From contig NZ_JAFFZE010000004.1 of the NCBI RefSeq assembly GCF_025165815.1, positions 496,001 to 560,000 on the forward strand: a stretch of 64,000 nucleotides of DNA, in the 5' to 3' direction. The notes below the pieces were generated by a model that saw only the letters and a list, made by a program, of their open reading frames with translations, did no database searches and had not been told where the DNA came from. Below are positions 1 to 64,000 of the stretch, piece after piece. This DNA comes from Actinophytocola gossypii (lineage in GTDB: Bacteria > Actinomycetota > Actinomycetes > Mycobacteriales > Pseudonocardiaceae). The number at the start of each line of letters is the position of its first letter. Within the stretch, counting starts at the first letter, position 1. Position numbers and translations under genes: made by a program.

Positions 1-1
1 G

Positions 2-505
2 TCGGAGGCGGCGTGCCGGCAGCTCGCCGTACGCGCACGCCGCCACATGGAGGCGGGGCGGCCGAGGTTCGAGGCCGACCGGGCCGAACGCGAGGAGCTT
101 GCCGGCCGTTTCCTGGACGCGTTCCGGAACGGGGACGTCGAGGGCCTGCGCGAGCTGCTGGCCGCCGACGTGCGACTGGTCGGCGACGGCGGTGGGAAGA
201 CCCCGCAGGTAGCCGCCGCCTTCGTCGGCCCGGTGAAGGTGGGACGAGCGCTCGCCGCACTCGCCGCCTGGCTCGGGCGGGCGGAGGTGGAGTTGGAACC
301 GCACGAGGTGAACCGCCAACCCGGCGCGATCTTCCGCGACCGCGACGGCAGGGTCGTCAACACCTGGGCACTCGACATCCTCGACGGCCGGATCCAGACG
401 ATCCGTACCGTCCTCAACCCCGACAAGCTCGGGCACGTGGGTCCGGTGGCGGACGTGTGGGCGCTCGCCCGGCGGACACGCCGACCCCGTGACTCGACGG
501 AGTGA
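2..505 (+). CDS. ECF sigma factor, C-terminal part (5' end outside window)
   Basis: The frame is open from the window edge, so the gene is truncated at its 5' end. The first residues (SEAACRQLAVRARRH) match the end of sigma region 4, the helix-turn-helix that reads the -35 element. A linker rich in RPRFEAD follows, then a SnoaL-like (NTF2-fold) domain of about 110 residues with the stretch NRQPGAIFRDRDG and the ending LNPDKLGHV. This architecture is that of the SigJ/ECF41-like sigma factors, whose C-terminal domain modulates activity in place of an anti-sigma factor (family knowledge). The ATG at 47 is internal and not the real start. The regulon and trigger cannot be told. A second ECF sigma with a SnoaL-like tail lies at 27657-28622. 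Confidence 0.8.
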   Translation, partial: SEAACRQLAVRARRHMEAGRPRFEADRAEREELAGRFLDAFRNGDVEGLRELLAADVRLVGDGGGKTPQVAAAFVGPVKVGRALAALAAWLGRAEVELEPHEVNRQPGAIFRDRDGRVVNTWALDILDGRIQTIRTVLNPDKLGHVGPVADVWALARRTRRPRDSTE

Positions 506-600
506 CCGACCGCCGGCCCCGGGCCGGGTCACGGCTGGAGGGCCGCCTCCCGCGCGGGTGTGTATGGCCGGGGTGTACTCGTCGACGCGGAGCAGCATCG

Positions 601-947
601 CTGCGCACCGAGGTCAGCGACTCGGTCACCTGGACGGTCGACACGTGTACGACCCGTTCGAGGAGATGTACCCGGACTACAGCCAGCTGGCCGAGAAGGC
701 ACGCGAGCACGTCCGCGACACCGTCTGGGACCTCGTCGTCTGCGTCACCGACCAGCCGATGCAGGACGACTCGACGGTGGTGGTGGCCAACCCGCACCTC
801 CGTGACCGGGTCGCGGTGGTCTCGCTGCCGGCGCTCGGCGGGCGGCGGCTACGCCGGCGACTGACCGCGGCGGTGGTGGCGGTCATCGCCCGGCCGCACC
901 TGGACCCATTACCCGGCCAAGGCCGCATGGCGCCACTAGTGTCCTGA
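601..947 (+). pseudogene. frameshifted remnant of a conserved actinobacterial hypothetical gene
   Basis: Two frames join into one protein-like sequence. Frame 1 reads LRTEVSDSVTWTVDT up to about 645. Frame 3 continues VYDPFEEMYPDYSQLAEKA and then WDLVVCVTDQPMQDD and VAVVSLPALGGRRLRRRL. I recall conserved actinobacterial proteins with the order (WxVEVV)-(WDLAVCLTDLP)-(VSLPALGA.LRRR), often annotated as membrane proteins of unknown role, so a one-base-type frameshift near 640-650 is the simplest reading. The N-terminus and the expected C-terminal membrane part are missing, because the frame stops at 947. A sequencing error could also explain the shift but not the missing ends. The product is probably non-functional. 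Confidence 0.45.
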
Positions 948-951
948 GTCG

Positions 952-1131
952 TCAATTCGTTGACAGTAGACAGTGAGGGTCTCTCACGCCGTACTCCAGC
1001 ACCGGCGCCACCTGGTCGAACCAGGACGTCGTCGACGGGGTGATGCCGCCGACCACGGCCAGCATCGCGTCGGTGGTGACCGGCACCAGCTCACCGCGGC
1101 TCATCGACTCGACCATCGCCTGCCGCAGCCG
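952..1131 (-). pseudogene. C-terminal fragment of a TetR-type regulator
   Basis: On the reverse strand the frame ending at 952 reads RLRQAMVESMSRGELVPVTT followed by DAMLAVVGGI. This resembles the helix before the dimer interface of TetR proteins (RxALxxGxxRGELxPxD...AxLLxGGI, family knowledge). Nothing upstream in this frame looks like a TetR core or HTH. Instead another reading frame carries an unrelated protein start (next entry). I read it as the tail of a deleted regulator gene. It is short and the assignment rests on one motif, so it is tentative. Confidence 0.35.
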
Positions 1132-1456
1132 GCCGCTCGGCGTCCCACAGCGACGCCGACGCGGCGGCGCTGTCCCGGGGGTCGTCGGCGGCCGGGACCG
1201 GAACCGGAGGACCGGGCTCGACGGGCGGCGGCGGGTTCGACGCGCGCAACCGCGCCGCCACCAGTTGAGCGCGCAGCAGCCGGACCCGCGCCGGATCGCC
1301 GCCGCGGGCCTCGAACGCCTCCAGTTCGGTGGCGGCGCGACCCGGATCCCGTTCCAGCAACAGCGTGACGAAGTCCTCACGCAGCGCCAGGTTGCCGGGG
1401 TCGGCCGCCACCTCGCGGGCGATCACCTCCACGAAACCGTCGTTGTCTCTGGTCAT
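1132..1456 (-). pseudogene. N-terminal fragment of an AAA-type ATPase
   Basis: The gene starts MTRDNDGFVEVIAREVAADP and continues with an alpha-helical, TPR-like segment (LREDFVTLLLERDPGRAATEL, then ARGGDPARVRLLRAQL) and a proline-rich linker. I recall this N-terminus from actinobacterial cytosolic AAA ATPases of about 400-450 residues, where it precedes the ATPase domain. Here the sequence loses similarity near 1131-1150 before any Walker motif, and the DNA continues into the TetR-like fragment in another frame. The intact start codon with an ablated body suggests a deletion junction between two former neighbours. The product, if made, would lack ATPase activity. Confidence 0.5.
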
Positions 1457-1555
1457 CCGGTTCTTTCTCGTCTCAGCTCAGCCGGTCGCGTCCGCGATCC
1501 GTCTGGTTGGAGACAAGCAATGCCGCCGATCATGGTGAACAGGCGGCCCGACGGC

Positions 1556-4474
1556 CTACGAGCAAGCCGCCCGTGGAGTGAGCGTGCCGACCGGTGTCCT
1601 GGCGCGGAACGTGTTCGACAGGGGCCCGACGGTGATCGGGTACGTGCCGGCGGCGTCCGGAGTGACCGTCCAGCCCACCGTGGTCGACGCGCCGGCGGCC
1701 AACGTCACGGGGGTGACCGCGAACGTCGAACCGCGGACGGTCAACTCCGCGTCGTACGTGCCGGCCGAACTGCCGACGTTCTTCACCCGCGCCGCGACGC
1801 AGACCGGCTCGCCGACCTGGACGTCGTCCGGGCTGACGGTCAGGTCGTACGCGGCGAAGTGCGGCGCGTTCGCCTGCGGTTCGGGTGCGGCCCAGTCGAT
1901 CGCGTTGTAGAAGATCTCCTTCGCGTCGGGCGTCCAGGCGTCTGGGTCGGCCCCGTGCATGGACAGCAGCACATGCCGGTTGTTGGCTCGCTGGTCGATG
2001 GCGACGCCGCCGCCGACGGTGCCGCTGTTGCGGTCCAACATGCCGATGATCCGCCTGCCGTCGCCTTCGTAGCCGGCGAACCAGGCGGCCCATTTGGGCA
2101 GGTCCGAGTCGACCGGGGCCAGCATCACGTTGTCGCCGACCTTCCGGTCCCCGAAGATCGGGTGCTCCTCGGTGACCTCGTAGCGCAGGTCCTCCCCGGC
2201 GATCCAACCCGCCGTCGACCAGGTCGCCTCGGGTTGGCCGGTGTGCTTGGACAGCTGACCGATCCCCTTGAGGGTGCCGGTGGCGTAGTCGAGGAAGAGC
2301 ACGCCGGCGCCACTCGCGTCGGTGGCGTCCAGCATCGCCTGGAACCGGTCCCGGTTGTAGGTGCCCGTGCTGATGTTGTAGCCGATCACCACGACCGGGT
2401 GCCGCGCGGCCTGCTCCAGTTCGCTGTAGGAGTAGATGGTGGCCGGGATGCCCGCCGGGGTGAACACGTGGTCCAGGAACGGCTGGGCGTACGACTCGGG
2501 GTAGGACACGATGGCCACCGACGGCGGTTGCCGGGTCAGGGTGAAGTTCGCCGTGGTCGACCCTTCCGCCGTGACGGTGACCCGGCTGGGTTCCGGTGCG
2601 GTGAAGGACGGGTGGTCGACCTCGACGGCGTAGTTACCCGCCGGAACGAGCGGGATCGTGTACCGCCCGTCCGCGCCGCTGGTCGCGGAGACGTCCCTTG
2701 GCACGTCGAGGACGCGGATGGTCGCGTTCGGCACGCCGTGGCCGGACTCGTCGAACACCACCGTGCCGGTCAACTGTCCACTCGGGACGTGCTGGAGCGG
2801 TACGGCGACCGGCGTGAAGGAGTTCGCGGAGACGACCACGTCCGACACCCTGGCGTCCTCGAAACCGAACACGGACACGGACAGCTCGTACGTGCCAGGA
2901 GCGAGCCGGGTGCCGAAGGTGCCGTCCGCGTCCGTGGTCAGCGTGCGATCGCCCGGCGAGACTTCGACCGTCGCCCTGCCGACCGGGTCACCCGTCGCGC
3001 CCGCGGTGACCATTCCGCTGATCCCGGAGTGCACCGCGACCCGCGCGGTGGCCTCGTAGGCGTTGATCCGGCCGTGCCCGAACCGGGTGTCCGGCCGGTC
3101 CGGCGCGTTGCGGTCGTCCCAGAACGACGTGTCGGCGAGCGCGTCGAACAGCTCGTCGACGGACAGGTCGGGCGCGGCGGAGCGCATCAGCGCGGCCGTC
3201 CCCGCGGTGTGCGGGGTGGCCATCGAGGTGCCGGAGAGCGTGCTGTAACCCCCGCCGGGGGCAGCGGAGTACACGTCGACCCCGGGCGCGGAGATGTCCG
3301 GCTTGACCCACTCCTCCGGCCACTCGGCGGGCGGTTCGGTCCACTGGTCCTTGCGAACCACGGCGCCGCAGGAGAACGAGGCGACGTTGTCCGACGAGTC
3401 GGTGGCGCCGACGGCGACCGCCTCGTACACGTTGCCCGGGCTGGCGGTGCCGGCCGTGCCGCAGTTGTTCCCGATGGCGATGGCCGGGACGATGCCCGCG
3501 GCCCGGATGGCCCGGACCGGCGCGATCATCTCGGTGTGGAAACCGTTGCTGCCCAACGACATCGACACCACGTCGGGCGGCGACCCCGCCGGTTCGCCGT
3601 TGCTGTCGGTCGGCGCGACGGCCCACTGCATACCGGCGGCGACCTGCGCGAACGAGCCACGCCCGTGCGGGATGATCAGGCCGTGCATGTACTCCGCGTC
3701 GGGCGCGACGCCGATCGCGGTGCCCGAGGTGTCGCCGCCGACCACGGTGCCGGTCACGTGCGTGCCGTGCCCCGACGTCTCCCGGGGCAGGGTGTCGACC
3801 CGCGCCCCGGCGGTGTCGAACTCCGCCCAGCCACCGGGGTGTTGGGGGTCGCGGGGGTCGGTGGTGGCCATCTTGCCGGCCAGGTCCGGATGGTCGATCG
3901 CGACGCCCGTGTCCAACACCGCGACCTTCGCGTCGGCGCCGGTGACGCCGAGTTCCTGCCAGACCCGCGCGGCCTCGATCTTGTCCAACCCCCAGGTGGA
4001 CGCCTGCGCCGTGACGTCCGCGGATTCCGCCACGTCCGGCACGGTCAGCTCGAAGTTGGGGATCAGGCGGTCGACACCCGGGATCTCGGCGAGCGCGCCA
4101 AGGGCTCCCGTGTCGGCCGGGAACTCGACGACGAGCATGTTGGTGAGCCACAAGCGGTTCAGCACGGTGATGTCGTCGCGGGCTTCGAGGTGCCGCACGA
4201 CCTCGGCCTGGCTGTCGGCCGCGTGCTCGCGCAGCGTGTCCACGACGGTGTCGTAGCCGCCGTCGTGATCGGTGGTGTTGGGCAACATCACCAAGGCCTG
4301 TACCGGCTCGCCCTCGTCCGCGTCCTCGACCAGCGCGACGAGTTCCGACGCGATCGACGCGGCGCCTGGTTCCGCGGCCGCCGTCGTCGACGCGGTCACC
4401 GTGCCGGCTAAGCCGGCGATCGCGGCGATCGTGGTCAACCTGGCCACCATGGATCTCATCCGGAAGAGCCGCAT
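1556..4474 (-). CDS. secreted subtilisin-like serine protease (S8) with carboxypeptidase-regulatory-like and CARDB-like domains
   Basis: The protein has 972 residues. A Sec signal peptide (about residues 1-34, ending TTAAAEPG) is followed by an inhibitor-like propeptide region and the S8 catalytic domain. The catalytic residues are visible: Asp188 (VAVLDTGV), His236 (SGHGTHVTG), oxyanion Asn336 (AIGNN) and Ser417 (LSGTSMATPH). Two carboxypeptidase-regulatory-like beta domains follow at about 490-645, then a segment resembling a GATase/ThuA-like fold (SVAIVSYPESYAQ..., about 650-870), and a final CARDB-like domain (about 885-970). It should hydrolyse extracellular proteins or peptides. ATG at 4474 is preceded by GAGGTGG. 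It is followed upstream on the same strand by a second S8 protease with a different architecture, so the two are not recent duplicates. Confidence 0.93.
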   Translation of the reverse strand: MRLFRMRSMVARLTTIAAIAGLAGTVTASTTAAAEPGAASIASELVALVEDADEGEPVQALVMLPNTTDHDGGYDTVVDTLREHAADSQAEVVRHLEARDDITVLNRLWLTNMLVVEFPADTGALGALAEIPGVDRLIPNFELTVPDVAESADVTAQASTWGLDKIEAARVWQELGVTGADAKVAVLDTGVAIDHPDLAGKMATTDPRDPQHPGGWAEFDTAGARVDTLPRETSGHGTHVTGTVVGGDTSGTAIGVAPDAEYMHGLIIPHGRGSFAQVAAGMQWAVAPTDSNGEPAGSPPDVVSMSLGSNGFHTEMIAPVRAIRAAGIVPAIAIGNNCGTAGTASPGNVYEAVAVGATDSSDNVASFSCGAVVRKDQWTEPPAEWPEEWVKPDISAPGVDVYSAAPGGGYSTLSGTSMATPHTAGTAALMRSAAPDLSVDELFDALADTSFWDDRNAPDRPDTRFGHGRINAYEATARVAVHSGISGMVTAGATGDPVGRATVEVSPGDRTLTTDADGTFGTRLAPGTYELSVSVFGFEDARVSDVVVSANSFTPVAVPLQHVPSGQLTGTVVFDESGHGVPNATIRVLDVPRDVSATSGADGRYTIPLVPAGNYAVEVDHPSFTAPEPSRVTVTAEGSTTANFTLTRQPPSVAIVSYPESYAQPFLDHVFTPAGIPATIYSYSELEQAARHPVVVIGYNISTGTYNRDRFQAMLDATDASGAGVLFLDYATGTLKGIGQLSKHTGQPEATWSTAGWIAGEDLRYEVTEEHPIFGDRKVGDNVMLAPVDSDLPKWAAWFAGYEGDGRRIIGMLDRNSGTVGGGVAIDQRANNRHVLLSMHGADPDAWTPDAKEIFYNAIDWAAPEPQANAPHFAAYDLTVSPDDVQVGEPVCVAARVKNVGSSAGTYDAELTVRGSTFAVTPVTLAAGASTTVGWTVTPDAAGTYPITVGPLSNTFRARTPVGTLTPRAACS

Positions 4475-4573
4475 CAGACCACCTCAGAAGAGTGTGAAAT
4501 TTCAACCATCTCCAAGGATGGTGGAGAACACACCCACGTTCAATGCTCTGTTCGGCCGCCTACCCACAGGTTC

Positions 4574-4606
4574 GTCCGGCCCGGCCACGTCGCGGCTGGG
4601 CCGGAC
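4574..4606 (-). terminator. GC-rich hairpin, likely terminator of the 1292-residue protease gene
   Basis: A 13-bp stem (GTCCGGCCCGGCC against GGCTGGGCCGGAC, one mismatch) with a 7-base loop begins 10 bases beyond the stop codon of the protease gene read from 8494 to 4616. There is no T-run, which is usual for high-GC actinobacteria. It also separates that gene from the promoter of the protease starting at 4474. Position and stem strength support an intrinsic terminator, which is an inference. Confidence 0.6.
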
Positions 4607-4615
4607 ACCTGGCTC

Positions 4616-7600
4616 CTACTCCACCTTCCAGGCCCTGGTGATGGTCTGGTCGATGCTGTTTCCACTCGCGTCGGCGGCCTTGACCCGGATGGTCACGAAC
4701 CCCTTGTCGCGAGGCGCGGTGAGCCGGAACGTGGCGTCACCCCGTCGATCCGCGCGCTTGCCGCCCGCGCGCTGCCAGCTCGCGCCGTCGTCGGCGCTGG
4801 TCCACACCTCGACGTCGTAGCTCCTGCTCCTCGGTCCGGTGTACGCGGACTGGTAGCCCACGTTGAACGTCGCCCGGTACGGCCGGCCCGCCCGCACACC
4901 GTTGGTGAGGCTGAGGTGGTCCACGTCGTAGCGCAGGTCCACGACGGGAACGGTCCTCTCGCTGTTCACCGGGTGGTCGAACGTGGCGTGGAAGTCCCAC
5001 ACCGTGTGCGTCGCCGTCGAGGTCGGCCGCACCTCCTGGGTGTAGCCCACCTCCAGCCGGTACCGGCCGTTCCCCGAAGCGCGACAGGAGAAACCGAAGT
5101 TCATGTCATCGCGCTCGCACAACGTTTCCCCGTCGCGCGAGAACCGCCAGCCGGAGCTCGTCAACGGCCACCCGGACACCTGTCCGGACGGCGACCGGTA
5201 CAGCGACAGACTCGGCTGGAGATAGCCAAGCGGGTTGTTCGGGGTCCCGTAGATCCGCGCGATCACGCCGGGTTGGGAACCCGGTGCCGACACCACGGGT
5301 GCGGTGCCGTAGTCCTCGGTGACCCGCGTGCCAGCGGCGTGCTGTCGCGGTGCCACCTCGTACACGGCCCCCGTCGGAACGCGGAGGAACTCGTAGCGGT
5401 GCGACTTCTCGCTGATGGCGCTGGGCATGGGCGGTGAGACGTACTCCGTGCGAGTGTGCGGTGCGCGGAACTTCGTCCAGTCGTGCGCGGTGTACGGGGT
5501 GAGGCCGCTGGACCCGGTGCTGCTGACCGAGCCGGGGACATCGGTGTGGTACCGCGCGTTGATCGTCGCCAGGTTCCGGTGGCGCACCGACGGGTCGGGC
5601 ACCGTGAGCCGGTCGACCTCCGTCGCCAGGTCGTAGACGTAGGGCGACACGGGTTGGCCGCCGGTGCTGATTCGGACCGGCCCGTTCCGCAGGGCCTTCG
5701 CCAGGTCCCTGCCCTCCGCGGCGGACAGGGTCGCGACCGGGATCGTCGTCGGTGCCTGCTGGTGGCGCAGGTGCCAACCCGGATACGCGGCCGAGATCAG
5801 CACGCCCGCCGCCCCCGCGGCGGCCGCTGCGGCGGCCACCGAGTCGACCGTCGGTGCGTCGGAGGACCAGTACTTCTGCTCTCCCCACTGCTCGTCGACC
5901 AGCACCACCTTGCCGCGCACGTTCGCCGTGCCCGACTCGGCGGCGGTGCCGTTGCCCACGCGGACGACCTCGTACCTCCCGCGCTGGTCGAACGGCGGGA
6001 AACAGAGCTCCAGCTCCGCGCAGCTACTCCTGTCGCCCTCGGCGGGATACCAGGGATGCAGTACGGGCGCGCGCCGCCCGTGGGCACGCATCGTCAGCGC
6101 GGGCGCCGTCCGGTGGCTGGTGAACTGCGTGAAGAACTCTCCGGTCGTCGCGGTGGTGCGGTTGGGCACGACGTACAGCTCCGGCGCCACCGATGCCCGC
6201 CGCAGGAACCCACTCCAGACACCGGTCTCGTCCTCGAACATCACGTGGCGGAACGCCAGCATGCCGATGGCCCGGCCGCGGTACCGCGTCGCGAGCTGTT
6301 CCGACGGCCGTGGGGTGTGGAACTCGACCCGCTCGGCCTTCCTGGCGTCGATGTCGATCTTTCGGTCCCTGTCGAGCTGGAACTCGATGTCGCCGCCGAT
6401 GGTGTCCGACAGCAGGAAGTACGGCGCCTCCTGGGTGTAGGTGCACACGTTGCCCAGCACCGCGTACCTGCCCTCGGGAAGCAGCGGGTCCGGGCCGCCG
6501 TAGCGCCACGTGTGCGCCCGCCCGTCCTGCCACCAGCCGGGGATCATCTCACCGGTCCCCAGGTTGAGGATGTTCACGAACGAGCAGTCGCCGGTGCTCG
6601 CCGGGATCCCCGCTCGGTCGGTGCCGGTGATGATCAACCGGTGCCGGGGAGGGGACTTCCGCCAGGACATCGTGGTGTGCGTGCGGACGGTGTCGCCGTC
6701 CTTCGCCGTCAGGTAGGCGAAGTAGGTGTCGATCTCGAACTTGGTCGTGTCCACCGCGATGTCCACGGTGACCGACCCGCCAGCCGGAATGTCCACTGTG
6801 GAGGGGGTGACGGTGACCGCGCCGGCGGCCGGGGTGATGGCGGCCATGCCCTGCAGGCCCTTGCGCACGTCGAGGGTCAGGTCGGCGTGCACGGCCTCGT
6901 CCGACAGGTTCCGGAAGGTCGCCTTTCCGTGGCGCACGGTGTAGGGCGGCTCGGCCACGCCGATGTTGACGGTGCCGGTCGCGACGATGTCGGTGGTGGT
7001 CGCCGCCGCCACGTCCAGCATGCCGCCGCCCTCACCCGCCGGTCCGTTCTCCGGGTTGCGGTCGGCGGAGCTGACCAGCACGTCCTTGAGCTGTTCCCCG
7101 GTCCAGTCCGGGTGTTGCTGAGCGAGGATCGCCGCGGCGCCCGCCACGTGCGGCGTCGCCATCGACGTGCCGTGCGCCTGGAGGTACCAGTCGTCGACGA
7201 TGATCCCGCGGCCCAGCATGCTCGTGCCCTCGGCGCGGGCGGCGACGATGCCGGTGCCCGGCGCGGCGATCTCCGGCTTCACCGCGTGGTCCAGGATCCG
7301 CGGTCCCCGGCTCGTGTAATAGGCCAGCGGATACGGTTCGGTCTTGTCCACCGCCCCGACCGTCAGTGCCCGGTCCGCCGATCCTGGCGTGTTGACCGTC
7401 TCGTTGATCTCGTTGTTGCCCGCCGCGACGACGAACAGCGCGCCGGTGTCCGAGGAGATGCGGTTCAACGCCTGGGACATCGGGTCGGTGCCGTCGGTCG
7501 GCTGGCCGCCGAGGCTCATGTTGATCACGTCGGCGCCCTGCTCGGCCGCCCACGCCATCCCGGCGATGATCTCGGAGTTGAGACCGGTACCGGTGTCGTC

Positions 7601-8494
7601 CAGTACCTTCCCGACGATGAGCCCGGCGTTGGGTGCGACACCCCGGTAGCGGCCGTCCGAGGCCGCGCCCGTGCCGGCGGCGATGGACGCCACGTGGGTA
7701 CCGTGCCCGACGCGGTCGTCGACGCCCAGCCCCGGCACGAAGCTCTTGCTGGCCACGATCCGGCCCGCCACATCGGGGTGGTCGGCGTCGATGCCGGTGT
7801 CCAGCACGGCGATCTTCGTGCCGGTGCCGTCGAACCCGGCCGACCACGCCCGCGGCGCCCCCACCGCGGGCACGCTGACGTCGAGGGACGCGGTGACCTT
7901 GCCGTCCAGCCAGAGCTTCCGGACCGGCGCGGAGGTTCTGTTCCGCTCGCCCTCCCCGGTCACCTCCGACCAGACGCCGCCGGTGTTCTTCTTGTCCACC
8001 GACAACGCGGCGGCGCTGACCGCGGGCAGTTCCCTGGTCCGCTTCGCACCCGCCGGTACCGCCCGCGCGGCCCGTGCCCCGGCGCCGGGGTACGTGGCGA
8101 TGACGGGCAGCGTGGCGGACGAGGCGTCGTCGTAGCCGAACTCGGCCAGCCTGTCCAGGTTGAACAGATTGCGGTCCAGCCTGCCGGTGCCGATCAACGG
8201 CACCGCGGCGGCGGGGAGGGCGTGGAGGTCGCGGTCGATCTGCTGGAACTCCACGTCCCCACGCGGTTCCGCGTCGAAGACGACCACGCCGTCCTTGGTG
8301 CCGTCCGCCGCGGTGTCGAGGCGGACCCGGTCACCGCTCAGCAGCGTGAACGTCGGCCCCTCGGTGGGCTCACCAGCCGGAGGTGGCTCCGGAACGGCGG
8401 GTGGCGGAGGTTGCGGTTGCGCCGCGACCGGACTGGCGACGGAGAACACGAGCGCGACCGTGAGCACGGCCACGGAAGATCGTCGTAAACGCAT
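4616..8494 (-). CDS. large secreted subtilisin-like protease (S8) with PA domain
   Basis: The chosen start is ATG 8494, because GAGGG precedes it and a textbook signal peptide follows (MRLRRSSVAVLTVALV... cleaved near PVAAQ). An upstream in-frame ATG at 8539 gives a less signal-like N-terminus. The product has 1292 residues. After a proline-rich stretch and propeptide comes the S8 domain with Asp232 (IAVLDTGID), His264 (VGHGTHVAS), Asn360 (VVAAGN) and Ser444 (HGTSMATPHVAG). A protease-associated (PA) domain sits far downstream at about 855-950 (KVVLVDEQWG, GVLISAAYPG), where PA domains usually help substrate selection. The rest is beta-rich. The protein is exported and probably degrades extracellular protein. 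The neighbouring S8 gene at 4474 is transcribed the same way, but a hairpin lies between them. Confidence 0.93.
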   Translation of the reverse strand: MRLRRSSVAVLTVALVFSVASPVAAQPQPPPPAVPEPPPAGEPTEGPTFTLLSGDRVRLDTAADGTKDGVVVFDAEPRGDVEFQQIDRDLHALPAAAVPLIGTGRLDRNLFNLDRLAEFGYDDASSATLPVIATYPGAGARAARAVPAGAKRTRELPAVSAAALSVDKKNTGGVWSEVTGEGERNRTSAPVRKLWLDGKVTASLDVSVPAVGAPRAWSAGFDGTGTKIAVLDTGIDADHPDVAGRIVASKSFVPGLGVDDRVGHGTHVASIAAGTGAASDGRYRGVAPNAGLIVGKVLDDTGTGLNSEIIAGMAWAAEQGADVINMSLGGQPTDGTDPMSQALNRISSDTGALFVVAAGNNEINETVNTPGSADRALTVGAVDKTEPYPLAYYTSRGPRILDHAVKPEIAAPGTGIVAARAEGTSMLGRGIIVDDWYLQAHGTSMATPHVAGAAAILAQQHPDWTGEQLKDVLVSSADRNPENGPAGEGGGMLDVAAATTTDIVATGTVNIGVAEPPYTVRHGKATFRNLSDEAVHADLTLDVRKGLQGMAAITPAAGAVTVTPSTVDIPAGGSVTVDIAVDTTKFEIDTYFAYLTAKDGDTVRTHTTMSWRKSPPRHRLIITGTDRAGIPASTGDCSFVNILNLGTGEMIPGWWQDGRAHTWRYGGPDPLLPEGRYAVLGNVCTYTQEAPYFLLSDTIGGDIEFQLDRDRKIDIDARKAERVEFHTPRPSEQLATRYRGRAIGMLAFRHVMFEDETGVWSGFLRRASVAPELYVVPNRTTATTGEFFTQFTSHRTAPALTMRAHGRRAPVLHPWYPAEGDRSSCAELELCFPPFDQRGRYEVVRVGNGTAAESGTANVRGKVVLVDEQWGEQKYWSSDAPTVDSVAAAAAAAGAAGVLISAAYPGWHLRHQQAPTTIPVATLSAAEGRDLAKALRNGPVRISTGGQPVSPYVYDLATEVDRLTVPDPSVRHRNLATINARYHTDVPGSVSSTGSSGLTPYTAHDWTKFRAPHTRTEYVSPPMPSAISEKSHRYEFLRVPTGAVYEVAPRQHAAGTRVTEDYGTAPVVSAPGSQPGVIARIYGTPNNPLGYLQPSLSLYRSPSGQVSGWPLTSSGWRFSRDGETLCERDDMNFGFSCRASGNGRYRLEVGYTQEVRPTSTATHTVWDFHATFDHPVNSERTVPVVDLRYDVDHLSLTNGVRAGRPYRATFNVGYQSAYTGPRSRSYDVEVWTSADDGASWQRAGGKRADRRGDATFRLTAPRDKGFVTIRVKAADASGNSIDQTITRAWKVE

Positions 8495-8886
8495 CGAAGC
8501 CCTCTTCTGTGTGGGGTGGCGGCTCACAGCGGCATCCACTCATCTGACCCAGAAGCCGCGGTGACCGCCGGTTCGACCGGTTCGACCGGTTCGTGCGCAC
8601 CGTCGTCCGGTGGAGGTGTCCCCGGCGTGCACCGGTCGTCGAAAGCCCGCGTGTCGTGAGCAGCGGAGTCCGCCTGATCCATGGCCGTCACCCTGCACGG
8701 CCCCGTCCGGGCTAGCTATGGCACGGACTTACCATTTTCGCCGCTCCCGGGACGACCCCGGCCGGCGTCACCCACGAGCATCCCTGCCGACCTGGCCGCG
8801 AGCAGAACGCCGGTTCACACCGGACTGCACCGACCGCCCGAGCACGTAGCGCTCGCCGGTGAGCATGGACCCTGTTGATGACCGGG
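8495..8886. other. 392-bp stretch with no convincing gene
   Basis: This is the leader and promoter side of the protease gene starting at 8494, and also the 3' side of the HEAT-like gene that ends at 8887. Open frames here have no family resemblance or ribosome-binding site. Apart from the 9-bp tandem repeat at 8569-8593 and a slightly AT-richer patch near 8725-8740, I see nothing that can be named. Confidence 0.5.
8569..8593. repeat. 9-bp tandem repeat (CGGTTCGAC), 2.8 copies
   Basis: CGGTTCGAC is repeated twice, followed by CGGTTCG. It lies about 75 bp upstream of the start of the S8/PA protease at 8494. It could be a slippage product or iterated binding half-sites (CGGTTCGACCG is itself close to palindromic). 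No function can be assigned from the sequence. Confidence 0.7.
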
Positions 8887-9618
8887 TCAGGCACGCCACA
8901 CCGTCGCTCGGCGCCGCGCCCGCCTTCCCGGAGGCGTCGCGAGCTCACGCGCGGCGAACCGGCGCACGTCCTCGTCGGCGGAAGCGGCCGCGTGATCGAG
9001 CGGACGCCGGTCATCGTCGAAGAAGACCACGGCCACCGCGGCGGCGAACGATCGGACGACGGGATCGCCCGAGTCCAGCCGCGGGACGACGTCCTCGGCC
9101 GTCGTCCCGCCGCGCATGGCCGCCGCCAACCAACCGGTGAGTTCACGAACCTCACCGGTCAGGTGCGGGACGGCGGCGTCCACCTGTTCCCGCGCCGACC
9201 ACGCGAGGAAGTCCATCACCCTGGTCCGCAGCGGGCCCCACTGGTCGGCGACCCGCGCGATCGCCTTCGCGATCACCGGCCCGTCCTCGGTGCCGGCCGC
9301 GGAGTGGACGGTGTCCACGGCATTCCACCGCACCGTGCGACTGGGGTGCTCCAGCAGGATCGCCACTTCGGCCAGCAGCGGCGCCGCCTGGATCGCGAGT
9401 TCGGAAAGGATCCAGGAGCCGGACTCCACCACCGGGTCGTACTCACTGCGCAGCAACGGAACGAGCCGCTCGAGCGGGTAACCCCGGAACGCCTGCCGCA
9501 GCAACTCGTACGCCGCCTCGCCAACGGCCTCCGCACGCCGGTCGGTGAACCCGGTCAGGAACCGCACGAGTTCGTCACCACGCTCGAGACCGGCCGCGCC
9601 CTTCCCGCTCGACGGCAT
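8887..9618 (-). CDS. HEAT-repeat-like protein of unknown function
   Basis: The protein has about 243 residues. ATG 9618 is chosen over the ATG three codons upstream because CAGGA sits at a proper distance. The sequence is a run of paired helices with HEAT-like phrases such as DPVVESGSWILSELA, HPSRTVRWNAVDTVHSAA and SGDPVVRSFAAAVAVVFFDDD, which suggests an alpha-solenoid that acts as a binding scaffold in the cytosol. There is no signal peptide, membrane segment or catalytic motif. Similar short solenoids often sit next to toxin genes as putative immunity proteins, but no toxin neighbour is visible here. The fragment at 9690-9925 on the other strand is a decayed RCC1-type repeat protein. Confidence 0.7.
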   Translation of the reverse strand: MPSSGKGAAGLERGDELVRFLTGFTDRRAEAVGEAAYELLRQAFRGYPLERLVPLLRSEYDPVVESGSWILSELAIQAAPLLAEVAILLEHPSRTVRWNAVDTVHSAAGTEDGPVIAKAIARVADQWGPLRTRVMDFLAWSAREQVDAAVPHLTGEVRELTGWLAAAMRGGTTAEDVVPRLDSGDPVVRSFAAAVAVVFFDDDRRPLDHAAASADEDVRRFAARELATPPGRRARRRATVWRA

Positions 9619-9689
9619 GCCACACATCCTGCCACTACGGTCGAGCCCTGGCGGTCCCGTCCCGGTGCCGAACGACCAAGGCGTCCAAC

Positions 9690-9925
9690 GGGATGGGCAA
9701 CGGCAGCACCGGCACGGTGGTACCCAACCCGGTCCAGGTCTCCGGCCTCAGCGACATCGTCGACCTCGCCGGCCTCGGCGACGCCGTCATCGCACTGGAC
9801 TCCACCGGGACAGGTCCACGGCTGGGGCGCCAACACGCACCGCGAGCTCCCCTGCCCGACCTCACTCACATCGAAAGCATCTCCAACGGCACCGACGACG
9901 GCCGGGCATTCCGGTCATGGCGCGC
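9690..9925 (+). pseudogene. decayed RCC1-repeat (beta-propeller) fragment
   Basis: Frame 3 reads GNGSTGTVVPNPVQVSGLSD followed by IVDLAGLGDAVIALDSTGT. Frame 1 then continues QVHGWGANTHRELPCP, and frame 3 resumes LTHIESISNGTDDGRAF. Together these give the RCC1 repeat pattern (LGNG.....PVQVSGLSDVVxIAxG...xALxSDGTVxGWGxN..GELG, family knowledge). There is at least one frameshift, near 9812, and neither end has a start or a complete propeller. It is a relic of a repeat protein gene, and its GC3 pattern still looks like the coding DNA around it. Confidence 0.55.
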
Positions 9926-9935
9926 GGGCACGCAG

Positions 9936-10319
9936 TCAGCCCTTGCGTGGCTCGTCGGCCGCCTTCAGTCGGGCGGCCTCCTTGCGGACGTCGACCTGTG
10001 TCTCGCGTTCGCGCTGGAGCCACTCCGGGTTCTCGGCCTTCAACGCCTCGATCTCGTCGGTCGTCAACGCGTCGGTGATGCCCGCGCGGGCGAGGCCGCT
10101 GACCGAGATCCGCAGCTTGGCCGCGACGACCTGGCGCGGGTGCGGCCCGTTGCGGCGCAGGTCGCGCAGCCACTCGGGCGGGTCGGCCTGCAGCGCGTTC
10201 AGCTCGTCCCGCGACACGACCCCGTCCCGGAACCCCGCGGGGGTGGCGTCGAGGTACACCCCCAGCTTCTTCGCCGCCGTCGCGGGCTTCATCGTCTGTG
10301 GGGTCTTGCGGGACGTCAT
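9936..10319 (-). CDS. DUF5997-like small protein
   Basis: The protein has 127 residues, starting MTSRKTPQTMKPATAAKKLG at ATG 10319. The frame is open further upstream but only as the antisense of the divergent gene. The phrases NALQADPPEWLRDLRRNGPHP and VVAAKLRISVSGLARAGITD are very conserved in what I recall as DUF5997. The second half looks like a helix-turn-helix-like segment (KLRISVSGLARAG), so nucleic acid binding is possible. It is divergent from a LysR effector-domain gene (10373) with only 53 bp between the starts, a pairing I recall from other actinobacteria, which suggests the two work together. No biochemical role is known to me. Confidence 0.85.
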   Translation of the reverse strand: MTSRKTPQTMKPATAAKKLGVYLDATPAGFRDGVVSRDELNALQADPPEWLRDLRRNGPHPRQVVAAKLRISVSGLARAGITDALTTDEIEALKAENPEWLQRERETQVDVRKEAARLKAADEPRKG

Positions 10320-10372
10320 GCGGCGAGGGTAGTCGCCCCGTTCCCGCCGCTCACACCCGGTAATCTGCCCTC

Positions 10373-11086
10373 GTGACGAGCCAGGACGCAGCGCCGACGT
10401 TCCGGCTCGCGTACGTGCCGGGTGTGACGCCGGGCAAGTGGTCGCGGGTCTGGCACGCGCGGCTGCCCGACGTGCCGTTGATCCTCGATCAGGTGACCGC
10501 CGCCGACGCCGTCGCCGTGGTGCGCGACCGCGGCGCCGACGCGGCCCTGCTGCGGTTGCCGATCGACCGGACCGGCCTGCACGCCATCCCCCTCTACACC
10601 GAGACGACCGTGCTCGTGGTGCCGAAGCACCACGAGCTGACCGCGGCGACCGAGGTGTCCGAGGCGGACCTCGCCGACACCGTCCTGCTGCACCCCCACG
10701 ACGACACCCTCGACTGGGCCGAGCCACCCCGCGTCGCCGCCCACCGGCCGGACACGACCACGGACGCGGTCGAGCTGGTGGCGGCCGGGGTGGGCCTGCT
10801 CGTCGTCCCGCAGTCGATAGCCCGGCTGCACCACCGCCGGGACCTCACCTACCGGCCGGTCACCTTCGCCCCCGAGTCCCGCGTCGCTCTCACGTGGCTG
10901 GAGGACGAGACCACCGACCTCATGGAGCAGTTCATCGGGATCGTGCGGGGGCGGACGGTCAACAGCACCCGGGGCCGACCGCGGGCCCAGGAGAAGCGTT
11001 CCCAGCCCGCCGCGCGCAAGGCCGAGACGAGTCGATCCGCGAGCCGGGGGCGCGGCGCCAGGCGCGGTAGGCCTCGCCACCGCTGA
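10373..11086 (+). CDS. LysR-type effector-binding domain protein lacking the N-terminal HTH, with a basic AT-hook-like tail
   Basis: The protein has 237 residues and a GTG start at 10373. Residues about 8-190 form the periplasmic-binding-fold effector domain of LysR regulators (FRLAYVPGVTPGKW, then PLYTETTVLVVPKHHEL and GVGLLVVPQSIARLHHR). The usual N-terminal winged HTH is absent, and no in-frame upstream coding replaces it. The last 40 residues are strongly basic with two RGRP cores (200-203 and 231-234), the signature of AT-hook minor-groove binding. It may sense a small molecule and act with the divergent DUF5997-like protein, or bind DNA through the tail (inference). Confidence 0.85.
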   Translation: MTSQDAAPTFRLAYVPGVTPGKWSRVWHARLPDVPLILDQVTAADAVAVVRDRGADAALLRLPIDRTGLHAIPLYTETTVLVVPKHHELTAATEVSEADLADTVLLHPHDDTLDWAEPPRVAAHRPDTTTDAVELVAAGVGLLVVPQSIARLHHRRDLTYRPVTFAPESRVALTWLEDETTDLMEQFIGIVRGRTVNSTRGRPRAQEKRSQPAARKAETSRSASRGRGARRGRPRHR

Positions 11087-11122
11087 ACTCCTCGTCACAC
11101 CCGTGGATCCGCACGTTGTCCG

Positions 11123-12118
11123 TCAACGAACGATGACGGTCCGGCCGTCCCGCGGCGGGACGAGCTCGCCGATCACCGGTGCGCCGGGGATCTCGCCCGC
11201 GATCAGCAGGCCGCCGGAGGTCTGCGCGTCGGCCAGGAGCAGGGCGGTGTCCTCCGGCACGGTGTCCAGGGCGGCGTGCGGACGGACCCAGTCGAGGTTG
11301 CGGCGGCTGCCGCCGGGGACGAAGCCGTCGCGCACCGCCTCGTGCGCGCCGTCCAGGTACGGCACCGCCGCCGCGTCGACCACCGCGCTCACTCCGCTGG
11401 CGCGGGCCAGCTTGTGCAGGTGACCGAGCAGGCCGAATCCGGTGACGTCGGTGGCGCAGGTGAGGCCGGCGGCGACGGCGGCGGTCGAGGCGGCCGCGTT
11501 GAGCGTGACCATCACCTCGACGGCCGCCGGGAAGCGCTCCCCCGTCGCCTTGTGGCGGGAGTTCAGCACACCGAGCCCCAGCGGCTTGGTCAGCGACAGC
11601 GGCAGGCCGGCCCGCCCCGCGTCGTTGCGCAGCAGGCGGTCGGGATGTCCGAAACCGGTCACCGCGAGCCCGTACTTGGGTTCCGGGTCGTCCACACTGT
11701 GCCCGCCGGCGAGGTGGCAGCTCGCCGACGAGCAGACGTCCATGCCGCCGCGCAGCACCTCGGCGGCCAGCTCCATCGGCAGGATCTCCCTCGGCCACGC
11801 CAACAGGTTCAGCGCGACCACCGGGTGTCCGCCCATGGCGTAGACGTCGGAGAGCGCGTTCGCCGCGGCGATGCGGCCCCAGTCGTAGGCGTCGTCGACG
11901 ACCGGGGTGAAGAAGTCCGTGGTGGCGATCAGCGCACGGTCACCGTCCACCCGCACCACGGCCGCGTCGTCGCCGTCGTCGAGGCCGACCAGGAGCTCAC
12001 CGGCCGGCTGCGAGGCGGGCGCGCCGTTCAGTCGCCGGACCACCTCCTCGAGCTCGCCCGGCGGGATCTTGCAGGCACAGCCGCCGCCATGGGCATATCG
12101 GGTCAGCCGGTAGCTCAT
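11123..12118 (-). CDS. selD: selenide, water dikinase
   Basis: The protein has 331 residues and makes selenophosphate from selenide and ATP, the selenium donor for Sec-tRNA synthesis. The N-terminal active-site motif GGGCACKIPP (Cys14, Cys16, Lys17) is present with cysteine, not selenocysteine. The metal and ATP segments DDAAVVRV, TTDFFTPVVDD, AGGHSVDDPEPKYGLAV and TDVTGFGLLGHL are all visible. ATG 12118 (MSYRLTRYAHGGG) is the natural start. The open frame continues upstream only as antisense of tRNA-Sec and selA. It is divergent from selC-selA-selB, and the complete Sec machinery is thus contiguous. Confidence 0.95.
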   Translation of the reverse strand: MSYRLTRYAHGGGCACKIPPGELEEVVRRLNGAPASQPAGELLVGLDDGDDAAVVRVDGDRALIATTDFFTPVVDDAYDWGRIAAANALSDVYAMGGHPVVALNLLAWPREILPMELAAEVLRGGMDVCSSASCHLAGGHSVDDPEPKYGLAVTGFGHPDRLLRNDAGRAGLPLSLTKPLGLGVLNSRHKATGERFPAAVEVMVTLNAAASTAAVAAGLTCATDVTGFGLLGHLHKLARASGVSAVVDAAAVPYLDGAHEAVRDGFVPGGSRRNLDWVRPHAALDTVPEDTALLLADAQTSGGLLIAGEIPGAPVIGELVPPRDGRTVIVR

Positions 12119-12160
12119 GCGGACGATTCTGTCGTTTGCGATGATGACCGCATGTCGCAG

Positions 12161-12252
12161 GGAGGCGCTTCCGGCCTGGTGACCGGCGCGGTCTTCAACA
12201 CCGTTGAACGGCGGACACCGTCGTTGGCGGGTTCGATTCCCGTTCGCCTCCG
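12161..12252 (+). tRNA. selC: tRNA-Sec (anticodon TCA)
   Basis: I folded this by eye. The acceptor is GGAGGCGC/TCGCCTCC, with 7 perfect pairs plus a C-T mismatch at the eighth (bacterial tRNA-Sec has 8), and discriminator G at 12252. The D arm is CCGG...CCGG. The anticodon stem GCGGT/ACCGT carries loop CTTCAAC with anticodon TCA. The long variable arm AACGGCGG-ACA-CCGTCGTT pairs over 8 bp, and the T arm is GCGGG-TTCGATT-CCCGT. CCA is not encoded. The 92-base length and 8-bp variable arm are diagnostic of tRNA-Sec. It lies between selD and selA, only 24 bases before selA. Confidence 0.93.
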
Positions 12253-12275
12253 CGTGGGGGCGGGGATGTGCCGGC

Positions 12276-13565
12276 GTGGGTGATCCGCGGCGGCACATCC
12301 CGCGCACCGATCTCCTGCTCGCCGAACCCCCGCTCGCCGACGCCGCGCGGGTACTCGGGCAGGCGCTCGTGAAGGCCGCCGTCGTGGCCGCGCAGAACCG
12401 GGCCCGCGCCGGCGAGATCGGCGTCGACGCGATCGTCGAGCACGCGATCGCCACCCTGCCCCCGACGGCGTCGACCCTACGGCCGGTGCTCAACGCGACC
12501 GGTGTCGTCGTGCACACGAACCTCGGCCGCGCGCCGCTGTCGGCCAGCGCCCTCGACGCCGTGCGCGCCGCCGGCGGCAACACGGACGTGGAGTTCGACC
12601 TGGCGACCGGGCAACGGGCCCGCCGGGGGCGCGGCACGCTCGCCGCCCTGGCCGACGTGGTGCCGGACGCCGAGGCGGTGCACGTGGTCAACAACAACGC
12701 CGCCGCACTGCTGCTGTGCGCGCTCGCGCTCGCCGACGGCCGGGAGATCGTGCTGAGCCGGGGCGAGCTGGTCGAGATCGGCGACGGGTTCCGCATCCCC
12801 GAGCTGCTCGCCGCGACGGGGGCACGGCTGCGGGAGGTGGGCACGACCAACCGCACGACGGCCGCCGACTACGCCGCGGCGGTCGGTCCGGACACCGGGT
12901 TCGTGCTGAAGGTGCACCCGTCGAACTTCCTGGTCACCGGGTTCACCGCGGCGGCGGGCATCGCGGAGCTGGCCACGCTCGGCGTGCCGGTCGTCGCCGA
13001 CATCGGCTCGGGCCTGCTCCGCCCGGACCCGCTGCTGCCGGATGAGCCGGACGCGACCACCGCGCTGCGAGCGGGCGCCGCGCTCGTGACCGCGAGCGCC
13101 GACAAGCTGCTCGGCGGTCCGCAGGCCGGGCTGTTGTTCGGGCGGCGTGACCTCGTCGAACTGCTTCGCCGACACCCGACCGCCCGCGCGCTGCGCGTCG
13201 ACAAGCTCACCCTGGCCGCGCTCGAGGCGACGTTGCGCGGGCCGGTGCCGCCGGTCCGGCGGGCCATCCACGCGGACCTCGCCGCGCTGCGAACCCGTGC
13301 GACGCGGCTCGCCGAGGAGCTCGGCCGCCGCGGGGTCGAGGTGACGGCGGTGGACTCCGTCGCGGTGGTCGGCGGCGGCGGAGCGCCCGGCGTCGAGCTG
13401 CCGAGCGCCGCGCTGTGCCTGCCCGCCCGGCACGCCGAGCGGCTCCGTACGGCCGACCCGCCGGTCGTCGGGCGGGTGGAGCGCGGCCGGTGCCTGCTCG
13501 ACCTGCGGACCGTGCCGCCGGAGGACGACGGACGGCTGCTGGAGGCGGTGGCGCGGTGCACGTGA
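12276..13565 (+). CDS. selA: L-seryl-tRNA(Sec) selenium transferase
   Basis: The protein has 429 residues. It converts Ser-tRNA(Sec) to Sec-tRNA(Sec) using selenophosphate and PLP. GTG 12276 (VGDPRRHIPRTDLLL) is chosen because GGGGA lies 9 bases upstream and the frame before it runs into the tRNA gene. The N-terminal tRNA-binding domain (1-60) precedes the fold-type I core with LNATGVVVHTNLGRAPLS, EFDLATGQRARRG, HVVNNNAAALLL and the PLP lysine Lys277 in SADKLLGGPQAG. Length and motifs are those of bacterial SelA. It overlaps selB by 10 bases, so translation is coupled. Confidence 0.96.
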   Translation: MGDPRRHIPRTDLLLAEPPLADAARVLGQALVKAAVVAAQNRARAGEIGVDAIVEHAIATLPPTASTLRPVLNATGVVVHTNLGRAPLSASALDAVRAAGGNTDVEFDLATGQRARRGRGTLAALADVVPDAEAVHVVNNNAAALLLCALALADGREIVLSRGELVEIGDGFRIPELLAATGARLREVGTTNRTTAADYAAAVGPDTGFVLKVHPSNFLVTGFTAAAGIAELATLGVPVVADIGSGLLRPDPLLPDEPDATTALRAGAALVTASADKLLGGPQAGLLFGRRDLVELLRRHPTARALRVDKLTLAALEATLRGPVPPVRRAIHADLAALRTRATRLAEELGRRGVEVTAVDSVAVVGGGGAPGVELPSAALCLPARHAERLRTADPPVVGRVERGRCLLDLRTVPPEDDGRLLEAVARCT

Positions 13566-15292
13566 TCGCCACCGCGGGGCATGTCGACCACGGCAAGTCC
13601 ACCCTGGTACGGGCACTGACCGGAATGGAACCCGACCGGCTCGCCGAGGAGCGCCGTCGCGGGCTGACCGTCGACCTCGGGTTCGCCTGGACGGCGCTGG
13701 CCGGCGAGGAGCTGGCGTTCGTCGACGTGCCGGGCCACGAGCGGTTCGTGCCGAACATGCTCGCCGGAACCGGGCCCGCACCCGCCGTGATGTTCGTGGT
13801 CGCCGCGGACGAGGGCTGGCAGGCCCAGTCGACCGAGCACCTCGCCGCGCTCGAGGCGTTCGGGGTGCGGCACGGCCTGCTGGTCGTGACCAAGTGCGAC
13901 CGCGCCGATCCGGCGGCCGCCACCGCGGTGGCCGGGGAACGGTTCGCCGAGGGCGGGCTGGCCGGGGTGCGCGCGGTGGCGGTGAGCGGGCGGACCGGCG
14001 TCGGGTTGCCGGAGCTGCGTGCCGCGCTGCTGGCGCTGGCCGCCGAGCTCCCCGTCCCGGACACCACCGCGGACGTGCGACTGTGGGTCGACCGCGCGTT
14101 CACCATCCGGGGCGCGGGCACGGTGGTGACCGGCACGCTTGGGGCGGGCACGATCCGCGTCGGTGACGAGCTCGTGCTCGCCGGCCGACGGGTGTCGGTG
14201 CGCGGGCTGCAGGCACTCGGTCGGCCCCACGACGAGGTGCGGGCCGTGGCACGCGTCGCGGTGAACCTGCGCGGTGTCGACCGGCGCCACGTGCGGCGCG
14301 GTGACGCGCTGCTGACCCCGTCGGCGTGGCGGCTCACCCGCGAGGTGGACGTCCGGCTGCGCGGCGACGCCGCCGCCGACCTCCATCGCACGCTGGTGCT
14401 CCACGTCGGCGCGGCGGCGACGCCGTGCCGGGTTCGTCCACTCGGGACGGACAGCGCCCGCCTCTCGCTCGCCGCCGGGCTGCCGTTGCGGGCCGGCGAC
14501 ACCGGCCTGCTGCGGGACCCCGGCGAGCACCGGATCCCCGACGGCGTCGAGATCGTCGACCCCTGCCCGCCACCGCTCACCGGGCGCGGCGCGGCGCGAA
14601 CACGAGCCGAGGAGCTGGCGGCGGCGGCCCGTGCGCACGTCCGGCGACACGGCGCGGTGCGCGCAGCCGACCTGCGCGTGCTCGGGTGGTCCCCGACCGG
14701 GATCCGGATCGGCGACTGGGTGGTCGACGAGGCGCTGCACCGCGACCTGCCGGGCCGGATCACCGCGCGGTTCACCGCATGGTCGGCGGCCGACCCGGTC
14801 GCGGCCGGAATGCCGGTCGAGGTGCTGCGCCGCGAGGTCGGCGTGCCGCGACCGGTCCTGCTCGCCGCGCTCGCCGAGACGGAGCTGACCGTCCACAACG
14901 GGCTTGTCTGGGCCGGGGACAGCGGGCCGTCGTTGCCGGAGACGGTGGCGCGGCCGCTCGCGGAGGTCGAGACCCGGCTCGCGGCGGAACCGTTCGGCGC
15001 GCCGGAATCCGCGTACCTCGCCGAGCTGGGACTCGGCCCGCGCGAGCTGGCGGCCGCCGAGCGCGCCGGCAGGCTGGTTCGGCTGACGGGCTCCGTGGTC
15101 CTCGCGCCGGACGCGCCGGCGCGCGCCGCCGAGGTTCTCGCCGCGCTGCCGTCGCCGTTCACGGTCGGCGACGCCCGGCGCGCGCTGGGCACCACCCGCC
15201 GGGTCGCGGTGCCGCTGCTGGAACACCTCGACGCGAACGGGGTCACCCGCCGCCACGACGACGGCACCCGCACGATGCGCCGCGGCGACTGA
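13556..15292 (+). CDS. selB: selenocysteine-specific elongation factor
   Basis: The protein has 578 residues. It is the GTPase that delivers Sec-tRNA to UGA codons followed by a SECIS hairpin. GTG 13556 gives VHVIATAGHVDHGKST, with the G1 loop at residues 8-16. An alternative GTG two codons on would remove only two residues. G3 is DVPGHE and G4 is TKCD (VVTKCDRAD). Beta-barrel domains II and III follow (FTIRGAGTVVTGTLGAG), and the last about 190 residues are winged-helix repeats that bind SECIS, ending with RRALGTTRRVAVPLLEHLD. The protein is slightly shorter than E. coli SelB (614 residues, recalled). No selenoprotein gene was recognised in the window, so its targets are elsewhere. Confidence 0.96.
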   Translation: MHVIATAGHVDHGKSTLVRALTGMEPDRLAEERRRGLTVDLGFAWTALAGEELAFVDVPGHERFVPNMLAGTGPAPAVMFVVAADEGWQAQSTEHLAALEAFGVRHGLLVVTKCDRADPAAATAVAGERFAEGGLAGVRAVAVSGRTGVGLPELRAALLALAAELPVPDTTADVRLWVDRAFTIRGAGTVVTGTLGAGTIRVGDELVLAGRRVSVRGLQALGRPHDEVRAVARVAVNLRGVDRRHVRRGDALLTPSAWRLTREVDVRLRGDAAADLHRTLVLHVGAAATPCRVRPLGTDSARLSLAAGLPLRAGDTGLLRDPGEHRIPDGVEIVDPCPPPLTGRGAARTRAEELAAAARAHVRRHGAVRAADLRVLGWSPTGIRIGDWVVDEALHRDLPGRITARFTAWSAADPVAAGMPVEVLRREVGVPRPVLLAALAETELTVHNGLVWAGDSGPSLPETVARPLAEVETRLAAEPFGAPESAYLAELGLGPRELAAAERAGRLVRLTGSVVLAPDAPARAAEVLAALPSPFTVGDARRALGTTRRVAVPLLEHLDANGVTRRHDDGTRTMRRGD

Positions 15293-15298
15293 GCCGGG

Positions 15299-16735
15299 TC
15301 AGCCGTTGAGTGGCTTCGCCGCGTGGACGGTCACGGTCACGTCGGCGATGTCGGCGCGGCTCACCCGGTCGTCGCAGTTGTCGGCGAGTACCGCGATCTG
15401 CTCCTTCACCGGAAGCCGTTGCCACTGCGGGGAAACCGGGCCCCGATGTCCGGGAAGTGCCGGTTCGTCCTCGGTCACCACGAGCTTCTCGGCGATCGCT
15501 CCCGCGGCGGTGACACCGCCTCGGACCGAGCCGGACCACTGGCGCACGCCGTAGAACGTCGAGTCGGGACCCGGGTTGATCCACTGGGAGACAAGCAGTT
15601 GGGCGTTGCCCAGCGTCGAGTACGGGTGCACCACCGGCGCGTAGAGATACGGCGCCTGGGACCAGGTCACGTGGGTCCTCGGCGCCGACCACAGGCCGGT
15701 CGGGTACGGCGCCGTCTGGGTGACCGCTCCGCGTCCACCGTTGAGGAACGACAGCACGACGCGCCCCTCGATGACCTCGGCCGCGATCTCACCGATCGCC
15801 TCGGACGGGCTCGGCGCGCCGATGATCGGCGTCGACGGGCCACCCGGCCGCCAGTCCCAGCGCCCGCCGCCGTCCGCGCCCCAGAACTGGTACTGGCTCG
15901 GCTCCCACATCCTGTTCCAGTGCACCCGCATGAGGTGGATGCCGCCGCCGTTCCACCGGCCCTCGTTGGTGCCGTAGATGTAGACCCAGTCCTCGCCCGG
16001 CCACATGATCATGGCGTTGTTCTGGAAGTGCGACCAGAGGCCCTGGTTCCAGAAGTCCATGTTCTCCCGGTTCGTCTCCAGGTTCCAGGTGCGTTGCCAG
16101 TGCTCGGCGTGCGTGTCGGTCGAGGTCCACTGGCGGGAGTACCAGGTGCGCCAGCTGCCACCCGGGCTCGGGATCCCGCCCTGGTCCGGGATGGCCCAGT
16201 CGCGTACGCCGAACGTGGTCATCAGGTAGCGGCCGTCCGGCAGGTGGATCAGGTCGTTGGGGATCTCGGTGACCACCTGGCCCGGCTCGTTCCGCGCCAC
16301 GTGGGGATCGGCGTGGTGGTAGTCGATCATCTGCTTCGCGCGGGCGCCACCGATGCAGTTGTCCCAGCGGATCCCGGTGTGGATGTCCGCGTTCGACTGC
16401 CGCAGCCCGACCGGGGACCGCCAGCCGGTGCTGTTCTGCGGCACCGGCTGGTCGAACGTGTCCCCGAAGAGAGTGATGCAGTAGCCGTGGTTGGTGCGCG
16501 CGGTGAAGCCGAGATCGGTGCCGCGGAAGCCGAACCGGGCGGTCTCCTCGCCGGTGAGGTCCTTGACGTGGCCGGCGCGGGCACCGGGCGAGGTGCTGGC
16601 CGAGGCACCGCCCATACCGGCGACCAGGCCGCTCGCGCCGAGCGCCAACCCGGCGGCGCCCTTGAGGAACGTCGCCCGGCTCACCCCCCGCGCCGACAGG
16701 TTCGGATCGCTACCGGTGTCGTCGTCGCGCCGCAT
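15299..16735 (-). CDS. exported DUF4185-like protein
   Basis: The protein has 478 residues. ATG 16735 is chosen because AGGGGAG sits 4 bases before it; an upstream ATG at 16768 has no such site. The N-terminus reads GVSRATFLKGAAGLALGASG, a Tat-like signal in which the second arginine of the usual SRRTFLKG is alanine, so export may use Sec or a relaxed Tat signal. The mature part is Trp/Gly-rich with phrases like YCITLFGDTFDQP, GVRDWAIPDQGG and GTNEGRWNGGGIHLMRV, which I recall from DUF4185, a five-bladed glycosidase-like fold with no assigned reaction. It is convergent with selB (6-bp gap) and divergent from the MauE/MauD-type operon. Confidence 0.75.
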   Translation of the reverse strand: MRRDDDTGSDPNLSARGVSRATFLKGAAGLALGASGLVAGMGGASASTSPGARAGHVKDLTGEETARFGFRGTDLGFTARTNHGYCITLFGDTFDQPVPQNSTGWRSPVGLRQSNADIHTGIRWDNCIGGARAKQMIDYHHADPHVARNEPGQVVTEIPNDLIHLPDGRYLMTTFGVRDWAIPDQGGIPSPGGSWRTWYSRQWTSTDTHAEHWQRTWNLETNRENMDFWNQGLWSHFQNNAMIMWPGEDWVYIYGTNEGRWNGGGIHLMRVHWNRMWEPSQYQFWGADGGGRWDWRPGGPSTPIIGAPSPSEAIGEIAAEVIEGRVVLSFLNGGRGAVTQTAPYPTGLWSAPRTHVTWSQAPYLYAPVVHPYSTLGNAQLLVSQWINPGPDSTFYGVRQWSGSVRGGVTAAGAIAEKLVVTEDEPALPGHRGPVSPQWQRLPVKEQIAVLADNCDDRVSRADIADVTVTVHAAKPLNG

Positions 16736-16800
16736 TCCACTCCCCTGACCTGAGTACGGGTCCGCCACCAGACCTTCGTCGTGATCTGGCAGCAGGTACG

Positions 16801-16830
16801 CGGTGGGGGAAACGGCCTATTTCCCCACCG
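16801..16830. promoter_or_regulatory. imperfect hairpin or palindrome upstream of the MauE/MauD-type operon
   Basis: CGGTGGGG-G-AAA and TTTCCCCACCG can pair over 11 bp with a one-base bulge and a 7-base loop. It lies in the divergent gap between the DUF4185-like gene (start 16735) and the operon beginning at 16905. Because both genes point away from it, a terminator role is unlikely, and an operator or leader structure is more plausible (inference). Confidence 0.45.
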
Positions 16831-16836
16831 GACTTC

Positions 16837-16860
16837 ACGTAATACATTTACGTTATGTAT
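16837..16860. promoter_or_regulatory. nested AT-rich palindromes, probable operator/promoter of the 16905 operon
   Basis: Two overlapping perfect inverted repeats share the same bases: ACGTAA-TACAT-TTACGT (16837-16853) and ATACAT-TTACGTT-ATGTAT (16842-16860). This patch is strikingly AT-rich for the genome and ends 44 bp before the chosen GTG. The pattern fits binding of a dimeric repressor at or near the -10 region. The regulator is not identifiable from the window. Confidence 0.55.
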
Positions 16861-16904
16861 CCACTCATGGTCAATGAGTACCCAACACCGTGCCGGGGGG
16901 TGCT

Positions 16905-17603
16905 GTGACGACCTCCGTGGTGCACCGGGCGCTGGACGGGCGGCGGTACGAGCTCAGCGGGTCACTCGACCTCGGGTACCCGGGCACGTCCTCGGTGCGG
17001 GTGACCGTGCGCGGCCGGATGTACGAGCTGGTCGCGGGGGTGAGTGGGCTCGCAGAGGAAGTGGCCTCGGCACTCGGCGTGTCCGGGTTCGACGAGAACC
17101 TGCGGTTCGCCGGCGGCACCCTGCTCATCGGCCGCACCCACCGCGTCGAACCGGGTTCGCGGATCGCCGAGGACATCATGGTCGCCGTGTGGCGCGGGCG
17201 GCGACACTGCCTGATCATCCACTTCTACGGCGCGTCCACCACCACGGCCGTCGAGGTGCTGGACACCCTGGGCATCGTCGAGCACGACGACGGGATCGCC
17301 CTGCGCCCCACCGCCGGCAGCGCCCTGGTCTCCCCGGCGGCGGTGGTCAAGGAGGTGCCGTCGCTCGGCCTGCTGGAGCTGACCGTGCCCTCGTCTCCGC
17401 AGGCGACGCGGCTGCCGGGCTGGAAGGGCAGGGCGACCCGTTCCGGCGAGCTGTTCTCCGACCGCCTGTCCAACGGCGATCCGTACTTCGTGCTCGCCGG
17501 TGCCGACACGTGGACGACCGTGCTCCCGCTCGCCGACACCGATCTCGCGCGGGTGCCCGAACTCGTGGACCGGCTCGACACCCGCCTGCTCGGCGACCGG
17601 TGA
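16905..17603 (+). CDS. unknown protein, first gene of the MauE/MauD-type operon
   Basis: The protein has 232 residues. GTG 16905 follows a GGGGGGT run; a second GTG at 16890 is possible but lacks spacing. No signal peptide or membrane helix is visible. The sequence is beta-rich with YELSGSLDLGYPGTSSVRVT, HCLIIHFYGASTTTAVEVL (following the phrase VAVWRGRR) and KGRATRSGELFSDRLSNGDP. I do not recognise a family. It is followed by only one base before the MauE-like gene and so is almost surely co-transcribed with it. A cytosolic partner, chaperone or modifying factor for the exported Cys-rich product is possible, but that is only context inference. Confidence 0.75.
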   Translation: MTTSVVHRALDGRRYELSGSLDLGYPGTSSVRVTVRGRMYELVAGVSGLAEEVASALGVSGFDENLRFAGGTLLIGRTHRVEPGSRIAEDIMVAVWRGRRHCLIIHFYGASTTTAVEVLDTLGIVEHDDGIALRPTAGSALVSPAAVVKEVPSLGLLELTVPSSPQATRLPGWKGRATRSGELFSDRLSNGDPYFVLAGADTWTTVLPLADTDLARVPELVDRLDTRLLGDR

Positions 17604-17604
17604 G

Positions 17605-18126
17605 ATGGTGTTCCCGGTCAGCGTCGCGGCCAACGTGGTCCTGGTCGTGCTCGTGATCGCGGTGGCCGAACGGCTCACGGCGCCCCGCGTGCTGCCCGCC
17701 GCGATGACCGCGCACCGCGTCGTGCCGGGCCGCGCGGTCCGCCCGGTGGCCGTCGCGGTGACGGCCGCGGAGGCCGGGCTCGCCGTGCTACTGCTCCTCG
17801 CGCCGTCCCCGATCGTGCTCGCGGGCGCCGCGGTGCTCTTCGCCGCGTACGGCGGCTACGCCTGGCACGTCACCGCGAGCGGTCGTGGCGGGCCGTGCGG
17901 CTGCGGCGGGGCCGAGGTGCCGATGAACCACTGGGTGGTGGGTCGCGCGGTCGTCCTCGCCGCGCTGGCGGCGGTCGCATCGGCGGCGCACGCCGCGGTG
18001 CTACCGCTGACCCGGTTCGACTCCCGGCTGGTGTTGGTCCTGCTCGCCGCGGTCACGATCGCGGTCCTGCTCTGGCACCTGCCCGCCGCCATGACCCAGC
18101 ACAATTCCGAGGAGGCGGAACGGTGA
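17605..18126 (+). CDS. MauE-like membrane protein
   Basis: The protein has 173 residues with about four to five membrane helices (MVFPVSVAANVVLVVLVIAV, VAVAVTAAEAGLAVLLLLA, IVLAGAAVLFAAYGGYAW, VGRAVVLAALAAVASAA, VLVLLAAVTIAVLL). The motif GGPCGCGGAEVPMNHWVVGR, a CxC-type loop followed by a helix, is the hallmark of the MauE/DoxX-like redox-associated family. In methylotrophs MauE together with MauD is needed for the disulfide-rich light chain of methylamine dehydrogenase (known). GTG/ATG alternatives exist at 17605 and 17608. It overlaps the MauD-like gene by 4 bases. Confidence 0.82.
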   Translation: MVFPVSVAANVVLVVLVIAVAERLTAPRVLPAAMTAHRVVPGRAVRPVAVAVTAAEAGLAVLLLLAPSPIVLAGAAVLFAAYGGYAWHVTASGRGGPCGCGGAEVPMNHWVVGRAVVLAALAAVASAAHAAVLPLTRFDSRLVLVLLAAVTIAVLLWHLPAAMTQHNSEEAER

Positions 18127-18608
18127 GCTTCACGACCAGCGCGTTGATCGTCACGTGGGTGGCCCTGTTGCTGCTGGCCTTCGTGGTCGCCGGGCTGGTC
18201 CGCCAGGTGCACGCGCTGTCCGCCGGCACGGGCGCACGGCCGGTCGCCGCCGGGCTCAGGACCGGGGACCGGGCCGACCTCGACGCGCTGCCCGCCGACG
18301 CGCCCGCCGTGCTGCTGTTCCTGCGCGCGACGTGCCACACGTGTGTCGAGGCGCTGGCGGAGACCGTCGAGGTGGTGACGGGCCGGCTGCCCGTGCTCGC
18401 GCTCTACGAGGGACCGGCGCCCGAGACACCGCCCGAAGTGGTGGCCCTCGGCGACCGCGCCCACCTGTTCGCCACCTATGGCGCGCTGGCCACCCCCTTC
18501 GCGGTCCTGGTCGGCCAGGACGGCCGGATCACCGCCGCCGCCCCGGTCGGCTCGAGGGCGGCCGTCCGCGAACTGCTCGCTCCCGTCAGCGTGATGGAGG
18601 TCCCGTGA
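18123..18608 (+). CDS. MauD/TlpA-like membrane-anchored thioredoxin
   Basis: The protein has 161 residues. One N-terminal helix (ALIVTWVALLLLAFVVAGLV) anchors a thioredoxin-fold domain in which Cys71 and Cys74 form the redox motif RATCHTC. The cis-Pro region appears as ALATPFAVLVGQDG. The domain should lie outside the membrane, catalysing disulfide exchange in exported proteins. MauD is the family in which this arrangement is paired with MauE (established for methylamine utilisation). GTG 18123 overlaps the stop of the MauE-like gene, and the stop overlaps the GTG of the Cys-rich gene, so the three are translationally coupled. Confidence 0.82.
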   Translation: MSFTTSALIVTWVALLLLAFVVAGLVRQVHALSAGTGARPVAAGLRTGDRADLDALPADAPAVLLFLRATCHTCVEALAETVEVVTGRLPVLALYEGPAPETPPEVVALGDRAHLFATYGALATPFAVLVGQDGRITAAAPVGSRAAVRELLAPVSVMEVP

Positions 18609-19540
18609 CCAGCGATCTGTCCACCGGAGTGCCGCCGCTGCGCGGCACCGACCCCGGCATGCCCGTCGAACCCCGGTCCCGCACCAGGAAGCCGCACTGG
18701 GCGGGCTGGGCGCCGACGAGGCGAGCCGTGCTGCGCGCCGGCGGCGTGGCGGGCCTGACCCTGCTCGGCGGCGTGTTCCCGTCAGTGCGCCGGGCGGTCG
18801 CCGACGGCTACGACATCTACCCGCGGTGCCCGTCCTACGCCTCGGACCACGACTGCTCGCCGGGCTGCGGGCCAAGCACGGTCTTCGCCGACGCGTGCGT
18901 CACCTCCGGGGAGAACACCGGTTTCCACAAGGACGACCAGGTGACGTGGCGGCTGCGGCCCAACGCGTGCCTGTCCGGCAGCTACGACGGCTGGATGTGG
19001 CGCTACGACCAGGCGTGCGGGGCGTGCTCCTGCCACATCGAGCGGCGCTGCCACGACGGCTACCGCAGGACCGGCTCCGGCTGGGTCAACTCGATCTGCC
19101 GGTGGACGACCGAGTGCGGCTGCCCGTCGACGGTGAACTGGCCGACCGTCGCCGCCGGCGACCGGGGCGCCACCGTCACCGCGATCCAGTACCTGGTCAC
19201 CCACCACGGATTTCCGACCGAGCCCGACGGGGTGTACGGCCCGGCGACGGCACAGGCGGTCCGGGACTTCCAGACCGGGAGCGGGCTCCCGGTCTCCGGC
19301 GAGGTGTCCGCCGACACCTGGCCGTCCCTGGCGGCCACCGCCCGCCGCGGCGACTCCGGCGAGCACGTGCACGCCGTCCAGGCGCAGCTCAACGCCTACG
19401 GATACCGGCTCGTCGTGGACGGCGTCTTCGGTGCCGCGACGGTGGCCGCGACCACGGACTTCCAGCGCCAGAACCGGTTGACCGCGGACGGGATCGTCGG
19501 CCCGGTCACCTGGCGGACCATGACCGGCGGCGCGGTGTGA
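18605..19540 (+). CDS. Tat-exported 12-cysteine protein with two peptidoglycan-binding domains (MauA-like?)
   Basis: The protein has 311 residues. A twin-arginine signal (PTRRAVLRAGGVAGLTLLGG, Arg39-Arg40) is followed by a compact domain (about 68-175) with exactly 12 cysteines at 75, 84, 88, 98, 122, 138, 141, 143, 149, 165, 171 and 173 and several tryptophans (115, 130, 132, 160, 167). Two PG_binding_1-type domains follow (about 185-242 with VYGPATAQAVRDFQ; 249-308 with VFGAATVAATTDFQRQ). Methylamine dehydrogenase light chain (MauA) also has 12 cysteines in six disulfides, two TTQ tryptophans, a long Tat-type signal, and MauE/MauD partners (known). The cysteine order is suggestive but homology is not proven by eye. 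It is likely a cell-wall-bound, disulfide-locked protein. Confidence 0.85.
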   Translation: MTSDLSTGVPPLRGTDPGMPVEPRSRTRKPHWAGWAPTRRAVLRAGGVAGLTLLGGVFPSVRRAVADGYDIYPRCPSYASDHDCSPGCGPSTVFADACVTSGENTGFHKDDQVTWRLRPNACLSGSYDGWMWRYDQACGACSCHIERRCHDGYRRTGSGWVNSICRWTTECGCPSTVNWPTVAAGDRGATVTAIQYLVTHHGFPTEPDGVYGPATAQAVRDFQTGSGLPVSGEVSADTWPSLAATARRGDSGEHVHAVQAQLNAYGYRLVVDGVFGAATVAATTDFQRQNRLTADGIVGPVTWRTMTGGAV

Positions 19541-19698
19541 GCGAGCCGGGAGCGGTGCTCCGCCGCGGGCTGACCCACCCGGTGGCACCGCTGGTCATGG
19601 TTCCCGCGTTGGTCGCGCTGGTGCTGGCGGGCTGGGCGGTCGCGGCGTGGGCGGTGCTCGGCGGGCTGGCCGGGTACACGCTGTCCGGCTCCGTTTGA
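19537..19698 (+). CDS. small membrane protein of the MauE/MauD-type operon
   Basis: The protein has 53 residues. GTG 19537 overlaps the stop of the Cys-rich gene by 4 bases. It is one long hydrophobic span, perhaps two short helices (HPVAPLVMVPALVALVLAGW, then AVLGGLAGYTLSGSV), after a basic N-terminus (LRRGLTHP). Its small size and exact coupling to the operon argue that it is a real gene. Its role could be as an accessory subunit of the membrane machinery. It ends with TGA at 19696, and the same frame stays open after it into the next gene. Confidence 0.6.
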   Translation: MSEPGAVLRRGLTHPVAPLVMVPALVALVLAGWAVAAWAVLGGLAGYTLSGSV

Positions 19699-19800
19699 AC
19701 CAGGAACAGCGCGTTCGCGCTGACCTCGTCAGGTTGGCGGGGTAGGACACGGCAGGGCGTCGCGCTCCTGCTGTTCGACACGGGTCTGGTACTGGGTGCG

Positions 19801-20283
19801 GTGCTGAGCGCACTCGTGCTGTTCGTGGTGAGCGGGCTCGCCACGCCGGTGCCGGAGCCGGTGCGACACGGGATCGTCGTCGCGGCCGCCGTTCTCGGCG
19901 TGCTTCGGGACGTGGGAGCGGTGTCCTTCCCGCTGCCGCAGAACGCGCGCCAGGTGCCCCAGGACGTGCTGCGGCGCGACGTGGTTCGCGGCGCGCTGCG
20001 GTTCGGGTTCGAGATGGGGACCGGGGTGCGCACGTACGTCTCGTCGACGGTGCCGTACGTGCTGGTGGTCGCGCTGCTGCTGACCGCGCCCGGCATCGCG
20101 ACCGCGATCGCGGCCGGCGTCGGTTTCGGGCTCGGCCGCGCCCTCACCCCGACCACGCGCTACGCCAGCGGCGACGGGGAGACCTGGGATGATGCCCTGC
20201 ACGCGCACGTGCGGGGCATCAAGGTCGCGGCCGGGCTGGCCGTGGCCGCGGCGCTCGTGTTCCTGCTGTTCGCTGCCCGGTGA
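19801..20283 (+). CDS. membrane protein of unknown function, last gene of the operon (start uncertain)
   Basis: The product has 160 residues from GTG 19801. Helices are VLSALVLFVVSGLA, HGIVVAAAVLGVLRDVGAVS, TYVSSTVPYVLVVALLLTAP and IKVAAGLAVAAALVFLLFAA. A conserved-looking cytosolic phrase is PLPQNARQVPQDVLRRDVVRG followed by ALRFGFEMGTGVRTYVS. The coding character clearly begins earlier (QGVALLLFDTGLVLGAVL in the same frame), but no ATG, GTG or TTG lies between the TGA at 19696 and 19801. The true start may be a CTG (19720 or later), or the GTG with a shortened first helix. Its position suggests a membrane partner of the MauE/MauD-like pair. Confidence 0.65.
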   Translation: MLSALVLFVVSGLATPVPEPVRHGIVVAAAVLGVLRDVGAVSFPLPQNARQVPQDVLRRDVVRGALRFGFEMGTGVRTYVSSTVPYVLVVALLLTAPGIATAIAAGVGFGLGRALTPTTRYASGDGETWDDALHAHVRGIKVAAGLAVAAALVFLLFAAR

Positions 20284-20577
20284 CCGGCGTGGAATGTCAA
20301 CGAACTTCTCCTGGTCGCGCGACGCGTCCTGTTCTCGACTTCCGACAGCACGTCGTCCGACAGGTCGACGCCGAGATCCTGTCGGAGCCGAGCAGGAACT
20401 CGGCCGCATCAACAACAACGTCCACCCCAGGACCGCGTCCCTGATCGACAGCGATGAACCATCGACCGACGCGTCGGCTGCGGCACTCGGTCCCGTACCG
20501 GACTGCTCCCGTTGTCCGCCACCGGGACCCCGGCCGTGGGGTCGGTTCGGGCACATCGACGGCTTGCCCCGGTTCGG
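20284..20577. other. 294-bp intergenic stretch, no convincing gene
   Basis: The stretch lies between the end of the 16905-20283 operon and the end of the reverse-strand T7SS-type cluster (convergent). Short open frames exist in several phases, but none has family resemblance, a ribosome site or consistent codon use. Reading such as DFRQHVVRQVDAEILSE near 20335-20385 could be a gene relic, but I cannot support it. Confidence 0.4.
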
Positions 20578-21183
20578 TCAGTCGGCGGGCCGTCCGTGCC
20601 AGTGGACGACGTCCGGGAACTCGTGGTACTTCCGCAGGTGTCGGACCTCGGTCTGCCCGCGCAGCGGGAACTCGAACTTCGAGCCGTCCGGCCAGGTGAG
20701 CGTGCGGGTGCGGAAGCTTACTCGCGGGCGGTCCGCGTGCTGGGCGTGCCAGAGGATCCGGGGTGACGGGGCGTCGGCCGGGTCGAGGTGGGTGGCTCCC
20801 GAGTCGACGACCGCGAGGTGTGACGGCGAGCAGGCCAGCCAGGGTCCCTTGGCCGGCTTGACGCTGTCCAGCAGGCCCAGCGCCATCGCGTTCTCCGGGC
20901 CGGTCACACGGATGTCACGTTTGAACGGGTTTCCCGCTCCGCCGGCGGCGAACAGCGAGAGGACGACGGCCACCGCTCCGCCCACCCCACGGACGACGTT
21001 CCAGCAGAAACGGCGGACCAACCGCTTGCCCTTGACGGTGCCGTCCAGGCGCCTGCCGGGCACCGCGAAGCCCAGGTCGACCGTCTCGTCGAGCCGCAGC
21101 ACCAGCACCGGTTCCCGCCACTGGGCGCGCAGCATTTCCTCGACGCGCTCGCGATGACCGGGGCGCACCATCGAATTGTCCAT
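20578..21183 (-). CDS. hypothetical protein, last gene of T7SS-type cluster
   Basis: The protein has 201 residues from ATG 21183 (MDNSMVRPGHRERVEEM); a second ATG is at 21171. An upstream in-frame helical stretch (AEQARGEARQRAARDLFESE) reaches the preceding stop but has no start codon. The N-terminal half has a hydrophobic segment (NVVRGVGGAVAVVLSLFAAG) and the C-terminal half looks like a beta-rich PH-like or small binding domain (GPWLACSPSHLAVVDSGA, RVSFRTRTLTWPDGSKFEF). No family is recognised. It follows the 379-residue T7SS-type protein on the same strand and might be its partner or an immunity-like protein (inference). Confidence 0.6.
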   Translation of the reverse strand: MDNSMVRPGHRERVEEMLRAQWREPVLVLRLDETVDLGFAVPGRRLDGTVKGKRLVRRFCWNVVRGVGGAVAVVLSLFAAGGAGNPFKRDIRVTGPENAMALGLLDSVKPAKGPWLACSPSHLAVVDSGATHLDPADAPSPRILWHAQHADRPRVSFRTRTLTWPDGSKFEFPLRGQTEVRHLRKYHEFPDVVHWHGRPAD

Positions 21184-21269
21184 TTTGGCCTGTGCGCGCT
21201 GTTCGGACTCGAAGAGGTCGCGGGCGGCTCGTTGCCTGGCCTCGCCGCGTGCCTGTTCGGCGTGGGCCG

Positions 21270-22409
21270 CTAGATCTCCAGGTTGCCCCGGGTCTCCTCC
21301 GCGCTCCGGTCCCCGCCGATCTCGCTCTTGTCGAACCACGGCTCGCCCCCTCCGACGCCCATGTCCTCGGTACCCTCGCCGTAGACGCTCCTGCCGGCCG
21401 CGATCCCGGCCTTGACCCCGGCACCGCTCAACAGCGGTGTGACGCCCACGGACGTGCCGAACATCGTGGTCAGTGCCCGGTTGCTCGGGGTGAGCGCGAC
21501 GCCCGCCGTGTTCTCCAGAACGTCGAGGCTGAACTTCGACTCGCCGGCGAACGTACCGATGCGGAACTTCCTCGTCGCCTGCATGACCTTCGTCGAGTAC
21601 TTCGCCAGGAACTCCACGAAGGTGTCGAGCAGTCTCCCGAACCGGCCGAGGTAGCCGGTGACCTTCGTGAACACGGAGGCGGCCTTCGCGATGGACGCGG
21701 TCATCGCGGCCGCGACGGAGCTGCCGAAGCTGATCACCGAGGAGGCCAGTGCCGGCAGCCAGATGGTGATCAGCCAGGACACCAGCTCGGTCATGATCGC
21801 CTTGATCACCTCTTCGATGACCACCATGACCATCGACCACATCCGCAGCACCTCGGCCACGGAGCCGGCGGAGGAGCCGATGCCCCGGATGCCGGCCGAG
21901 AAGTCGCCGAGCGCCTCCCGCGCCGCGTTCCCGGCGTCGTCGATCCAGTCCTTGAGCGCGGTGTCACCGGTCCGCTCGAAGTCGTCCGCCAGCGCGACGA
22001 AGCCCTGCGCGATCGTGACGAAGTTGTCCGAGGCGTGCCCGATCGCCGGGCCGTCCCCACTGACCTGGTGCAGCGCGTCCTGCAGCGGCTGCACCAACTC
22101 GAGCAGCATGTTCAACCCGTGGCCGACCAGCCAGCCGATCGGATCCATCGCGAACGTGGTCACGTCCGCGGCGGCCGCGCCGACGAACGCGGCCCCGTCA
22201 CCGACCAGCGCGGCTGCGGCGGACGCCAGCTCCTCCGGGTTGTCCGCCTGTGCCGCTTGCCGCGCGTGCTCGGCGACCGACTTTCCGGACTTGTACACCG
22301 TGCCGACGACGGGTACGTGCCCGAGCGCCCGATCGACGTTCGCGCCGGTGCTCTCGTCGTACCCCTCCACGTCGAGGGCGTCGGCGATGCTGGGCTTCGG
22401 ATCCGTCAC
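21270..22409 (-). CDS. long helical T7SS-substrate-like protein
   Basis: The protein has 379 residues with a GTG start at 22409, one base from the stop of the WXG-like gene. The body is Ala-rich helical with PPE/LXG-like features: HASDNFVTIAQGFVALADDF, WIDDAGNAAREALGDF, then a very hydrophobic block (WSMVMVVIEEVIKAIMTELV, SWLITIWLPALASSVISFGS). The C-terminal 90 residues (SKFSLDVLENTAGVALTPSN ... GGEPWFDKSEIGG) carry no recognised toxin or enzymatic motif. In actinobacteria such proteins next to a WXG100-like and a YbaB/EspL-like gene are typical type VII secretion cargo or cargo adaptors (family knowledge). No secretion-machine genes (EccB-E) are in the window. Confidence 0.65.
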   Translation of the reverse strand: MTDPKPSIADALDVEGYDESTGANVDRALGHVPVVGTVYKSGKSVAEHARQAAQADNPEELASAAAALVGDGAAFVGAAAADVTTFAMDPIGWLVGHGLNMLLELVQPLQDALHQVSGDGPAIGHASDNFVTIAQGFVALADDFERTGDTALKDWIDDAGNAAREALGDFSAGIRGIGSSAGSVAEVLRMWSMVMVVIEEVIKAIMTELVSWLITIWLPALASSVISFGSSVAAAMTASIAKAASVFTKVTGYLGRFGRLLDTFVEFLAKYSTKVMQATRKFRIGTFAGESKFSLDVLENTAGVALTPSNRALTTMFGTSVGVTPLLSGAGVKAGIAAGRSVYGEGTEDMGVGGGEPWFDKSEIGGDRSAEETRGNLEI

Positions 22410-22410
22410 G

Positions 22411-22743
22411 TCACTGGCCTCCCATCGCCTCGATCTGGGCTTCGTACCGGCCGAACGTGATCGTGCCGGCGTCCTCGACGCCCTGGTACATCCGAGCCGA
22501 CTGGTCCACCTTGGTGACGAGCGCGTCGACACCGTTCCTCATGTCGTCCAGCAGCGAGCGCAGTTCGGCCAGCCGGTCCGTGTAGCCCTGCTTGGCGAAC
22601 GCGCCGACGACGCCCCACGCCTCGTCGGTCACGTCGGCGGCGTCGATCAGGTTGCCGAACTTGTCCGCCTCGTCCTCGTAGTAACCGAGTTGGCGGCCGT
22701 ACGCGGAGAGCGCCGTGATATCGACCTGAGATCCGCCTGACAT
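22411..22743 (-). CDS. WXG100/EspC-like T7SS-associated small protein
   Basis: The protein has 110 residues and is predominantly helical: ALSAYGRQLGYYEDEADKFGN, then DEAWGVVGAFAKQG in the turn and a second long helix (LAELRSLLDDMRNGVDALVT). The helix-turn-helix hairpin with a W-x-V/G turn and the size of about 100 match WXG100/ESAT-6-like or DUF2580/EspC-type proteins that form secreted dimers. It lies between the YbaB-like gene (17 bp away) and the long helical protein (overlapping or adjacent start), so an operon of four genes is likely. Confidence 0.72.
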   Translation of the reverse strand: MSGGSQVDITALSAYGRQLGYYEDEADKFGNLIDAADVTDEAWGVVGAFAKQGYTDRLAELRSLLDDMRNGVDALVTKVDQSARMYQGVEDAGTITFGRYEAQIEAMGGQ

Positions 22744-22760
22744 CGTCCCGTCCCGTCTCG

Positions 22761-23240
22761 TCAGCGCCCGAAGATGGTGTCCTGGTCGAAGTCGTCGTCG
22801 CCGGAGGCGTCCGGCGGCCGGCGCGACGACGTCTCGTCCTGTGACGCGAGGTCGCCCTCCCAGGTTCCGAAGGCCGCGGCCTGGGCCTGTCGGACGTGCT
22901 CGGAGGCGTCGACGTTGAAGGCCCCGCCGAACGCCTCGTCCACGATGCCGGCCTGCTGCCGCGCCGCTCCGGCCACCGCCTGCCGCAGCGTCGCCATGAT
23001 CGTGGCGGACAACTCGGCGGAACCGAGGCGCAGCGCCTCGGGCGCCAGGCGGATGTCGGTCACCATCCCCCCGGCGCCGGCCACCACGGTCACCCCGCGG
23101 TCCGGCGAGGTCGCGACGCTCTCCACCTCCGCGACCCGCTCCCCCAGGTCCGACACTCCGGCGAACCGCGCCTCGGCCTGTCGGATCCTGGCACCGAACT
23201 TCTCGAACTCGGCGATCAGCTGCTCCATGTGAGCGGACAT
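22761..23240 (-). CDS. YbaB/EbfC-like (EspL-type) protein
   Basis: The protein has 159 residues. ATG 23240 is preceded by GGGGAG; the frame is open for 22 more codons upstream but without a site. A coiled N-terminal helix (HMEQLIAEFEKFGARIRQAE) leads to the YbaB core (DRGVTVVAGAGGMVTDIRLA, SAELSATIMATLRQAVAGAA). Actinobacterial copies beside WXG genes are known as EspL-like proteins and are thought to aid ESX substrates, while YbaB itself binds DNA. The last 35 residues are acidic and disordered (SGDDDFDQDTIFGR). First gene of the reverse cluster. Confidence 0.75.
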   Translation of the reverse strand: MSAHMEQLIAEFEKFGARIRQAEARFAGVSDLGERVAEVESVATSPDRGVTVVAGAGGMVTDIRLAPEALRLGSAELSATIMATLRQAVAGAARQQAGIVDEAFGGAFNVDASEHVRQAQAAAFGTWEGDLASQDETSSRRPPDASGDDDFDQDTIFGR

Positions 23241-23283
23241 GACGTACTCCCCTACGTGCCTGAGCCGAGCGACATCATGGCAC

Positions 23284-23481
23284 ATGCCGGGATCTCCGAA
23301 GCGCATCGTCGCTGTTCACGAAAAGGTCGCCCTGGCGCGCAAGATCGCGAACAAGGAGACCCACGAATTCGACATCTGGCTCGGCGAACCACTACTCAGT
23401 GAGCAGTTCGCCACGGCGCGACTCGACCGCCCGGGCGCGACAGCCGCGGCAAAGACACTGTGTGCGTCCATCCCGGCGTGA
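23284..23481 (+). CDS. possible small protein of 65 residues
   Basis: An open frame from ATG 23284 (MPGSPKRIVAVHEKVALARK) to TGA 23481 reads like a protein (ANKETHEFDIWLGEPLLSEQ) and has a higher Lys/Glu content than antisense frames in this genome. There is no clear ribosome-binding site, and I do not recognise a family. It could be a gene relic. It lies between the divergent YbaB-like gene and the convergent TetR gene. Confidence 0.25.
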   Translation: MPGSPKRIVAVHEKVALARKIANKETHEFDIWLGEPLLSEQFATARLDRPGATAAAKTLCASIPA

Positions 23482-24069
23482 TCAATCAAGAGCGCCAATG
23501 GTTTTCAGGACCGCTGACGCCTGTGCGCGCGCTTGGTCGTACGTCGGGGCGGCGCTGAGTCCGAGGAGCCGGCGCCGATGCGGCTCGCCCAGGAGCAGGG
23601 CGAACAGGTGCTCCGCGCGATCGGCGACGACCTCGGGAAGGGCGGTCGCGATGGCCCGGATGTAGGACTCAGGGCCGTCACGGTAGAACCGGTCGGCGAG
23701 TTCGGGGAACCGGTGTGCTTCCGCGATCATCAGCCGGTGCAGGGCGATCGCCTCGTCGGAATGCAACCCGTGGACGATGCTGGCGGCGAGATCGATGAGT
23801 GACGGGTGGTCGTCGGGAGTCAGGGTGAGCGTGCGCTGCCTGAGTCGCTCGACGGCGGCGAGGAAGATGTCGTTGCGGTCGCCGAAGTACTTGTAGATCG
23901 TGCGTTTGGTCACATGCGCTTCGGACGCGATGTCGTCGAGCGACACCCGCTGGAAACCCCCCGCACCGAACAGCCGGACCGCGGCATCCAGGACTTCGTC
24001 CCGCCGCTGCGCACGCTCAACCTCCGTGGGGCGTCCACGCTTGCGGGCGCCGGCTTGCTGCTCGGTCAC
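23482..24069 (-). CDS. TetR-family regulator of the adjacent 2-oxoacid dehydrogenase operon
   Basis: The protein has 195 residues with GTG 24069, nine bases after GAGGAGG. The N-terminal HTH reads DEVLDAAVRLFGAGGFQRVS, LDDIASEAHVTKRTIYKYFG and DRNDIFLAAV. The C-terminal helical domain includes LHRLMIAEAHRFPELADRF, a typical TetR_C motif (TetR_C_7/AefR-like). The gene is divergent from the E1-alpha gene, and a 12-bp-arm palindrome lies between them at 24117-24143, so it most probably represses the operon and itself. The effector may be a 2-oxoacid or related compound (inference). Confidence 0.9.
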   Translation of the reverse strand: MTEQQAGARKRGRPTEVERAQRRDEVLDAAVRLFGAGGFQRVSLDDIASEAHVTKRTIYKYFGDRNDIFLAAVERLRQRTLTLTPDDHPSLIDLAASIVHGLHSDEAIALHRLMIAEAHRFPELADRFYRDGPESYIRAIATALPEVVADRAEHLFALLLGEPHRRRLLGLSAAPTYDQARAQASAVLKTIGALD

Positions 24070-24116
24070 GGCGTGCGGCCTCCTCGGGAGTCGACGACGG
24101 GCTACCCCCACCCTAT

Positions 24117-24143
24117 ATAATGAGACGTAGAACGTATCATTAT
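24117..24143. promoter_or_regulatory. TetR operator candidate (27-bp palindrome)
   Basis: Left arm ATAATGAGACGT (24117-24128), spacer AGA, right arm ACGTATCATTAT (24132-24143), 11 of 12 bases matching. Its left end overlaps TATAAT-like bases (24114-24121), so it would cover the promoter core between the divergent TetR and E1-alpha genes. It is a strong candidate for the binding site of the adjacent TetR. Confidence 0.75.
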
Positions 24144-24207
24144 GGCGCCCCTCCATCCGATGGGTCGCACTGTCGCCCGGCCAGGATCCCGGCCGGAAGG
24201 AGATCCC

Positions 24208-25350
24208 ATGCCCCCGAACGCCGCCGCACGATCCGCGCGTGCCACCTCGACCTCCACGGCCCGACGGAGACGACCCGCGCCGGACACGACCGTGAGCAGC
24301 GCCGAGGCGTTGGGGTTCTACCGGCAGATGGTGCTGATCCGCCGATTCGAGGAGCGGGCCGCTCGCGCCTACACCGAGGCGAAGGTTGGTGGGTACTGCC
24401 ACCTGAACCTCGGTGAGGAGGCGACCGTGGCGGGGTTGATGGCCTCGCTGGACGAGACGGACTACGTCTACACGAACTACCGAGAGCACGGCTACGCGAT
24501 CGCTCGGGGGATCGAACCCGGCCGGGTGATGGCCGAGTTGTACGGGCGCAGCGACGGGGTCTCCCGCGGCTGGGGCGGCTCCATGCACATGTTCGATGTC
24601 GCCTCCAGGTTCATGGGGGGTTACGGCATCGTCGGCGGCCAGGTCCCCCTGGCGACCGGAACCGCGCTGGCGATCGACTACCGCGGCGGCCGCGAGGCCG
24701 TGGTCTGCGTGATGGGCGACGGCACGACGAACATCGGGGCCTTCCACGAGTCGCTCAACATCGCGGCCCTGTGGTCGCTGCCCATCGTCTACGTCGTTAT
24801 CAACAACGGCCTCGGTATGGGCACGACGGTCGAGCAGTCCTCCGCGGAGCCTGAGCTGCACAAGCGCGCGGCGTCCTATCGGATGGCGTCCGCCCGGGTG
24901 GACGGCAACGACCCCGAGGCCGTGTACGACGCCGCGCGGACGGCCCTCGCCGGCGCCCGTTCCGGCAAGCCGTACCTGTTGGAGACCGTGTCCGGCCGGC
25001 TCAAAGGGCACTCGGTCGTCGACCCCGCCACGTATCGCACCAAGGAAGAGGCCGCAGCACTGAAAGCGGCCGACCCGGTCGCCGCCTACGCCGTCACCCT
25101 CCACGATCGCGGCCTGCTGACGGACGAATCCATCGCGGAGATCGACGCCGACGCGATGTCGGCCGTGGCCCGCGCGGTCGAGTTCGCCGACGCCAGCCCG
25201 CACCCGGACGTGTCGACGTTGTTCGACTACACCTACGCCACACCGGTCCCGAACGACTCCCGCCGGCTGCCCGGCGCGGCCCTCTACCCCGCGCCGCCGC
25301 GTCCCGGCGCCGAGGATGCCGGGGCCGTGCGGATCGGAGCCGCACGATGA
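24208..25350 (+). CDS. 2-oxoacid dehydrogenase E1 component, alpha subunit
   Basis: The protein has 380 residues. ATG 24208 follows AAGGAG by 5 bases; upstream ATGs at 24142 and elsewhere lack a site. After about 30 disordered residues comes the thiamine-diphosphate enzyme fold with GYCHLNLGEEATVAGLMAS, YREHGYAIARG, GWGGSMHMFD and the TPP motif GDGTTN (170-175) ... NN (199-200). This subunit decarboxylates a 2-oxoacid and transfers the acyl group to lipoyl-E2. The overall look (GGSMHMFD, GxVGGQVPLATG) is of the pyruvate/acetoin type. It overlaps the beta-subunit gene by 4 bases. Confidence 0.93.
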   Translation: MPPNAAARSARATSTSTARRRRPAPDTTVSSAEALGFYRQMVLIRRFEERAARAYTEAKVGGYCHLNLGEEATVAGLMASLDETDYVYTNYREHGYAIARGIEPGRVMAELYGRSDGVSRGWGGSMHMFDVASRFMGGYGIVGGQVPLATGTALAIDYRGGREAVVCVMGDGTTNIGAFHESLNIAALWSLPIVYVVINNGLGMGTTVEQSSAEPELHKRAASYRMASARVDGNDPEAVYDAARTALAGARSGKPYLLETVSGRLKGHSVVDPATYRTKEEAAALKAADPVAAYAVTLHDRGLLTDESIAEIDADAMSAVARAVEFADASPHPDVSTLFDYTYATPVPNDSRRLPGAALYPAPPRPGAEDAGAVRIGAAR

Positions 25351-26342
25351 GCCTGATCACCTACCGCCAGGCCCTCAACGACGCCCTGCGCTCGGAGATG
25401 CTCCGCGATGAGGACGTGTTCCTCATCGGCGAGGAGATCGGCCAGTTCGAGGGCTCCTACAAGATCACCGCGGGGCTCCTCGCCGAGTTCGGCCCGAAAC
25501 GCGTGCGCGACACCCCGATCGCCGAAGAGGGCTTCACCGGCGCGGCGACCGGCGCGGCGATGGTCGGGTTGCGCCCGGTCGTGGAGATCATGACCATCAA
25601 CTTCTCCCTGCTCGCCCTGGACCAGATCGTCAACCACGCCGCGAAGATCTACGGCATGTTCGGCGGGCAGGCCCGAGTGCCGATGGTCATCCGCACCCCC
25701 GGCGGTGGCGGCCAGCAGCTCGGCGCCACCCACTCGCAGAACATCGAGCTCTTCTACGCCTTCGTCCCGGGGATGAAGGTCGTCGCCCCGTCCTCCCCCG
25801 CCGACGCCAAGGCGCTCATGCTCGCCGCGATCCGCGACGACGACCCCGTGCTCGTCCTGGAAAACCTTTCCCTCTACAACACCAAGGGCGAGGTCCCCGA
25901 CGAGGACGTGCCCGGCGAGATCGGCAGGGCGAAGGTCACGCGCGAAGGATCCGACATCACCGTCGTCGCCTACTCCCGGATGGCCGCGGTCGCGCTCGAG
26001 ATCGCCGGGAAGCTCGCCGAGAGCGACGGCATCGACGTCGAGGTCGTCGACCTGCGCAGCCTCCGTCCCCTGGACCGCGACACCGTGATCGCGTCGGTGA
26101 AGAAGACCAACTGCGCCGTTGTCCTCGAAGACGACTGGCTCACCTACGGCATCGGCGCGGAGATCGCCGCGACCATCTCCGACGGTGCGTTCGACTGGCT
26201 CGACGCCCCCGTCAGGCGCGTCGCGATGGCCGAGGTCCCCCTGCCCTACGCCAAGCCACTGGAAACCGCCGCGCTCCCCTCCGCCGACGACGCCATCACC
26301 GCTGTCCGCGAAACCCTCGACGCCACCGCACGGCGCCGCTGA
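25347..26342 (+). CDS. 2-oxoacid dehydrogenase E1 component, beta subunit
   Basis: The protein has 331 residues. ATG overlaps the alpha-subunit stop (ATGA). Transketolase pyrimidine-binding domain: TYRQALNDALRSEMLRDEDV, FLIGEEIGQFEGSYK, DTPIAEEGFTGAATGAAM. The C-terminal transketolase domain has DIEVVDLRSLRPLDRDT-like sequence (DVEVVDLRSLRPLDRDTVI) and VLEDDWLTYGIGAEI. Together with the alpha subunit it forms the a2b2 E1 of pyruvate, acetoin or branched-chain oxoacid complexes. The substrate cannot be fixed from the sequence. Confidence 0.94.
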   Translation: MSLITYRQALNDALRSEMLRDEDVFLIGEEIGQFEGSYKITAGLLAEFGPKRVRDTPIAEEGFTGAATGAAMVGLRPVVEIMTINFSLLALDQIVNHAAKIYGMFGGQARVPMVIRTPGGGGQQLGATHSQNIELFYAFVPGMKVVAPSSPADAKALMLAAIRDDDPVLVLENLSLYNTKGEVPDEDVPGEIGRAKVTREGSDITVVAYSRMAAVALEIAGKLAESDGIDVEVVDLRSLRPLDRDTVIASVKKTNCAVVLEDDWLTYGIGAEIAATISDGAFDWLDAPVRRVAMAEVPLPYAKPLETAALPSADDAITAVRETLDATARRR

Positions 26343-26359
26343 GCCGAAGAGACCTCACC

Positions 26360-27580
26360 GTGATCGACATCCTCATGCCGCGCCTGTCCGACACCATGAC
26401 CGAAGGCGCCATCTCCGCCTGGCACAAGAAGCCCGGCGACACCATCGAGCCGGGAGACGTCCTGGTCGAGATCGAAACCGACAAGGCCACGATGGAGCAC
26501 GAGGCCTACGAGTCCGGCGTCCTCGCCGAGATCCTCGTCGCCGAAGGCGAGAACGTCGCCATCGGCGCCCCCATCGCCCGTCTCGACGACGGCACCGACG
26601 AGCCGGCACCACCGAAGCCGTCGGCCAAAGACGACCGGCCGGAGCTGGGCCAGGAAGTCCCGGACACCCTCCCCGCCGCCACGCGCCAACCCGATGCCAA
26701 GCCCGAACGCCGAGCGGCGACACCGCTGGTCCGCAAGCTCGCCCGAGAACGCGGCATCGACCTGGCCACCGTCACCGGCAGTGGTCCGGGCGGCCGGATC
26801 GTCCGCGCGGACCTCGACGACGCGACCCGCCGCGCACCAAGCGCACCTCTGGCAACCGACCACCCACCGCAGGCGACAGCGGTGGACGGCGAGGCGATCC
26901 CGTTCGATGCGGTTCGGCAGGCGATCGCCGCCCGGGTCACCCAGAGCGCCCTCACCATCCCCACCTTCACCGCCACCGCCTCCGCCGACGCCGAGGCCCT
27001 GCTCGCACTGCGCGCCGACCTGAACGCCGCTCTCGACGGGACGGGCACGAAGATCAGCGTCAACGACCTCCTCGTCCGCGCTGCCGCCCTTGCTCTCCGG
27101 GAACACCCCGGTGTCAACGCGTCGTACTCGTCCGAAGGACGCGGCCAGACGCTCGTCCACTCGCGAGTGAACATCAATGTCGCCATCGCCTCGCCGGCCG
27201 GGCTCATGATGCCCGTCGTGACCGACGCCGACCAAGCAGCTGTCAGCGCGATCGCCGCCCGCGTTCGTGCCCTGGCCGAGAAGGCCGCTGCCCGCAAGAT
27301 CCAGCCCGCTGACCTGACCGGCGGAACTTTCAGCCTCAGCAACCTCGGCATGTACGGGATCGAGCACTTCACCGCCATCATCAACCCTCCCCAGGGCGCC
27401 ATCCTCGCGGTCGGCGGCGTTGGGCGCGAGGTACGGATCGTCGACGGCCGACCGGAAGAACGCCGCCGACTGCGCTACACCCTCACCGCCGACCACAGGA
27501 TCATCGACGGGGCCCTCGCAGCGCGGTACCTGGCGACCCTCACCGAGCTCATCCACCACCCCCACCGGATCGTGGCGTAG
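26360..27580 (+). CDS. dihydrolipoamide acyltransferase (E2)
   Basis: The protein has 406 residues with a GTG start at 26360. A single lipoyl domain comes first (1-77) with Lys42 in EIETDKATME. The peripheral subunit-binding domain follows at about 120-155 (TPLVRKLARERGIDLATVTG). The catalytic 2-oxoacid dehydrogenase acyltransferase domain (about 175-406) has FSLSNLGMYGIEHF and DHRIIDG with catalytic His379 and Asp383. Seventeen bases separate it from the E1-beta gene. No E3 (dihydrolipoamide dehydrogenase) follows; the complex presumably borrows the housekeeping E3. Confidence 0.95.
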   Translation: MIDILMPRLSDTMTEGAISAWHKKPGDTIEPGDVLVEIETDKATMEHEAYESGVLAEILVAEGENVAIGAPIARLDDGTDEPAPPKPSAKDDRPELGQEVPDTLPAATRQPDAKPERRAATPLVRKLARERGIDLATVTGSGPGGRIVRADLDDATRRAPSAPLATDHPPQATAVDGEAIPFDAVRQAIAARVTQSALTIPTFTATASADAEALLALRADLNAALDGTGTKISVNDLLVRAAALALREHPGVNASYSSEGRGQTLVHSRVNINVAIASPAGLMMPVVTDADQAAVSAIAARVRALAEKAAARKIQPADLTGGTFSLSNLGMYGIEHFTAIINPPQGAILAVGGVGREVRIVDGRPEERRRLRYTLTADHRIIDGALAARYLATLTELIHHPHRIVA

Positions 27581-27656
27581 GCGCTGGGGAAGGCATCGAG
27601 CCCCACCTCGCGCCCGGCGACGACCTCGGCTGTTCGACACAATGTTCTTCGGGTGA

Positions 27657-28622
27657 TCACAGGGTCGGGGGCAGGTCCAGCCATGGCTTGTCGGTGACGT
27701 CGAACCCGGTGAGCTCGACGATCTTCCCGTCCGCGATGTGCAGGACCGCGATGGCGAACAGCCGGTACTCCGGGTCGTCGGGGGCGCGGAGGTACAGCAC
27801 GGCGGCAGGCATGCGGTTGACCGTCGTGGTGATCCCGCGCCAGTCGTCGTGGCCGCGCTGGAAGAGCCCGCCGGACAGCCAGCCGTCCACCGCGTCCTTG
27901 GCCGTCCTGATCACGGTGCCCGACCCGGGCAGCATCGTGAAGCGCAGGTCGTCGCGCAGCAGGGAGATCAGCCCGTCGAGATCGTTGCGCTCGTGGGCGT
28001 CGATGTAGGACCTCACAACGCCGCGCTCGTCGTTCGACAGCTCGTGGGTGGCGGGGCTGCGCCAGTCGAGGCGGCGGTCGGGCAGCCGCTCGCGCATCGT
28101 CACGCGCGCCCGCTGCAACGCGCTGGTCACCGATGCGACGGTCAGCTCGAGGGCGTCGGCCGCCTTCGACGCCGGCCAGCCGAGGACGTCGCGCAGGACG
28201 AACACCGCCCGCTGCCGCGGCGGCAGGTGCTGGACGGCGACGATGAACGCCAGCTCGATCGTCTCCCGCGCCACCACCGATTCCTGCGGGTCCTCGGGGA
28301 GCATCCGGTCGGGGTAGGGCTGCAGGTACGGCAGCTCGGAGCCGGAGTCCGCCAGTCCGGACGGTACGGGGGTGCGGTCGTTGCGCTTGTCCAGGAAGTC
28401 GAGGCAGGCGTTCGTCGCGATCCGGTACAGCCAGGTCCGCAGCGTGGCGTGGCCCCTGAACGAATCCCGCTTGTTCCACGCTCGCAGGAGCGTCTCCTGC
28501 GTCATGTCCTGGGCGTCCTCGTAGTTCGCGAGCATCCGGTAGCAGTGCACCTGCAGCTCACGTCGGTGACGCTCCGTGATGAGCGCGAACCGCGCCGTAT
28601 CGCCCGCGTCGGTCATGATCAT
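27657..28622 (-). CDS. ECF sigma factor with C-terminal SnoaL-like domain
   Basis: The protein has 321 residues from ATG 28622, which is preceded by GGAAGG; GTG 28634 and ATG 28616 are alternatives. Region 2 reads YRMLANYEDAQDMTQETLLRAW and RTWLYRIATNACLDFLDKRN, region 4 LPPRQRAVFVLRDVLGWPASK. The last about 120 residues form a SnoaL/NTF2-like domain (YIDAHERNDLDGLISLLRDD ... ADGKIVELTGFDV). This is the SigG/ECF56-type group, in which the domain substitutes for an anti-sigma factor. It is convergent with the E2 gene and probably a stand-alone unit. Confidence 0.92.
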   Translation of the reverse strand: MIMTDAGDTARFALITERHRRELQVHCYRMLANYEDAQDMTQETLLRAWNKRDSFRGHATLRTWLYRIATNACLDFLDKRNDRTPVPSGLADSGSELPYLQPYPDRMLPEDPQESVVARETIELAFIVAVQHLPPRQRAVFVLRDVLGWPASKAADALELTVASVTSALQRARVTMRERLPDRRLDWRSPATHELSNDERGVVRSYIDAHERNDLDGLISLLRDDLRFTMLPGSGTVIRTAKDAVDGWLSGGLFQRGHDDWRGITTTVNRMPAAVLYLRAPDDPEYRLFAIAVLHIADGKIVELTGFDVTDKPWLDLPPTL

Positions 28623-28725
28623 CGGTCCTTCCACCGGTGCGACAGTGCCACCAGAACCGACGACGCGGCGGAGGATTTCTGATCGGTGGCGCCGCTGACA
28701 CCGGGCCGTTCGCAGGCCGGACGGG

Positions 28726-29295
28726 TCAGGTCTGCGTCGTGAACAGCGCTCTCACCGCGGCGGTGAGAGCGGACGCCGACGGTGTCGCCTCCGGTTCGAT
28801 GAGCCACTGCAACGCGGTGCCGGTGATGACCGCCAGGACGAGAGAGCCGAGCTGCCGGCCGGCTTCGTCGACGGCGGCGGGGTCGATGTCGAGCAGCATC
28901 GCCGCGATGCTCCGGCGGCTCTGCTCATAGGTCTCGGCGAGTTGTTGACGCACGTCGGGTGCGAACTCCGCTTCGGCGAATGCCTGCACGCTCGCCACGA
29001 GCGTGGCTCTCTGCTCGACGGATCCGGCGAGGAAGCCCGCGAGGAACCGCTCCAGGCGCGCGAGCGGCTCACCTGTTTCCGAATGGCCCCGAGCCTGCTC
29101 GATCGCGGTGCCCCACTCCTCGAGCGACTCCACGACCGCAGCGTTGAGCAGAGCCTCCTTCGAGCCGAAGTGGTAGCCGATCGCGGCGAGGTTCGCGCCC
29201 GACGCTGCGGTGATGTCGCGCGCCGTCGTACGCGAGTACCCCTTCTCGGCGATGCATCGCTTCGCTCCGGCGAGGAGATCCTGACGCTGTCCCAT
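28726..29295 (-). CDS. TetR-family regulator of the adjacent MFS exporter
   Basis: The protein has 189 residues. HTH: DLLAGAKRCIAEKGYSRTTA and RDITAASGANLAAIGYHFGS followed by KEALL. The C-terminal region (FLAGFLAGSVEQRATLVASV) is TetR_C_11/16-like. It is divergent from an MFS efflux gene with only 71 bp between the starts, and a near-perfect palindrome (29318-29344) sits there, the classic QacR/TetR layout for drug-inducible efflux. Ligand unknown. Confidence 0.9.
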   Translation of the reverse strand: MGQRQDLLAGAKRCIAEKGYSRTTARDITAASGANLAAIGYHFGSKEALLNAAVVESLEEWGTAIEQARGHSETGEPLARLERFLAGFLAGSVEQRATLVASVQAFAEAEFAPDVRQQLAETYEQSRRSIAAMLLDIDPAAVDEAGRQLGSLVLAVITGTALQWLIEPEATPSASALTAAVRALFTTQT

Positions 29296-29317
29296 ACACC
29301 CACTCTAGCCCGCGATC

Positions 29318-29344
29318 AATACGGGCGTGTTGTACGCACGTATT
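29318..29344. promoter_or_regulatory. TetR operator candidate in the MFS promoter
   Basis: AATACGGGCGT (29318-29328), 5-base spacer, ACGCACGTATT (29334-29344), 10 of 11 positions matching. A second half-like ACGTATGTATT follows at 29348-29358, overlapping a TATTCT-like -10 hexamer 9 bases before the MFS GTG. The short distance suggests a nearly leaderless mRNA under repressor control. Confidence 0.7.
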
Positions 29345-29366
29345 AGACGTATGTATTCTAGGGCTC

Positions 29367-30902
29367 GTGACGGTCACGACGCGCTCTCGCGCAACCACCC
29401 GCGACTGGCTCGGCACGGCCGTGCTGGTCCTCCCCGCACTCCTGGCCTCGATGGACCTCTCGGTGCTGTTCATGGCCTCTCCGTGGATCAGCGCCGACCT
29501 CGCCCCCACCGCCGGTCAGCAGCTGTGGATCATGGACATCTACGGCTTCATGATGGCCGGACTGCTCATGACGATGGGCACCGTCGGAGACCGGATCGGA
29601 CGCCGGAAGCTCCTCCTGATCGGTGCCGTCGCGTTCGGGACGGCGTCGACACTCGCGGCTTTCGCCTCCAGCGCGGAGATGCTCATCGCGGCCCGCGCCC
29701 TTCTCGGTCTCGGCGGCGCCACCCTCGCGCCGTCCACTCTCTCGCTCATCCGTGGGATGTTCGACGACGAGAACCAACGCCGTACCGCCGTGGGCATCTG
29801 GACCGGAGCATTCACCGGCGGCATCGCCATCGGCCCCATCATCGGCGGGCTCCTGCTCGAGCACTTCCACTGGGGCTCGGTGTTCCTCATCAACGTCCCC
29901 GTGATGATCCTGCTGCTCATCGCCGCCCCGCTCACCATCCGCGAGGCCCGCGACCCCAACCCCGGCAGGTTCGACCTGCTCGGCGCCGCCCTGTCGCTGG
30001 CGGCGATCCTGCCCGTCATCTACGGCATCAAGAAGATGGCCGAGAACGGCACCGACCCGACATCCGTCGCCGCCATCGTCGTCGGCGTCGTCTTCGCCGC
30101 GCTCTTCCTCGTCCGGCAGCGCACGGCCGCGAGCCCGATGATCGACGTGCACCTCTTCGCCAGCCCGTCGTTCAGCGGGTCGATCATCGCCAACGCGATC
30201 GTCGTCTTCGCCACCGCCGGAATGGGGCTGCTCTCCGCGACGTTCATGCAGACCGTCCTCGGCTTCGCTCCGTTCGCCGCCGCGCTCTGGATGTTGCCCA
30301 CCGTCGCTGGGAGCTTCCTCGGCGTCGCTGTCGCCTCCCTGCTCGCGCGCACCGTCCGTCCCGCGCTTCTCGTCTCCATTGGACTCCTGGTCGCCGCGGG
30401 CGGGTTCGCCGCCGTCAGCCTGGTCACTCCGGACTCACCGGTCGGCCTACTGATCGCCGCGTACAGCACGCTGACTCTCGGCGTCGGCATGACCGCGACC
30501 ATGGTCACCTCACTCGTGCTCACCACCGCCCCACCCGAGAAGGCCGGAGCGGCATCAGCCCTCGCCGAAACCAGCAGCGAGTTCGGCGGCGCCCTCGGCA
30601 TCGCCACCCTGGGCACCCTCGCCGGAACCCTCTACCGCGGCACCATGACAGCCGACCCCGTCCCCGGCGCCGAGGAAGCGGGAGCCGCCGCGGCCGACAC
30701 CATCGGAGCAGCCGTGGCCACTGCCAAGGCCCTCCCGAGCGAGGTCGCCGACCGGCTCCTCCACCAGGCCTTCGACGCCTACACGAACGGTTTCAGCGTC
30801 GCCGCGATCGTCGGAGCAACCGTGCTCGCACTCGCGGCGATCGGAGCCGGCCTGACCCTCCGGAACGTGACCGCCCAGCAGATCAGCAAGGCCGAGGAGT
30901 GA
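29367..30902 (+). CDS. DHA2-type (14-helix) MFS drug exporter
   Basis: The protein has 511 residues with a GTG start. Motif A is MGTVGDRIGRRKLLLIG and motif C is GIWTGAFTGGIAIGPIIGG. About 14 hydrophobic helices can be counted, with a large C-terminal periplasmic loop typical of the QacA/SmvA/EmrB-like DHA2 group. These proton antiporters expel cationic or lipophilic drugs. It is divergent from a TetR regulator. An amidohydrolase gene begins 7 bases after its stop, and this four-gene unit (29367-33289) may be co-transcribed. Confidence 0.93.
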   Translation: MTVTTRSRATTRDWLGTAVLVLPALLASMDLSVLFMASPWISADLAPTAGQQLWIMDIYGFMMAGLLMTMGTVGDRIGRRKLLLIGAVAFGTASTLAAFASSAEMLIAARALLGLGGATLAPSTLSLIRGMFDDENQRRTAVGIWTGAFTGGIAIGPIIGGLLLEHFHWGSVFLINVPVMILLLIAAPLTIREARDPNPGRFDLLGAALSLAAILPVIYGIKKMAENGTDPTSVAAIVVGVVFAALFLVRQRTAASPMIDVHLFASPSFSGSIIANAIVVFATAGMGLLSATFMQTVLGFAPFAAALWMLPTVAGSFLGVAVASLLARTVRPALLVSIGLLVAAGGFAAVSLVTPDSPVGLLIAAYSTLTLGVGMTATMVTSLVLTTAPPEKAGAASALAETSSEFGGALGIATLGTLAGTLYRGTMTADPVPGAEEAGAAAADTIGAAVATAKALPSEVADRLLHQAFDAYTNGFSVAAIVGATVLALAAIGAGLTLRNVTAQQISKAEE

Positions 30903-30909
30903 CGACTCG

Positions 30910-32328
30910 ATGACCAACGACAACATTCGACCCCGGCAGGTCCAGGCCTACGTCGGCGCCACGGTGATCGACGCCACGGGAACTCCGCCCAGACCACACC
31001 AGACCGTGATCGTCATCGACCGCGTGATCACGGCGGTGGGACCGGCGAACGAAGTCCCGATCCCCCCGGGAGCCGTGGTCCGCGATGTCCGCGGCAAGTA
31101 CGTCATCCCCGGCCTCACCGACATGCACGTCCACAGTGAGTCCGAGACCGGCGACCCTCGCCACTTCGCAAACCTGTACGTCGCCAACGGCGTGACCGCG
31201 GTGCGCGAGATGTGGGGTCGTCCACGGCTGCACGAGATCCGTCGGATGATCGAGTCCGGCGAACTGCTCGGGCCACGAATGACCATCGCCAGCCCTCTAC
31301 TCGACGGCAGTCCTGCCTTGTGGTCCGACGTCCCGGACTCCCCGATCGTCACGGTCGGTTCACCCGAGCAGGCCCGTCGCGCGGTGTCCGAGGCGATCGA
31401 CGGTGGAGCGGACTTCGTCAAGGTCTACTCCCGACTGGGGCCGGAGGCCTACCGGGCCGTCCTCGCCGAGGCACAGCTCCGCGGGATCACCGTCGCCGGC
31501 CATCGGTCGGACAATGTGCCCTTCCACGAGCAGATCGAGTCAGGACAGCGGTCGTTCGAGCACCTCTTCGGTGGCATCTGGCCCGCGGCGTCGTCGGACA
31601 TGGATCGGCTCGAGGCGGCCATGTCGCGAATCCGGACGACCCCCGACTTCCACCTGGGCAGCTGGATCAAGCAGGTCAGCCGGATCGAGTGGGAGGCCGT
31701 CGCGTCGTACAGCCCCGCGAGGGCGACGTCCATCTTCGAACGGCTCGTCGCCGCGGATGTCGCCTACACACCGACCCTCGCGGTTCACGCCGTCATCGAC
31801 CGTCCAGAGTCGATCCGACTCGACGATCAACGGATGGAGTACATGGTCCCCAGCACACCCGAATCCTGGGACTTTCTCCGGACGGAGATCTACTGCGGGG
31901 GTCACCGGTCGAAGGAGGAAGTCCACCAGCACCGCGAACTGCGCGACTGGCGCCTCGCGACCGTGGGGGCCATGGCGGAGGCAGGGGTCAGGCTGCTCGC
32001 CGGCACGGACTCGGTCGGCCCCGGACTCTTTCCCGGGTTCAGCCTGCATTTCGAACTCGAACAGCTCGTCGCGGCGGGCCTGACCCCGATGCGTGCTCTC
32101 CAGTGCGCCACACTGGAACCGGCCAGATTCCTTGGCCGCGAGCAGTGGGCCGGAACGGTCGAGAAGGGACGCGTGGCAGACCTCGTGATCCTGGACGCCG
32201 ACCCGATGAACGACATCCGCAACACCCGGTCGATCCACGCGGTGGTGGTCGACGGCTACCACGTCGATCAGGCCGAGCGCGAGGAACTGCTGGCGACCGC
32301 GAGGCGAATCGCGGAGGGTGACCGGTGA
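30910..32328 (+). CDS. metal-dependent amidohydrolase (imidazolonepropionase/prolidase-like)
   Basis: The protein has 472 residues. All metal ligands of the amidohydrolase superfamily are visible: His73-x-His75 (TDMHVHSE), the carboxylated Lys171 (ADFVKVYSRLG), His198 (VAGHRS), His218 (FEHLFGG) and the Asp of LLAGTDSVGPG. The N- and C-terminal beta-sandwich segments are also present (AYVGATVIDATGTPPRPHQT, KGRVADLVILDADPMNDIRN). It hydrolyses an amide, lactam, ester or similar bond in the cytosol, and the substrate is unknown. Being co-transcribed with an MFS exporter and an SRPBCC protein, it may detoxify a compound that the pump expels. Confidence 0.93.
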   Translation: MTNDNIRPRQVQAYVGATVIDATGTPPRPHQTVIVIDRVITAVGPANEVPIPPGAVVRDVRGKYVIPGLTDMHVHSESETGDPRHFANLYVANGVTAVREMWGRPRLHEIRRMIESGELLGPRMTIASPLLDGSPALWSDVPDSPIVTVGSPEQARRAVSEAIDGGADFVKVYSRLGPEAYRAVLAEAQLRGITVAGHRSDNVPFHEQIESGQRSFEHLFGGIWPAASSDMDRLEAAMSRIRTTPDFHLGSWIKQVSRIEWEAVASYSPARATSIFERLVAADVAYTPTLAVHAVIDRPESIRLDDQRMEYMVPSTPESWDFLRTEIYCGGHRSKEEVHQHRELRDWRLATVGAMAEAGVRLLAGTDSVGPGLFPGFSLHFELEQLVAAGLTPMRALQCATLEPARFLGREQWAGTVEKGRVADLVILDADPMNDIRNTRSIHAVVVDGYHVDQAEREELLATARRIAEGDR

Positions 32329-32768
32329 ACGCACCCGACCGGCGCCGGCGAGTCCAGCGATCGCGCGTCATCGACGCCCCCGCGACGCGTATTCACGACA
32401 TACTGGTCGCCGCCCCGGAGCTGCCCGATTGGAACCCGGCCTTCGTGCGGGTCGAAGGCCCCGCGCGTGCGACCACCGGCATCGAGTACCGACTGGGCGT
32501 CATCCGAGGACTCCGTGGAACTCTGACCTACACCCGCATCGACGCCGACGTGATCGCCATGTCCTGGGCTGTGCCGTTCCTGTCCGAGACCGCTACCTGG
32601 ACACTGACGCCACATGCGACGCCCCACCAGACTCGCGTCACACACGAGGTCGAGCGTCTCGGCGCCCTCGCCGCGTTCCTGGGACACTCCCTCGACACCC
32701 TCCCGGAACTGCGGCTGGAACGCCTCGCACAGCGAGCCGCCGCACGGTCTAGGCTCGGTGAACCATGA
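32325..32768 (+). CDS. SRPBCC (START-like/polyketide cyclase-type) protein
   Basis: The protein has 147 residues. GTG 32325 overlaps the amidohydrolase stop by 4 bases. The pattern SRVIDAPATRIHDILVAAPE, LPDWNPAFVRVEG and TWTLTPHATPHQTRVTHEVE is the helix-grip fold of the polyketide_cyc2 branch, a hydrophobic ligand-binding cavity without fixed chemistry. It overlaps the next gene (ATGA). Confidence 0.85.
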   Translation: MNAPDRRRRVQRSRVIDAPATRIHDILVAAPELPDWNPAFVRVEGPARATTGIEYRLGVIRGLRGTLTYTRIDADVIAMSWAVPFLSETATWTLTPHATPHQTRVTHEVERLGALAAFLGHSLDTLPELRLERLAQRAAARSRLGEP

Positions 32769-33289
32769 GCAACCGGTCGAGGTCAGTGGATCTGGTGGCG
32801 TGGTTCGCGTACGCGGGCATGGTGGTCGCCCTGCCGACCGCACTGTGGCGACTCCCGCTGGCCATGGGAGCCACTCTCGGCACACCGGACGCCTGGCGCG
32901 AGGAGCAGAGCATCCCGGGCGCGGGAGCGTGGTACCTCGTCCTGTTGTCGGTCATGCAGCTCGCAGCCATCGGGTGCATGCTCTTCCTCACGGTCGAGCC
33001 GAAGAAGGTGACCCCGCGCTGGCTGCCCGCTCGCCTGCGGCGCCTCGTACCGGCGCTCGTCGGCGGAGCCGGCTTGGCCGGTGCGCTGGTGCTCACTCTG
33101 CTCGTGACGATGTCGATCATCGCCTGGGACAAGGTCGACCCGTTCGCCGGCACGGACTACGACGCCTGGGCGTGGCTCTGCGCCGCCTGCTACCTGCTCG
33201 CCGCCCTCTGGCCACCTCTACTCGGCGCGGCCTCCGTCGGATACCTCCGTCGCCACCGCCACGAACCGTCCCCGGTTTTGACGCAGTAG
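32765..33289 (+). CDS. four-helix membrane protein, unknown function
   Basis: The protein has 174 residues. Helices lie around FAYAGMVVALPTALWRLPLA, WYLVLLSVMQLAAIGCMLFL, LVGGAGLAGALVLTLLVTMS and YLLAALWPPLLGAASVGYL. The short motif ALWRLPLAMG is typical of small actinobacterial membrane proteins annotated as hypothetical. Translation is coupled to the SRPBCC gene. It ends 19 bp before the convergent kinase gene. Confidence 0.75.
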   Translation: MSNRSRSVDLVAWFAYAGMVVALPTALWRLPLAMGATLGTPDAWREEQSIPGAGAWYLVLLSVMQLAAIGCMLFLTVEPKKVTPRWLPARLRRLVPALVGGAGLAGALVLTLLVTMSIIAWDKVDPFAGTDYDAWAWLCAACYLLAALWPPLLGAASVGYLRRHRHEPSPVLTQ

Positions 33290-33308
33290 TGGTGTGGTGC
33301 AGCCACGG

Positions 33309-36300
33309 CTACGCGCGGTGGTCCCAGTCCAGCTCCCAGCACTGGACGTCGTGGTGGCCCAGGATGGCCGCCACGGCGTACCCGTCGGCGGACAGCTCGA
33401 CGTCGATGACGTCCTGGCGGCATTCGACCTCGGTGACCAGGTCGCCGCTCGGCAGGTGCCACAGGCGCAGCAGCCGAAGCGACGCCGTGAGCAGGAGTTC
33501 GCCATCCGCCGACAACGCCAGGGACACCACCCGGTCGTCGGCCACCGTGGCCACGGTTTCGGCCGACCCCGCGACCGAGAGCACGATCTGCCCACTGCTG
33601 TCGAAGAAACCCGGCGCGGCGGCGAGCACGCGGCCGTCGGTGCTCGCCGCGACCTTCCCCACCTCCGCGAAGACGCGTGCCTCACGGACGACCTCGAAGG
33701 TCCCGGCGTCGAACACGAAGGCGCGTTGGCCCCCGACCAGGACGGCGACGTCGCCGGACAGCACCACCCGCTCGTCCTCGTGCGCCGACCACCCGTGCAC
33801 CGGTCGGCCGGTCACCCGGTTGCGCAGGATGCTGAGTCCGCTTCGGCGCGCGAAATCGAAAGCGGGGTTCTCGTCCCTGAACACGGGATCTCCCGCGTCG
33901 TCCCGCACGATCACACCGGCTCGCCGGGCCTTCCGGAGGTCCCACAGCACCTCGGCGCCATCGACGTCGCGGGTGAGGACGTGGCGGTCGTCCGCGCAGG
34001 CGGTCGCGGATTCGGAGTCCACCTCGTGCCGGTCCCCTGCCGCCACCACATCGCCCGTGCGCAGGTCGACGATCCGGGCCTCCCGGCCGAAGAAGTCCGC
34101 GAAGGCGTAGCGCCCGTCCCGCGTGAGCGCGGAGTGGCCGTGCAGCACAGCATCGAAGCGGCGGGACGGCCACACACCGGCGAACGCGGTCCGCGCGCCG
34201 ACCGCGCCGATCCGCCGCCACAGCGTCCGCAGCCGCGGGTGCCGCCGGTAGGCGGGCAGGGCGCGTACGATCTCCAGCTGCCGCCGGGCGTCGGTGACGC
34301 GGCCGGTTTCGAGGAATTCGGCGGCCAGCTCGAGGTTCTCCTCGGCGACCAGCGCGTCCCCGGCGATGCGGTCGGTCGGCTGCGGGCGGGCGTAGCTCCA
34401 CGGCGCGGCGGGCCCCGGCTCGGGCACGTGGACGACGGCCGTGGTGTGCACCGTGCGCGGGGTGCGGCTGCCGAGGAGAACCAGCGCCGTGCGGCCGGCG
34501 GCGTCCACGGCGACGTCCATCGGATCGCGGGAGTGGACGGTCGTGGTGAAGGTGCAGCGGCCCTCGTCGAGCCGCCAGCTCTGGAGCAGGACGTCGAAGG
34601 TGTTCACCGCGGTCCGACCGTCGTCGGCGACCGCGAGCCAGCCGAAGCCGTTGTTCCACAGCCGGGAACCGCCGAGGACCGTGACGTCGAACGTCGTCAG
34701 GTCCAGCAGCGCCATCTTTTCGTCGTGCGTGGCCGAAAGCGCGTACCGGGCGGAGGGGCTGATGGCGCAGCTGTGCCGGAGGCCGCCGACCCGCCAGAGC
34801 GGTTCGCCGGTGCGGGCGGCGAGGACCTGGATGGACCAGTCGTAGCCGTCGAACACAACCAGCCGCTCGTTGTAGGCGGTCACCGCGATCGCCCAGCCGT
34901 AGCCGCCTCCTTCGTGGGCCGCCGCCGCGACGACGTCCACCGCGTCTGCCACGTCGTCCAGCACCCGCACGGCCCCGTCCGTGCCGACGACGGCCACCAC
35001 GGTCCCGTCGGGGCTGACCGCGACGGCCGCGACCGCGTTCGCCGGCAGGTCGACGATCCGGGTGCACTCCCCCGTCGTCGTGTCCCAAACCCGCACCTGC
35101 CCGCTCTGATCGGCGGAGGCCAGCACCCGGCCGTCGGCGCTGAGGGATTGCGCGCGCAGGCGGTGTTCGTGGCCGGTCAGGCGGCACCGCACCCGCCCGT
35201 CCACCAGCGACCAGACTTCGGCCTCCCGTTCTCGTGACGTCACCGCGGCCACCCGGCCGTCAGCGCTCAACGAGATCGGGTGCGCCCGGTCGGTGTGGAC
35301 CGGGCCGGGCGCCTCGGTCACCGGCCGGTCCGGCAAGGCGCGGGCGGCCGCGGTGTCCGGACCGTCCGGCAGGTCGGCGAGCAGGCGCAGCGCCGCTTCC
35401 TTGTCCCCGCGCTCGAGGTGGACGGCGGCGAGCAGGTGGTCGGCGGTCCGGTCGCCCTCCGCGGTCAGCCGCACCGCGTCCAGCTCGGCGACCAGTTGCC
35501 GGTCGGTCCGCGCCCCGGCCCGCCACCGGCGCAGCCCGCGGTTGTAGGTCGCGTGCGGGTGGTGCGGGTCGGCGCGCAGCGCCTCTTCCCAGAGGTCGTC
35601 CGCCTGCTCGGGGTGCCCGAGGTCCAGCAGGGAGAGCGCGCGGTTGGACAGCGCGTCGGCGAGCAGCGGCGCTTCGTCCGGCCGCTGCCGCGGGTACGGC
35701 TCGAAGGTCGTGGCGCGGTAGAGCTCCGCCAGCTCGTCGACGAGCTCGCCGAAGCCGGCCGGACGGGCCGCGGGGGCTTCGGCGAAGCAGCGTCGCAGCA
35801 GGTCGGCCACCGCCGCGGGCACCGGCGGGAGGACCGGGTCGGCGGGCGCGGCTTCGAGGAACCGGGCGAACACGCCCGCCGCCGCGTGCCCGAACATCGC
35901 CGGCGGCCCGCCCGCGAACATCTCGAACACGCTCACCGCCCACGACCAGACGTCCGTCGCCGGGCCGAGCCGCTCGCCCCGGGCCTGTTCTGGCGAGCAG
36001 TACTCCGGCGTCAGGCCCTCGCCGCCGGTGAGGTTGGCGAGACCGAAGTCCGTCACCTTCGCCGCGCCGCCGGTTTCGAGCATGATGTTGGCCGGCTTGA
36101 CGTCCTGGTGCACCACCCCGCGCTCGTGCGCGTGCCCGAGGCCCCACGCGGTCTGGATCGCCAGGTCGAGGATCCGGCGCAGGGCCGGGCGGTGACCGCC
36201 GGCGTAGAGTGCGCGGTCGCGGACGGCCTCGGCCAGGCTGCCCCCGCCGACCCACTCGGCGAACACCCGGGGCGTGCCGTCGACGCGGCGGACGTAGGCG

Positions 36301-36527
36301 CAGCTGACGATGTGCGGGTGCGCGCCGAGTCCGACCCAGGTTTCCGCCTCGGCTTCGAACCGTTCGGCGTCGGCCGCGGACGCGACCAGTTCCTGGCGCG
36401 GCGTCTTGACCGCGAGCTCCATGGCCCACTGGCGGTGCCACACGCGGTACACCAGGCCCATGCCGCCGGTGGTGACGACGTCACGGACCTCGTACACCCC
36501 GAGCACGACGTCCCCCGGGGACCACAT
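33309..36527 (-). CDS. Ser/Thr protein kinase with C-terminal WD40-type beta-propellers
   Basis: The protein has 1072 residues and no membrane helix. The kinase domain (about 10-275) has a Gly-rich loop TGGMGLVYRV, Lys41, catalytic HQD (140-142, VVHQDVKPANIML), DFG (160-162, KVTDFGLAN) and EYCSPEQARGE in the activation segment. The HRD arginine is Gln, so it is a non-RD kinase. Residues about 290-370 are TPR-like (ALSNRALSLLDLGHPEQADD). The rest holds two or more beta-propellers (DGRVLASADQSGQVRVWDTT, GELLLTASLRLLRLWHLPSG). It probably phosphorylates a partner recruited by the propellers. ATG directly follows the TAG of the upstream gene. Confidence 0.92.
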   Translation of the reverse strand: MWSPGDVVLGVYEVRDVVTTGGMGLVYRVWHRQWAMELAVKTPRQELVASAADAERFEAEAETWVGLGAHPHIVSCAYVRRVDGTPRVFAEWVGGGSLAEAVRDRALYAGGHRPALRRILDLAIQTAWGLGHAHERGVVHQDVKPANIMLETGGAAKVTDFGLANLTGGEGLTPEYCSPEQARGERLGPATDVWSWAVSVFEMFAGGPPAMFGHAAAGVFARFLEAAPADPVLPPVPAAVADLLRRCFAEAPAARPAGFGELVDELAELYRATTFEPYPRQRPDEAPLLADALSNRALSLLDLGHPEQADDLWEEALRADPHHPHATYNRGLRRWRAGARTDRQLVAELDAVRLTAEGDRTADHLLAAVHLERGDKEAALRLLADLPDGPDTAAARALPDRPVTEAPGPVHTDRAHPISLSADGRVAAVTSREREAEVWSLVDGRVRCRLTGHEHRLRAQSLSADGRVLASADQSGQVRVWDTTTGECTRIVDLPANAVAAVAVSPDGTVVAVVGTDGAVRVLDDVADAVDVVAAAAHEGGGYGWAIAVTAYNERLVVFDGYDWSIQVLAARTGEPLWRVGGLRHSCAISPSARYALSATHDEKMALLDLTTFDVTVLGGSRLWNNGFGWLAVADDGRTAVNTFDVLLQSWRLDEGRCTFTTTVHSRDPMDVAVDAAGRTALVLLGSRTPRTVHTTAVVHVPEPGPAAPWSYARPQPTDRIAGDALVAEENLELAAEFLETGRVTDARRQLEIVRALPAYRRHPRLRTLWRRIGAVGARTAFAGVWPSRRFDAVLHGHSALTRDGRYAFADFFGREARIVDLRTGDVVAAGDRHEVDSESATACADDRHVLTRDVDGAEVLWDLRKARRAGVIVRDDAGDPVFRDENPAFDFARRSGLSILRNRVTGRPVHGWSAHEDERVVLSGDVAVLVGGQRAFVFDAGTFEVVREARVFAEVGKVAASTDGRVLAAAPGFFDSSGQIVLSVAGSAETVATVADDRVVSLALSADGELLLTASLRLLRLWHLPSGDLVTEVECRQDVIDVELSADGYAVAAILGHHDVQCWELDWDHRA

Positions 36528-37187
36528 CTAGTCGACCAGCGCCACGTACAGCGGTGTGCCGAGCACGACGTGCCCGCCGTCGGCGGTGGGGCCGGGCCCG
36601 TCCAGCAGCCGCTTGGCGACGAACTCGAGGTTCTGCTCCGGTCCCGGCATGACTTCGTTGGCCCGCAGCACCGCGGCCAGCGCACCCTTGTGCGCCCCGT
36701 CGACTTCGTGCTTGATCGCCTCGGTCAGCGCGCCGATCCCCGGGTTCGCGCGCAGGCCGGCCAGCATCGACGGCAGCACCGACCGCGGCACGCCGGTGGG
36801 CGCGGAGCCACCGCCGAGGATGTGGTGCCCGGACCCGCCGAGCCCGACGACGGTCCGCCCGGTGCTCCCACCGAAGTACACGAGCGTCGGCTCGGCGGGG
36901 AACGGTCCCCAGCTCATCGGCAGCAGGCCCCAGAAGAACTGGCCCGGTTCGTCGACGGTGCCGAGGTCGCCGTGCTCTTCCAGGTAGCGGACCACCCGCT
37001 GCAACTTCGCCGTGCGCTCGCCGCCCGGGGATGTCTCCGTGGCCCGCTTGCCGCCGAACAGCTTCAGGTTCAGGCTCACCTCGGTGCTGCGCTTGCGCGT
37101 GAAGGCCGCGTCCATCTGCGCGAGCAGCATGTCGACCTTGCTGTCACTGACGTACAGGTAGTACTGGAACGACAACGTGCTCCCCAT
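36528..37187 (-). CDS. conserved protein adjacent to kinase (DUF7019-like)
   Basis: The protein has 219 residues. ATG 37187 (MGSTLSFQYYLYVSDSKVDM) is chosen because GGGG precedes it and the conserved start SFQYYLYVSDSKVDMLLAQM follows; the open frame continues 19 codons upstream. I recall this opening from actinobacterial proteins labelled DUF7019. No domain with known chemistry is visible. The Gly-rich stretch VYFGGSTGRTVVGLGGSGHH and the final GTPLYVALVD are characteristic. Its stop TAG is followed immediately by the kinase ATG, so translational coupling to the kinase is certain by layout, and it may be its substrate or sensor (inference). Confidence 0.7.
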   Translation of the reverse strand: MGSTLSFQYYLYVSDSKVDMLLAQMDAAFTRKRSTEVSLNLKLFGGKRATETSPGGERTAKLQRVVRYLEEHGDLGTVDEPGQFFWGLLPMSWGPFPAEPTLVYFGGSTGRTVVGLGGSGHHILGGGSAPTGVPRSVLPSMLAGLRANPGIGALTEAIKHEVDGAHKGALAAVLRANEVMPGPEQNLEFVAKRLLDGPGPTADGGHVVLGTPLYVALVD

Positions 37188-37436
37188 CCCCGATGACGCT
37201 GGTCGGATCATACCGGCGCCGAAGCCCTGGACGGCCTTCAGCACGCTCGCCAGGATGATCGTCGCCAGACGTCCCGTGGAGGGCCCGGCGGTCCACGATC
37301 ATGGCCCCGACCTCGCGCGGCGCACGTCAGATCGATCACCAGCTACCGCTGGACAGCCGCCACACCCGCCGCGATCGGGATGGCAGCGTGGCTGCTCCGC
37401 GCACACGGCGTCGGCAGTGACCCGCGCGTCGACGTG

Positions 37437-38708
37437 TCAGCGGTGTTCGCTGCCGAGTTGTGCGTGGCGGTCCATGATGTCCCACACCTTCTGCTGCACC
37501 TCGGTGGGTGGGGTTGGCAGCAGTGAGCGGCCGTGGTCGCGGCTGCGCAGGGCGATGGTCGCTTCGCCCCGGGTGGTCTCCTCGCCGCGTTGGTTGACCG
37601 CGCGCAGTTCGACATCGACGAGGTTCATGTCGTGTTCCCGCCGTTTGGCGGTCACCTCGCCGGTGACGTACTGGATGTCGCCCTGGTAGTTGAACTTGCG
37701 GATCTCGTCGTGCTGGCGGACGACGAAGCCCTCGTCGCCCATCCAGTCGGTCAGCCGGTGGTGCAGCCAGCACTCGCGCAGCACGCCGTAGTCGTAGGCA
37801 CGAGGGTTTCCGATGGCCTTCGCCCACTCGGAGTCCCAGTGCACGCGCTGGGCGACGTCGGGGACGCCGTACTCGTTGTCGACGTAGAAGGCGGGGATGC
37901 GCTGGCGGTTGCGCCAGTTGAGCCTCGACGTCCTGAGGCCGTAGGGCACGAACCCGTAGCCGCCCGCGTGGAAGACGACCATGTCGGTGGTCGTGAGCGG
38001 GCCCTTTGCCAGTGTTCCCAACGACTCGCCGACGGTGACGTCCTCGAACCAGCGGGTCTCGGTGCCACGCACGGTCTCCGCGGCGAAGACCTTGTCCAGC
38101 TCGGCGATGTCCTCGGGGGTGTAGGCGGGTTCCGGGACGTCCTTGTACTTCCCGGTCTCGCGGGCCTTCTTCCGCGCGGTGAGGATGATCAGCGTCCGGT
38201 ACACGCCCACGACCTCGCCACGCTGGTTGAACTTGACCTCGCGGTTGACCCGGATCACCGACCGCCCCGCGAACTCGGACTTCTTGACCTCCACCGACTC
38301 CAGGCCCTTGAAGGAGTACAGCCGGTCGCCCGCGTGGATCGGGCGGTACCACTCCCAGGTACCGCCGGAGACGAAGGCGTGGATGCCGCGGTAGCTGCCA
38401 CCGCGCAGCTCCTTCGGCAGGCGGTCGCCGCGCAACGGCGTGTTGAGGACGGCGGCCATGATCTGGGGGGCGACCTGACCGCCCCAGCGAGTCGTGGCGC
38501 CGTGGTCCGGGTCGACGTACAGGGGATTGTCGTCGCCGTAGCCGAACGCGAAGTTGCGGATGGCCTCCGGGGTGGCGGTACCGACGTGTGCGAGGTCGCG
38601 CACCGCCGCGACCGAGCCCGCCGCGGCACGGTCCCGTTCGATGTCGGCGTCGTCGATGTCGAAGTCGGTCGCCTCGTCAAAGGCCCGTCCGGCCTGCTCG
38701 GTGCTCAT
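37437..38708 (-). CDS. double-hotdog acyl dehydratase (MaoC-like)
   Basis: The protein has 423 residues. ATG 38708 overlaps the upstream stop by 4 bases; the frame upstream is only shadow. Two hotdog halves: an N-terminal FAS1-like dehydratase part (AIRNFAFGYGDDNPLYVDPD, GTWEWYRPIHAGDRLYSFKG) and a C-terminal MaoC part (AGGYGFVPYG, YDYGVLRECWLHHRLTDWMG). It should hydrate or dehydrate 2-enoyl-/3-hydroxyacyl-CoA substrates too bulky for ordinary crotonases, as ChsH1/ChsH2 and related MaoC enzymes do in steroid side-chain degradation (family knowledge). Third gene of the reverse operon 40458-37437. Confidence 0.85.
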   Translation of the reverse strand: MSTEQAGRAFDEATDFDIDDADIERDRAAAGSVAAVRDLAHVGTATPEAIRNFAFGYGDDNPLYVDPDHGATTRWGGQVAPQIMAAVLNTPLRGDRLPKELRGGSYRGIHAFVSGGTWEWYRPIHAGDRLYSFKGLESVEVKKSEFAGRSVIRVNREVKFNQRGEVVGVYRTLIILTARKKARETGKYKDVPEPAYTPEDIAELDKVFAAETVRGTETRWFEDVTVGESLGTLAKGPLTTTDMVVFHAGGYGFVPYGLRTSRLNWRNRQRIPAFYVDNEYGVPDVAQRVHWDSEWAKAIGNPRAYDYGVLRECWLHHRLTDWMGDEGFVVRQHDEIRKFNYQGDIQYVTGEVTAKRREHDMNLVDVELRAVNQRGEETTRGEATIALRSRDHGRSLLPTPPTEVQQKVWDIMDRHAQLGSEHR

Positions 38709-39694
38709 CGGTCGTTCCTGTTCTCGTCGGGGGTGCGGACCGGCCACGCCGGAACGGCGGCGGCCGCCGCGTACTCCGCGCTCATGCGTGCCACCAGCTC
38801 GTCCACGGACGGGACGTCGTCGATGAGCTCGATGCCCTGCCCGGCGGACCAGAGGTCCCGCCACGGCCGGACGTCGGTCGGGAGGTGGGAGTGGTCGCCG
38901 TGCCCGCTCGGCGGTGCGAGCGCGGTGAGGTCGATGTCGGCCCGCCGCAGCGAGGGCAGCAACCAGTTGGCCGGTACCGTGGTGACCGCGCCGGTGTATG
39001 ACAGGTCTGTGGCACGGCCCTCGACCAGCATCCGCTTGTACTCGGTCGGTGCCGTCGCCTCGTGGGTGGCGATGAACCGCGTGCCGACGTAGACGAGGTC
39101 GGCGCCGAGGACCTCGGCGGCGCGGACCGCGGCGCCGGTGGAGACCGCACCGGCGAGCACCACGGTGCCCTCGAACATCGCGCGGACCTTCGGGACCAGC
39201 GTGAGGTGGGAGATGGTGCCGGAGTGGCCGCCGCCGCCCGCCCCGATGCAGATCAGCCCGTCGACCCCGGCGGCGATCGCCTTCTCGGCGAACCGGATCG
39301 AGGTGACGTCGTGGAAGATCCGCCCGCCCCAGTCGTGCACCCGCTTGGCCAGCTCGGTGGGATCGCCCTGCGCGGAGATGACGATGTCCACGTCGTAGCG
39401 CCGGCAGACGTCGAGGTACTCGTCGAGTCGGGGGCGCATCGCACGGGTCACGCCCACCGCGACGGGGCCGATCGGCGCGCCGGGGTGGCGTTCCCGGTGG
39501 GAGTCGAGCGCGACGCGGATGGTGCGCAGCCAGTCCGCCAGCTCATCGACGCCCTGCGCGTTCTGGCCGGGCAGCCCGCCGACGAGCCCGTTGCGGCAGG
39601 CGGCGATGACGAGGTCGGGCCCGGAGACCAGGAACATGGGTGCGCAGACCACCGGCAGTGCCAGCGACCGGCGCAGGCTCGGATCGAGGGTCAT
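38705..39694 (-). CDS. nitronate monooxygenase-like FMN enzyme
   Basis: The protein has 329 residues with ATG 39694. A TIM barrel of the 2-nitropropane dioxygenase family: LALPVVCAPMFLVSGPDLVI, GAPIGPVAVGVTRAMR, DIVISAQGDP, GVDGLICIGAGGGGHSGTI and GADLVYVGTRFIATHEATAP. Members oxidise nitronates or act as FMN-dependent oxidoreductases, and many in beta-oxidation clusters have no nitro substrate. It is the middle gene of a three-gene operon with 4-base overlaps on both sides, which ties it to the acyl-CoA pathway. Confidence 0.88.
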   Translation of the reverse strand: MTLDPSLRRSLALPVVCAPMFLVSGPDLVIAACRNGLVGGLPGQNAQGVDELADWLRTIRVALDSHRERHPGAPIGPVAVGVTRAMRPRLDEYLDVCRRYDVDIVISAQGDPTELAKRVHDWGGRIFHDVTSIRFAEKAIAAGVDGLICIGAGGGGHSGTISHLTLVPKVRAMFEGTVVLAGAVSTGAAVRAAEVLGADLVYVGTRFIATHEATAPTEYKRMLVEGRATDLSYTGAVTTVPANWLLPSLRRADIDLTALAPPSGHGDHSHLPTDVRPWRDLWSAGQGIELIDDVPSVDELVARMSAEYAAAAAVPAWPVRTPDENRNDR

Positions 39695-40458
39695 GCGCCA
39701 CGCACCCGTGCTCGCGCGTCGCGGAAGCGGCCTCGTTCCAGTGACGCGAAGACCCGTTCGTAGCCATCGGCGAGCGCCTCGGGGAACGGCCGGGACGCAT
39801 CGAGCCTGACCTGCTGGCGGATCTCCCGCAGCGAGTCGGGGTCGTTGTCCGCCAGGGTCGCCGCGTACGCCCGGACGTCGGACATCAGGGAGGCCGGCTC
39901 GCTCAGGAACTGGGCGAGCCCGTATTCGTGGGCCTGCCGTCCGGAGATCCGCCGCGCGCTCAGCAGCAGGTCGAGCGCACGACCGGTGCCGACGAGGTTG
40001 GTCAGCAGCCAGCCGATGCCGCACTCGGCGACCAGTCCGATCCGCGCGAACGCCGTGGTCCACTTCGCGTCCGGCACGGTGAACCGCACGTCGGCCATCA
40101 GCGCGTGGGCGAGCCCGATCCCGGCGACGGGGCCGTTGACCGCGGCGATGACCGGCTTGCCGAGGTGGAACGCGACGTCGCGTGGCTCCTCGGCGACCCG
40201 GCGGCGGAACTCCTCGATGTCGAGGGACTCGAGCCGGGTGAAGTCGGCACCCGCGCAGAACCCCCGGCCCGCTCCGGTGACGACCACGACCCGTACCTGC
40301 GGATCGGCGTCCGCCCGGCGCAGGCAGGAGAGGTAGGTGGAGAGCATCCCGTCGGCGAAGGCGTTGAGCCGGTCGGGACGGTTCAGGGTGAGCGTCGCGA
40401 TCCCCGCCTCGACCGTGTAGAGCACGGTCGGGGCGGGCTGCGGGGCGGGCACGACCAT
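39691..40458 (-). CDS. enoyl-CoA hydratase/isomerase (crotonase)
   Basis: The protein has 255 residues with ATG 40458. Crotonase fold: YTVEAGIATLTLNRPDRLNA, VVVVTGAGRGFCAGADFTRL and PVIAAVNGPVAGIGLAHALM supply the oxyanion hole. The usual second Glu position reads AKWTTAFARIGLVAECGIGW, where the acidic residue of the catalytic pair lies in VAECG. It acts on 2-enoyl-CoA esters or as an isomerase. First gene of the reverse operon. The operator-like repeats at 40470-40559 are in its promoter gap. Confidence 0.88.
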   Translation of the reverse strand: MVVPAPQPAPTVLYTVEAGIATLTLNRPDRLNAFADGMLSTYLSCLRRADADPQVRVVVVTGAGRGFCAGADFTRLESLDIEEFRRRVAEEPRDVAFHLGKPVIAAVNGPVAGIGLAHALMADVRFTVPDAKWTTAFARIGLVAECGIGWLLTNLVGTGRALDLLLSARRISGRQAHEYGLAQFLSEPASLMSDVRAYAATLADNDPDSLREIRQQVRLDASRPFPEALADGYERVFASLERGRFRDARARVRGA

Positions 40459-40469
40459 GGCCAGCAGTG

Positions 40470-40481
40470 TACCGATCAGTC
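40470..40481. promoter_or_regulatory. TetR-type element 1 (TACCGATCAGTC)
   Basis: It matches the TACCG-NN-CRGTM element found in every divergent gap of the catabolic island. It lies about 12 bp upstream of the reverse crotonase start (40458) and shares ACCGATCAGT exactly with element 2. Confidence 0.55.
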
Positions 40482-40547
40482 CAACGAGCGCAATGGTGCG
40501 CACGGAAAACGCTGGGAGCGCCCTCGCGTGGACGTTGCCGCACGACC

Positions 40548-40568
40548 AACCGATCAGTACATTGATCG
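40548..40568. promoter_or_regulatory. TetR-type element 2 with palindrome
   Basis: AACCGATCAGTA (40548-40559) repeats the core of element 1. Together with the following bases it also forms a perfect 6-bp inverted repeat, CGATCA (40551-40556) and TGATCG (40563-40568). It lies 26 bp upstream of the forward crotonase start at 40594. Confidence 0.55.
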
Positions 40569-40593
40569 CTCTCGGCGACGTAACGGAGGACAG

Positions 40594-41409
40594 ATGCCGG
40601 ACCTGACCGATGTGGACTTCGACGGCATGTCGGTGCGACTGGACGGCCAGGTGCTCCGCCTCGTCCTCAACCGGCCCGACCGGCGCAACGCCCTCAGCTC
40701 CGAGAGCACCCGCGCCGTCGCGACGCTGCTGACCGACCTCGGCCGCGAGGACACCGTGCGCGCCATCGCGATCACCGCCGACGGCGAACACTTCTGCTCC
40801 GGCATGAACCTCCGGCGCGAACGGCCCACCGCCGGCGAGCGACCGCGGCCGACGTCGGCGCATCGCAGCATCGACAGCGGGCCACACCGGCTGATCGGCG
40901 CGCTCGCCCGCATCGAGGTACCGGTGGTCGCGGCCGTCCGTGGCCACGCCGCGGGTCTCGGCTGTTCGCTCGCGCTGGTCGCGGACTTCTGCGTCACCAG
41001 CGACACGGCTGTCTTCTCCACGCCGTTCACCCAGCGGGGCTTCACCCCGGACTCGGGCAGCACGTGGTTGCTGCCCCGGCTGATCGGCCCGGCACGAGCG
41101 CGGGAGATGCTGCTGCTCGGCAGGAAGATCGGCGCCGAGAAGGCGGCGGCGTGGGGGCTGGTCGGTCAGGTCGTGCCGGACCCCGAGCTGGACGAGGCCG
41201 CCGAGGCGCTCGTCCGGGAGCTGGCCGAGGGCGCGACGACCTCGCTCGGGCTGACCAAGTGGCTGCTGGAGGTCAACGCGTCGGCGACCTTCGACGACGC
41301 GTTGCGCACCGAGAGCCTCGCTGAGGACATCGCGACCCGCTCGCTCGACTTCCGGGAAGGCATCACCGCGTTCACCGAGCGGCGCCGCCCGAACTACCGG
41401 GGGAACTAG
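40594..41409 (+). CDS. enoyl-CoA hydratase/isomerase (crotonase)
   Basis: The protein has 271 residues. ATG 40594 follows GGAGGA closely. Crotonase motifs: VLRLVLNRPDRRNALSSEST, ITADGEHFCSGMNLRRERPT and PVVAAVRGHAAGLGCSLALV. The catalytic-Glu position reads FTPFT-type (PFTQRGFTPDSGSTWLLPRL), so an Asp (Asp of PDSGS) replaces Glu, seen in isomerase or 1,4-DHNA-like crotonases. Substrate unknown. It overlaps the thioesterase start by one base. Promoter elements 1 and 2 lie in the divergent gap. Confidence 0.9.
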   Translation: MPDLTDVDFDGMSVRLDGQVLRLVLNRPDRRNALSSESTRAVATLLTDLGREDTVRAIAITADGEHFCSGMNLRRERPTAGERPRPTSAHRSIDSGPHRLIGALARIEVPVVAAVRGHAAGLGCSLALVADFCVTSDTAVFSTPFTQRGFTPDSGSTWLLPRLIGPARAREMLLLGRKIGAEKAAAWGLVGQVVPDPELDEAAEALVRELAEGATTSLGLTKWLLEVNASATFDDALRTESLAEDIATRSLDFREGITAFTERRRPNYRGN

Positions 41410-41870
41410 TGGCCGAGCAACGACCCGGTTTCGGGATGAGTCCCGGCCTGGAGTACCAGCGGGCGATCATCGACGGCACGCTGCCCACGCCGCCGTTCGT
41501 CGCCCTGCTCGGCCTGCGCATCACCTCCGTCGCCGAGGACGGCGCGACCGTGTGCGAGGCGACTCCCCGGCCCGAGTTCGCGAACTCGGCCGGCCGGCTC
41601 CACGGCGGGTACCTGACGGCGCTGATGGACTGCGTCACGGCGACAGCGGCCCATTCCCAGCAGCCCGCGGGCGTCGGCGTCCCGCACATCCACGCGTCGT
41701 ACCGGTTCCTGTCCGCCGCGGACCACCGCACCCCGGTCGTGGTGACCGCACGGCCGACGCACGTCGGCCGGTCCGTCGTGCACGCCGCGGCGGAGATCCG
41801 CGACCACCGGGGCACGCTCATCGCCTCGGGCGAGACGATCCACAAGACACGGCCGATCCGGCGCGGATGA
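41409..41870 (+). CDS. PaaI-type hotdog thioesterase
   Basis: The protein has 153 residues with a GTG start whose first base is the last base of the upstream stop. Hotdog motif: PEFANSAGRLHGGYLTALMD (HGG with the D after it) and VVHAAAEIRDHRGTLIASGE, typical of PaaI/YbgC-type acyl-CoA thioesterases that clear stalled CoA intermediates. Second gene of the forward 40594 unit. Confidence 0.88.
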   Translation: MAEQRPGFGMSPGLEYQRAIIDGTLPTPPFVALLGLRITSVAEDGATVCEATPRPEFANSAGRLHGGYLTALMDCVTATAAHSQQPAGVGVPHIHASYRFLSAADHRTPVVVTARPTHVGRSVVHAAAEIRDHRGTLIASGETIHKTRPIRRG

Positions 41871-41887
41871 TCCGGACCGCGAGCGCC

Positions 41888-42940
41888 TCAGCCCACGAGC
41901 GACCGAACGACCTCGACGTCACGCAGCCGGCGGTCGTGCCCGGCCGCCAGGAGCCGCAGGTTGAGCGTGGTGGCGCCGGCCGCCGCGAACGCGGCCAGCC
42001 GTTCCGCCACCACCGCGCGGGACCCGACCAGCGCCAGGCCGCGGACGAGGGGCTCCGGGACCGTGGCGGCCGCTTCCGCCCGCCGCCCGGCGAGGTACAG
42101 GTCCTGCACCCGCAGGGCCTCGGCCTCGTAGCCGAACCGGACGACGAGGTCGGTGTAGAAGTTCTTGCCCCGGGCACCCATGCCCCCGACGTAGAGCGCC
42201 AGGTGCTCACGGACCTGGCTCAGGGCGGCGGCCTCCTCGTCCGCGTCGTCGACGACGGCGAGGTAGCTGGGTGCCACGACGTCCAGCTCACCGAGGGCGG
42301 CGTCCCGCGACGCCCGACCCTTCCCCAGCCCCGCGCCGAACACCGCGTCCGCCGCCTCGGGCAGGAAGAACATCGGCTGCCACGCCTCGAACAGCTCCGC
42401 GGCCAACGCCACCGCCTTGTCCCCCATGGCACCGAGCATCATCGGGATCCGTTCGCGGACGGGGGTGTTGATCAGCTTGAGTGCCTTGCCCTGACCGCTG
42501 CCGCCACGCTCGGCGCTCAGCGGCACCTGGAAGTGCGTGCCGTCGTGGCGCACCTCCTCACGGCGCCACACCGCCCGGCAGATCCCGGCCACCTCACGTG
42601 CCCGGCCCAGCGGCGCGCGGTACGGCACGCCGTGGAACCCCTCGACCACCTGTGGCCCGGACGCGCCGATGCCCAGCGTGAACCGCCCACCCGACACGTG
42701 GTCGAGCCCCGCCGCCGTCATCGCCAGCAGCGACGGGGTGCGGGTGTAGGTGTTCAGAACCGAGGTCGCGAGCCCGATCCGGTCGGTCGCCGCGGCCAGA
42801 TACCCGAGCAGACTCACCGAGTCGTAGGAGTAGGCCTCCGGCACGAACACGATGTCCACCCCCGCGGCCTCGTAGTCGCGGAGGCGGGCGGCCACGTCGG
42901 TGATCCCGCCGCTGTACGACAACGGCATCCCGATACGCAT
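41888..42940 (-). CDS. LLM-class F420-dependent oxidoreductase-like protein
   Basis: The protein has 350 residues. ATG 42940 follows GGAGGACC. A luciferase-like TIM barrel with SYSGGITDVAARLRDYEAAG, VDIVFVPEAYSYDSVSLLGY, NTYTRTPSLLAMTAAGLD and FTLGIGASGPQVVEGFHGVP; the GxxGS/A-P segment fits F420 (not FMN) binding in actinobacteria. Such enzymes often oxidise or reduce unsaturated or hydroxy intermediates in CoA-linked pathways (inference). It is divergent from the thiolase, with element 3 in between, and convergent with the thioesterase. Confidence 0.88.
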   Translation of the reverse strand: MRIGMPLSYSGGITDVAARLRDYEAAGVDIVFVPEAYSYDSVSLLGYLAAATDRIGLATSVLNTYTRTPSLLAMTAAGLDHVSGGRFTLGIGASGPQVVEGFHGVPYRAPLGRAREVAGICRAVWRREEVRHDGTHFQVPLSAERGGSGQGKALKLINTPVRERIPMMLGAMGDKAVALAAELFEAWQPMFFLPEAADAVFGAGLGKGRASRDAALGELDVVAPSYLAVVDDADEEAAALSQVREHLALYVGGMGARGKNFYTDLVVRFGYEAEALRVQDLYLAGRRAEAAATVPEPLVRGLALVGSRAVVAERLAAFAAAGATTLNLRLLAAGHDRRLRDVEVVRSLVG

Positions 42941-42984
42941 GTGGTCCTCCGCGGGTTGAGGCGACTTTCTCACCATGACTCGTG

Positions 42985-42996
42985 TACCGGTCGGTA
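42985..42996. promoter_or_regulatory. TetR-type element 3 (TACCGGTCGGTA)
   Basis: A perfect TACCG-GT-CGGTA inverted repeat in the divergent gap between the LLM oxidoreductase (start 42940) and the thiolase/TetR unit (43057). It is the cleanest copy of the island-wide element. Confidence 0.7.
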
Positions 42997-43056
42997 TAGG
43001 AAGGTAGCATGGTTCCGCGGTGGCACCCGCCGCCCCGACCCGGAGAGGACGAGACG

Positions 43057-44214
43057 ATGAACCTGCGTGAAGCGGTCGTCGTGGACGCGGTCCGCACCCC
43101 CATCGGCCGCAAGAAGGGGGCACTGGCCGGCGTGCACGCCGTCGACCTGTCCGCGGTCGTGCTCAACGACCTGCTGCGGCGGGTCGGGGCCGAGCCGGGC
43201 ATCGTCGACGACGTGTACTGGGGCTGTGTCACCCAGCTCGGCGACCAGTCCAGCAACGTCGGCCGGTTCGCCACCCTCGCCGCGGGGTGGCCGGAGTCCA
43301 TCCCCGCCGTCACCATCAACCGGGCCTGCGGATCGAGCCAGCAGGCCCTCGAGTTCGCCGCCCACGCGGTGATGTGCGGTCGCGCCGAGGTCGTCGTCGC
43401 CGGTGGTGTGGAGACGATGAACCGGGTGCCGATCGGGTCGGGCCGCACGATGGGCGAGCCTTACGGCAGGACGACCCTGGACCGGTACGGCGTCGACACC
43501 TTCAGCCAGGGCATCGGCGCGGAGCTGATCGCGGAGAAGTGGGACCTGAGCCGAACTCGGCTCGACGAGTTCGCCGCCGTCTCGCACGAACGGGCGGCGG
43601 CCGCGATCGACTCCGGCGCGTTCACCGGCCAACTCGCCCCGGTCGCGCTCGGCGACGCGCGGCTGGAGGTCGACGAGGCCCTGCGCCGCGGCACCTCCGT
43701 CGCGACCCTGGCCGGGTTGACGTCGTCCTTCCGGGAGGGCGGCCGAATCCACGCCGGCAACTCCTCGCAGATCGCCGACGGCGCTGCCGCCCTCCTGGTC
43801 ACCACGCCGGAGCGGGCGGCGCGGCTGGGCCGCACACCGCTGGCGCGCTTCCACTCCGGCGCCGTCGTCGGCGACGACCCGGTGACGATGCTGACGGGGC
43901 CGATCCCGGCGACGGAACGGGTGCTGGCATCGGCGGGGCTGGGCATCCACGACATCGGCGCGTTCGAGATCAACGAGGCGTTCGCCCCGGTGCCTCTCGC
44001 GTGGCAGCTCGAGACCGGGGCGGACCCGGCACGCCTCAACCCCGTCGGCGGGGCCATCGCGGTCGGGCACCCGCTGGGCGCCTCCGGCGCCATCCTCGCC
44101 ACGCGCCTGATCCACCATATGCGCCAGAACGACATCCGCTACGGCCTCCAGTCGATGTGCGAGGGCGGCGGCACAGCCAACGCGACGATCTTCGAGCTCG
44201 TCGCCCGAGCCTGA
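43057..44214 (+). CDS. thiolase (acetyl-CoA acyltransferase family)
   Basis: The protein has 385 residues. ATG 43057 follows GAGAGGACGAG; an upstream ATG at 43009 lies in the operator region and lacks a site. The three catalytic regions are present: nucleophile Cys91 (NRACGSSQQA), GHPLGASGA with the catalytic His, and CEGGGTANA with the second Cys. It performs the thiolytic step of beta-oxidation. The TetR gene follows 29 bases later. Confidence 0.94.
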   Translation: MNLREAVVVDAVRTPIGRKKGALAGVHAVDLSAVVLNDLLRRVGAEPGIVDDVYWGCVTQLGDQSSNVGRFATLAAGWPESIPAVTINRACGSSQQALEFAAHAVMCGRAEVVVAGGVETMNRVPIGSGRTMGEPYGRTTLDRYGVDTFSQGIGAELIAEKWDLSRTRLDEFAAVSHERAAAAIDSGAFTGQLAPVALGDARLEVDEALRRGTSVATLAGLTSSFREGGRIHAGNSSQIADGAAALLVTTPERAARLGRTPLARFHSGAVVGDDPVTMLTGPIPATERVLASAGLGIHDIGAFEINEAFAPVPLAWQLETGADPARLNPVGGAIAVGHPLGASGAILATRLIHHMRQNDIRYGLQSMCEGGGTANATIFELVARA

Positions 44215-44243
44215 CCAGACCCGAGGACCGAACAAGAGGAGCC

Positions 44244-44843
44244 ATGGCAACAGAGGCGCCGAAAGAGACCACCGGCGAGCGCGTGCTGCGCATCGCGACC
44301 GAACTGTTCGCGAAGAACGGCTACGCGGCGACCGGGGTCCAGGAACTCTCCGAGGAAACCGGGCTCGGCCGGGGAGCCCTGTACTACCACATCAAGAACA
44401 AGCAGCAGCTGCTGCTGACCATCGCCGTCAACCTGCTGGAGGGCGCCAACCGGGAGGCACGCCGCATCCTCGCGAGCGGCGGCACGGCCGAGGACCGGCT
44501 GCGGCGGATGGCCGTGCACCTGCTGTCCGAGCTGTCCACCAACCGCAACGCCTGGATCACCTCGATGCGGGACTGGAAGTCGCTCGACGAGCCGCACCGG
44601 ACCCGGGTGGGGCACCTGCGGGACGAGTACGAGCAGTACTGGCAGACCCTGTTCGACGAGGGTGCGGAGGCCGGAATGTTCCGACCGGTACATCCCATGC
44701 AGCGGCGGGCGATCGTCGGTATGTTCACCACCAGCTACCGGTGGATCGAGCCGTCCGGGTCGCTCAAGCCCGCCGCGATCGCCGAGATGTACGTCTCGCT
44801 GTTCCTCGACGGGCTGCGCCGCCGCCCCGAGGACGACGGCTGA
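44244..44843 (+). CDS. TetR-family regulator, candidate master repressor of the catabolic island
   Basis: The protein has 199 residues with ATG 44244 behind AGAGGA. HTH: VLRIATELFAKNGYAATGVQ, ELSEETGLGRGALYYHIKNK and QQLLLTIAVNLL. The C-terminal TetR domain reads VHLLSELSTNRNAWITSMRD ... DEYEQYWQTLFDEGAEAGMF, similar to regulators of fatty-acid and steroid degradation such as KstR2/FadR-like proteins (recall). It sits centrally in the island, co-transcribed with the thiolase, and all four divergent promoter gaps share one type of element. The ligand is probably an acyl-CoA of the pathway (inference). Confidence 0.92.
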   Translation: MATEAPKETTGERVLRIATELFAKNGYAATGVQELSEETGLGRGALYYHIKNKQQLLLTIAVNLLEGANREARRILASGGTAEDRLRRMAVHLLSELSTNRNAWITSMRDWKSLDEPHRTRVGHLRDEYEQYWQTLFDEGAEAGMFRPVHPMQRRAIVGMFTTSYRWIEPSGSLKPAAIAEMYVSLFLDGLRRRPEDDG

Positions 44844-44849
44844 ACCGGG

Positions 44850-45941
44850 TCAGGCGCTCACGGGAGGCGGCAGGGGTTCGACGCCGTCCCGGTCGGCCGG
44901 GACGCCCCAGCGGGCCAACAGCTCGGCGGGGTCGGGTGCGTCCGGGACGAAGCCGAGCGGGATCCTCGGCACCCACCTGTCCGCGCCCGCCCGACTGAGA
45001 ACGCCGCGCGCCGTGAGCTGCGGGTCCGTGGCCGCCTCGGCGAGGGAGAGCACCGGCGTGAGGCACGCGTCGACGCCGTGCGCGGCGGCCGTCCACTCCG
45101 CACGGCTGCGGGTCCGGATGACCGCCGCGATGCGCTCCCGCAACCGGGGCCAGTTCGCCGGGTCCTCACGGCCGGCGCGGTCGGCCGCGGACAGGCCGAC
45201 CAGGTCGGCGAACTGCTGGAAGAACTTGTCCTCCAGCGCGCCGACCGCGACGTACCCGCCGTCGGCGGTCTCGTAGGTGTCGTAGTAGGGCGCGCCGGTG
45301 TCGAGCCGGTTCGTTCCCGGTTCGTCCGACCACCTGCCGAGGTTGCGGTACTCGTGCAGCATCGTGGTCAGGTACGTGGTGCCGTCGACGATCGCGACGT
45401 CGAGCACCGTGCCCGCGCCGCTGCGGGCGCGGTCGGCGAGCGCGGCCAGCACGGAGACCACGAGGTACATCCCGCCTCCGGCGAAGTCGCCGAGCAGGTT
45501 CGCGGGTGGTGTCGGCTTCTCCCCCGCCCGCTGGGCCACGTGCAGGGCGCCGGTGAGGGCGACGTAGTTGATGTCGTGCCCGGCGCGGGCTGCCAGCGGA
45601 CCGGTCTGCCCCCATCCGGTCATCCGGGCGACGACCAGGCCGGGGTTGCGCGCCAGCAACCGATCTGGCGACAGTCCGAGCCGCTCCAGGACACCGGGCC
45701 GGTAGCTGTCCACCACGACGTCGGCGGCCCTCGCGATGTCCAGGAAGCGGTCGACGTTCGCCGGGTCCTTCAGGTCGAGTTCGAGCAGTGACCGGTTGCG
45801 GGTCATCGCGCCGGCGGGCTGGCCAGGCCGGGTGATCGTGAGCGTTTCCGCCCCGAGGTCGGCCAGCAGGAGACAGCCGAACGGCGCCGGGCCGAGCCCG
45901 GACAGCTCGACGACACGCACACCTGCGAGCGGACTCGCCAT
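44850..45941 (-). CDS. alpha-methylacyl-CoA racemase-like / CaiB-BaiF CoA transferase
   Basis: The protein has 363 residues. ATG 45941 follows GGAGGTGGGA. Family III CoA-transferase fold: SPLAGVRVVELSGLGPAPFG, DVVVDSYRPGVLERLGLSPD, GHDINYVALTGAL with His122 and LLGDFAGGGM with Asp152. His122/Asp152 are the catalytic pair of alpha-methylacyl-CoA racemase (numbering coincides with the mammalian enzyme), which interconverts 2R/2S-methylacyl-CoA so that (S)-specific acyl-CoA dehydrogenases can act. This implies an alpha-methyl-branched substrate. A CoA-transferase role remains possible. Confidence 0.88.
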   Translation of the reverse strand: MASPLAGVRVVELSGLGPAPFGCLLLADLGAETLTITRPGQPAGAMTRNRSLLELDLKDPANVDRFLDIARAADVVVDSYRPGVLERLGLSPDRLLARNPGLVVARMTGWGQTGPLAARAGHDINYVALTGALHVAQRAGEKPTPPANLLGDFAGGGMYLVVSVLAALADRARSGAGTVLDVAIVDGTTYLTTMLHEYRNLGRWSDEPGTNRLDTGAPYYDTYETADGGYVAVGALEDKFFQQFADLVGLSAADRAGREDPANWPRLRERIAAVIRTRSRAEWTAAAHGVDACLTPVLSLAEAATDPQLTARGVLSRAGADRWVPRIPLGFVPDAPDPAELLARWGVPADRDGVEPLPPPVSA

Positions 45942-45977
45942 TCCCACCTCCGAACAACAAAACGATCAAGACCCTTC

Positions 45978-45997
45978 TGTACTGAGCGTACGGTACA
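45978..45997. promoter_or_regulatory. TetR-type element 4 (expanded palindrome)
   Basis: TGTACTGAGCGTACGGTACA is a palindrome with TGTACTG/CGGTACA arms (6 of 7 matches) around AGCGTA. It has the TACCG and CRGTA halves of the other elements but a 6-base spacer. It lies in the gap between the racemase (45941) and the acyl-CoA dehydrogenase (46062). Confidence 0.6.
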
Positions 45998-46061
45998 ATT
46001 TTGCTCTAGTACAGCTCCTGCGCCCCACCGCTCCCCGCGAACACCGAAGCGAAGGATCCCC

Positions 46062-47219
46062 GTGAGCACTTCGTTCTACAACCAAGAACACGCGGAGTTC
46101 CGCGAACTGGCCCGCACCTTCGTCGCCCGTGCTGTCGAACCGCACCTGCGGCGGTGGGACGCCGATGGACTGATCGGTCGGGAAGTCTGGAAGGCGGCCG
46201 CGGCACGCGGGCTGCTCGGCCTGCGCACGCCGGAGGAGTACGGCGGAGCCGGCGTGGCGGACTACCGGTTCCGCTGCGTGCTGACCGAGGAGCTGTCCCG
46301 GGTCGGTGCCGCCGCGTTCGCCTCGGGCCTGGCCATCAACGAGGACATCGTCGCCGGTTACCTGCTCAACCTCGGCTCCGACGCCCAACGGCGGCGGTGG
46401 CTGCCCGGTATGGCCGAGGGCGAGGTCGTGACCTCGATCGCGATGTCGGAACCGGGAGCGGGCAGCGACCTGCGCGCGATCTCGACGACCGCGACCCGCA
46501 CCGACGCCGGCTGGGTGGTCAACGGGTCCAAGACGTTCATCACCAACGGGGGCAGCTCCGACGTGGTGCTCGTCGCGGCACGCACCGGTGAGCGCGAGGG
46601 CAGGCCGCGGCTCTCGCTGCTGCTCGTCCCGGCCGGCACTCCTGGGTTCACCCGCGGCCGCACGCTGGACAAGCTCGGCCTGCACGCGCAGGACACCGCC
46701 GAGCTGTTCTTCGACGACGTCGAGGTGCCGGCGGACAACCTGGTCGGCGAGGAGGGCCGCGGGTTCCACCACCTGACCCACCAGCTGCCGCTGGAGCGGC
46801 TGTCGATCGCGTGGCGCGGGCTCAGCGGTGCGGATGCCGCGTTGCGGTGGACGCTGGACTACGTGCGCGACCGCTCGGCGTTCGGGCAGCGCGTCATCGA
46901 CTTCCAGCACACCCGGTTCCGGCTCGCCGAGCTGGTGACCGAGGTGGACGTGACCCGCGCCTACCTGGAGAAGCTCGTCCTCGACCTCAACGACGGCCGG
47001 CTCGACGCCACCACCGCGGCGAAGGCGAAGTGGTGGGCGACCGAGCTGCAGCAGCGGGTCGTCTCCGCGTGCCTGCAGATGCACGGCGGCTACGGCTACA
47101 TGACCGAGTACCCCATCGCCCGAGCGTTCGCCGACGCGCGCGTCCAGACCATCGTCGGCGGCACTACCGAGATCATGAAGGAGATCATCGGCCGCGCCCT
47201 CGCCGCGGACCGCTCCTGA
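46062..47219 (+). CDS. acyl-CoA dehydrogenase
   Basis: The protein has 385 residues with a GTG start. FAD and substrate motifs: IAMSEPGAGSDLRAISTTAT, WVVNGSKTFITNGGSSDVVL and MHGGYGYMTEYPIARAFADA. The C-terminal stretch reads TIVGGTTEIMKEII rather than the xYEGTxEI of short/medium-chain enzymes, and Glu245 in LPLERLSIAW sits where isovaleryl-/long-chain enzymes carry the catalytic base. So a branched or long substrate is likely. First of three forward genes with an SDR and a crotonase. Confidence 0.93.
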   Translation: MSTSFYNQEHAEFRELARTFVARAVEPHLRRWDADGLIGREVWKAAAARGLLGLRTPEEYGGAGVADYRFRCVLTEELSRVGAAAFASGLAINEDIVAGYLLNLGSDAQRRRWLPGMAEGEVVTSIAMSEPGAGSDLRAISTTATRTDAGWVVNGSKTFITNGGSSDVVLVAARTGEREGRPRLSLLLVPAGTPGFTRGRTLDKLGLHAQDTAELFFDDVEVPADNLVGEEGRGFHHLTHQLPLERLSIAWRGLSGADAALRWTLDYVRDRSAFGQRVIDFQHTRFRLAELVTEVDVTRAYLEKLVLDLNDGRLDATTAAKAKWWATELQQRVVSACLQMHGGYGYMTEYPIARAFADARVQTIVGGTTEIMKEIIGRALAADRS

Positions 47220-47252
47220 CCCCAGGCGTCCCAAGAAACTACGGAGGAACTC

Positions 47253-48020
47253 ATGGAGCTACAGGGTGCGGCCGCGGTCGTCACCGGCGGAGCGTCCGGT
47301 CTCGGCGCGGCGACGGCCGCCGCGCTCGTCGATCGCGGCGCACACGTGGTGGTCACCGACCTGGCCGGCTCCGACGGCACCGGCGTCGCCGAGAAGCTCG
47401 GCCCGGCCGCGCGGTTCGTCGCCGCGGACATCACCGACGAGGACGGTCTGGCCGCGCCGTTCGACGCCGCCCAGCAGCTGGGTGACCTCCGCGCGGTGGT
47501 GCACTGCGCGGGCCGCGGCGGTGACCGGCTGCGCATCGTCGACAAACAAGGCAATCCCGCGCCGCTGCGGAGCTTCGTCGACGTGCTCCAGGTCAACCTG
47601 GTCGGCACGTACAACGTGCTGCGGCTGGCCGCGTCCCGGATGAGCGGCAACACCGTCGAGGACGGTGATCGCGGCGCCATCGTGCTCACCGCGTCCGCCG
47701 CCGCGTTCGAAGGCCAGATCGGGCAGACCTCCTACGCGGCGGCAAAGGGCGCCGTGCACGCCATGACGATCGTCGCGGCCCGCGACCTCGCGAGTTGGGC
47801 CATCCGCGTCAACACGATCGCCCCCGGCGTGTTCGACACCCCGATGCTGGCCCGGTTGCGCGACGACATCCGGGAGGGTCTCGCCGCCACCGTGCCCCAC
47901 CCCAAGCGGCTCGGCGCGGCCGACGACTATGCCGACCTCGCGATCACGCTGCTGCGCAACGGCTACGTCAACGGGGAGACCGTCCGCCTCGACGGCGCGA
48001 TCCGGATGGCACCGCGATGA
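47253..48020 (+). CDS. short-chain dehydrogenase (3-hydroxyacyl-CoA dehydrogenase type II-like)
   Basis: The protein has 255 residues; ATG follows ACGGAGGA. The Rossmann motif is TGGASGLG (11-18) and the catalytic set is Ser148, Tyr161 and Lys165 (TSYAAAKG). The long loop DRLRIVDKQGNPAPLRSF and the overall pattern are those of HSD17B10-like 3-hydroxyacyl-CoA / 2-methyl-3-hydroxybutyryl-CoA dehydrogenases, which suits methyl-branched substrates. It oxidises the beta-hydroxy intermediate with NAD+. It overlaps the crotonase by 4 bases. Confidence 0.92.
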   Translation: MELQGAAAVVTGGASGLGAATAAALVDRGAHVVVTDLAGSDGTGVAEKLGPAARFVAADITDEDGLAAPFDAAQQLGDLRAVVHCAGRGGDRLRIVDKQGNPAPLRSFVDVLQVNLVGTYNVLRLAASRMSGNTVEDGDRGAIVLTASAAAFEGQIGQTSYAAAKGAVHAMTIVAARDLASWAIRVNTIAPGVFDTPMLARLRDDIREGLAATVPHPKRLGAADDYADLAITLLRNGYVNGETVRLDGAIRMAPR

Positions 48021-48781
48021 GCGACGAGCTGGTCGTCACCCGGCACGACGACATCCTGCTGATCGAGGTCAACCGCCCCGCGCAGCGCAACGCGATGACC
48101 CGTGACGTCGCGGTGGCGATCGACGACGCGTTGACCCGGCTCGACGGCGATCCCGCGCTGCGGGTCGCCGTCCTCACCGGACGGGGTGGCGTGTTCTGCG
48201 CTGGCATGGACCTCAAACGCCACGCCGCCGGTGAGCGCGCCGCGTCCGACGGGCGGGGGTTCGGCGGCATCGTCGAGGTACCACCCCGCAAGCCGGTGAT
48301 CGCCGCGGTCGAGGGCTGGGCGCTCGGCGGTGGTTTCGAGATCGTGCTCGCCTGCGATCTGGTCGTCGCGGGCGCCACCGCCCGGTTCGGGCTCCCCGAG
48401 GTGAAGCGCGGTCTGCTCGCCAAGGGCGGCGGCATGTTTCGCCTTCCCGCCCGGCTCCCCCGCCCCATCGCGCTCGAACTGCTCCTCACCGGCGACCCGA
48501 TCACGGCCGAGCGCGCCGCCGCGCTCGGCCTGCTCAACGAGGTCGTCCCGGAGGGACAGAGCCTGGACTCCGCCTTCACGCTGGCGCGCCGCATCGCGGT
48601 GAACGCGCCCCTGTCGGTCGAGGCGTCGAAGGCGATCGCGATCGAGTCCGCGGACTGGCCATCGGGCGACGGTTTCGCCCTGCAGCGCGACATCGCCGAC
48701 GCGGTGTCCACATCGGACGATGCGAAGGAGGGCGTACGCGCCTTCGCCGAGAAACGCGCCCCCGTGTGGACCGGCCGCTGA
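48017..48781 (+). CDS. enoyl-CoA hydratase (crotonase)
   Basis: The protein has 254 residues. ATG overlaps the SDR stop. Motifs: DILLIEVNRPAQRNAMTRDV, VLTGRGGVFCAGMDLKRHAA, PVIAAVEGWALGGGFEIVLA and FGLPEVKRGLLAKGGGMFRL, where the Glu of LPEVKRG is the second catalytic acid position. It is a conventional enoyl-CoA hydratase. With the dehydrogenase and SDR it supplies a complete beta-oxidation set in one operon, ending 21 bp before the convergent small acyl-CoA dehydrogenase. Confidence 0.93.
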   Translation: MSDELVVTRHDDILLIEVNRPAQRNAMTRDVAVAIDDALTRLDGDPALRVAVLTGRGGVFCAGMDLKRHAAGERAASDGRGFGGIVEVPPRKPVIAAVEGWALGGGFEIVLACDLVVAGATARFGLPEVKRGLLAKGGGMFRLPARLPRPIALELLLTGDPITAERAAALGLLNEVVPEGQSLDSAFTLARRIAVNAPLSVEASKAIAIESADWPSGDGFALQRDIADAVSTSDDAKEGVRAFAEKRAPVWTGR

Positions 48782-48802
48782 CCCGGTGCCGAGCGGTGAG
48801 CG

Positions 48803-49741
48803 CTACGCGGTGAGCGCCTCGGTCTGGGCGGTGCGGGGCAGGAACCCGGCGGCGAGGAACGTGGCCCGCTTGAGCAGGCGGTGGGCGTCGTGCTCCCAGG
48901 TGAAGCCGGTCGCACCGTGGACCTGGATGGTGGCACGGGTGTTCTCGAGCGCGGCGGTCTCGGTGTGGCGGCGGGCCGCCGCGACGCGCCGCCGCGCGTC
49001 GGGGTGGTGCTCGTCGACGCTCACCGCGGCGAAGTCGGTGACCGCGGTGGCGGCGCGGGCCCGCATCGCCATGTCGGCACAGCGGTGCGAGATCGCCTGG
49101 AAGGCGCCGATCGGCTTGCCGAACTGTTCACGCAGCCCCGCGTAGGCCACCGACAGGTCGGTGGCCGCGTTCGTGATGCCGGCGAGCATCGCCGCGACGA
49201 GGACGGCGGCACGAACCAGTTCGTGCTCGGCGGCGGCACCGGTGACCTCGGCGAGGACCTCACCGCCGGACAGGTCGACCCGCTCGGCGGTGACGGCCGG
49301 GTCGAGCGGGGTCAGGTCGGCGACGACCATCGCGTCCGTCATCGGCACGAGTCGCAGCGACCCACTCTCCTCGTCGACGAGCAGCAGCACGTCCGCGTCG
49401 CGTGCGTCGAAGGCGACCACGCTGCCGGTCGTCGCGAACGCGTGTCCGGCCCTGCCCTCAGCCAGCCGTTCGACGAGGTCGAGCCGTCCGGCCGAGGCGG
49501 CGACCCGGACCGCGGTGCTCGTGGCCAGGACCGGACCCGCGACGGCCGAGGCGCCGATCTCCGCGTACAGCCGGGCCTCGTCGGCGAGGCTGCCGCCGAG
49601 CCCACCGGCGTCCTCGGGCAGGCCGAGTGCCAGCCAGCCCTGACCGGTCGCCGCGGTCCACACGTCCGCGGCGCCGGCACGGGTGACGGCTCGAGCCGCG
49701 GTCACCAGCTCCCGCTGCTCATCGGTGGGATACAGGTCCAT
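48803..49741 (-). CDS. small acyl-CoA dehydrogenase subunit (ChsE2-like)
   Basis: The protein has 312 residues, shorter than the usual 380-400. The N-terminal helical domain (LYPTDEQRELVTAARAVTRA) and the C-terminal FAD-binding bundle (LREQFGKPIGAFQAISHRCA, VHGATGFTWEHDAHRLLKRA) are present but the middle beta-domain is reduced and the usual catalytic-Glu segment is absent. It lies next to a full-size dehydrogenase on the same strand, the arrangement of the alpha2beta2 FadE28-FadE29/ChsE1-ChsE2 heterotetramers that oxidise short steroid side-chain CoA esters in mycobacteria (known). It is the distal gene of the long importer operon. Confidence 0.88.
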   Translation of the reverse strand: MDLYPTDEQRELVTAARAVTRAGAADVWTAATGQGWLALGLPEDAGGLGGSLADEARLYAEIGASAVAGPVLATSTAVRVAASAGRLDLVERLAEGRAGHAFATTGSVVAFDARDADVLLLVDEESGSLRLVPMTDAMVVADLTPLDPAVTAERVDLSGGEVLAEVTGAAAEHELVRAAVLVAAMLAGITNAATDLSVAYAGLREQFGKPIGAFQAISHRCADMAMRARAATAVTDFAAVSVDEHHPDARRRVAAARRHTETAALENTRATIQVHGATGFTWEHDAHRLLKRATFLAAGFLPRTAQTEALTA

Positions 49742-49758
49742 GTCGTCCTACTTCCGTA

Positions 49759-50928
49759 TCAGCCGCGGGGAAGCCCGAGCACCCGATGTGCGATCACGTT
49801 GCGCTGGACCTCGGCGGTGCCGGTGCCGATGGTGTGGCCGAACGAGTGCAGGTAGGCGGGCACGAACCGCGCGGCCTCGTCGGTCCCGTCCGTGGTGAGA
49901 CCGTCCCGGCCGAGCAGCTCTGCGCCCGTCCGCTTCACCCGCTGGGACAGCTCGGCGTAGAGCGGTCTGATCATCGACCCCGCCGAGGAGGAGCCGGTGC
50001 GCTTGACCTCGGAGACGAACGCGACCGCGAGCGCGTGCAGCGCGACGCCCTCGGCCTCCAGGTCGGCGAGACGAGCGGCGACCTCGTCGCTGGTCGACAG
50101 CGGCTGGCCGCGGCAGTCGACCCGGGTCCGGGCCAGTTCCTTGACGTCGTCGATGAGCTTGAGCAGCCGGATCACCGTGCCCAGGGTCATCGTGCCGCGT
50201 TCGAACCCGAGGGTCGTCATCGCGACCTTCCAGCCGTCGCCGAGGCCGCCGACGAGGTTGCGCAGCGGGATCCGGACGCCGTCGTAGAAGACCTGTGCGA
50301 AGTGGACCTTCCCGTCCATCGCGGTGATCGGCCGGACCTCGACGCCGGGGGTGGTGAGGTCGACGATCGCGAAGGAGAGCCCGCGGTGGCGTGCGGCGGC
50401 GGGGTCGGTGCGGACGAGCAACTCCTGCCAGTCGCTCAGGTGGGCGCCGGTCGTCCAGATCTTGGTGCCGTCGACGACGAGGTGGTCGCCGTCGACCACG
50501 CCGCGCGTGCGCAGCGCGGCGAGGTCCGATCCCGCCTCGGGTTCGGAGAACCCCTGCGCCCACACCTGGTCGCCGCGCAGGATGGCGGCGAGGTGGTCCT
50601 GGCGCTGCGTGTCGGTGCCCTCGGCGATGAGGACCGGGCCCGCGTGCCCGAGGGCGATGTTGAGCACGCCCGGCTCCGGTGCGTCGAACCGCGCGCACTG
50701 CTCGAACCAGATCATCTGCTCGACCAGCGACAGCCCGGCGCCGCCGTACTCCTTCGGCCACGCGACGCCCGCCCACCCGGCGTCGTACTGCAGGCGCTGC
50801 CAGGCGCGGTCGAACGCGGCCATCGGCTCACCGGCGGGGGGCCGTGGTTCGCGGGGCACGTTGCGGGACAACCATTCCGCGGCCAGGTCGGCGAACTGGC
50901 GCTCCTCCGGGGTTGGTCGCAGGCGCAC
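49759..50928 (-). CDS. full-size acyl-CoA dehydrogenase subunit (ChsE1-like)
   Basis: The protein has 389 residues. GTG 50928, one base past the stop of the synthetase gene, follows GAGAGGGA. Motifs: GWAGVAWPKEYGGAGLSLVE, WAQGFSEPEAGSDLAALRTR and the helix FERGTMTLGTVIRL where the catalytic Glu of FadE26/FadE29-type subunits lies (LGFERGT). The ending SFGHTIGTGTAEVQRNVIAH is typical of the large FadE28/29-type partner. It forms, I infer, a heterotetramer with the 312-residue subunit encoded 17 bases downstream. Confidence 0.9.
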   Translation of the reverse strand: MRLRPTPEERQFADLAAEWLSRNVPREPRPPAGEPMAAFDRAWQRLQYDAGWAGVAWPKEYGGAGLSLVEQMIWFEQCARFDAPEPGVLNIALGHAGPVLIAEGTDTQRQDHLAAILRGDQVWAQGFSEPEAGSDLAALRTRGVVDGDHLVVDGTKIWTTGAHLSDWQELLVRTDPAAARHRGLSFAIVDLTTPGVEVRPITAMDGKVHFAQVFYDGVRIPLRNLVGGLGDGWKVAMTTLGFERGTMTLGTVIRLLKLIDDVKELARTRVDCRGQPLSTSDEVAARLADLEAEGVALHALAVAFVSEVKRTGSSSAGSMIRPLYAELSQRVKRTGAELLGRDGLTTDGTDEAARFVPAYLHSFGHTIGTGTAEVQRNVIAHRVLGLPRG

Positions 50929-50929
50929 G

Positions 50930-52435
50930 TCATCCCTCTCGTTCGAGCAGCTCACGCAGGCCGACCGCGCTGACCTTGAGCGACGGGGTGCGCGGCAGCG
51001 CCTCGACCAGGTGCACGCGGACCGGCACCTGGTAGGGCGCCAGGTGTTCCCTGGCGAAGGCGATCAGGGTCTCCTCGTCCACCACCGCACCTGGCTCGAC
51101 CTCCACGGCGGCGACGGGCACCTGGCCCAGGCGCGGGTCGGGGAGTCCGACGACCCCGGCGTCCCGCACCGCCGGGTGGGTCCTGAGCGCCTCGGCCACC
51201 GCCCCGGTCGACACCTTGAACCCACCCCGGATGATCACGTCGTCGGCGCGGCCGACGATCCACAGGAACCCGTCGGCGTCGAGGCGGGCGCGGTCGGTGG
51301 TGCGAACCCAGTCCGCGCCGCGTGCGCCCAACTGGGGTGCCCTGACCTCCAGCAGGCCCACGTCGTCCGCGCCGAGCGGGGCGCCGGTCCGCTCGTCGAC
51401 GACGCGCAGGTCGACGCCCGGGTGCGCCCGGCCGACCGAGCCGCGTTTGGTGGCCGCCCAGTCCTGGTGGTCGGCGACCGTCCAGCCAGCGATGCCGCCG
51501 GCGAACTCGGTGGCGCCGTAGACGACGAGGACCGGGATGCCGTAGCGCTCCTCCCAGGCGAGTTGCTCCTCGACGCTGATCGGCGCGGTACCGACCAGCA
51601 CGCTGCGGGCGAAGGACAACCGCTCCGGCTCGACACCCGCGGCCATGACCATCCGCAGCGCGGCGGGAGGCAGCGTGATGGCTTTGGGCCGGTGCTCGGT
51701 CACCAGGGCGAGCCAGTCGTCGACCGCGAACCGTTCCAGCAGTGCGATCCGGCGCCCGGCCTGCACGTTCAGCAGGAGGGTGAAGATCCCGCTGACGTGG
51801 AGCAGCGGCGCCATGACGATGGCGGTGCTGGCACGCAGGCGCACGCCGTCGCCGCCGCGTTCGTAGTGCGCCGCGCCCGCGTAGCCGGCGTCGAAGCCCG
51901 CGTAGGTGAGTGGCACCCGTTTCGGCGGTCCGGTGGTGCCGCTGGTGAGCATGAGGATCGCCGTGCCCGGGGCGGCGTGGTCCTCGCTGTCGGTGCGGCG
52001 CAGCGGCTCGACCAGCTCGACGCCGTCCTCGTCGACCGCGATGGCGAGAGTTCCCGCCGCGGCCGCCGCGGCACGGACGCCGGGGCGGGCCCAGTCCTCG
52101 CGGTCGGCGAGCAGCACGGCGGCGGGCAGCGTGCCGATCTCCGCCGCGAGCCGGTCGTCCGGCTGCATGGCGGAGACGGTGACGAGGGTCTGACCGCGGG
52201 TGAGCAGCGACAGGACCGCGGCGACCGTGCCCGGTCGGTTGCGCATCACCATCGCGACCGGGGCCGCGGGAGCCAGACCGTGGGCGTCGATCAGCGCCTG
52301 GACGGCCTCTCCCCGCTCGCGCAGCCACCCCCAGCTGAACCACCGACCGCGGAACTGGAGGGCGTCGGCGCCCGGATCGAGCCGCATCACCTCCGCCACC
52401 CGCTCGGACATGGAGTAGCCGGTGTGCGTGGTCAC
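50930..52435 (-). CDS. AMP-forming acyl-CoA synthetase
   Basis: The protein has 501 residues. GTG 52435 overlaps the upstream stop (GTGA). Adenylation motifs: A3 LMLTSGTTGPPKRVPLT, A5 VYGATEFAGG, A7-like DRARLDADGFLWIVGRADD and A10 RTPSLKVSA with the catalytic Lys. It activates a carboxylic acid to its CoA ester, the entry reaction to the pathway. Located downstream of the importer genes in the same operon, it is the natural enzyme to trap the imported acid. Confidence 0.9.
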   Translation of the reverse strand: MTTHTGYSMSERVAEVMRLDPGADALQFRGRWFSWGWLRERGEAVQALIDAHGLAPAAPVAMVMRNRPGTVAAVLSLLTRGQTLVTVSAMQPDDRLAAEIGTLPAAVLLADREDWARPGVRAAAAAAGTLAIAVDEDGVELVEPLRRTDSEDHAAPGTAILMLTSGTTGPPKRVPLTYAGFDAGYAGAAHYERGGDGVRLRASTAIVMAPLLHVSGIFTLLLNVQAGRRIALLERFAVDDWLALVTEHRPKAITLPPAALRMVMAAGVEPERLSFARSVLVGTAPISVEEQLAWEERYGIPVLVVYGATEFAGGIAGWTVADHQDWAATKRGSVGRAHPGVDLRVVDERTGAPLGADDVGLLEVRAPQLGARGADWVRTTDRARLDADGFLWIVGRADDVIIRGGFKVSTGAVAEALRTHPAVRDAGVVGLPDPRLGQVPVAAVEVEPGAVVDEETLIAFAREHLAPYQVPVRVHLVEALPRTPSLKVSAVGLRELLEREG

Positions 52436-54510
52436 GAAGCCACCTCCTGGCCGAGCACCACCAGGGCGTCGACGGCGATCACCCGGTCGGCGGTGGCGAT
52501 GAGCGGGTTCATGTCCACTTCGGACACCCATGGTTCGCTGGCCGCGAGTCGCTGCACCGCCAGGATCGCCTCGACCAGCGACACCCGGGCCGCGGCGGTG
52601 AGGCCACGCGGATGCCGCACCAGCCGACCGTTCCAGAGCCGGTCCACCATCGCCTCGGCACGGGCCCGGTTGAACGGGACGACCGAGGTCTGCGACTCCC
52701 CCATGATCTCGGTGGTGACACCACCCGCGGCGAGCGTCACCACCGGGCCGTGCACGGGGTCGCGGGTGACGCCGAGCATCAGCTCCACACCGGACGGGAC
52801 CTGTTCGGCGACGAGGACCCGGTAACCCGCGTCCTCGCTCGGCCGGTTCCGTTCGGCGACCTCGGCCAGCCGCCGGTAGGCGGCGGCCGCCTCGTCGCCA
52901 CCACGCACGCCGAGGACCACTCCACCGACGTCCGACTTGTGCGGCAACCAGGGGGCGTCGATCTTGAGCACCACCGGGCCGGCCAGGGCGTCGGTCGCCG
53001 CGGCGGCGGACGGCGCGTCGGTCACCGCCGTCTCCCGGGGCACGGCGATGCCGTAGCGGGCGACGAGCCGGGTGGCGTCCGTTTCGGACAGACCGCGGAC
53101 CGGGCCGGTGAGGGTGGGTTCTCCTGGCTCCGGGGCGTCGGTGAGGTCGAGGAACCGCCGCGCGGACTCCGCCTCCACCAGCCTGCCGAGCACGCGGACC
53201 ATGGCGGCGCCGTCGGCGAAGCAGGTGAGGCCGCGCCCTGCCATCGCGGCGAGCACGTCGGGCTGGTGGGCCACGGCGAAGAACGGTTTGCCGGTGCCCG
53301 CCTTGGCTTCGAGCAGCATCTCGCGGTGGGCCTCGGGCAGGGTTCTGGCCACCGTGCTGTAGGCGACCAGGTCGAACTCGTCCGTCGCGCAGATCTCGTC
53401 GAGGACCGCCGCGGTGGGCCGCAGGTCGTTGACGAGGTTACCGGTGATGTCGACGGGGTTGCTCGCGGACCCGAACGAGGGCAGGTGCCCGGCTAGCCGG
53501 TCGCGCAACGTGGCGCTGGGCTCGGGCAGTTCCAGCCCGGCGTCCTCGGTGACGTCGGCCATGAGCGCGCCGCTGCCCCCGCTGCTGCTGACGATCACGA
53601 GCCGGTTGCCGCCGGCGCGGCGGCCCGCGGCGAATCCCCTGGTGACGTCGACGAGCTCGCGGATGGTCTCGACCAGGACGATGCCGTTCTGCTCACAGGC
53701 GGCGCGGAATGTCACGTAGGAACCGGCCATGGCCGCGGTGTGGCTGACCGCGGCCTTGCGGCCCCGGTCCGTGCGGCCGATCTTGAGCAGGACCACCTGT
53801 TTGCCCGCCGCCGCGGCCGCGCGCCCGGCACGCATGATCGCGTCGGCGTTCTCGACGCCCTCGACGAGCACGGCGATGACGTCGGGGACGTCGTCCGCGC
53901 TGCCCAGCAGCTCCTCGGCCAGCTCACCGGTCGACACGTCGAGCTCGTTACCGGTGGCCGCCCAGAAGCTGACGTTCGCGCCGTCGTCGCGCAGCAGGCT
54001 CGCCGTGCCGATCCCCATCGACCCGCTCTGGCTGAGCACGGCGATGTTGCCACCGTCCATCTCGAACGGGATCCTCGTGAAGGTCGCCTTCATGCCGCGC
54101 CGGAAGTTCACGAAGCCGAGGCAGTTCGGGCCGAGCAGCCGGACCCCGGTCTCCCGGACCGCGGACCGCAGTTCGTCCTGCAGCGCGCGACCGTCGCCGC
54201 CGACCTCGGCGAACCCGGACGAGAACACCACCGCGCCACGCGCGCCCGCCTCCGCGCCGTCGCGGAGGACGGCGGGGATCTGCCTGGCCGCGGCGGCGGC
54301 CAGCACGAGATCCACCTTCTCCCCCACGGCGCCGACGGCCGGGTAGGTCCGCAGGCCGCGGATGTCGTCGTACTTCGGGTTGATGGGGTAGACCGGGCCG
54401 TCGAACGTGGTCGCGAGCTGCCCGATGATCCGGCCGCCGACCGAGTCCTCCTTCGCGGAGGCGCCGACGACGGCGACGGAACGGGGGTTGAGGAAGACGT
54501 CCAAGCTCAC
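52432..54510 (-). CDS. ADP-forming (NDP-forming) acyl-CoA synthetase, fused alpha-beta
   Basis: The protein has 692 residues. A CoA-binding domain (SVAVVGASAKEDSVGGRIIG), succinyl-CoA-ligase-like domains with phospho-His257 (KAAVSHTAAMAGS) and a C-terminal ATP-grasp domain (about 470-692; VVLKIDAPWLPHKSDVGGVV, VAEQVPSGVELMLGVTRDPV) follow the Acs/ADP-forming acetyl-CoA synthetase order. It interconverts acyl-CoA and acid with ATP or GTP formation. It may recover energy from a short acid released by the pathway, or act as a second activating enzyme. The stop overlaps the next start. Confidence 0.9.
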   Translation of the reverse strand: MSLDVFLNPRSVAVVGASAKEDSVGGRIIGQLATTFDGPVYPINPKYDDIRGLRTYPAVGAVGEKVDLVLAAAAARQIPAVLRDGAEAGARGAVVFSSGFAEVGGDGRALQDELRSAVRETGVRLLGPNCLGFVNFRRGMKATFTRIPFEMDGGNIAVLSQSGSMGIGTASLLRDDGANVSFWAATGNELDVSTGELAEELLGSADDVPDVIAVLVEGVENADAIMRAGRAAAAAGKQVVLLKIGRTDRGRKAAVSHTAAMAGSYVTFRAACEQNGIVLVETIRELVDVTRGFAAGRRAGGNRLVIVSSSGGSGALMADVTEDAGLELPEPSATLRDRLAGHLPSFGSASNPVDITGNLVNDLRPTAAVLDEICATDEFDLVAYSTVARTLPEAHREMLLEAKAGTGKPFFAVAHQPDVLAAMAGRGLTCFADGAAMVRVLGRLVEAESARRFLDLTDAPEPGEPTLTGPVRGLSETDATRLVARYGIAVPRETAVTDAPSAAAATDALAGPVVLKIDAPWLPHKSDVGGVVLGVRGGDEAAAAYRRLAEVAERNRPSEDAGYRVLVAEQVPSGVELMLGVTRDPVHGPVVTLAAGGVTTEIMGESQTSVVPFNRARAEAMVDRLWNGRLVRHPRGLTAAARVSLVEAILAVQRLAASEPWVSEVDMNPLIATADRVIAVDALVVLGQEVAS

Positions 54511-54571
54511 ACCGGGGTCCGATCTGGTCGTGTGGGTCCGGTCAGCACCGCGGCACTCCCTGTGGCGCCGG

Positions 54572-56197
54572 TCATCCGGCCAGCCACAGGTAGTGCGGGC
54601 GCAGGCTCCAGTCCTCGGGGGCGAAGAAGGGCTGCTGGGTGGCCACGACCGACTCCGAGGCGGCGGCGATCCGGGACCGCAGGCTCAGCGGGAAGATCAC
54701 GCCGCGCTCGATCACCTCGGCCTGCAGCTCCCGCATCACCGGCGCGCGCTCGGCGCCGGAGAGCGTCAACGAGTCCAGGTACCGCTGTTCCAGATCGCCG
54801 AGGTCGGTCAAGCCGAACGGGTTGAACGGGCTGTTGTTGGATACCGAGCGCGTCCACCACTGGTCCATGTCGACGGCGGTGGGAATGAGATAGGCCGCCG
54901 GGCTCTCCCCGTTGCGCTGCGCGGCACTGTACTCCGACGGCGGGAGCTCGACGATGTTCATCTCGATGCCGCCGGCGGCCAGCATCTGCTGGATCGCCAC
55001 GACCGCCGTGGCGATGGAGGTCGTGCTCGGCATGTCGAAGGAGAAACCGTTCTCGTAGCCGGCCTCGGCCAGCAACGTCTTGGCCCGCTCGACGTTCAGC
55101 GCGCGGTCGTCGAGCGACTCGTCATGCCACTCGGTCGTGGGTGAGGCGAACCCGCCTGCCGGCAGGCCGCTGTCGCCGAGGACGGAGGCGTTGAACCCCT
55201 CGCGGTCGAGCAGCAGGCCGATCGCCTTCCGGACCCGCTCGTCGGCGAAGGCGGGCACCACTGTGCCCTCCCGGTCGAGGATGGCGAGGGACGTCGCGAT
55301 CGTGAGGTCGGAGAAGACACGGGTGCCCGCCGTCTCGACCGACGCCTTGTTGGCGTCCGGCACGTAGCTCATCACGTCGATCTGGCCGCTGGTGAACGCG
55401 TTGAGCCGGGCGGTCGGGTCGGTGAGGATGCTGATCTCGACGGTCTCCACCCTGACCGCGTCGGGGTTCCAGTAGTCGGGATTGGCGGTGTAGACCTGCT
55501 TCGACCCTTCGACGAAGCCCGCGGCGTCCCAGCGCCAGCCCCCGGAGCCAGCTGGTTGCCTGGCGAGGTCCGTGCCCTCCTGGATCGCCGTGGGGCTGAC
55601 CATCATGCCCGCCGGCGTGGCCATGTTGTAGTAGAAGTTCGGGTAGGGCCGGGTGAACTCGACGACGGCGACGTACTCACTCTCCACGGTCACCGACTCG
55701 ATCAGCGAGTACATGTTGGCGTTGGGGCTGGTCGTGGTCTGCGCCGCGCGCTCCAGGTTGACCTTCACCGCGGCGGCGTCGAACGGCGTGCCGTCGTGGA
55801 ACACGACGTCGTCGCGCAGCGTCAGGCGGACGCTGTTGTCGCTCGGTTCGTCCCACTCGGTCACCAGCCATGGCACTGGCTGGTTGTCGGCGTCGATCTG
55901 GAACAGCGGGTCGTAGACCGCGTGCAGGTTCTGCCCCTGGATGAGGGAGACCGCGACCGGGTCGAACGAGGTGTTGGAGATCCAGGAGCCGACGCGCAGC
56001 GTGCCAGTTGGCTCGGCGGGCGCGCCGTCGGTGCGCACCATCTGCTCGAGGGACCCGCGACTGGTGTGTTCGAGCGGGTTGCTGCCGCCCGCGGCGCCGC
56101 CTCCGCCGCCACCACCGCCGCAGGCGGTCGCGACCAGTGCCACGGCCGTGACGAGTGCGCCGATGCCGGCGGCGCGCCGGGTGACCCGAGTACGCAT
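54572..56197 (-). CDS. family-5 peptide-type substrate-binding lipoprotein
   Basis: The protein has 541 residues with ATG 56197 behind AGAGGACC. A lipoprotein signal with Cys26 (LVATACGGGGGGG) is followed by an SBP_bac_5 fold: FDPVAVSLIQGQNLHAVYDP, VRLTLRDDVVFHDGTPFDAA, TANPDYWNPDAVRVETVEIS and VRKAIGLLLDREGFNASVLG. Such proteins bind peptides, but also bile acids, opines, sugars or nickel. The enzymes in the same operon act on CoA esters, so the ligand may be a carboxylate or conjugate rather than a peptide (inference). It lies after both ATPase genes rather than before the permeases. Confidence 0.93.
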   Translation of the reverse strand: MRTRVTRRAAGIGALVTAVALVATACGGGGGGGGAAGGSNPLEHTSRGSLEQMVRTDGAPAEPTGTLRVGSWISNTSFDPVAVSLIQGQNLHAVYDPLFQIDADNQPVPWLVTEWDEPSDNSVRLTLRDDVVFHDGTPFDAAAVKVNLERAAQTTTSPNANMYSLIESVTVESEYVAVVEFTRPYPNFYYNMATPAGMMVSPTAIQEGTDLARQPAGSGGWRWDAAGFVEGSKQVYTANPDYWNPDAVRVETVEISILTDPTARLNAFTSGQIDVMSYVPDANKASVETAGTRVFSDLTIATSLAILDREGTVVPAFADERVRKAIGLLLDREGFNASVLGDSGLPAGGFASPTTEWHDESLDDRALNVERAKTLLAEAGYENGFSFDMPSTTSIATAVVAIQQMLAAGGIEMNIVELPPSEYSAAQRNGESPAAYLIPTAVDMDQWWTRSVSNNSPFNPFGLTDLGDLEQRYLDSLTLSGAERAPVMRELQAEVIERGVIFPLSLRSRIAAASESVVATQQPFFAPEDWSLRPHYLWLAG

Positions 56198-56238
56198 GTG
56201 GGTCCTCTCGTGATCGGGGACATCGCTGTCCCGTGCAG

Positions 56239-57285
56239 TCAGGGGGTGTCGGTAAGCGCGTGACAGGCGGCCGCACCACCGCCGGGCACCGGCGCCCGCT
56301 CGGGGAAGTCCGCCGCGCACTCGACCCTCCGGTGTGGACAGCGGGGGAAGAACGGGCAGCCGCCGTCGGTCGGCGCGACACCGAGGTCGGGCAGCTGGGC
56401 CAGCAGGTCCGCGGGCTGGCGCACCCGCGACCGGGTGTGTCGGCGGGTGTGAGCGGTGAGGTCGGGGACGGCGTCGAAGAGCCGTCGGGTGTAGGGGTGG
56501 CGCGGCGAGCCGCACACGCGGTCGGCCGGGCCGACCTCCATCACCCGACCGCGGTAGAGCACCGCCACGTCGTGGCTCGCGTGCCGGACGACCGACAGGT
56601 CGTGGGCGATGAACAGGTAGGAGATGCCCCGCTCGCGCTGGATCTCCGCGAGCAGGTTGATGATCTGGCCCTGGACGGAGACGTCGAGTGCGCTGACGGG
56701 TTCGTCCAGGACGACCAGTTCCGGCTCGACGGCGAGCGCCTTGGCGATCGCGACGCGCTGGCGCTGCCCGCCGGACAGTTCGTAGGGGTAGCGAGTGAGC
56801 TGTTGTGTGCTCAGCCCCACCATGTCGATGAGCTCCCGCACGCGGGTCTCCCGTGCGGAGCGTTCGAGGCTGAAGTGGATGCGCAGTGGTTCGGCGAGGA
56901 TCTGCCGCACGTCCTGCTGCGGGTCGAGGGAGCCGAGCGGGTCCTGGAACACCGCCTGCACGGCGCGGCGGTAGGCCGCGGGCGGACTCCCCCGGAACTC
57001 GTCGACGCGGAAGCCCGCGGCGGTGATGGTGCCGCCCGCCGGCTCGATCAGCCGCAACACGGCCCGCCCGATGGTGGTCTTGCCGGAGCCGGACTCCCCG
57101 ACGAGCCCGAGGGTCCGGCCACGCCGCACGGTGAGGCTCGCGCCCGCGACCGCGTTGACGACCGATCGGGCTGCCCACGGTCGCGGCCTGCCGCCGCGGA
57201 ACGTCACCGACAGGTCCGCGATCTCGAGCACGGTGTCGTGCGCGGTGTTCACATCGGCCATTGTGGACACGTCGACTCCGTTCAC
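56239..57285 (-). CDS. peptide-type ABC importer ATPase (DppF-like)
   Basis: The protein has 348 residues. GTG 57285 overlaps the upstream stop by 4 bases (an ATG at 57261 is also possible). Walker A GESGSGKT (63-70), Q-loop [16 protein letters not shown], signature LSGGQRQRVAIAKAL and Walker B LVVLDEPVSALDVS, followed by the oligopeptide-ABC C-terminal motif with Cys-rich GGCPFFPRCPHRRVECA typical of DppD/F. It energises import together with the fused ATPase. Confidence 0.94.
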   Translation of the reverse strand: MNGVDVSTMADVNTAHDTVLEIADLSVTFRGGRPRPWAARSVVNAVAGASLTVRRGRTLGLVGESGSGKTTIGRAVLRLIEPAGGTITAAGFRVDEFRGSPPAAYRRAVQAVFQDPLGSLDPQQDVRQILAEPLRIHFSLERSARETRVRELIDMVGLSTQQLTRYPYELSGGQRQRVAIAKALAVEPELVVLDEPVSALDVSVQGQIINLLAEIQRERGISYLFIAHDLSVVRHASHDVAVLYRGRVMEVGPADRVCGSPRHPYTRRLFDAVPDLTAHTRRHTRSRVRQPADLLAQLPDLGVAPTDGGCPFFPRCPHRRVECAADFPERAPVPGGGAAACHALTDTP

Positions 57286-59264
57286 GGCCGACCCGCCTCT
57301 ACGTGGCTGTCCGCGTGCTCCCGCACCGGTTCGGTCCCCGGCCCGTGGTCGCCGAGGCCGGGCAGGTCCAGTTCGCCGGAGCGCACGCAGCGCACCCCGC
57401 GGGTGCGGTCCGGCAGGAGGACGAGGGGCACCGGCTCGCCGCCGCAGGCGTCCACGGCGAAGGGGCACCGGTCGGCGAAGTGGCACCCGTCCGGCCAGTC
57501 CGCGGGCTGGGGCACCACGCCGGGGATCGAGGCGAGCGGTCCGGTCGCGAGCTCGTTGCGCGGCACCGAGTCCAGCAGGCCCTGGGTGTAGGGGTGGCGC
57601 GGCCGGGTGAAGACCTCCGACACGGGCCCCGTCTCGACGAGCTGGCCCGCGTACATCACCGCGACGGAGTCCGCGACCTCGGCCACGACACCGAGATCGT
57701 GGGTGATCAGCAGCACCGCCATGCCCCGTTCGTCGCGCAGCGAGACGAGCAGGTCGAGCACCTGCTGCTGCACCGTCACGTCCAGCGCCGTGGTGGGCTC
57801 GTCGGCGACGAGCACGTCGGGGTCGCAGGACAGCGCCATCGCGATCATCACGCGTTGCGCCATACCGCCGGAGAACTGGAACGGGTAGTCGGCCAGGCGT
57901 TCGGCCGCCCTCGGAATGCCCACCCGTTCGAACAGCTCGACGGCGATCCGGTCGGCCTCCGCGCGCGACACGTCGCGGTGGGCCGTGATCGCCTCGCGCA
58001 TCTGGTTGCCGACCGTGAACGTGGGGTTGAGGCTGCCGAGCGGGTCCTGGAACACGACGCCGACCCGGTTGCCGCGGATCGATCGCATACCGGCGAAGTC
58101 GAGCCCGCTGATCTCGTCGTCGCCGATCCGGATGCTCGCGGCGGTGACGGTGCCGGGATGGGACACCAGGCCCAGCATGGACATCGCGGTGACGCTCTTG
58201 CCGCTGCCGGACTCGCCGACCAGGCACAGCACCTCGCCCCGGTGCAGGCGCAGGCTGACGTCCCGCACGACCGTCACCCGCCCGGCGTCCTGGTGCGGGA
58301 ACGACACGCTCAGGCCCTCCACCTCCAGCGCCACCGGCCGATCGGGCTCGCCCGGCTCGACTACCGGTTCGCCCTGGCCGCGCGGCGCCGGGTGCACGAC
58401 GTTGAGGCCGAGGCGGCCCACCGCGATCTCGCGGCTGAACAGGTCGCGCAGCCCCTCCCCGATCTGGTTGACGCCCAGCACCGTCAGGAAGATCGCCACC
58501 CCGGGCGGTATGACGAAGAAGAAGTTCTCCCGGATGGTGTGCTGGGCGTCCGAGAGCATCGACCCCCAGCTCGCCGTCGGCTGTGGGACACCCAGCCCCA
58601 GGTAGGACAGCGTGGCCTCGGCGACGATCGCCGTGGCGAACATCAGCGTGGCCTGGACGATGACCGGCGGCGCGATGTTGCGGAGGATGTGCCCGAACAG
58701 GATCTTCGGGCCGCTGACGCCCGAGACCTTGAGCCCGTCGACGTAGAGCTCCTCCTTCGCCGACAGCACCTCGCCGCGTACGAGCCGCAGCACCGACATC
58801 GCGTAGACGACCCCGACGACCGCCATGGCGTTGGCCAGACCCGGCCCGATCGCGGCGATCACGGCGATCGCGAGCACGAGGAACGGCACCGACATCACAC
58901 CGTCGACCACGCGCATGACGATCTTGTCGAACCAGCCGGAGACGTAGCCGGCGACGAGGCCGAGCGGCACGCCGAGCGCGAGCGCGATCGCCACCGCCTC
59001 GACGGCGGCGAGGAGCGCGACCTGACCGCCGTACAGCACGCGGGTGAGGACGTCGCGCCCGTACCGGTCCGCGCCGAGCCAGTGCTCCGCCGACGGCGCC
59101 GCCATGCTGTCGCCGAAGACCCCGACGTTCGGGTCGAAGTCGGTCAGCAGCGGCGCGCACACCGACGCGAGCGCGATGAGCAGGACTATCCCGCTCCAGA
59201 CCAGCATGCCGCGCTGGCGCAGCGCGCGAGCGACGAACCGGCTCCGCCCGGCCGCCGCGCTCAT
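57282..59264 (-). CDS. fused ABC permease-ATPase (DppC-DppD fusion)
   Basis: The protein has 660 residues. Residues about 1-285 are a DppC-type permease ([23 protein letters not shown] loop [20 protein letters not shown]). A short Pro/Glu-rich linker (about 290-310) leads to a complete ATPase: Walker A GESGSGKS (350-357), [16 protein letters not shown], signature [15 protein letters not shown], Walker [15 protein letters not shown] and a Cys-containing C-terminus ([16 protein letters not shown]). Permease-ATPase fusions of this type are known in actinobacteria. ATG overlaps the DppB-like stop by 4 bases. There is no sign of a frameshift. Confidence 0.93.
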
Positions 59265-60202
59265 GCGGTCCTCACCTTCGGGTTCAGCCAGGTGTAGGAG
59301 AGGTCGACGAGCAGGTTCACGACGACGACCACGACGACTGCGAACAGCACGACCGCCTGGATGATGTAGGGGTCGTACCGGAGCACGGCGTCGATCGTCA
59401 GCGACCCCAGCCCGGGCAGCGCGAACAGGCGCTCGATCACGATCGCCCCGCCCAGCAGCTGCGCCACCTGGAACGACACCGACGTCACCACCGGCGACGC
59501 GGCGTTGCGGGCCGCGTGCTTGAGCACCACCCGCCGGCGTGACAGCCCCTTGCTGAGCGCGGTGCGCGTGTAGTCCCGCTGCAGCGCGATGACCATGCTC
59601 GACCTGGCCTGCCGCGACAGCGCCGCGGCCACACCCAGCCCGAGCGCGAAGGACGGCAGCACCAGCGACCGCAACCAGCCACCGGGGCTCTCCGCCAGCG
59701 AGGTGTAGCCGGTGGCCGGGAACCAGCCGAGCTGAAGCGCGAAGACGTAGATGACGAGCATCCCGACGAAGAAGCTCGGCGCCGCCTGCCCCGCGGTCGA
59801 CACCATGATGATGCCGCGGTCGGTCCGGCTGCCCGCGGTAGTCGCGGCGAGCACCCCCATGCCGACGCCCAGGATCACGCCGATCAGCAGCCCCCCGACC
59901 GCCAGTGACAGCGTCACCGGCAGAGCGCCCGTGAAGAGGTCGGTGACCTCGGCCCTGGTGTAGAGCGACTGCCCGAGGTCGCCCTGGAACAGCCCGCTCA
60001 ACCAGCTCCAGTACTGCTCGAACGCCGGCCGGTCGAGCCCGAGGTCCGTGCGCAGCGCGTCGACCTGCTCCTGAGTGGCGTTCCCACCCAGGATGATCTC
60101 GGCGGGGTCCACGTTGGAGGCCAGCGACAGGAAGAAGGTGGCACTCACGACGACGAGCACGAGCGGAACGGCGGCGAGCAGTCTCCTCACTACGGTGTGC
60201 AT
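59261..60202 (-). CDS. peptide-type ABC importer permease (DppB-like)
   Basis: The protein has 313 residues. ATG 60202 is chosen because AAGGAG precedes it by 5 bases; the open frame upstream covers the promoter. Six membrane helices, the N-terminal LRTDLGLDRPAFEQYWSWLS, and the EAA loop ALSKGLSRRRVVLKHAARNA are typical of DppB/OppB. First gene of an eight-gene reverse operon (importer, two CoA synthetases, two acyl-CoA dehydrogenase subunits) reaching 48803, with all gaps below 65 bp. Confidence 0.94.
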   Translation of the reverse strand: MHTVVRRLLAAVPLVLVVVSATFFLSLASNVDPAEIILGGNATQEQVDALRTDLGLDRPAFEQYWSWLSGLFQGDLGQSLYTRAEVTDLFTGALPVTLSLAVGGLLIGVILGVGMGVLAATTAGSRTDRGIIMVSTAGQAAPSFFVGMLVIYVFALQLGWFPATGYTSLAESPGGWLRSLVLPSFALGLGVAAALSRQARSSMVIALQRDYTRTALSKGLSRRRVVLKHAARNAASPVVTSVSFQVAQLLGGAIVIERLFALPGLGSLTIDAVLRYDPYIIQAVVLFAVVVVVVVNLLVDLSYTWLNPKVRTA

Positions 60203-60292
60203 CGAGCTCCTTCGGCCAGGCTGATCATCGCCCCACCTCGACGAGCTCGCATGTAACGTGGAGCACGCCGAGACGTGGCCCATTCTGTGTTG

Positions 60293-60304
60293 TACCGTTC
60301 AGTC
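60293..60304. promoter_or_regulatory. TetR-type element 5 (TACCGTTCAGTC)
   Basis: It matches the island-wide TACCG-NN-CRGTM element and is preceded by TG like most other copies. It is about 90 bp upstream of the DppB-like ATG, a place where a repressor could block the long operon. Confidence 0.6.
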
Positions 60305-60402
60305 AGTCAAGACATCGTCGCCATGGATGCTCCCCGCTGGACAGAAGCTGCTGCTCAGGGCGATACACTCTACTCATATCTTAAAATGGATCGGCGAGAA
60401 TG

Positions 60403-60414
60403 TACCGTTCAGTC
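60403..60414. promoter_or_regulatory. TetR-type element 6 (TACCGTTCAGTC)
   Basis: Identical to element 5 over 14 bases including the leading TG. The following GGT makes it more palindromic (ACCG-TTCAGT-CGGT). The two copies 110 bp apart could allow cooperative binding or looping (inference). Confidence 0.6.
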
Positions 60415-60682
60415 GGTGGATAACCGACCCGCCGAACCTTGTTGGACAGAGGCTCGGCGGCGTCTCCCGAAACGGCATGACGCCGACCGCCCAGCCCTGT
60501 CGCGCGCGAACGACGCCACCCACTCGGCTACTGTCAGTAGCTGGCGTCCACGCCCCCGCGGGTGTGGGGCTACTCGAACTGTTGGCTGCTGTCGGTCCAC
60601 CGAACGGTGGAGGCGTGAATCAACCCAAGCGCAGCCGCCGCGGTCGAGGTGGCGCGGTGCGGCGCCCTCGTAGTTTCGCGGT

Positions 60683-61603
60683 ATGACGGCATTAGAGGTA
60701 CGAAACCTGCATAAGCGCTACGGGCCGCACGTTGCCGTCGACGACGTCTCTTTCACCGTGGCGGAGGGCGAGATCTTCGGCATCATCGGGCCCAACGGCG
60801 CCGGCAAGACGACAACCGTCGAGAGCATCGCCGGCCTGCGAACGCCCGACTCGGGCTCGATCTCCGTGCTGGGACTCGACCCGGTCAAGGACCGGGCGGA
60901 GGTGCGTGAGCGACTCGGCGTGCAGCTGCAGGAGAGCAGCTTCCCGGACGCGATCAAGGTCGCCGAAGCGCTCGAGTTCTACAGCTCCTTCTACCGGGAC
61001 CCCGTCGACTGGCGCGAGCTCCTGGAACTCCTGGGTCTCACCGAGCGGCGCAACACGCGGTACAAGGCCCTCTCCGGCGGGCAGAAGCAGCGGCTTTCGA
61101 TCGCGCTCGCGCTGGTCGGCAATCCGAAGGTCGCGATTCTCGACGAGCTCACGACGGGACTGGACCCGCAGGCGAGGCGCGACACCTGGAGCCTCATAGA
61201 GCGGGTTCGTGACACGGGCGTCACGATCCTCCTCGTCACGCACTTCATGGACGAAGCGGAGCGCCTCAGCGACCGGATCGCCGTCATCGACGGTGGCCGG
61301 GTCGCCGCGGTGGACACGCCGGCCGGGCTGATCGCGCGCGCGAGCGCGACGCGGCAGGTCCGGTTCCGCGTGAGTCAACCGCTGGCCAGGAGCGTCCTCG
61401 CCGAGCTTCCCGACGTGACCGATGTCGAGATCACCGGGGACCGCTGGCTGGTCACCGGCAGGGGACAGCTGCTGAGCAGCGTCGCGGGGGCTCTCGCCAG
61501 AGCGCAGGTCGTGGGGCACGATCTCCGCGTCGACCAGCGCAACCTCGACGACGCCTTCGTGGCCATCACGGGACGCGCACCCGCCGAGAGGAGGGCCGGC
61601 TGA
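60683..61603 (+). CDS. ABC-2-type exporter ATPase (DrrA/CcmA-like)
   Basis: The protein has 306 residues with ATG 60683. Walker A GPNGAGKTT (36-44), Q-loop LGVQLQESSFPDA, signature ALSGGQKQRLSIALAL, and Walker B VAILDELTTGLDPQ, in which DELT replaces the usual DEPT. The C-terminal domain (residues about 225-306) is the DUF4162-like tail of DrrA. It pairs with the permease beginning at its stop (ATG overlaps TGA), and the histidine kinase and response regulator follow in the same unit. Substrates of such systems are drugs, lipids or peptides. Confidence 0.93.
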   Translation: MTALEVRNLHKRYGPHVAVDDVSFTVAEGEIFGIIGPNGAGKTTTVESIAGLRTPDSGSISVLGLDPVKDRAEVRERLGVQLQESSFPDAIKVAEALEFYSSFYRDPVDWRELLELLGLTERRNTRYKALSGGQKQRLSIALALVGNPKVAILDELTTGLDPQARRDTWSLIERVRDTGVTILLVTHFMDEAERLSDRIAVIDGGRVAAVDTPAGLIARASATRQVRFRVSQPLARSVLAELPDVTDVEITGDRWLVTGRGQLLSSVAGALARAQVVGHDLRVDQRNLDDAFVAITGRAPAERRAG

Positions 61604-62367
61604 TGCGCGCTCTCCCGAAGATGGTCGAGGTCGAAACGAAACTCTTCCTCCGCGACTCCGCCACCGTCGTCTTCGGTGTGCTGTTCCCGGCCGGGCTCCT
61701 GCTCGGGCTGGGTGCCGTCCCGGCACTCGGAGAGCCGTCGCCGGACACCGGGGGGCTTCGGTCCATCGACATCTGGGCACCTACCGCACTGGTGTTCGGA
61801 ATGGTGATGATCGCCGTCCAGCACGTCCCGGCGGTGATCGCGACGTATCGTGAGCGCGGCATCCTGCGCAGGCTGTCGACCACTCCCGCACATCCGCGGA
61901 GCGTCTTGCTCGCGCAGATGATCGTCGCGTTCGCTTCCGTGGTCGTCTCCGCGGCACTTATGATCTTCCTCGCGTGGGCGGTGCTGGACATCGCGCCGCC
62001 CGAGCGGCCCCTGGAGTTCGTCGTCGCCTTCGTCGTCGGCTACGCGGCGCTGCTCGGGCTCGGCATGATCTCCGCGGCCGTCGCCCCCACGAGCGGTGCC
62101 GCGAACCAGATCGGCACCCTCCTGTTCGTTGCGCTGATGTTCTTCGGCGGGGCCTTCCTGCCCCGTGTCGTCATGCCCGACGTGCTGCGCGAGGTCGGCG
62201 AGTTCATACCGCCCGGGCTGCAGGCTCTCACCGCGGCGTGGTCCGCCGAGGCGGGCGAGGTCACCGCCACCGCCGGTGGGCAGCCGTTCTGGCCGCAGGT
62301 CGCCATAATGGCGGGTATCGCAGTGATCGCGAGCGCGATCGCCGCGAAGCTCTTCCGCTGGGAGTAG
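61603..62367 (+). CDS. ABC-2-type permease
   Basis: The protein has 254 residues; ATG overlaps the ATPase TGA. Six membrane helices (FGVLFPAGLLLGLGAVPALG, ALVFGMVMIAVQHVPAVIAT, MIVAFASVVVSAALMIFLAW, FVVAFVVGYAALLGLGMISA, LFVALMFFGGAFLPRVVM, AIMAGIAVIASAIAAKLF) and the coupling-helix region ERGILRRLSTTPAHPRSVLL are typical of ABC2_membrane proteins. The histidine kinase gene starts a few bases later. Confidence 0.92.
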   Translation: MRALPKMVEVETKLFLRDSATVVFGVLFPAGLLLGLGAVPALGEPSPDTGGLRSIDIWAPTALVFGMVMIAVQHVPAVIATYRERGILRRLSTTPAHPRSVLLAQMIVAFASVVVSAALMIFLAWAVLDIAPPERPLEFVVAFVVGYAALLGLGMISAAVAPTSGAANQIGTLLFVALMFFGGAFLPRVVMPDVLREVGEFIPPGLQALTAAWSAEAGEVTATAGGQPFWPQVAIMAGIAVIASAIAAKLFRWE

Positions 62368-62373
62368 GTGTCG

Positions 62374-63720
62374 ATGACGGGGGAAACCGGGGCCGGTGAG
62401 CGTCCGCGCGTGGGGACGCACGAATCCGCCGTCGTCGAAGAGGCGGAGACCGCGAACCGCTCCCGGTTGGCCTGGAAAGCGGAGCAGCTGCGAGTCTGGG
62501 ACCTTCTGCAGTTGATCACACCGTGGTTGCTGCTGACGATCTCGACGGCGATCTATTTCTCGTGGGTGCTCCCGGCCTCCGGTGAACGCTTCTGGCGCGA
62601 GGGCGCATCCGTCCTCGGGCTGGTCGCGGTCTCGGTGCTGTGGGTGTTGTTCGGGCACACGCTGCCCATCAGGAGGAGGACGCTCCGGCCCGTGTCGGCT
62701 GGCATCTTCTTCATCGGGCTGCTGGCGCTGTGCGTCACCCTCATGGCGTACTCCGACATCTTCCTCGTCTTCACCATCACGGGGTTCTTCCACGCGTACC
62801 TGATCAGGCCGTGGCCGTTGGGGGTGCTCGAAGTCCTGGCCACCTCGGTGGCCCTCAACGGCTCGGCCATGCGGGTGTGGGCCGACCCGACCGCGAACGT
62901 GCTCGCGGAGTTCATCCTGATCGTCGCCGTGCAGACCGCGGCGATCGGAGTGGGCATCCTGCTGACGGCGCGCAGCGAACCAGAGGAACGCAAGCGGGAG
63001 GAACTCGTCGAGCGACTCGAGGCGGCACTGCACGAGAACGCCGGGCTGCACGCGCAACTGGTCGCCCAGGCCCGTGAATCCGGGGCGCAGGACGAGCGGC
63101 AGCGACTTGCCAGCGAGATCCACGACACGCTGGCCCAGGGTCTCGCCGGCATCATCACACAGCTCCAGGCAGCGGAGCGTTCCGCGAGTATGCGGGGCGA
63201 GACGGAAGAGCACGTCGCGCGTGCGCTTCGGCTCGCGCGCAGCAGTCTGACCGAGGCCAGACGGTCCGTGCGGGCGCTCGCTCCCCAGGAACTCGGGCGA
63301 GCGCACCTCCCCGACGCGCTGCGCACCCTGACCGAGCGATGGTCGGCGGACCACGGGATCAGCGCGCAGGTGGAGGTGACCGGCACCCGAGAGCCGCTGA
63401 GCCCGGCGATCGAGGTGTCGCTCTTCCGGGTCGCGCAGGAGTCGCTGACCAACGTGGCGAAGCACGCGGAGGCAACACGCGTCGGTGTCACGCTGTCGTA
63501 CACGGGCCCCGAGGTGCTGTTGGACGTGCGGGATGATGGGCGCGGGTTCGCGAAAGGGGTCGGCACCGGCTTCGGCCTGACGAGCATGCGCCAGCGCATC
63601 AGAGGGGTCGGCGGTCACGTAGAGGTGCAGAGCGCACCGGGTGAGGGGACGTCCGTCAGTGCGCGCGTTCCGGCGATCGCCCCCGGGGGCAGGAGAGCAA
63701 CGGAGGAGACCGACCGATGA
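62374..63720 (+). CDS. NarL-type sensor histidine kinase
   Basis: The protein has 448 residues. ATG 62374 is chosen with GGAG upstream; GTG 62368 is an alternative. Four to six N-terminal helices (46-200) carry no extracytoplasmic sensor domain, so the membrane part probably senses a signal. The HisKA_3 dimerisation helix has phospho-His250 (ERQRLASEIHDTLAQGLAGI), and the HATPase has DVRDDGRGF and GFGLTSMRQRIRGVGGHVEV. It overlaps the response regulator by 4 bases. Kinase, regulator and ABC exporter together look like an antibiotic- or envelope-stress-response (BceRS-like in role, not in family) module. Confidence 0.93.
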   Translation: MTGETGAGERPRVGTHESAVVEEAETANRSRLAWKAEQLRVWDLLQLITPWLLLTISTAIYFSWVLPASGERFWREGASVLGLVAVSVLWVLFGHTLPIRRRTLRPVSAGIFFIGLLALCVTLMAYSDIFLVFTITGFFHAYLIRPWPLGVLEVLATSVALNGSAMRVWADPTANVLAEFILIVAVQTAAIGVGILLTARSEPEERKREELVERLEAALHENAGLHAQLVAQARESGAQDERQRLASEIHDTLAQGLAGIITQLQAAERSASMRGETEEHVARALRLARSSLTEARRSVRALAPQELGRAHLPDALRTLTERWSADHGISAQVEVTGTREPLSPAIEVSLFRVAQESLTNVAKHAEATRVGVTLSYTGPEVLLDVRDDGRGFAKGVGTGFGLTSMRQRIRGVGGHVEVQSAPGEGTSVSARVPAIAPGGRRATEETDR

Positions 63721-64000
63721 TTCGACTAGTCGTCGTCGACGACCATCCGATCGTGCGGGGCGGTCTTCGGGACACCTTCGCGAATGCCGAGGACATCGTC
63801 GTGGTCGGTGAGGCCGGTGACGGCGCCGAGGGCATCGAACGTGCCGAGCTGCTGGCAGCGGATGTCGTGCTCATGGACCTCCGGATGCCCGGGATGGACG
63901 GCGTCGCCGCGACCGCTGCCCTGCGGGAGCGCTGCCCGAGTGTCCGAGTGCTGATCCTGACCACCTTCGACAGCGAGAGCGACGTACTGCCGGCGATCGA
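63717..64000 (+). CDS. response regulator, N-terminal receiver part (cut by window end)
   Basis: ATG 63717 overlaps the kinase stop. The visible 94 residues are a receiver domain: acidic pair Asp8-Asp9 (VVDDHPIVRGG), phosphoacceptor Asp54 (VLMDLRMPGMDG) and Thr82 (ILTTFDSES). The C-terminal LuxR-type HTH expected for a NarL-type partner lies outside the window. It should be phosphorylated by the adjacent kinase and control the exporter genes. Confidence 0.93.
   Translation, partial: MIRLVVVDDHPIVRGGLRDTFANAEDIVVVGEAGDGAEGIERAELLAADVVLMDLRMPGMDGVAATAALRERCPSVRVLILTTFDSESDVLPAI

Follow-up and report, generated by a model that had tools for sequence, protein, structure and literature searches.

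The window analyzed here, a 64,000-nucleotide stretch of Actinophytocola gossypii contig NZ_JAFFZE010000004.1, contains a cassette that encodes a MauE protein (CxC), a MauD protein (CxxC), a MauF protein with selenocysteine (Sec), a conserved protein A and a Tat-type cysteine-rich protein (Table 1). The genes are tightly packed, with 4-base overlaps at B/C, C/D and D/E and a single base between A and B. An earlier note on this DNA described six head-to-tail genes; its coordinates and overlaps hold, but the number of genes falls to five, E and F being one frame. The order from A to F is identical in three other Actinophytocola species and in Streptomyces otsuchiensis, and this recurrence indicates that conservation of the cassette is not due to chance. 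In the ten nearest loci, the cassette opens with gene A; compared with MauJ, gene A proved unrelated (hhalign 0.1). Directly upstream of the cassette lie the genes for tRNA-Sec, SelD, SelA and SelB, all of which were absent from the earlier note.

Table 1. Features of the cassette and of the adjacent selenocysteine machinery (positions are those of the window)
Feature	Position	Strand	Basis
selD, selenophosphate synthetase	11153..12112	-	profile match to S. otsuchiensis selD, E 3.9e-158
tRNA-Sec (anticodon UCA)	12161..12253	+	ARAGORN; Rfam RF01852, 72.8 bits (gathering 47) at 12161-12251
selA	12204..13565	+	ORF; recognized from sequence; relatives near the cassette in other genomes
selB, Sec-specific elongation factor (start uncertain)	13415..15292	+	TIGR00475, 256.9 bits (cut-off 242.25)
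Gene A, conserved protein, 232 aa	16905..17603	+	no family found in Pfam or NCBIfam
Gene B, MauE-like membrane protein, CxC (Cys98, Cys100)	17605..18126	+	PF07291; hhalign to MauE
Gene C, MauD-like thioredoxin-like protein, one membrane helix, CxxC (Cys71, Cys74)	18123..18608	+	hhalign to MauD
Gene D, RR-signal protein, 12-Cys domain (about residues 68-175) and two PG_binding_1; proposed client	18605..19540	+	Pfam; Cys positions
Gene EF, MauF-homologous membrane selenoprotein, 248 aa, Sec54	19537..20283	+	read-through translation; alignments; MauF homology
UGA codon read as selenocysteine	19696..19698	+	same column in 21/21 sequences; aligned with Cys of MauF
SECIS-like hairpin, apical loop opening with an invariant G	19723..19743	+	RNAalifold; pair counts; -11.9 kcal/mol

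E (19537-19698) and F (19801-20283) belong to a single frame broken solely by the UGA at 19696-19698. In 21/21 sequences, including that of the window, the sole in-frame stop falls in the same column and is a TGA, never a TAA or TAG. Homologues are conserved as coding sequence on both sides of this codon, and the 34 codons that separate it from the first possible start of F are conserved at the protein level across five species, with a pN/pS of 0.46 in the E/F frame versus 1.21 and 1.26 in the two remaining frames. Full-length homologues carrying a cysteine at the Sec site include three MauF proteins, L074 and five loci of the phylum sample; the 29 phylum loci comprise 23 with Sec, these 5 with Cys and one, L110, that does not cover the site. 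The frameshifted copy G000:C47 was kept out of the count of loci with UGA at the site. Three Sec/Cys switches are supported in a 51-row tree from which L071 and L073, near-copies of L068, were omitted. Reading E and F as separate genes, with UGA as a genuine stop and F restarting downstream, would agree with the two open frames produced by translation table 11 and with the candidate restart codons found 6-35 codons past the UGA in the 21 sequences. We nevertheless regard this alternative as extremely unlikely, given the conserved protein sequence upstream of the restart codon, the invariable choice of TGA, the full-length homologues with cysteine and the conserved hairpin that follows the UGA. 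At the level of sequence comparison, our results establish EF as one gene whose UGA encodes selenocysteine, and in the window this residue is accompanied by no cysteine elsewhere in the protein.

A single conserved hairpin, located 32-33 nt past the UGA, was predicted using RNAalifold, with compensatory changes in four of its seven pairs. When the pairing partner was shifted by 2 or 3 columns, the pairs with changes on both sides (4 and 5) were no fewer than in the hairpin itself, though far fewer cells paired. The bSECIS model asks for a G at one of the two opening positions of the loop, a spacing of 16-37 nt downstream of the UGA and a free energy of -7.5 kcal/mol or lower (PMC13188914, section 5), and the hairpin conforms to it by its invariant G37, its distance and its stability in the window.

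The selenocysteine machinery was also surveyed beyond the window. The selD gene of S. otsuchiensis that served as reference was recognized from its sequence and not via a family search, and the true start of selA must lie later than the listed one, which overlaps tRNA-Sec. In the class sample, tRNA-Sec was found at 60 bits or more in 14/14 UGA genomes versus 101/394 genomes overall, a limit picked after the scores were seen, in a gap extending from 64.2 to 55.2 bits. Matches reach 162/394 genomes at the 47-bit limit of Rfam, and 387/394 genomes and 13/14 controls at E≤0.001, a breadth that makes the weak matches probably other tRNAs. In the phylum sample, at E≤1e-9, tRNA-Sec was detected in 35/40 UGA genomes, leaving five without it, versus 1/6 genomes with the Cys form. 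G861, G899, G932 and G950, whose match misses the Sec site, were placed in neither of these two groups, and G899 alone among them has tRNA-Sec.

Comparison of EF with three MauF proteins yielded domain E values of 7e-17 to 3e-11 (database of three sequences), and hhalign aligned the EF family with MauF over 169 columns of the membrane domain (96.9%). Sec54 aligns with Cys79 of Paracoccus denitrificans MauF, which is the invariant cysteine of MauF (WSP-C-G), and the Sec/Cys site is among the 7 invariant columns of a 23-row EF/MauF alignment. A PQxxxQVP motif is common to MauF and the EF of the window, not to all 23 rows. Together, these alignments demonstrate the homology of EF to MauF, with Sec replacing the invariant Cys. 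The MauF-like family, counting Cys forms and the genome of the window, occurs in 50/296 sampled Actinomycetota genomes; none of the EF/MauF-like sequences scanned passed an NCBIfam cut-off or matched an NCBIfam selenoprotein model.

Two of the eight relatives scanned pass Pfam cut-offs for DsbD/CcdA, namely L091 (29.5 bits on PF02683, cut-off 27.1; 29.9 bits on PF13386, cut-off 24.9) and L097 (27.4 bits on PF13386, same cut-off), and the EF of the window and MauF score below cut-off on the Pfam DsbD models. Based on these two distant members, a DsbD/CcdA fold is likely for EF, which resembles this family by these matches and by a WSPUG motif that puts its Sec close to the first helix, and departs from it by having a single Sec and no second cysteine. 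DsbD works by a two-cysteine relay; EF having no cysteine besides Sec, such a relay cannot run inside it. Structure models built from five-row alignments were unusable (pLDDT of 44.6 for EF and 36.3 for D). MauF is a poorly characterized participant in methylamine dehydrogenase assembly.

B scores 67.5 bits on PF07291 (cut-off 27, E 1.8e-18) and matches MauE with hhalign (97.6%), and the CxC motif is present in 13/13 rows of its family. The 16-row profile of the C family matches MauD (hhalign 99.0%) and retains CxxC in 16/16 rows; C itself reaches E 9e-4 and 18.8 bits on TIGR02661, far under the equivalog cut-off of 188.6, and is thus MauD-like rather than MauD proper. The PF07291 match of B and the profile match of C to MauD bear out the recognition of MauE-like and MauD-like proteins next to a cysteine-rich protein of Tat type. 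The additional presence of a MauF homologue extends the Mau-type disulfide reading beyond what was proposed earlier.

In the genomes compared, EF travels with genes for MauE-like (CxC), MauD-like (CxxC) and RR-signal cysteine-rich proteins. Co-occurrence of D with MauE- and MauD-like genes, set beforehand as a refutation test, was observed in 10/10 loci in which a D profile match lies beside EF (the window, L004-L007 and L059-L063). Among 76 genomes of one genus, D is found in 4, each with a MauF-like gene. In 12 contexts chosen from the phylum matches, MauD- and MauE-like genes were located within 5 kb in 10, the exceptions being L117 and L121, and a cysteine-rich RR-signal gene was present in 9. 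In the class sample, 4/16 loci have no recognized cysteine-rich partner.

The 12 cysteines of D (residues 75-173), its RR (Tat-type) signal, judged by eye, and its two PG_binding_1 stretches (Pfam) were all present as described in the earlier note. Its designation as wall-anchored fits the D of the window, which has these peptidoglycan-binding domains, and fails for the relatives L061-L063, which lack them, so that the domains are a lineage trait. The cysteine-rich domain (residues 68-175), for which a Pfam search had been proposed, matched nothing in Pfam or the PDB and had one NCBIfam match far below cut-off. Similarly, the cysteine-rich part of the L074 protein returned nothing from the PDB.

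We consider it probable that this operon encodes a maturation machine of the Mau type that is equipped with a selenocysteine-containing MauF and serves an exported protein rich in cysteines; its likely role is to make or reshuffle disulfides in exported cysteine-rich proteins. By analogy with mau clusters and from gene order, we infer that D is the client, and likewise the direction of electron flow. D would exit the cell via the Tat route and need specific disulfides, and MauD, anchored by one helix, would swap thiols with it through CxxC. MauF, adopting a DsbD/CcdA membrane fold, would hold its single Sec where DsbD has its first cysteine and pass reducing equivalents to or from MauD via a mixed selenosulfide, while MauE (CxC) would link the chain to another membrane or quinone pool. 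In this way, the disulfides of D would be both formed and proofread by the three proteins, with selenium rendering thiol exchange fast and reversible. Once mature, D would attach to the cell wall in the lineages of Actinophytocola and Streptomyces.

The earlier suggestion of a MauA-like redox protein did not withstand profile comparison. MauA is defined by two conserved tryptophans for TTQ and by six conserved disulfides. That D might be a MauA-like light chain with TTQ, matured by MauE and MauD, is suggested by the association of MauF, MauE and MauD with an RR-signal 12-Cys protein, 12 cysteines and an RR signal being found in P. denitrificans MauA as well. However, the profile of mature D shows no similarity to MauA (hhalign probability 0.3 over 5 columns), and when the signal is included the Tat signal alone aligns. 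Twelve cysteines are present in only 10/17 D relatives, whose invariant positions are one Trp-x-Trp and two cysteines, a third cysteine being shared by 16/17 rows; with Trp-x-Trp as the sole invariant Trp, there is no conserved pair for a W57/W108-type cross-link. MauB, MauG, amicyanin and MauJ were not recognized on reading the ORFs around the cassette. This interpretation is therefore very unlikely. The W-type and H-type cysteine-rich partners were also compared with MauA, and their best stretch (CPPGS, E 0.032) was not accepted.

Another possibility is that D is a RiPP precursor and that MauE, MauD and MauF act as its tailoring enzymes, a proposal already made for related clusters of Streptomyces. 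Three decRiPPter candidate families in Streptomyces contain mauE, one of them also mauD, each beside a gene for a predicted precursor with at least 8 cysteines, and their authors report no other mau orthologues in those genomes; MauF, selenocysteine and the Sec machinery, all found in our cassette, go unmentioned in the portion of that article available to us (PMC7794033). The opinion that no such system had been described must accordingly be narrowed, MauE and MauD beside cysteine-rich genes being known from these candidates and the MauF/Sec component being the part unmentioned in the same portion. Against a precursor role, the D of the window is large, carries an RR signal and includes folded domains for wall binding, and neither a protease nor an exporter was noticed on reading the genes of the cassette, which makes this explanation unlikely. 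We also judge rather unlikely a reductive or protective cassette in which MauF-Sec sends electrons outward and D is kept in the reduced state, for example to scavenge metals or oxidants. The export of reductant by DsbD and CcdA, along with the DsbD/CcdA fold of two relatives, is compatible with such a role. Conversely, in mau clusters the trio accompanies MauA, all cysteines of which are disulfide-bonded, and two invariant cysteines in D offer little for a conserved metal site.

The maturation machine that we favor is best compared with mauFBEDA of P. denitrificans (L080) and Methylobacterium (L081), with which the cassette has MauF, MauE and MauD homologues in common and in which MauA holds, in the order E-D-A, the place of our RR-signal 12-Cys protein. 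Unlike the cassette, mauFBEDA has Cys in MauF; the cassette in turn has no recognized MauB, amicyanin, MauJ or MauG among the neighboring ORFs read, its cysteine-rich protein shows no detectable relationship to MauA, and no counterpart of gene A was found. TsoB (NF045694, rhodanese/DsbD-fusion-like; table of PMC13188914) is, like EF, a DsbD-like selenoprotein, but contains two Sec (UxxxxU) and a rhodanese fusion and is encoded in a three-selenoprotein operon. A Tso reading of EF was dropped, no NCBIfam model having matched.

The families tabulated in a 2026 review of selenoproteins do not include this MauF-like family. Literature searches on selenocysteine with methylamine dehydrogenase returned nothing on a Sec-MauF by title and abstract, and those on MauE with selenocysteine and on Actinobacteriota selenoproteins returned unrelated work only. 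These findings add a family to the known selenoproteins, one that is split at UGA under the standard code, and they assign to MauF a likely fold and an active residue that can be tested. We give an even chance to a broader proposal, in which MauF (Sec or Cys), MauD and MauE form a general, previously unrecognized actinobacterial envelope disulfide system for Tat-exported cysteine-rich proteins, methylamine dehydrogenase maturation is one specialized case, and Sec-MauF is a main reason why many Actinomycetota keep selenocysteine machinery. DsbA/DsbB and VKOR are known disulfide systems, and the cassette points to a separate one for Tat-exported proteins. It may also explain the occurrence of actinobacterial Sec machinery without a Sec formate dehydrogenase. 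TIGR01553 exceeds its cut-off in 7 of 17 UGA-bearing genomes, three of which have a TGA in the matched stretch.

Selenocysteine (Sec) is almost certainly encoded by the UGA that separates genes E and F. The earlier note had treated E and F as distinct genes; the terminal TGA of E is in frame with F, and its translation as Sec yields a single protein of 248 residues, EF, whose sequence is kept on both sides of the UGA across five species. Between the UGA and the first possible restart codon of F, pN/pS is 0.46 in the EF frame, whereas the remaining two frames give 1.21 and 1.26. A search of 394 class genomes with a profile built from the five species gave matches at 21 places in 16 genomes, a count that is a lower bound, at least genome G344 having been missed. 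Exactly one TGA is found in 18 places, and in 17 of them, including the window's own, it occupies the common motif SGS(V/T)-U-(T/S)xNS. The eighteenth, with its TGA at another position, is a frameshifted and perhaps decaying second copy in the window's genome, near which no cassette partner was recognised within the fetched 17 kb stretch. Of the three places devoid of TGA, one is a fragment of this copy, while G318 contributes a partial match and G405 a Cys form. Each of the 21 sequences formed by the 17 class places and four named species, among which loci L068, L071 and L073 are near-copies, contains one in-frame TGA and neither TAA nor TAG.

Genes for decoding Sec lie upstream of the cassette (see table). 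The listed start of selA, at 12204, falls inside the tRNA-Sec gene, and the true start therefore lies downstream. tRNA-Sec was also found in the fetched loci of Actinophytocola algeriensis and Streptomyces otsuchiensis, and was absent from those of A. xinjiangensis and A. xanthii. At 60 bits or more it is present in 101 of the 394 class genomes, including all 14 with UGA at the site (hypergeometric 2.6e-9, uncorrected for relatedness). SelB is likewise present in all 14, 13 by model search and G604 by another; four of the 13 (G580, G602, G663 and G671) score below the model cut-off of 242.25, and G602 and G663, whose scores lie within the EF-Tu-like range, were confirmed with the profile of the window's selB (loci L073 and L071). 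In the phylum sample, tRNA-Sec was detected at E<=1e-9 in 35 of 40 UGA genomes (not in G703, G825, G832, G871 or G922). Of six Cys-form genomes, one has it (G779; not G405, G700, G738, G759 or G811). The form of the site is associated with tRNA-Sec when both samples are pooled (Fisher p 0.00026). The exact site was read in 29 fetched phylum loci (23 Sec, 5 Cys, 1 not covered), and an in-frame TGA within the match served as proxy for the rest of the 40, G724 having two. Formate dehydrogenase exceeds the TIGR01553 cut-off in 7 of 17 UGA genomes, and in three of these (G066, G537 and G604) the matched stretch contains a TGA; in the window's genome, neither the matched pieces nor the gap between the two contains one.

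RNAalifold applied to the 57 columns 3′ of the UGA in the 21 sequences predicted one hairpin, pairing columns 30-36 with 40-46, with an invariant G first in the loop and changes on both sides in four of seven pairs. The near-identical helix 29-35/41-47 has 92.5% of its cells paired (covariation score 0.288), against 42-59% (at most 0.163) when the partner is slid by 1 to 3 columns. However, slides of +2 and +3 give 4 and 5 pairs changed on both sides against 4 in the actual helix, pairing of 29 with 47, the outermost, is disrupted in 10 of 19 distinct rows, and L069 folded alone adopts a different structure. The window's hairpin (-11.9 kcal/mol) agrees in distance, loop and energy with the bSECIS model, as far as the latter is set out in the available part of PMC13188914.

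EF is very probably a homologue of MauF. Comparison with the mau clusters of Paracoccus denitrificans, Methylobacterium and Indioceanicola, taken from plasmid records, gave domain E values of 7e-17 to 3e-11 in a three-sequence search, and hhalign gave 96.9% over 169 columns. The Sec/Cys site is among seven invariant columns in a joint alignment of 23 rows. A wider profile matched 53 places in 50 of 296 phylum genomes, 43 of these places with a TGA inside. The motif of MauF, with Sec or Cys (WSPUG or WSPCG), recurs in most phylum members, a minority having GPUG, SPUG or DPUG without the Trp. Two of eight relatives scanned, both Sec members, scored above the thresholds of Pfam models for the DsbD/CcdA membrane domain. 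A 51-row tree (42 Sec, 9 Cys) requires three Sec/Cys changes on supported branches. Sec-containing MauF is a new selenoprotein family within a Mau-type maturation cassette. MauF, MauE and MauD are not among the families tabulated in PMC13188914 (2026), 'mau' and 'methylamine' do not occur in that paper's text, and a term search of the accessible text of PMC9312934 returned no occurrence. The accessible part of PMC2474590 discusses mau genes for Methylacidiphilum.

Coordinates of the features discussed (unprefixed positions are those of the window)
Feature	Position	Strand	Remark
selD, selA, selB			upstream of cassette
tRNA-Sec	12161-12253		upstream of cassette
Secreted-looking RR-signal protein, 489 aa	15299-16768	-	between selB and cassette, opposite strand to it
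UGA of EF	19696-19698		
MauE-family gene	C50:29242-29625 (L002)		own genome, outside window
MauE-family gene	C49:265389-265634 (L003)		own genome, outside window
Frameshifted EF relative	G000:C47:476367-476750 (L076:8368-8751)	-	own genome
Cys-rich protein of G405	L074:4596-5951		24 Cys in gene call, LGFP repeats
Second kind of RR-signal Cys-rich partner	L122:4649-5233		adjoins MauD/MauF/MauE
Same	L123:4296-4823		adjoins MauD/MauF/MauE
Same	L124:4912-5448		adjoins MauD/MauF/MauE

For genes A to D, reading frames, Pfam/NCBIfam matches and Cys positions bear out the earlier description: B is MauE-like (PF07291, 67.5 bits), C is MauD-like, and D joins a 12-Cys domain to two PG_binding_1 stretches and carries an RR-type signal. 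Tat models of Pfam and NCBIfam did not match the window's D; TIGR01409 is over its cut-off in the relative L068 (19.4 vs 16.7), and the TAT model of Pfam gives matches under its threshold in two further relatives. The nearest cassette relatives, in A. xinjiangensis, A. algeriensis and A. xanthii, and an additional one in S. otsuchiensis have these genes in identical order. The proposal that this machinery serves a MauA-like protein was reasonable because MauA of P. denitrificans, like the window's D, combines an RR signal with 12 Cys. Profile comparison of the Cys-rich domains with MauA, however, revealed no similarity, 10 of the 17 D relatives, counting the window, possess 12 Cys (the others 6-8 in the whole protein), only one Trp-x-Trp and two Cys are invariant among Trp and Cys, and the PG-binding domains are absent in L061-L063. 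We therefore retain the Mau-type machinery and abandon the MauA-like identity of D.

Profiles of the partner genes, derived from the five nearest species and searched (E up to 0.01) against the remaining 16 class-sample loci with UGA, matched MauD-like genes in 11, MauE-like genes in 10, gene A in 11 and D in 5. Gene calls placed D-like RR-signal proteins of 6-8 Cys beside seven more, and neither approach recognised a Cys-rich partner at the four remaining loci. MauD- and MauE-like genes both lie within 5 kb in 10 of 12 contexts fetched from the 50 phylum genomes, and nine contain a Cys-rich RR-signal gene belonging to one or the other of two further kinds. Among 76 genomes of G580's genus, D occurs in 4 and never without EF, which occurs in 5 with one TGA each, the fifth at a contig start in a genome 82% complete. 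The CxC of MauE and the CxxC of MauD are conserved in 13/13 and 16/16 rows, respectively. The cassette probably forms or repairs disulfides in D, for which any particular function can be proposed only with low confidence. In the accessible part of PMC7794033, three Streptomyces families of RiPP candidates include MauE, and one of them MauD as well, next to predicted precursors with 8 or more Cys; MauE is speculated to form disulfides.

The Cys-rich protein of G405, beside MauE, MauD and Cys-form MauF, contains a stretch, CCSINGGINQCPPGS, that resembles the CPPGT region of MauA by eye, a likeness that profiles do not confirm. The second kind of partner, at L122-L124, bears the motif CGHxYTTxSCPHP ... 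DCCS ... RINGD.
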